Of a stretch of DNA of 13,520 nt, positions 1 through 13,520 are shown one piece after another. The position numbers and the translations under genes are program-made. Source of the stretch: Pseudomonadota bacterium (GTDB lineage Bacteria > Pseudomonadota > Gammaproteobacteria > UBA5335); assembly GCA_021783685.1 (NCBI GenBank), contig JAJXTQ010000013.1, positions 1-13,520 on the forward strand, in the 5' to 3' direction. Below the pieces are notes generated by a model. The model had not been told where the DNA came from. It searched no databases and saw nothing but the letters and a program-made list of their open reading frames with translations. Position 1 is the first letter of the stretch; each line of letters starts with the position of its first letter.

Positions 1-1
1 C

Positions 2-496
2 CCGCTGACGCTGTACGTCCTGGGCGGCTGGCTCAGCGCCAACTATCCGCAGGTGGACTGGCTGAGCCATGACGCGGGCCATCTGCTCGAGATGTGGTTC
101 GGCTGGCGCGCCAACCCGCATTTCGGCCCATTCCACATCGCAAGCTTCGTCCTGATCGGCGGCGGCTTCTGGCTGCTGTCGGCCGCCTGGCCGGTGCTGT
201 ATCGGGCACAGCGTGAAGGCCGGCTCGCCCGCGAGGGCGTGTATGCGCGCATGCGTCACCCGCAGTACGTCGCCTTCCTGCTCGTGCTGACCGGTTTCCT
301 GCTGCAGTGGCCCACGCTGCTCACGCTCGCCAGCTATCCAGTGCTCGTGTGGGCCTATGCCCGCCTGGCGCGTCGTGAGGAAAAAGACTGCTTGAGCCGC
401 TTCGGCGACGACTACGTCCGCTACATGCAGGAAGTGCCGGCCTTCATCCCGCGACGCCGGCGCGGCCCCGCTCCATCCCAAGGAGAAACCCGATGA
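2..496 (+). CDS. ICMT-like membrane methyltransferase (5'-truncated)
   Basis: This is the C-terminal part of an integral-membrane methyltransferase of the isoprenylcysteine carboxyl methyltransferase / phospholipid N-methyltransferase superfamily. The frame is open from base 2, so the true start lies outside the window; an internal GTG at 53 is possible but would remove a hydrophobic segment ([11 protein letters not shown]). Hydrophobic stretches [30 protein letters not shown] and [12 protein letters not shown] look like membrane segments. The family signature is complete: RHPQYVAF, then a paired acidic EE in [18 protein letters not shown], ending VPAFIPR, which in known members builds the S-adenosylmethionine pocket. 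Bacteria have no prenylated Cys substrates of the eukaryotic kind, so the substrate is unknown. The stop overlaps the start of the next gene (ATGA), suggesting coupled translation and a role linked to the metal ATPase. The family call is firm; function is open. Confidence 0.85.
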
Positions 497-2880
497 CGCA
501 CGTCCACAAACCCACTGTGCGCACGCGCACCTGGCCCATCGGCGACATGGTGAGTGCCGGCTGCGCGCGCACGCTGGAGAAGGCCGTGGCCGCGCTGCCT
601 GGAGTCAACGCCACCAGCGCGAATTTCGCTACCGCGACCCTGCAGGTGTCCTACGACCCGGCCCGCCTGTCGGCGGGCGCGGTCGCCACCGCGATCCGCG
701 ACTGCGGCTTCCAATGCAACGCGCCGATGCCCGATGCCGACCCCGCCGCAGGCGCGCACGCCCATGCTGCGCATGCCGGGCACGGACAGGAATTGGCCGC
801 AGAGCGCCCCGCTGACGCCCACGCCGGCCACGGCGATGACGCCACGGATGCCGGGGGCCACGACGCCCATGCGGGCATGAACCACGGCAGCGATCTGCAC
901 GCCGCGGCGCGCGACATGGGCCGCCGCTTCCTGGTCGCCCTCGCCTTCGCGATCCCGGTATTCGTGTGGTCGCCCATGGGCGGGCTGATAGAGCCGCCGC
1001 CGGTGCCGTTCGGACTGCGCGAGAACGTCTGGTTGTTCCTGCTGGCGACCGGCGCCGTGCTGTATCCGGGCTGGCCATTCTTCAGCGCCGCGATCCGGTC
1101 CCTGCGACGGGGTGTGCTGGACATGGCGGTCCTGGTGCTCCTGAGCGTGGGCACAGGTTACGGTTTCAGCATCGCGTCGACGTTCTTCTTCGACGGGCCG
1201 AACTTCTACGAGGCCTCGGCCGTCCTGCTGACCTTCGTCCTGCTTGGCCACTGGCTCGAGATGCGGGCTCGCGCCGGCGCCTCGGACGCCATGAAAGCGC
1301 TGCTGAAGCTGTCCCCACCCCGCGCGGTCGTCCGGCGCGAGGGGCAGGAGCTCGACATTCCCACCGCTGAAGTGCTGGTCGGCGAGACCGTGATCGTGCG
1401 GCCCGGGGCGAAGATCCCGGTCGATGGCATCGTGACGGAAGGCAGCTCTCAGGTCGACGAATCCATGCTGACCGGCGAGTCGATGCCGGTGCGCAAGGAT
1501 CCCGGAGAGTCCGTCGTCGGCGGATCGATCAACAAGAGCGGCGCATTCGCCTACACCGCCACCAAGATCGGCAGCGACACGGCACTGGCGCAGATCATCA
1601 AGCTGGTCCAGACCGCGCAGAACTCCAAGGCGCCCGCGCAGCTGCTCGCCGACCGCGCCTCGCAATGGCTGGTGCTGGCTGCGATCGTGATCGGGCTGCT
1701 GACCTTCGCGGTCTGGTTCTGGTGGCTGGGACAGCCGCTGCTGTTCGCGCTCACGCTGACGATCACCGTCTTCGTCATCGCCTGCCCCGATGCACTCGGT
1801 TTGGCCACGCCGATGGCGATCATGATCGGCACTGGCCTGGGGGCACGACACGGCATCCTCTTCAAGCATGCCGAATCGATTGAGAAGAGCGCACGCCTGG
1901 ACGTGGTGATCTTCGACAAGACCGGCACCCTGACGGTCGGCGCCCCCGAGGTGGTCGACATGGCGGTCGCGCCGGGCTGGACGCAGGAGCGGTTGCTGGC
2001 CGCGGCCGCCGCGGTCGAGGCGCACTCCGAGCACCCGCTGGCGCAGGCCATCCTGAAGCGTGCCGGTCCGGTAGCCGAGCGCGCTACCGCGTTCACCAAC
2101 ATCGATGGCCAGGGCGCTACCGGCGTGGTTGACGGGGTGCAGGTGGTGCTGGGCAACCGGATCCTGATGGTCGAGCACGGCATCGACCTCTCGGTATTGG
2201 AAGCGGAGGCTGCGCGCCTCACCGGTGCCGGTCGCACGGTGATCTATGCCGGGGTGGGTGACCGGCTCGCAGGCTTCTTCGCGATTGCCGACGCGATCCG
2301 GGAGACCTCGCGCGCGGCCATCGACGAATTGCACCGGCGCAACATCAAGGTGGCGATGATCACCGGCGACAACCGCCCCACGGCCGAGCGCGTGGCACAG
2401 GACCTGGGAATCGACATCGTGCTGGCCGACGTGCTGCCGGGCGGCAAGGCCGATGAGGTCATCAAGCTGCAGTCGCAGGGCCTCAAGGTCGGCATGGTGG
2501 GCGACGGCATCAACGACGCACCGGCGCTCACCCAAGCCGACGTTGGGTTCGCGATCGGCGCCGGCACCGACGTCGCCATCGAGAGTGCCGACATCGTGCT
2601 CATGCACAGCGACCCTTATGACGTCGTTCGCGCGACCACCATCGCCCACGCCACTCTGCGCAAGATGCATCAGAATCTGGGCTGGGCCGTGGGCTACAAC
2701 GTGCTGGCCTTTCCGCTGGCGGCCGGTGTGCTCTATCCGTTCGTGCTGTCGCCAGAAATCGCCGCGCTGTCGATGTCGGGCAGTTCGGTGATCGTCGCCC
2801 TCAACGCGTTGCTGCTCAAACGCCTTCCACTGGCGGATGCCGCCACCCCTCGCAGCCCATCTAAGGAGTCCACACCATGA
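493..2880 (+). CDS. P1B-type heavy-metal ATPase with CPD membrane motif
   Basis: This inner-membrane pump uses ATP to export a heavy-metal ion. It is 795 residues long. An N-terminal heavy-metal-associated (HMA) domain (about 10-75) keeps only one of the two usual metal Cys: the GMxCxxC motif reads G-D-M-V-S-A-G-C, with S21 and C24. A His-rich linker (89-136, ten His) follows. About eight membrane segments are visible. The actuator motif TGE is at 327-329, the phosphorylated Asp is D475 in DKTGT, the nucleotide-domain SEHP has H514-P515, and the hinge GDGIND is at 670-675, so catalysis should be intact. The metal-site motif in membrane segment 6 is CPD (C431-P432-D433), not the CPC of Cu+ or Zn pumps. 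The last segments have YN and MSGSS, resembling Cu+ pumps. AGGAGA at 480-485 precedes the ATG, which overlaps the previous stop. The ATPase call is firm; Cu is the likeliest metal but unproven. Confidence 0.93.
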
Positions 2881-3284
2881 ATACGGTCACACACGTCGCC
2901 CATTCCAGACCCCGAGGTACCAATCGCAGCCATTGGGTCGCCGCACTGGCCCTCGCGCTCGCGTTCGCATTGCCGGGGGTCGTCTCCGCGAACGAGGGTG
3001 GGTTCCGCCACAACGTGTTGATGCGCGGCCAGGTGCTGGAAAAGCAGGACGGAACGCTTGTGGTCTGTGTCGGGCAGGCCGACGGTGCCCAGGTCGGGCA
3101 GGTGCTGGACGTGATCCGGCACAAGCGCCGTATCCGGCATTCGCGGGCCGGCGGTCCACGCTACCGCCGCGAGAACGTTGGCCAAGTGCGCATCGTCGAA
3201 CTGTTCGACAGCCACTACGCGGAGGCTGAAGTGATCTCCGGGAGCCCCAAGGTCAACGACACAGTGGAGCTGATCCGCCCCTGA
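2877..3284 (+). CDS. Small exported protein of unknown function
   Basis: This 135-residue protein belongs to no family I recognise. It has a basic, rather long N-region (1-19), a hydrophobic core from W20 ([14 protein letters not shown]) and a plausible signal-peptidase site VVSA|NEG after A38, so it is probably periplasmic. The mature part of about 97 residues has one Cys, in LVVCVG. It begins with a beta-rich stretch ([20 protein letters not shown], then [10 protein letters not shown]), followed by a very basic patch ([17 protein letters not shown]) and a beta-like C-terminus ([19 protein letters not shown] ending VELIRP). AAGGAG at 2863-2868 sits 8 bases before the ATG, and the ATG overlaps the stop of the metal ATPase. 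This supports a real gene coupled to the pump, perhaps a periplasmic partner (inference). The basic patch could bind an anionic surface or nucleic acid, but there is no direct evidence. Confidence 0.75.
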
Positions 3285-3285
3285 C

Positions 3286-3312
3286 AGGCGCGCGGGCGAT
3301 GCAGATGCGCCT
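3286..3312. repeat. Short inverted repeat just after a stop codon
   Basis: A perfect 6-base inverted repeat (AGGCGC at 3286-3291, GCGCCT at 3307-3312) with a 15-base loop lies two bases after the stop of the small exported protein, in the 82-base gap before the beta-CASP gene. There is no following T-run, so it is not a standard intrinsic terminator. It could attenuate or punctuate transcript processing between the metal block and the metabolic block, or be chance in GC-rich DNA. The rest of the gap shows only the AGGAG ribosome site at 3355-3359 and no convincing promoter. Confidence 0.25.
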
Positions 3313-3366
3313 CGGCCCTCGCCATGCCCTCCGCAATCACTTCCCTTCCAGGACAGGAGCCACACC

Positions 3367-4752
3367 ATGACAGCGTCTTCCAACCCCACCCTGCAATTCC
3401 TCGGTGCCGCGGGCACCGTGACCGGCTCGCGCTACCTGGTCGAGGCCAACGGTCAGCGCGTGCTCGTGGACTGCGGCCTGTTCCAGGGCTACAAGCAATT
3501 GCGCGAGCGCAACTGGGCTCCGTTTCCCGTCGAGGCGTCATCAATCGACGCGGTGGTCCTGACCCACGCCCACCTGGACCATTCGGGCTACTTGCCCGCA
3601 CTGGTCAAACAAGGGTTCCGCGGCCGGATCCACTGCACCCATGGCAGCGTGGCCCTGTGCGGCCTGCTGCTTCCCGACAGCGGACACCTGCTCGAAGAGG
3701 AGGCCAAGTACGCGGCCCGCAAGGGGTACTCCAAGCACAAGGAACCACGGCCGCTTTATACCGAGGATGACGCCCGCCGCAGCCTGAAGCAGCTCAAGGG
3801 GCATGACTATGGTCGCGACATCGAGGTCGCATCAGGCGTCACGATCCGCTTCCATCCTGCCGGCCACATCCTGGGCGCTGCCCATGTCAGCCTTGACGTC
3901 CAGGGCCAGCGCCTGCACTTCAGTGGCGACCTGGGACGGCAGCAGGAGTCGCTGATGAATCCGCCGACGCCCCTGCCCGCCTGTGACGTCCTGGTCTGCG
4001 AATCCACATATGGCAATCGGGAACACATTCCGATCGACCAAGAAGCCGAGCTGGCACCGATCATCCGCCGCGTTGCCGCCCGCGGGGGCGTGATCGTCAT
4101 TCCCGCCTTTGCCATCGGCCGCGCCCAGGCGCTCATGCTGCATATCGCCCGGCTGCGTGAGCGCAAGGACATCCCTCGCGTGCCGGTCTACCTCAACAGC
4201 CCGATGGCGATCAACGCGACCCGGCACTACCACGACCACCACTCCGAGCACCACGTGTCCGACGAGGACTGCCAGCGGATGTTCGACGTGGCCACCTTCG
4301 TCAACACTGTAGAAGAGTCGAAGGCACTCAACCGCCAGCGCGGGCCGATGATCATCATCTCGGCCAGCGGCATGATCACCGGCGGGCGCGTGCTGCACCA
4401 CATCGAGGCGTTCGGCCCCGATGACCGCAACGCGATCCTGCTCGCGGGCTACCAGGCCGGAGGAACACGCGGTGCCGCGCTGGCGGCAGGCAAGCGCACG
4501 TTGCGCATGTTCGGCCGCGAGGTCCCCATCCGCGCCGAGGTGGTGCAGCTGGAGGGCTTCTCCGGCCACGCCGACGCCGGGGAGCTGCTGGACTGGATGC
4601 GCACCGCGCCGTCCGCGCCGCGCATGGTCTACCTCACCCACGGCGAGCCCGACGCTGCAGACACGCTGCGCGGGCGCGTGCAGCGTGAACTGGGCTGGCG
4701 TGCGCGCGTGCCGGGGCACCTGGAGCAAGTCGGATTGGAGGATGCGAGATGA
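3367..4752 (+). CDS. MBL-fold/beta-CASP RNA-processing hydrolase
   Basis: This is a cytoplasmic zinc-dependent hydrolase of the metallo-beta-lactamase/beta-CASP class (the CPSF73/Ysh1 and TTHA0252 branch), whose known members cut RNA. At 461 residues it has the usual size of the bacterial form. The zinc signature THAHLDH gives H67, H69, D71 and H72; further ligands are H167 (PAGHILG), D188 (SGDLG) and H425 in the C-terminal LTHGEP. The beta-CASP part carries motif A at E212 (ESTYGNR), motif B in SASGMITGGRVLHH and motif C at H401 (GFSGHAD). All expected catalytic positions are present, so the enzyme should be active. AGGAG at 3355-3359 supports the ATG, and an 82-base gap separates it from the gene before. 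Its stop overlaps the start of the phosphorylase gene (ATGA at 4749), an arrangement that would pair RNA cleavage with nucleotide phosphorolysis. Endo- versus 5'-exonuclease action cannot be told from sequence. Confidence 0.93.
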   Translation: MTASSNPTLQFLGAAGTVTGSRYLVEANGQRVLVDCGLFQGYKQLRERNWAPFPVEASSIDAVVLTHAHLDHSGYLPALVKQGFRGRIHCTHGSVALCGLLLPDSGHLLEEEAKYAARKGYSKHKEPRPLYTEDDARRSLKQLKGHDYGRDIEVASGVTIRFHPAGHILGAAHVSLDVQGQRLHFSGDLGRQQESLMNPPTPLPACDVLVCESTYGNREHIPIDQEAELAPIIRRVAARGGVIVIPAFAIGRAQALMLHIARLRERKDIPRVPVYLNSPMAINATRHYHDHHSEHHVSDEDCQRMFDVATFVNTVEESKALNRQRGPMIIISASGMITGGRVLHHIEAFGPDDRNAILLAGYQAGGTRGAALAAGKRTLRMFGREVPIRAEVVQLEGFSGHADAGELLDWMRTAPSAPRMVYLTHGEPDAADTLRGRVQRELGWRARVPGHLEQVGLEDAR

Positions 4753-6266
4753 CCACGCAGGCCCCGGGCCACACCCGCCTGCGCGTCACCCGTGCCGGCA
4801 TCGACACCTACCAGCAGCCGGTGGTCTATATGCACCGCGACTGCGAGGTCTGTCGCTCGGAAGGCTTTGCCGCGATGACGCGCGTCAGGCTGGACGTGGA
4901 CGCCCGCACGCTGGTGGCGACGCTGAACGTGGTCATCGACGATCGGCTCGGCCTGGACGAGGTGGCGTTGTCGGAGGCCGCGTGGACGCTCCTCGATCCC
5001 GCGCCCGACGCCCTCGCCGGCGTCAGGCACGCGGAACCCGCGGCGTCGGCGGGCGCGCTCCGTGCCAAGGTGTTCGGCGCCCGGTTGGACGACGCGCAGT
5101 ACTTCGCCCTGGTGCAGGACGTGATGGAAAGCAGGTTGTCGGACCTGGAGCTTGCAGCTTTCGTCACTGCCAGCGCGGGTGACCGCCTGGACCATGCGGA
5201 GACGACCGCGCTGACGCGAGCCATGATCTCCGTGGGCCAGCGCCTGGACTGGGGCGAAGGGCCGGTGCTGGACAAACACTGCGTAGGTGGCCTGCCGGGC
5301 AATCGCACCACCCCGATCGTGGTGGCCATCGTGGCTGCGCTGGGCTACCGCATCCCGAAGACCTCGTCGCGCGCGATCACGTCGCCCGCGGGCACCGCCG
5401 ACACCATGGAAGTGATGGCGCCGGTGGCGCTCGACCTGGCGGCGATGCGCCGGGTGGTGGAGCGCGAGGGCGGCTGCATCGTGTGGGGTGGCAACGTGCG
5501 CCTGAGCCCGGCCGACGACATCCTGATCCGGGTCCAGCGCCCGCTGGATTTCGACAGCGACGGCCAACTGGTCGCCAGCGTGCTGTCGAAGAAGATAGCC
5601 GCGGGCTCCACCCACGTCCTGATCGACATGCCGGTGGGTCCGACGGCCAAGGTGCGAGGTGAGGCCGCGGCCCACAGCCTCGGCACGCGGCTTGCCCACA
5701 CCGCGGGCGCGCTGGGATTGCAGTTGGGCATCCATCGCTCCGACGGCACCCAGCCGGTGGGTCGGGGAATCGGCCCGGCGCTCGAGGCGCACGACGTGCT
5801 CAAGGTGCTGCGCAACGCGGCCGATGCACCCGCCGACCTTCGCGAACGCGCACTTGCGCTGTCCGCGGCGCTGCTGGACATGGCAGCGGGCAGCAACGCC
5901 GGCACCGGACTGGAGCGCGCGCGCGGCGTGCTGGATTCCGGGGCGGCGCTGGCCAAGTTCCTGGCGATCTGCGAGGCCCAGGGAGGCTTCCGCGAACCGC
6001 CACGGGCGGCGTTCACCGCCGACGTCCCGGCGCCTGCATCGGGCCGCATCGCGGCGATCGACAACCGCAGGCTGGCCAAACTGGCCAAGCTGGCCGGCGC
6101 CCCGACATCCCCCACCGCCGGCCTCGAAACCGGTCTGCGGATCGGCGATACGGTCGAGCGCGGACAGCCCATGATGACCCTGCATGCGGAGTCGCCGGGA
6201 GAACTGGCCTACGCCCTGGAGCACGCCGCGACGCTGCAACCCTTTGTGCTTGGAGAGGTTCCATGA
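4749..6266 (+). CDS. Thymidine phosphorylase family, AMP phosphorylase-like
   Basis: This enzyme splits a nucleoside or nucleotide N-glycosidic bond with phosphate. At 505 residues it is longer than E. coli DeoA (about 440) because of an N-terminal domain of about 85 residues (VVYMHRDCEVCRSEGF and following). That domain is typical of the archaeal AMP phosphorylases and their bacterial relatives labelled putative thymidine phosphorylase. The phosphate-binding signature is DKHCVGGLPGNRTT (K176, H177), followed by KTSSRAITSPAGTADTMEV (from K204). The catalytic pair equivalent to DeoA S186/K190 is S277 and K281 in VASVLSKK. A C-terminal lobe with APASGRIAAID matches the family. If it acts like the archaeal enzyme it converts AMP, CMP or UMP to base plus ribose-1,5-bisphosphate; thymidine or uridine is the alternative. 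GGAGG at 4737-4741 supports the start. It overlaps both neighbours by ATGA. The family is firm; the substrate is inferred. Confidence 0.92.
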   Translation: MTTQAPGHTRLRVTRAGIDTYQQPVVYMHRDCEVCRSEGFAAMTRVRLDVDARTLVATLNVVIDDRLGLDEVALSEAAWTLLDPAPDALAGVRHAEPAASAGALRAKVFGARLDDAQYFALVQDVMESRLSDLELAAFVTASAGDRLDHAETTALTRAMISVGQRLDWGEGPVLDKHCVGGLPGNRTTPIVVAIVAALGYRIPKTSSRAITSPAGTADTMEVMAPVALDLAAMRRVVEREGGCIVWGGNVRLSPADDILIRVQRPLDFDSDGQLVASVLSKKIAAGSTHVLIDMPVGPTAKVRGEAAAHSLGTRLAHTAGALGLQLGIHRSDGTQPVGRGIGPALEAHDVLKVLRNAADAPADLRERALALSAALLDMAAGSNAGTGLERARGVLDSGAALAKFLAICEAQGGFREPPRAAFTADVPAPASGRIAAIDNRRLAKLAKLAGAPTSPTAGLETGLRIGDTVERGQPMMTLHAESPGELAYALEHAATLQPFVLGEVP

Positions 6267-7177
6267 CCCGTGTGCTGATGCCCTTCCCGGCCGATGCAGT
6301 GTTGGCCGGCACCATCAACCAGCCCCTGCAGGCGCGCATTGCACCCGTGGCCTGGCGGCACTTCCCCGATGGCGAGTCGCTGGTCACCCTGGACGACGCA
6401 CTGGACGGCGCCGATGTGGCGATCCTGGCCAGCCTGCGCAACGCCGATGCCATGGCCCTCCCGCTGCGCTTCGCCGCCCGGACCGCGCGCGAGTTCGGGG
6501 CTCGTTCGGTCGGCCTCATCGCACCCTACCTGGGGTATATGCGCCAGGACACCCGCTTCCATCGCGGCGAGGCGGTCAGTACACCGCTGTTTGCGCAATT
6601 CCTCGAAGAGGCTTTCGACTGGCTGGTGACCGTGGACCCGCACCTGCACCGCGTCGAGCGCCTGCAGTCGCTCTACCGCATTCCGACGGTCCACGTATCG
6701 GCGACGCCGGCCGTGGCCCGCTGGATCGCTGAGACCGTCCCCGACGCTGTGCTGATCGGCCCTGACAGCGAGAGCGAGCAGTGGGTAGCGGACATCGCCG
6801 CCCTGTCCGGCATGCCCTACCAGGTGCTGGCCAAGGAGCGGCACGGCGACTACGACGTGCGCGTCAGCCTGCCCGACCCGCAGGCCGTGGCGGGCCGGAC
6901 CCCGGTCCTGATCGACGACATCGTGTCGTCCGGCCACACCATCCTGGAGACCCTCGCACACCTGCGCCGGTTGTCGTTGCCGCCGCCACTGCTGGTCGCC
7001 ATCCATCCGGTGTTCGCCGGCGATGCCTATGCCCGCCTGCAGGAAGCAGGTCTGGCCCGCATCGTCAGTACCGACACCATTGCCCACCCGTCGAACGCGA
7101 TCGCGCTCGGCGCGGACCTCGCTGACGCGGCATCGACCCTGATGTCCGCTTCGGCCGACTCCCCGGAGGACCCATGA
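6263..7177 (+). CDS. prs: Ribose-phosphate pyrophosphokinase (PRPP synthetase), divergent
   Basis: The predicted reaction is ribose-5-phosphate + ATP to PRPP + AMP, in the cytoplasm. The 304-residue protein has the two phosphoribosyltransferase-like halves. Visible motifs are the early FPDGES, the ATP-site stretch PYLGYMRQDTRFHRGE (R94, Q95, D96), the metal-binding VDPHLHR (D125, H127, H129), and the PRPP loop LIDDIVSSGHT (D218-G224). VDPHLHR and RQDTRF differ from the VDLHAxQ and RQDRK forms of the classical housekeeping enzyme and recall archaeal-type synthetases, so this is probably a second, specialised copy. GGAGAGG at 6252-6258 lies just before the ATG, which overlaps the phosphorylase stop (ATGA). 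Its own stop overlaps the phosphoketolase start. Placement beside an AMP phosphorylase-like gene suggests that it links the released ribose phosphate to PRPP. The reverse reaction, making R5P and ATP, is also conceivable. The family call is firm; the physiological direction is inferred. Confidence 0.93.
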   Translation: MTRVLMPFPADAVLAGTINQPLQARIAPVAWRHFPDGESLVTLDDALDGADVAILASLRNADAMALPLRFAARTAREFGARSVGLIAPYLGYMRQDTRFHRGEAVSTPLFAQFLEEAFDWLVTVDPHLHRVERLQSLYRIPTVHVSATPAVARWIAETVPDAVLIGPDSESEQWVADIAALSGMPYQVLAKERHGDYDVRVSLPDPQAVAGRTPVLIDDIVSSGHTILETLAHLRRLSLPPPLLVAIHPVFAGDAYARLQEAGLARIVSTDTIAHPSNAIALGADLADAASTLMSASADSPEDP

Positions 7178-9639
7178 ACCTGCATCTCAACTGCTGCACC
7201 GCCGACCAGCTGTCGGCCGCCGAGCGCCAGCGGACCCTTGAACTCGCCGACGCCCACCGGCGGGCCGATCCCGCGTTTGACCATTGGGCGGCCGGCTACG
7301 GCGTGATCCGACATGACCCGCTCACCCAGCTCCGGGTCCGCCAGATGGTGCACGAGCTGGTGGCCCTGGGCCGCACGCCCGATGCCGGCACCGCCTGGCA
7401 GCGGCTCGCCGCGGCCGATCGCGTCACCAGCGCCGGCATGTGGCTGGTGGCCCACATGACCTACAGCCAGCGGGTCCGCACCGACGGCGCGGCCCTCGAG
7501 GCCGATGACTTCAAGGCCACGCCCGAAGGCCACACTGGCGGGTCCCTCAACATGGTGCCGGCCTACGCCGGCTACCTGCTGATGGACGCCCTGGATGGCG
7601 TCACCCGCGCATGGATGATGGGCCAGGGGCACTGCGTGGCCGCCATCGACGCGCTGAACGTGCTGGTTGGCAACATGACCGCCCGGCACGCCGAACGTTA
7701 CGACCGCTCCGACGCGGGGCTGAGCCGGTTCGTCGGCGACTTCTATGCCTACACCCTCAATCCGGACGGAACACCGGCGTCGCCCCTGGGCTCCCACGTC
7801 AATGCGCACACCGCCGGGGGCGTGATGGAAGGCGGCTATCTCGGCTTTGCCGAACTGCAGTACGTGCATGCACCGCTCAAGGACGAACGCCTGGTGGCGT
7901 TCCTCAGCGACGGTGCGTTCGAGGAACAGCGCGGCAGCGACTGGGCGCCGCGCTGGTGGCGTGCCGAGGACAGCGGGCTGGTCAGCCCGATCATCATCCT
8001 CAACGGGCGGCGCATCGAACAGCGCAGCCAGATCGCCCAGCAGGGCGGCGAGCGGTGGCTGGACCGGCACCTGCGATTGAACGGCTTTGATCCGATCGCG
8101 CTGGACGGGCGCGATCCGGCCAGCATCGCGTGGGGTATCCATGTGATGGAGTCGCGCCTGCAAGCGGGCGCCGCCGTTCCCGATGCCGACGTGCGGCTGC
8201 CCTATGGCATTGCCGAAACCGTGAAGGGCTTCGGATTCCCCGGCGCCGGGACCAACGCCTCGCACAACCTGCCCCTGCCCGGGAATCCGTCGAAGGAGGC
8301 CGAGGCACGCGCGCTCTTCAATCAAGGCGCCGCGGCGCTGTTCGTGGCCGCGTCCGAGCTCGAGGAGGCTGTTGCCGCACTCAACAGCCACGACCTCCAG
8401 CAGCGCGTGCGCGAGCGCGACCATGCGCTGGCCGATCGCCAGGTGGAACCGCCCCGCGTCCCGGCGATCGCCGACCGCGGCGCCGGCGGCGAGAGCTCGC
8501 CGATGACCGCGCTCGACGAGCAGTTCGTCGCCATCGCCGAAGCGAACCCGGGGCTGCGCGTGCGCGTGGGCAATCCTGACGAGCTGCGCAGCAACAAGCT
8601 CGATCGCACCCTGGACGCAATGAAGCACCGGGTGCACGAGCCCGAGCCCGGTGTCGCGGAATCGACCACTGGCGCGGTCATCACCGCGCTTAATGAGGAA
8701 GCCGTGGTATGCGCCGCGCTCGGCAACAAGGGCGGGCTGAACCTGGTGGTCACCTACGAGGCGTTCGCACCGAAGATGCTTGGCGCCGTGCGCCAGGAAT
8801 TGATCTTCGCGCGTCACCAGGCACAGGCGGGGCGACCGCCCGGCTGGCTGGGCGTGCCTCTCGTGCTGACCTCGCACACGTGGGAGAACGCGAAGAACGA
8901 GCAGTCCCATCAGGATCCGACCATGGCCGAGGCGCTCCTGGGCGAAATGGCCGACATATCGCGCGTGGTGTTTCCCCCGGACGCCAACGGCGCCGCCGCG
9001 GCCCTCGCCCACGCCTACGCGCAACGCGGCACGGTCACCACCCTGGTCGTCCCCAAGCGACCGGTGCCGCACGAGCTGACACCGACGCAGGCGCAGGCGC
9101 TGGCCACCCAAGGTGCGCTGTGCCTGGCCGGCAACCCGGCGACAGCGGCGATCCTGCTGGTCGCCACCGGTGCTTACCAATTGCAGGAAGTGCGCCACGC
9201 GCAGGTGCGCCTCGTTGAACGTGGCGTGTCGGCCGCGATCGTCTATCTCGGCGAGCCCGGCCGGTTCCGCACGCCGCGCGATCCGGACGAGGCGCGGTAC
9301 GTGCACTCCGACAGCGAGGTCCATGCACTGTTCCCGGCGGAACGGCCGCGCATATTCGTCACGCATACGCGGCCCGAGCCCTTCCTGGGCGCGCTGCGCC
9401 GGCTCGACACTGGCCCGGCCACGACCGCGGCGCTCGGCTTCGTCAACCGCGGCGGCACGCTGGACGTGCCGGGACTGCTGTTCGCCAACCGCAGCACCTG
9501 GGCGCACGTGGTCGATGCGGCCGCGGGCGTCCTCGGCCAGTCCCGGGGCGGCCTGTTGTCGGAAGCGGAGCTGGCGGCAGTGGATGGTCGGGGCGATCCG
9601 GCCACGATCCTGCGTCCTGCAAGTGGGTCGACGCCATGA
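7174..9639 (+). CDS. Divergent phosphoketolase family protein
   Basis: Classical phosphoketolases use thiamine diphosphate (ThDP) to split xylulose-5-phosphate or fructose-6-phosphate with phosphate, giving acetyl phosphate plus glyceraldehyde-3-phosphate or erythrose-4-phosphate. This protein, 821 residues, has the family's usual length. Conserved blocks include EGHTGGSLNMVP (H120), matching the PGHGG region; NAHTAGGVMEGGYLGF; the cofactor-site stretch SDGAFEEQRGSDW (S245-D246-G247) running to IIILNG; LPYGIAETVKGFGFPGAGTN; and NEQSHQDPTM (H579), matching the THQDPG catalytic block. The classical GDG of the ThDP site reads SDG and PGHGG reads EGHTGG, so this is a distinct branch; relatives have, to my recollection, sometimes been labelled xylulose-5-phosphate 3-epimerase. 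GGAGGA at 7165-7170 precedes the ATG, which overlaps the preceding stop. An acetate kinase gene downstream in the same run fits acetyl phosphate as product. The family is firm; activity in this branch is less so. Confidence 0.88.
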   Translation: MNLHLNCCTADQLSAAERQRTLELADAHRRADPAFDHWAAGYGVIRHDPLTQLRVRQMVHELVALGRTPDAGTAWQRLAAADRVTSAGMWLVAHMTYSQRVRTDGAALEADDFKATPEGHTGGSLNMVPAYAGYLLMDALDGVTRAWMMGQGHCVAAIDALNVLVGNMTARHAERYDRSDAGLSRFVGDFYAYTLNPDGTPASPLGSHVNAHTAGGVMEGGYLGFAELQYVHAPLKDERLVAFLSDGAFEEQRGSDWAPRWWRAEDSGLVSPIIILNGRRIEQRSQIAQQGGERWLDRHLRLNGFDPIALDGRDPASIAWGIHVMESRLQAGAAVPDADVRLPYGIAETVKGFGFPGAGTNASHNLPLPGNPSKEAEARALFNQGAAALFVAASELEEAVAALNSHDLQQRVRERDHALADRQVEPPRVPAIADRGAGGESSPMTALDEQFVAIAEANPGLRVRVGNPDELRSNKLDRTLDAMKHRVHEPEPGVAESTTGAVITALNEEAVVCAALGNKGGLNLVVTYEAFAPKMLGAVRQELIFARHQAQAGRPPGWLGVPLVLTSHTWENAKNEQSHQDPTMAEALLGEMADISRVVFPPDANGAAAALAHAYAQRGTVTTLVVPKRPVPHELTPTQAQALATQGALCLAGNPATAAILLVATGAYQLQEVRHAQVRLVERGVSAAIVYLGEPGRFRTPRDPDEARYVHSDSEVHALFPAERPRIFVTHTRPEPFLGALRRLDTGPATTAALGFVNRGGTLDVPGLLFANRSTWAHVVDAAAGVLGQSRGGLLSEAELAAVDGRGDPATILRPASGSTP

Positions 9640-9650
9640 GTTGTCCAACC

Positions 9651-9655
9651 GGGAG
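9651..9655 (+). promoter_or_regulatory. Ribosome binding site deciding the UbiB-like start
   Basis: GGGAG lies 9 bases before the ATG at 9665. Alternative in-frame starts are GTG at 9623, TTG at 9641 and TTG at 9662; none of them is better placed, which favours the ATG. Confidence 0.5.
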
Positions 9656-9664
9656 CGCGCGTTG

Positions 9665-11257
9665 ATGGCGGGCACGGTGCGGCGCGGAGGCCAGATTGCC
9701 TGGGCGGGACTCAAGCTCGGCGTCGCCGTGCTGCGCCTGCGCCGACGTGCACCCGACCTGCTTCCGGCATACGTCAGCACCACACTGGTGGGGTTGGGCA
9801 CCACCTTCGTCAAGCTGGGCCAGGGCTTGAGCCTGCGCTGGGACCTGCTGCCGGCGCCCTATCGCGAGGCGCTGTCGCGATTGCACAGCGATGTGCCCCC
9901 CTTCCCGGCGGAGGAGGCCATGCGTATCGTCGAACAGGCGTTTGGCGCGCCGGTCGGCGAACTTTTCGCCAGCTTCGATGACAAGCCCCTGGCCGCGGCT
10001 TCAGTGGCCCAGATCCATCCAGCGCGCATGCATGATGGTCGCGATGTGGTCGTCAAGATCACCCGCCCCGGGATCCATGCCCAGGTGCAGGCGGATCTGC
10101 TGCTCCTGCGGCGCACGATGCGCGTCGCCCAGTGGATCTGGCCGCCACTGAAACGCCACCGGCCGCTCGAACTGGTGGACGAACTAGGCGCATTCCTGCG
10201 TGACGAGATCGACATGCGTCACGAGGCGCAGAACATGCGGCGCATGGCCAAGGTGCTGGATGCCCTGCCCGGCATCACCCAGCCGCACGTCGTCGAGCCG
10301 TATGCCACCCGCAACGTGCTTGTGCAGGATCGAAGCCACGGGACCCGTCTGGAGGCCGCGTACGGCACAGCGGCCGCTCCCGCACTGGCAAGGGCGCTGC
10401 TCGGTGCCTACGTGCATCAGCTCTTCGGCGCCGGCGTCTTCCATGCCGACCCGCACCCGGGGAATCTGTTCTTCTTTGACGACGGTCGCCTGTGCCTGCA
10501 TGACTTTGGATCGATCGGCGTGCTCGACCCTGCATCCCGGCTCGCGCTCGGCGGCATGGTCGAGGCCATTGCGGCCGACGACGCCGAGGGCGTGCTGGAT
10601 GCAGCGATCGCCATGGGCTTCTTCCCGCCGCAGGTCGACCGCCGCTCGCATGTGCGCGAGATCCACCTGATCCTGGCCGAGATGGCCAGCCGTCCGCTGG
10701 CGCAGTGGTCCATTGCCGAGGCAATCTGGCGCGTGGCACGCATTGGGCAGGGCGCTGGCTTCCGGCTTCCGGCCCACCTGCTGTCCCTGATCCGGACGCT
10801 GTTCCTGGTCGAGAACACGCTGCGGGCGCTGGATCCGGATCTGGACCTGCTGGGGACGCTGTCCGCGCAGGCGGCCGCGATCGCCGACATTGCCGAAGCC
10901 AGCCGCCCCAGCGGCAACAGGCCGCTTGCCATGCGGCTGGCCCGCACTGCGCGCCAACTGCCACAGATCGCCACCGACCTGTTGCGGCAGGCGCAACTGA
11001 GCGACGGACGACCCGCCTTCTCCGTACACCACCATGGCCTGAGTTCCACGCAGGAGGCAATCGCGCGCACGGGCAACCGGCTGGCGTTGGCCCTGGTCAC
11101 CTTGGGCCTGTACGTAAGCGGTGCGCTGTTGAGCCTGCATTCCGACGGCCCGCAAGTGTTCGGTCACATGCCTTTCCTGGCTATGGTGGCTTTCGCTGCT
11201 GCGGGATTGCTCTCACTGCGGCTGGTGATGGCCATCGCCAGATCGGGACACTTGTAA
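9665..11257 (+). CDS. ABC1/UbiB (AarF) family atypical kinase
   Basis: This is a member of the UbiB/ABC1/ADCK atypical kinase-ATPase family, membrane-associated proteins tied to ubiquinone biosynthesis or lipid handling. At 530 residues it is close to E. coli UbiB (about 546). Family marks are present in order: KxGQ (K50-L-G-Q), the Ala-rich loop AAASVAQIH replacing a Gly-rich loop, the lysine in DVVVKITRPG, the acidic DEIDMRHEAQN, the catalytic HADPHPGN (from H260) and the metal-binding DFG (D280). Two C-terminal hydrophobic segments (LALALVTLGLYVSGALLSL and AMVAFAAAGLLSL) should anchor it in the inner membrane. The frame stays open far upstream to 9113, but that part lies inside the phosphoketolase gene, so ATG 9665 is chosen. 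It lies 25 bases after the preceding stop. Whether it is the main UbiB or an accessory paralogue cannot be told; the absence of ubiE/ubiJ neighbours favours a paralogue. Confidence 0.9.
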   Translation: MAGTVRRGGQIAWAGLKLGVAVLRLRRRAPDLLPAYVSTTLVGLGTTFVKLGQGLSLRWDLLPAPYREALSRLHSDVPPFPAEEAMRIVEQAFGAPVGELFASFDDKPLAAASVAQIHPARMHDGRDVVVKITRPGIHAQVQADLLLLRRTMRVAQWIWPPLKRHRPLELVDELGAFLRDEIDMRHEAQNMRRMAKVLDALPGITQPHVVEPYATRNVLVQDRSHGTRLEAAYGTAAAPALARALLGAYVHQLFGAGVFHADPHPGNLFFFDDGRLCLHDFGSIGVLDPASRLALGGMVEAIAADDAEGVLDAAIAMGFFPPQVDRRSHVREIHLILAEMASRPLAQWSIAEAIWRVARIGQGAGFRLPAHLLSLIRTLFLVENTLRALDPDLDLLGTLSAQAAAIADIAEASRPSGNRPLAMRLARTARQLPQIATDLLRQAQLSDGRPAFSVHHHGLSSTQEAIARTGNRLALALVTLGLYVSGALLSLHSDGPQVFGHMPFLAMVAFAAAGLLSLRLVMAIARSGHL

Positions 11258-11262
11258 CAGAA

Positions 11263-11301
11263 CACTGATCTATCTCCCCGCTGGTGCCCGGCGCATCAGT
11301 G
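11263..11301. repeat. 7-base inverted repeat in gap before copB-type gene
   Basis: CACTGAT (11263-11269) and ATCAGTG (11295-11301) form a perfect inverted repeat with a 25-base spacer in the 63-base gap between the UbiB-like gene and the CPH ATPase. No T-run follows, so it is not a clear terminator. The right arm ends 5 bases before the ribosome site AGGAAGG (11307-11313). It could be an operator half-site pair or an mRNA hairpin controlling the metal pump; chance is not excluded. Confidence 0.3.
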
Positions 11302-11320
11302 CATCCAGGAAGGCAGACCC

Positions 11321-13396
11321 ATGACGCAACACAATCATCATCATCAAGATCATCAGGCGCACGGCGAGCAACCGCCGCATCCCCGCACGGGTGCTGAAGG
11401 TGACGTCCATGCCGGGCACGACAAGCATGCCGGCCACAGCGTGGCGAGCTTCCGCGACAAGTTCTGGCTCACGCTGCTGCTGACCATCCCCACTCTGATC
11501 TGGAGCGGGATGATCCAGCATTGGTTCGACTACACCGCACCACAGTTCCCGGGGTCGGCGTACATCCCGGCGGTGTTCGGCACGATCGTGTACTTCTACG
11601 GCGGCTCGCCGTTCCTCCGCGGCGGATACCACGAGCTGAGAAATCGCCTGCCGGGCATGATGACGCTGATCTCGCTTGCGATCACCGTCGCCTTCCTTTA
11701 CAGCGCGTTGGTCACGCTCGGCGTTGTCGAGGGCTTGGACCTGTGGTGGGAGCTGGCGACGCTGGTGGCGATCATGTTGCTCGGCCACTGGATCGAGATG
11801 CGTTCGATCAACCAGGCACAGGGCGCTCTCAAGGAACTCGCGAAGCTGCTGCCTGATATGGCGGTGCGGTTGGATGAGGCCGGTACCGCGAAGGAAGTCC
11901 CTGTCGCGGAACTGAAGCGCGGCGACCTGCTGCTCATCAGGCCCGGCGCGAGCATTCCCGCCGACGGCGTCGTGAAGGAAGGGACCAGCGCCGTCAACGA
12001 AGCGATGATCACCGGCGAGTCCAAGCCGATGGACAAGTCGACGGGCGACCGGGTGATCGCCGGCACCGTCAACGGACAGGGCTCGTTGCGTGTCGAGGTG
12101 ACGGGAACCGGCGACGAGACCGCGCTCGCGGGTATCATGCGGCTCGTCGAGCAGGCCCAGACGTCGCGCTCGCGCGCCCAGGCCCTGGCGGACCGGGCGG
12201 CGTTCTACCTCACGATCATCGCCATCGTCTCCGCCGCGGTTACCGCCATTGTCTGGCCACTCCTCGGTCGACCGTGGAGCTTCACGATCGAGCGCGTAGT
12301 GACCGTGCTCGTGATCGCCTGTCCCCATGCGCTGGGTTTGGCCATCCCGCTGGTGACCGCCATCTCGACCACGATTGGCGCACGGAACGGCCTGCTCGTG
12401 CGCGATCGACGCGGCCTGGAAGAGGCCCGTTTGCTGAACACGGTCGTGTTCGACAAGACAGGCACGCTCACGCTCGGTTCGCACCGCGTCGTGAAGACCA
12501 CTGCCGCCGATGGACTCACCGACGACGAGGTGCTTCGCGTGGCCGCGTCGGTCCAGCGCGACGCTGAACATCCGATCGCGCAGGCGCTGATGACCAGCGC
12601 CAAGGAACATGGCATCGACGTTCCGATGTCGCAGGACTTCGAGTCCATGCCGGGACGCGGCGTGCGCGCAGTCGTCGAGGAGCGCTCGCTTCACGTTGGC
12701 GGGCCGGGTCTGTTGAGAATGCTCGCGGTCGAACCGCCGGAGACGCTTCGGCGGGCTGCCGAATCAGCGGCAGCCGATGGTCAATCTGCAACCTACCTGG
12801 TGGAAGGCGACCGGGTGCTCGCCGTATTTGCGATCGCGGATGCCATCCGTCCCGAATCGTTCGACGCGGTCAAGCGGCTGCACGACGAAGGACTGGAGGT
12901 TGTCCTGCTGACGGGTGATTCCACGGCGGTCGCAAACGCGGTCGCGAAGGAACTCAACATCGACACCGTCTTCGCCGAGGTATTGCCCGAGGACAAGGTG
13001 GCAAAGATCGAGGAGCTGCAGGCCCAGGGCAAGCGCGTCGCGATGGTGGGTGACGGTGTCAATGACGCTCCGGCGCTGCTCACGTCCGACGTCGGCATCG
13101 CCATCGGCACAGGGACGGACGTCGCGGTCGAGGCCGGCGACGTCGTACTCGTGCGCAGCGACCCGCGCGACGTGCCAGCGATCATCGAATTGAGCAAGGC
13201 CACCTATCGCAAGATGATCCAGAACCTGTGGTGGGCCGCCGGCTACAACATCGTCGCCATCCCTCTCGCCGCTGGCGTTCTCGCCGCATGGGGGATCCTG
13301 CTGCAACCTGCGCTTGGGGCAGTGCTCATGTCGCTGAGCACCGTCGTTGTGGCAATCAATGCGCAGTTGTTGCGCCGGGCGGTGCGGTCCCCATGA
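11321..13396 (+). CDS. copB: CopB-type copper ATPase (P1B-3, CPH motif)
   Basis: This is an inner-membrane P1B-type ATPase of the CopB class, whose known members export copper (or silver). At 691 residues it lacks a Cys-type metal-binding domain and instead starts with a His-rich tail (eleven His within residues 4-39), typical of the class. The membrane metal site is CPH (C334-P335-H336, in IACPHALGLAIP). The late segments carry GYN and MSLSTVVVAINAQLL, the P1B-3 pattern. Catalytic motifs are intact: TGES in the actuator domain, D378 in DKTGT, AEHPIAQA in the nucleotide domain and GDGVND at 577-582. AGGAAGG at 11307-11313, 7 bases before the ATG, fixes the start. A 63-base gap with an inverted repeat precedes it. 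It differs clearly from the CPD ATPase at the other end of the window, so the two are not a recent duplication. Copper specificity rests on family knowledge. Confidence 0.94.
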   Translation: MTQHNHHHQDHQAHGEQPPHPRTGAEGDVHAGHDKHAGHSVASFRDKFWLTLLLTIPTLIWSGMIQHWFDYTAPQFPGSAYIPAVFGTIVYFYGGSPFLRGGYHELRNRLPGMMTLISLAITVAFLYSALVTLGVVEGLDLWWELATLVAIMLLGHWIEMRSINQAQGALKELAKLLPDMAVRLDEAGTAKEVPVAELKRGDLLLIRPGASIPADGVVKEGTSAVNEAMITGESKPMDKSTGDRVIAGTVNGQGSLRVEVTGTGDETALAGIMRLVEQAQTSRSRAQALADRAAFYLTIIAIVSAAVTAIVWPLLGRPWSFTIERVVTVLVIACPHALGLAIPLVTAISTTIGARNGLLVRDRRGLEEARLLNTVVFDKTGTLTLGSHRVVKTTAADGLTDDEVLRVAASVQRDAEHPIAQALMTSAKEHGIDVPMSQDFESMPGRGVRAVVEERSLHVGGPGLLRMLAVEPPETLRRAAESAAADGQSATYLVEGDRVLAVFAIADAIRPESFDAVKRLHDEGLEVVLLTGDSTAVANAVAKELNIDTVFAEVLPEDKVAKIEELQAQGKRVAMVGDGVNDAPALLTSDVGIAIGTGTDVAVEAGDVVLVRSDPRDVPAIIELSKATYRKMIQNLWWAAGYNIVAIPLAAGVLAAWGILLQPALGAVLMSLSTVVVAINAQLLRRAVRSP

Positions 13397-13405
13397 ACAT
13401 GATTC

Positions 13406-13410
13406 GGGGA
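13406..13410 (+). promoter_or_regulatory. Ribosome binding site for the GTG start of the acetate kinase
   Basis: GGGGA lies 5 bases before the GTG at 13416. The two nearby ATGs (13393 and 13399) are in another frame that stops at 13419, so GTG is the best start for the kinase. Confidence 0.5.
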
Positions 13411-13415
13411 CACCT

Positions 13416-13520
13416 GTGACCACGCGCCGGCTTCTTGCACTCAACGTTGGCTCGTCCACCCTCAAGGGCGCGTCCTATCTGTTCAACACTGAGGGACACG
13501 GCGCGCAGTCTCGTCTGCTC
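13416..13520 (+). CDS. ackA: Acetate/propionate family kinase (3'-truncated)
   Basis: Only the first 35 codons are in the window. The N-terminus RRLLALNVGSSTLKGASY matches the LNxGSSSxK signature that opens acetate kinases (ASKHA fold), where it forms the first beta-strand and the phosphate loop. The predicted reaction is acetyl phosphate + ADP to acetate + ATP, in the cytoplasm. The start is a GTG with GGGGA upstream, 19 bases after the CopB stop. Residue K replaces nothing unusual, but G follows where classical enzymes have F (SSLKF), so some divergence is likely. The link with the phosphoketolase gene upstream is functional: that enzyme's product is this enzyme's substrate. Propionate or butyrate kinase are alternatives that need the missing sequence. 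Confidence 0.85.
   Translation, partial: MTTRRLLALNVGSSTLKGASYLFNTEGHGAQSRLL

Follow-up and report, generated by a model that had tools for sequence, protein, structure and literature searches.

The window analyzed here, the entire 13,520-nt stretch at positions 1 to 13,520 of the forward strand of contig JAJXTQ010000013.1 (assembly GCA_021783685.1), contains four consecutive genes encoding a beta-CASP metallo-hydrolase (MBL), an AMP/NMP-phosphorylase-type protein (AMPP), a PRPP synthetase paralogue (PRS), and a divergent phosphoketolase (XPK), along with two copper-type P1B ATPases (Table 1). An earlier note on this DNA had described these four genes as a unit coupled by ATGA overlaps and closed by an acetate kinase gene at 13416. 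The ATGA overlaps were indeed read at all three junctions, with all four open reading frames on the forward strand, and all four family assignments were upheld by NCBIfam and Pfam profiles. The acetate kinase gene is co-directional with them and could have a GTG start at 13416 (L004:210); however, it does not adjoin XPK, as a UbiB/ABC1-like gene and a copper P-type ATPase gene intervene.

Table 1. Protein-coding genes of the window, with profile scores in bits
Product	Coordinates	Strand	Profile matches and remarks
Copper-type P1B ATPase, N-terminal HMA domain	493..2880	+	TIGR01511 595.1 (cut-off 397); HMA 42.4
Small 135-aa protein, perhaps exported as judged by eye	2877..3284	+	Family unassigned
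MBL, beta-CASP/RMMBL metallo-hydrolase, likely ribonuclease	3367..4752	+	Pfam Beta-Casp 122; RMMBL 67
AMPP, AMP/NMP-phosphorylase-type ("thymidine phosphorylase family")	4749..6266	+	TIGR02645 552.6 (cut-off 434.6)
PRS, AMPP-linked PRPP-synthetase paralogue	6263..7177	+	NF005537 362.5 (cut-off 322)
XPK, divergent phosphoketolase clade	7174..9639	+	Pfam XFP 136.2 (cut-off 22); XFP_N 45.5 (cut-off 23.7)
UbiB/ABC1-like atypical kinase	about 9665..11257	+	Pfam ABC1 200; start 9665 or 9644
Second copper-type P1B ATPase	11321..13396	+	TIGR01525 593.2 (cut-off 346.3); TIGR01511 584.8 (cut-off 397)
Acetate/propionate kinase, GTG start	13416..13520, runs beyond the window to C21:60212	+	Pfam Acetate_kinase 212.6

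The run begins further upstream than the four genes of the earlier note, its first gene being of the MerR family, and the two copper ATPase genes belong to it. Altogether, 12 co-directional genes with gaps of at most 82 bp include the MerR-family gene, a DUF2933 gene, both copper ATPase genes, and all the metabolic genes. The MBL-AMPP-PRS-XPK set is located in a mobile copper-resistance island: the whole window is 99.96 to 99.97% identical at three Stenotrophomonas loci, matches to AMPP, PRS, and XPK are all absent from a same-genus genome, and relatives of the module genes are also carried on plasmids. The first copper-type ATPase gene lies in the same co-directional run as the metabolic genes. 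The 135-aa protein encoded next to it had no NCBIfam or Pfam match and gave tblastn matches in many near relatives.

Predicted functions of the encoded proteins

MBL combines the MBL, Beta-Casp, and RMMBL domains and is kin to a characterized RNase, TTHA0252 (the nearest solved structure, 278 bits), so it is predicted to act as a ribonuclease. A 963-aa open frame that would fuse MBL to AMPP (L140) was rejected as a presumed assembly artifact because an ambiguous codon falls at the junction. AMPP scores above the cut-offs of the broader TIGR02645 family and of the “thymidine phosphorylase” family NF003338 and below that of TIGR03327 AMP_phos (437.7 versus 535 bits). Its nearest solved structure is the archaeal-type enzyme 4ga5 (308 bits), compared with 121 bits for the best nucleoside phosphorylase, and it shares with 4ga5 the motifs GGxPGNxT and PKTSSRAITS, at which the pyrimidine-nucleoside phosphorylases 5oln and 5ep8 differ.

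XPK, usually named “xylulose 5-phosphate 3-epimerase” in RefSeq, contains the Pfam XFP and XFP_N domains, and the first 20 Foldseek hits of its predicted model (pLDDT 77) are phosphoketolases with TM scores of about 0.6 to 0.7. Against the PRK05261 models, it reached at best 124.4 bits, with cut-offs of 777 or more, and it is regarded as a divergent member. Five of the six canonical histidines are aligned; at the sixth, H548, which, like H97, we take to be a further active-site residue of phosphoketolases, XPK has K574, which does not vary within its clade in two alignments, one with 14 and one with 19 sequences. The active-site residues H64, H142, H320, and H553 are named in PDB titles. Because the clade has lysine in place of the canonical H548, XPK is treated here as a putative phosphoketolase with a presumed substrate. 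The gene set resembles the bacterial phosphoketolase pathway (XFP and acetate kinase) in that a protein with the phosphoketolase fold is accompanied by an acetate/propionate kinase encoded nearby, but differs from it in that XPK belongs to a distant clade with the H548-to-Lys replacement and is linked to genes of the NMP-phosphorylase type. The acetate kinase passes the Pfam Acetate_kinase cut-off and falls below that of TIGR00016 (213.5 versus 293.4 bits), and the UbiB/ABC1-like protein falls below that of TIGR01982 (285.6 versus 487.6 bits).

Conservation of the gene neighborhoods

Among 185 genomes of the class, AMPP was found in 43 and XPK in 6, with both in 3. PRS was encoded in 40 of the 43 AMPP genomes versus 1 of the 142 others (p = 8e-36), and at 41 of the 45 AMPP places in this sample it was located downstream on the same strand, with 0 to 304 bp between the aligned ends. 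Given that XPK is present in 6 genomes versus 43 for AMPP, AMPP and PRS form the core, to which the phosphoketolase end is optionally added. Phosphoketolases of any type (Pfam XFP) were encoded in 20 of the 43 AMPP genomes versus 30 of the 142 others (p = 0.0014). Neighborhoods in this sample were viewed in 40 stretches (36 with AMPP and 4 with XPK only), a subset of the AMPP places.

The neighbors of XPK were counted at 87 loci, namely, the best 80 of 504 relatives and 7 plasmid loci; the 85 with an XPK open reading frame were grouped into 35 non-redundant groups, each entered by one representative, and in 10 of the 35 the sequence extends for less than 7 kb to one side. As only the best 80 of 504 were kept, close relatives are over-represented. 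The plasmid regions were picked by hand (7 from among the 15 records with a full-length XPK, 2 AMPP records, and later two more); the plasmid loci L012 and L013, chosen for AMPP and annotated without XPK, were excluded from the count. Among the matches listed, the 15 plasmid XPK records matched the window at 47 to 61% and the others at 21 to 29%.

In the 35 groups drawn from these best 80 of 504 relatives and plasmid loci, at least one of four partners accompanied XPK in 28 and none in 7: MBL was present in 22, AMPP and PRS in 19 each, and acetate kinase in 17, in 20 arrangements that differ by order or by the partners seen, and PRS was encoded on the same strand within 150 bp of XPK in 13. 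In Dechloromonas (L074) and Thauera (L076 and L083), XPK and acetate kinase were found without AMPP in the stretch seen. The survey of neighborhoods that the earlier note had proposed as a check thus found its five families recurring together rather than failing to co-occur. Given the PRS/AMPP statistics and the partners of XPK in 28 of 35 groups in 20 arrangements, the gene linkage is not due to chance. In the portions of the literature covered by a search, no report was found that links these genes as one pathway.

The PRPP synthetase paralogue and ribose-1,5-bisphosphate

The archaeal pentose bisphosphate pathway (NMP shunt) consists of AMP phosphorylase, ribose-1,5-bisphosphate (R15P) isomerase, and RuBisCO. 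The gene set described here is similar to it in the first enzyme, which is of the AMP phosphorylase type, but R15P isomerase was above the cut-off in none of the 43 AMPP genomes, and the constant neighbor is instead a divergent PRS, with phosphoketolase and acetate kinase added in some cases. In agreement with the earlier note, which had seen no R15P isomerase and had regarded the conversion of R15P to R5P as the gap in its route, the best match to this enzyme in the genome analyzed here scored 200.1 bits (cut-off 314.1). E. coli PhnN converts R15P to PRPP (PMC9700705); in profile searches of this genome, PhnN was also below the cut-off (63.3 versus 156 bits). Both candidates were accordingly rejected, and the gap stays, with no enzyme of a known type above the cut-off in this genome. 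PhnN was above the cut-off in 5 of the 43 AMPP genomes: 2 of the 3 that lack PRS versus 3 of the 40 that have it (hypergeometric p = 0.03).

Judging from its family score and catalytic motifs, PRS is a divergent member of the PRPP synthetase family and may synthesize PRPP from R5P and ATP. Its nearest relative among solved structures is 1u9y, which we take to be the archaeal class III PRPP synthetase of M. jannaschii, and it retains the YxRQD and KxR motifs of that protein. It differs in a near-constant AMPP neighbor and in the clade signature DPHLHR/GPDxESxQW/KxRxGD, which departs from the housekeeping PRPP synthetase sequence. Starting from 87 sequences chosen by similarity to the PRS of the window, this signature was present in 48 and YxRQD in all 50 of the thinned set. 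A second Prs, of the housekeeping type, is encoded in the same genome on contig C26.

The near-obligate pairing of PRS with AMPP and the signature in 48 of 50 sequences point to the AMPP-linked PRS as a candidate for the missing R15P step. It is conceivable, albeit doubtful, that this subclass represents a new R15P-consuming enzyme, which would either move the phosphate at position 1 of R15P onto AMP, yielding R5P and ADP, or form PRPP from R15P; the former could be modeled on the reverse PRPP synthetase reaction. If so, the R15P gap would be closed, and bacteria would gain a pentose bisphosphate route that needs no isomerase; in islands such as the present one, XPK and acetate kinase would catalyze its end. 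In many proteobacteria, AMPP-type proteins are annotated as thymidine phosphorylases, and few of the 43 AMPP genomes encode a known enzyme that uses R15P; a near-obligate PRS partner with its own signature makes the fate of R15P a two-enzyme question.

Possible functions of the gene set

The explanation we tentatively favor, with slightly less than even confidence, is an accessory module for catabolism of nucleotide ribose when respiration or energy supply fails, under low oxygen or, here, perhaps under copper stress. MBL would release nucleotides, presumably from RNA; AMPP would convert NMP and phosphate to base and R15P; and the AMPP-linked PRS may feed R15P, in a direction that is itself presumed, into the pool of R5P and PRPP. 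Through the housekeeping isomerase and epimerase, xylulose-5-phosphate would then arise, from which XPK could form acetyl phosphate and glyceraldehyde-3-phosphate, and acetate kinase would make ATP with acetate as the product. The sequence analysis establishes the protein families, the gene run, the recurrent linkage, the nearly constant association of AMPP with PRS, and the signature of the latter. The explanation is favored by this association and linkage, by the enrichment of any-type phosphoketolase with AMPP, by the FNR-type boxes found upstream of AMPP in relatives, and by the closeness of AMPP to 4ga5 rather than to nucleoside phosphorylases. Against it stand the missed cut-offs for R15P isomerase, PhnN, and AMP_phos, the lysine in place of H548, the lack of an exact FNR-type box in the window, FNR-type boxes that are not specific to the module, and, among the 35 XPK groups (best 80 of 504 relatives and plasmids), the 7 without any of the four partners and the 16 with copper-ATPase matches nearby. 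The RNA-to-acetate route of the earlier note holds in part: the families, their recurrent co-occurrence, and low-oxygen expression in Bradyrhizobium agree with it, whereas K574, the copper-pump setting, and the presence of XPK in 6 of 185 genomes versus 43 for AMPP weaken it. Such a module would help explain how cells might gain ATP from their own nucleotides and why the same metabolic genes occur in copper islands and in a low-oxygen regulon.

In the soybean symbiont Bradyrhizobium diazoefficiens, AMPP-PRS-MBL and phosphoketolase-acetate kinase form two unlinked operons, both FixK2-dependent at low oxygen, which favors the energy-stress idea. Under microoxic conditions, expression without fixK2 was lower 6.6-fold for bll3117, 30.6-fold for bll3115, 10.0-fold for bll2518, and 10.2-fold for bll2517. 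At the protein level, the microoxic/oxic log2 fold changes were 4.3 for phosphoketolase, 4.4 for PRS, 2.9 for MBL, and 2.1 for AMPP (PMC6515984). In the same study, these genes belong to the expanded list, outside the 62-protein core, and are marked as non-direct FixK2 targets uninduced in bacteroids (PMC6515984). The phosphoketolase of Bradyrhizobium could be a canonical one rather than a member of the XPK clade. Use under energy stress, as proposed in the earlier note, has a parallel in the regulation of the same families, but the copy analyzed here is found among copper pumps.

That setting makes copper tolerance a live rival, although we consider it unlikely: the island would carry spare, less copper-sensitive enzymes for the copper-poisoned steps of PRPP synthesis and of lower glycolysis/pentose phosphate metabolism, with R15P giving an additional way into PRPP and with catabolism to acetate being secondary. 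The 12-gene run unites the metabolic genes with the MerR-family gene, DUF2933, and the two copper pumps, and S. aureus Prs is inhibited by Cu(I) in vitro, its activity and PRPP drop in Cu-treated cells, and copper sensitivity shifts with prs dose, GapDH inhibition being cited as well (PMC10249872). In the XPK groups (best 80 of 504 relatives and plasmids), a type II GAPDH is added in 3 of 35, and the copper-ATPase query matched in 16 of 35, some of these matches perhaps being other P-type ATPases. However, in the class sample the copper-ATPase queries matched in only 5 of the 36 stretches that contain AMPP, some of which end at contig ends, the MerR protein is below every metal-specific cut-off, copper resistance of these enzymes is a supposition, and in Bradyrhizobium the same families depend on FixK2 at low oxygen.

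A role in PRPP/AMP homeostasis is quite improbable. AMPP and PRS would then act together in base exchange or PRPP recovery, leading from NMP via R15P to PRPP, and XPK-acetate kinase would be a separate fermentation module sharing regulation only, as could be suggested by the 43 AMPP versus 6 XPK genomes, the AMPP-free stretches of Dechloromonas and Thauera, the PhnN reaction, and the concentration of PhnN in PRS-less AMPP genomes; the 13 of 35 groups (best 80 of 504 and plasmids) in which PRS and XPK share a strand and lie within 150 bp of each other and the enrichment of any-type phosphoketolase with AMPP argue otherwise. Conventional nucleoside catabolism, with AMPP as a nucleoside (thymidine) phosphorylase, would leave no gap in the route, since ordinary phosphopentomutase converts R1P to R5P, and it fits the NCBI family name and the scores above NF003338 and below AMP_phos; the two motifs shared with 4ga5 and the near-obligate PRS partner make it very unlikely. 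As for unrelated cargo collected in a mobile metal island, the nearly identical Stenotrophomonas loci, the same-genus genome without the genes, and the relatives on plasmids would be expected, but this reading, the least credible one, is largely excluded by the co-occurrence statistics: the pairing is conserved, the partners recur in many arrangements, and in Bradyrhizobium the genes are co-regulated even when unlinked.

Compared with the FixK2/FNR low-oxygen stress regulons, to which it is linked by the FixK2-dependent families of B. diazoefficiens, the window lacks an exact FNR-type box (TTGAYN4RTCAA) and is located among copper genes; a single box lies upstream in L002, untied to any gene start. 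FNR-type boxes as a module-specific trait were rejected, being present at 4 of 86 module gene heads versus 9 of 403 others (p = 0.18). Of 77 regions examined, 7 carried such a box immediately ahead of AMPP (0.56 expected); the 40 class-sample stretches contained 10 (3.95 expected), and 12 of the 35 representative XPK loci (best 80 of 504 relatives and plasmids) hold 28 of them, with 1.55 expected.

The gene run and its mobility

The four genes named in the earlier note, here called MBL (β-CASP/RMMBL metallo-hydrolase), AMPP (AMP/NMP-phosphorylase-type enzyme), PRS (AMPP-linked PRPP-synthetase paralogue), and XPK (divergent phosphoketolase), were confirmed by ORF coordinates and junction sequences, including the ATGA overlap at each junction. 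They are part of a longer co-directional run of 12 genes, with the largest intergenic gap of at most 82 bp, which is possibly a single transcript. The window itself corresponds to C21:45694-59213 within a 4.44-Mb genome. The MerR-family protein passed no metal-specific cut-off in the NCBIfam profile scan.

Genes of the co-directional run on contig C21 and selected genes at further loci (L numbers)
Gene	Position	Window coordinates	Remark
MerR family	C21:44699
DUF2933	C21:45208
ICMT-like methyltransferase	C21:45524		Name taken by tblastn from a RefSeq-named homologue, near-identical locus L014
Copper ATPase, first	C21:46186	493-2880
Small protein	C21:48570	2877-3284
MBL	C21:49060
AMPP	C21:50442
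PRS	C21:51956
XPK	C21:52867
UbiB-like	C21: about 55358
Copper ATPase, second	C21:57014	11321-13396
Acetate kinase	C21:59109
470-aa ORF	L004:1353-2762 (-)
DUF1614 protein	L161:8334-8993
Type II GAPDH	L005:17831-18874
Type II GAPDH	L007:5149-6204

All 13,520 bp recur at 99.96 to 99.97% identity in three Stenotrophomonas loci, and 10.5 to 10.7 kb at 91.7 to 94.3% identity in eight loci from Luteimonas, Pseudoxanthomonas, Dokdonella, and a member of the Lysobacteraceae. A same-genus genome of the class sample gave no match to AMPP, XPK, or PRS at the thresholds used, and plasmid-borne relatives exist. Near-identical copies across genera, this absence, and the plasmid relatives mark the window as an accessory island.

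The copper-type ATPases carry the motifs CPD and CPH; the usual metal-site motif of such enzymes is CPC, and these two may move different metal forms. The small protein between the first ATPase and MBL matches no Pfam or NCBIfam family and is retained in many close relatives. Right after the acetate kinase gene, on the opposite strand (L004:1353-2762), lies a 470-aa ORF with no Pfam or NCBIfam match; of the 87 loci in the census (the best 80 of 504 relatives plus 7 plasmid loci), 17 have a member of the ORF cluster that includes its L014 counterpart.

The AMPP-PRS pair and the ribose-1,5-bisphosphate step

The gene association is real and wider than could be known from the window, as seen in the class sample and in the census of XPK neighborhoods. 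In an even sample of 185 genomes across the class (E cut-offs of ≤1e-60 for AMPP and XPK and ≤1e-40 for island-type PRS), AMPP was found in 43, PRS in 41, and XPK in 6, three of which also have AMPP. AMPP and PRS occur together in 40 genomes, AMPP alone in three (G058, G123, and G146), and PRS alone in one (G145). PRS lies directly downstream on the same strand at 41 of the 45 AMPP places, with aligned ends 0 to 304 bp apart; among the other four, the PRS match of G045 sits on a different contig, at its edge, and the G123 AMPP is near a contig start. MBL is optional (an ORF of its cluster in 10 of 40 class-sample stretches). Pfam XFP phosphoketolases of any type are found in 20 of the 43 AMPP genomes versus 30 of the 142 others (odds ratio, 3.2; P = 0.0014, the unit being genomes and not independent lineages). 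The core of the module is AMPP-PRS, with MBL and XPK-acetate kinase as recurrent additions. One form of the AMPP-PRS operon has a gene for a DUF1614 protein nearby (L161 and five further class-sample loci), often with an SDR-looking protein.

The closest solved structures to AMPP are 4ga5/4ga6 (308 bits, with the best pyrimidine-nucleoside phosphorylase at only 121), deposited as “putative thymidine phosphorylase” and taken here to be the Thermococcus AMP phosphorylase. AMPP exceeds the cut-offs of TIGR02645 and NF003338 and is below that of AMP_phos (437.7 versus 535). For MBL, the closest structure is the ribonuclease TTHA0252 (278 bits). Two AMPP homologues of normal length, P0184 (505 aa) and P0241 (503 aa), also have PF10011 among their precomputed Pfam domains.

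The earlier note had left the conversion of ribose-1,5-bisphosphate (R15P) to ribose 5-phosphate as a gap. R15P isomerase (TIGR00511) exceeded the cut-off in none of the 43 AMPP genomes; the weaker matches in 28 of them (97 to 211 bits) are likely MtnA-type proteins. PhnN exceeded its cut-off in five, namely, in 2 of the 3 AMPP genomes without PRS versus 3 of the 40 with it (P = 0.03), which hints, if weakly, at PRS and PhnN substituting for one another.

PRS exceeds the NF005537 cut-off, and its closest solved structure is 1u9y (121 bits, versus 75 for 1dkr), presumably the PRPP synthetases of M. jannaschii and B. subtilis, respectively. The genome encodes one further, housekeeping-type Prs on another contig (C26). 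From 87 island-type sequences, chosen by similarity to the PRS of the window, 50 were left after thinning at 70% identity; of these, 48 have GPDxESxQW, 43 PHLHR, and 43 KxRxGDxxV, where housekeeping Prs has SPDVGGVVRA, DLHADQ, and KRRPRANV. The altered stretches presumably flank the substrate-binding loops seen in PRPP-synthetase structures. This sequence signature and the pairing with AMPP make PRS the leading candidate to catalyze the R15P step, and the AMPP-linked PRS subclass is the most useful new lead. A preprint reports many new bacterial PRPP-synthetase classes; the word “phosphorylase” was looked for in its main text and not found (PMC13252144).

The divergent phosphoketolase and its neighborhoods

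XPK belongs to a sharply separate clade, with 15 plasmid records at 47 to 61% identity (at least 80% query coverage) and the other matches listed at 21 to 29%. It was the sole XFP protein found in the profile search of its genome. In Foldseek, the first 20 matches of its AlphaFold model are phosphoketolases, followed by transketolases; the model has a pLDDT of 77, with low values near some of the active site. Five of six active-site histidines are aligned (H64, H97, H142, H320, and H553), and the H548 position is occupied by K574, a residue that does not vary in either of two alignments (14 and 19 sequences). H64, H142, H320, and H553 are mutated residues named in PDB titles; H97 and H548 are assumed to be active-site histidines of phosphoketolase.

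The census covered 85 XPK loci, from the best 80 of 504 relatives plus 7 plasmid loci, in 35 groups at 80% identity. Among the 35 representatives, MBL was found in 22, AMPP and PRS in 19 each, acetate kinase in 17, and the UbiB-like gene in 11; copper-ATPase queries matched in 16, some of which may be other P-type ATPases. PRS (13 groups), MBL (11), and acetate kinase (11) lie within 150 bp of XPK on the same strand. Seven groups have none of MBL, AMPP, PRS, and acetate kinase, and the remaining 28 show 20 arrangements that differ by order or by the partners seen. This repeated reassembly around XPK argues that the association is functional. Several loci with XPK (L005, L007, L023, L050, L052, and others) also encode a type II (archaeal-type) GAPDH; that of L005 scores 312.6 with TIGR01546 (cut-off, 232.9).

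Energy, copper, and oxygen

Energy salvage from nucleotides, as proposed in the earlier note, is the best single explanation of the module, albeit unproven. The view of the island as a set of spare enzymes for steps poisoned by copper also fits: the Prs of S. aureus is inhibited by Cu(I), inhibition of GapDH is cited in the same paper (PMC10249872), and a type II GAPDH is added in some XPK islands. Energy salvage and copper bypass may merge, as copper, like anoxia, could impair respiration.

In B. diazoefficiens, AMPP-PRS-MBL (bll3117-3116-3115) and phosphoketolase-acetate/propionate kinase (bll2518-2517) form two predicted operons, for which putative FixK2 boxes are given at -74 and -89 (PMC9104804). 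At 0.5% O2, bll3117, bll3115, bll2518, and bll2517 belong to a set of 37 genes with reduced expression in both fixK2 mutants (6.6-, 30.6-, 10.0-, and 10.2-fold lower, respectively, upon fixK2 deletion), with bll3116 named solely as an operon member (PMC9104804). Under microoxic versus oxic conditions, AMPP, PRS, MBL, and phosphoketolase increase by log2 values of 2.1, 4.4, 2.9, and 4.3 as proteins and 5.1-, 7.7-, 15.4-, and 8.2-fold as transcripts; they are in the expanded list, outside the 62-protein core, and are marked as neither bacteroid-induced nor, under an older definition, direct targets of FixK2 (PMC6515984). The passages of both papers on these genes do not connect them as one pathway.

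The window has no exact FNR-type box (TTGAYN4RTCAA). Of 77 regions fetched from relatives, 7 (in 7 of 53 groups) have such a box ahead of AMPP, against about 0.5 expected; two of the seven are the Lysobacter loci L046 and L047. The boxes are not specific to module gene heads (P = 0.18). In Lysobacter arvi (L042), FNR-type boxes are found ahead of XPK and of a universal stress protein gene.
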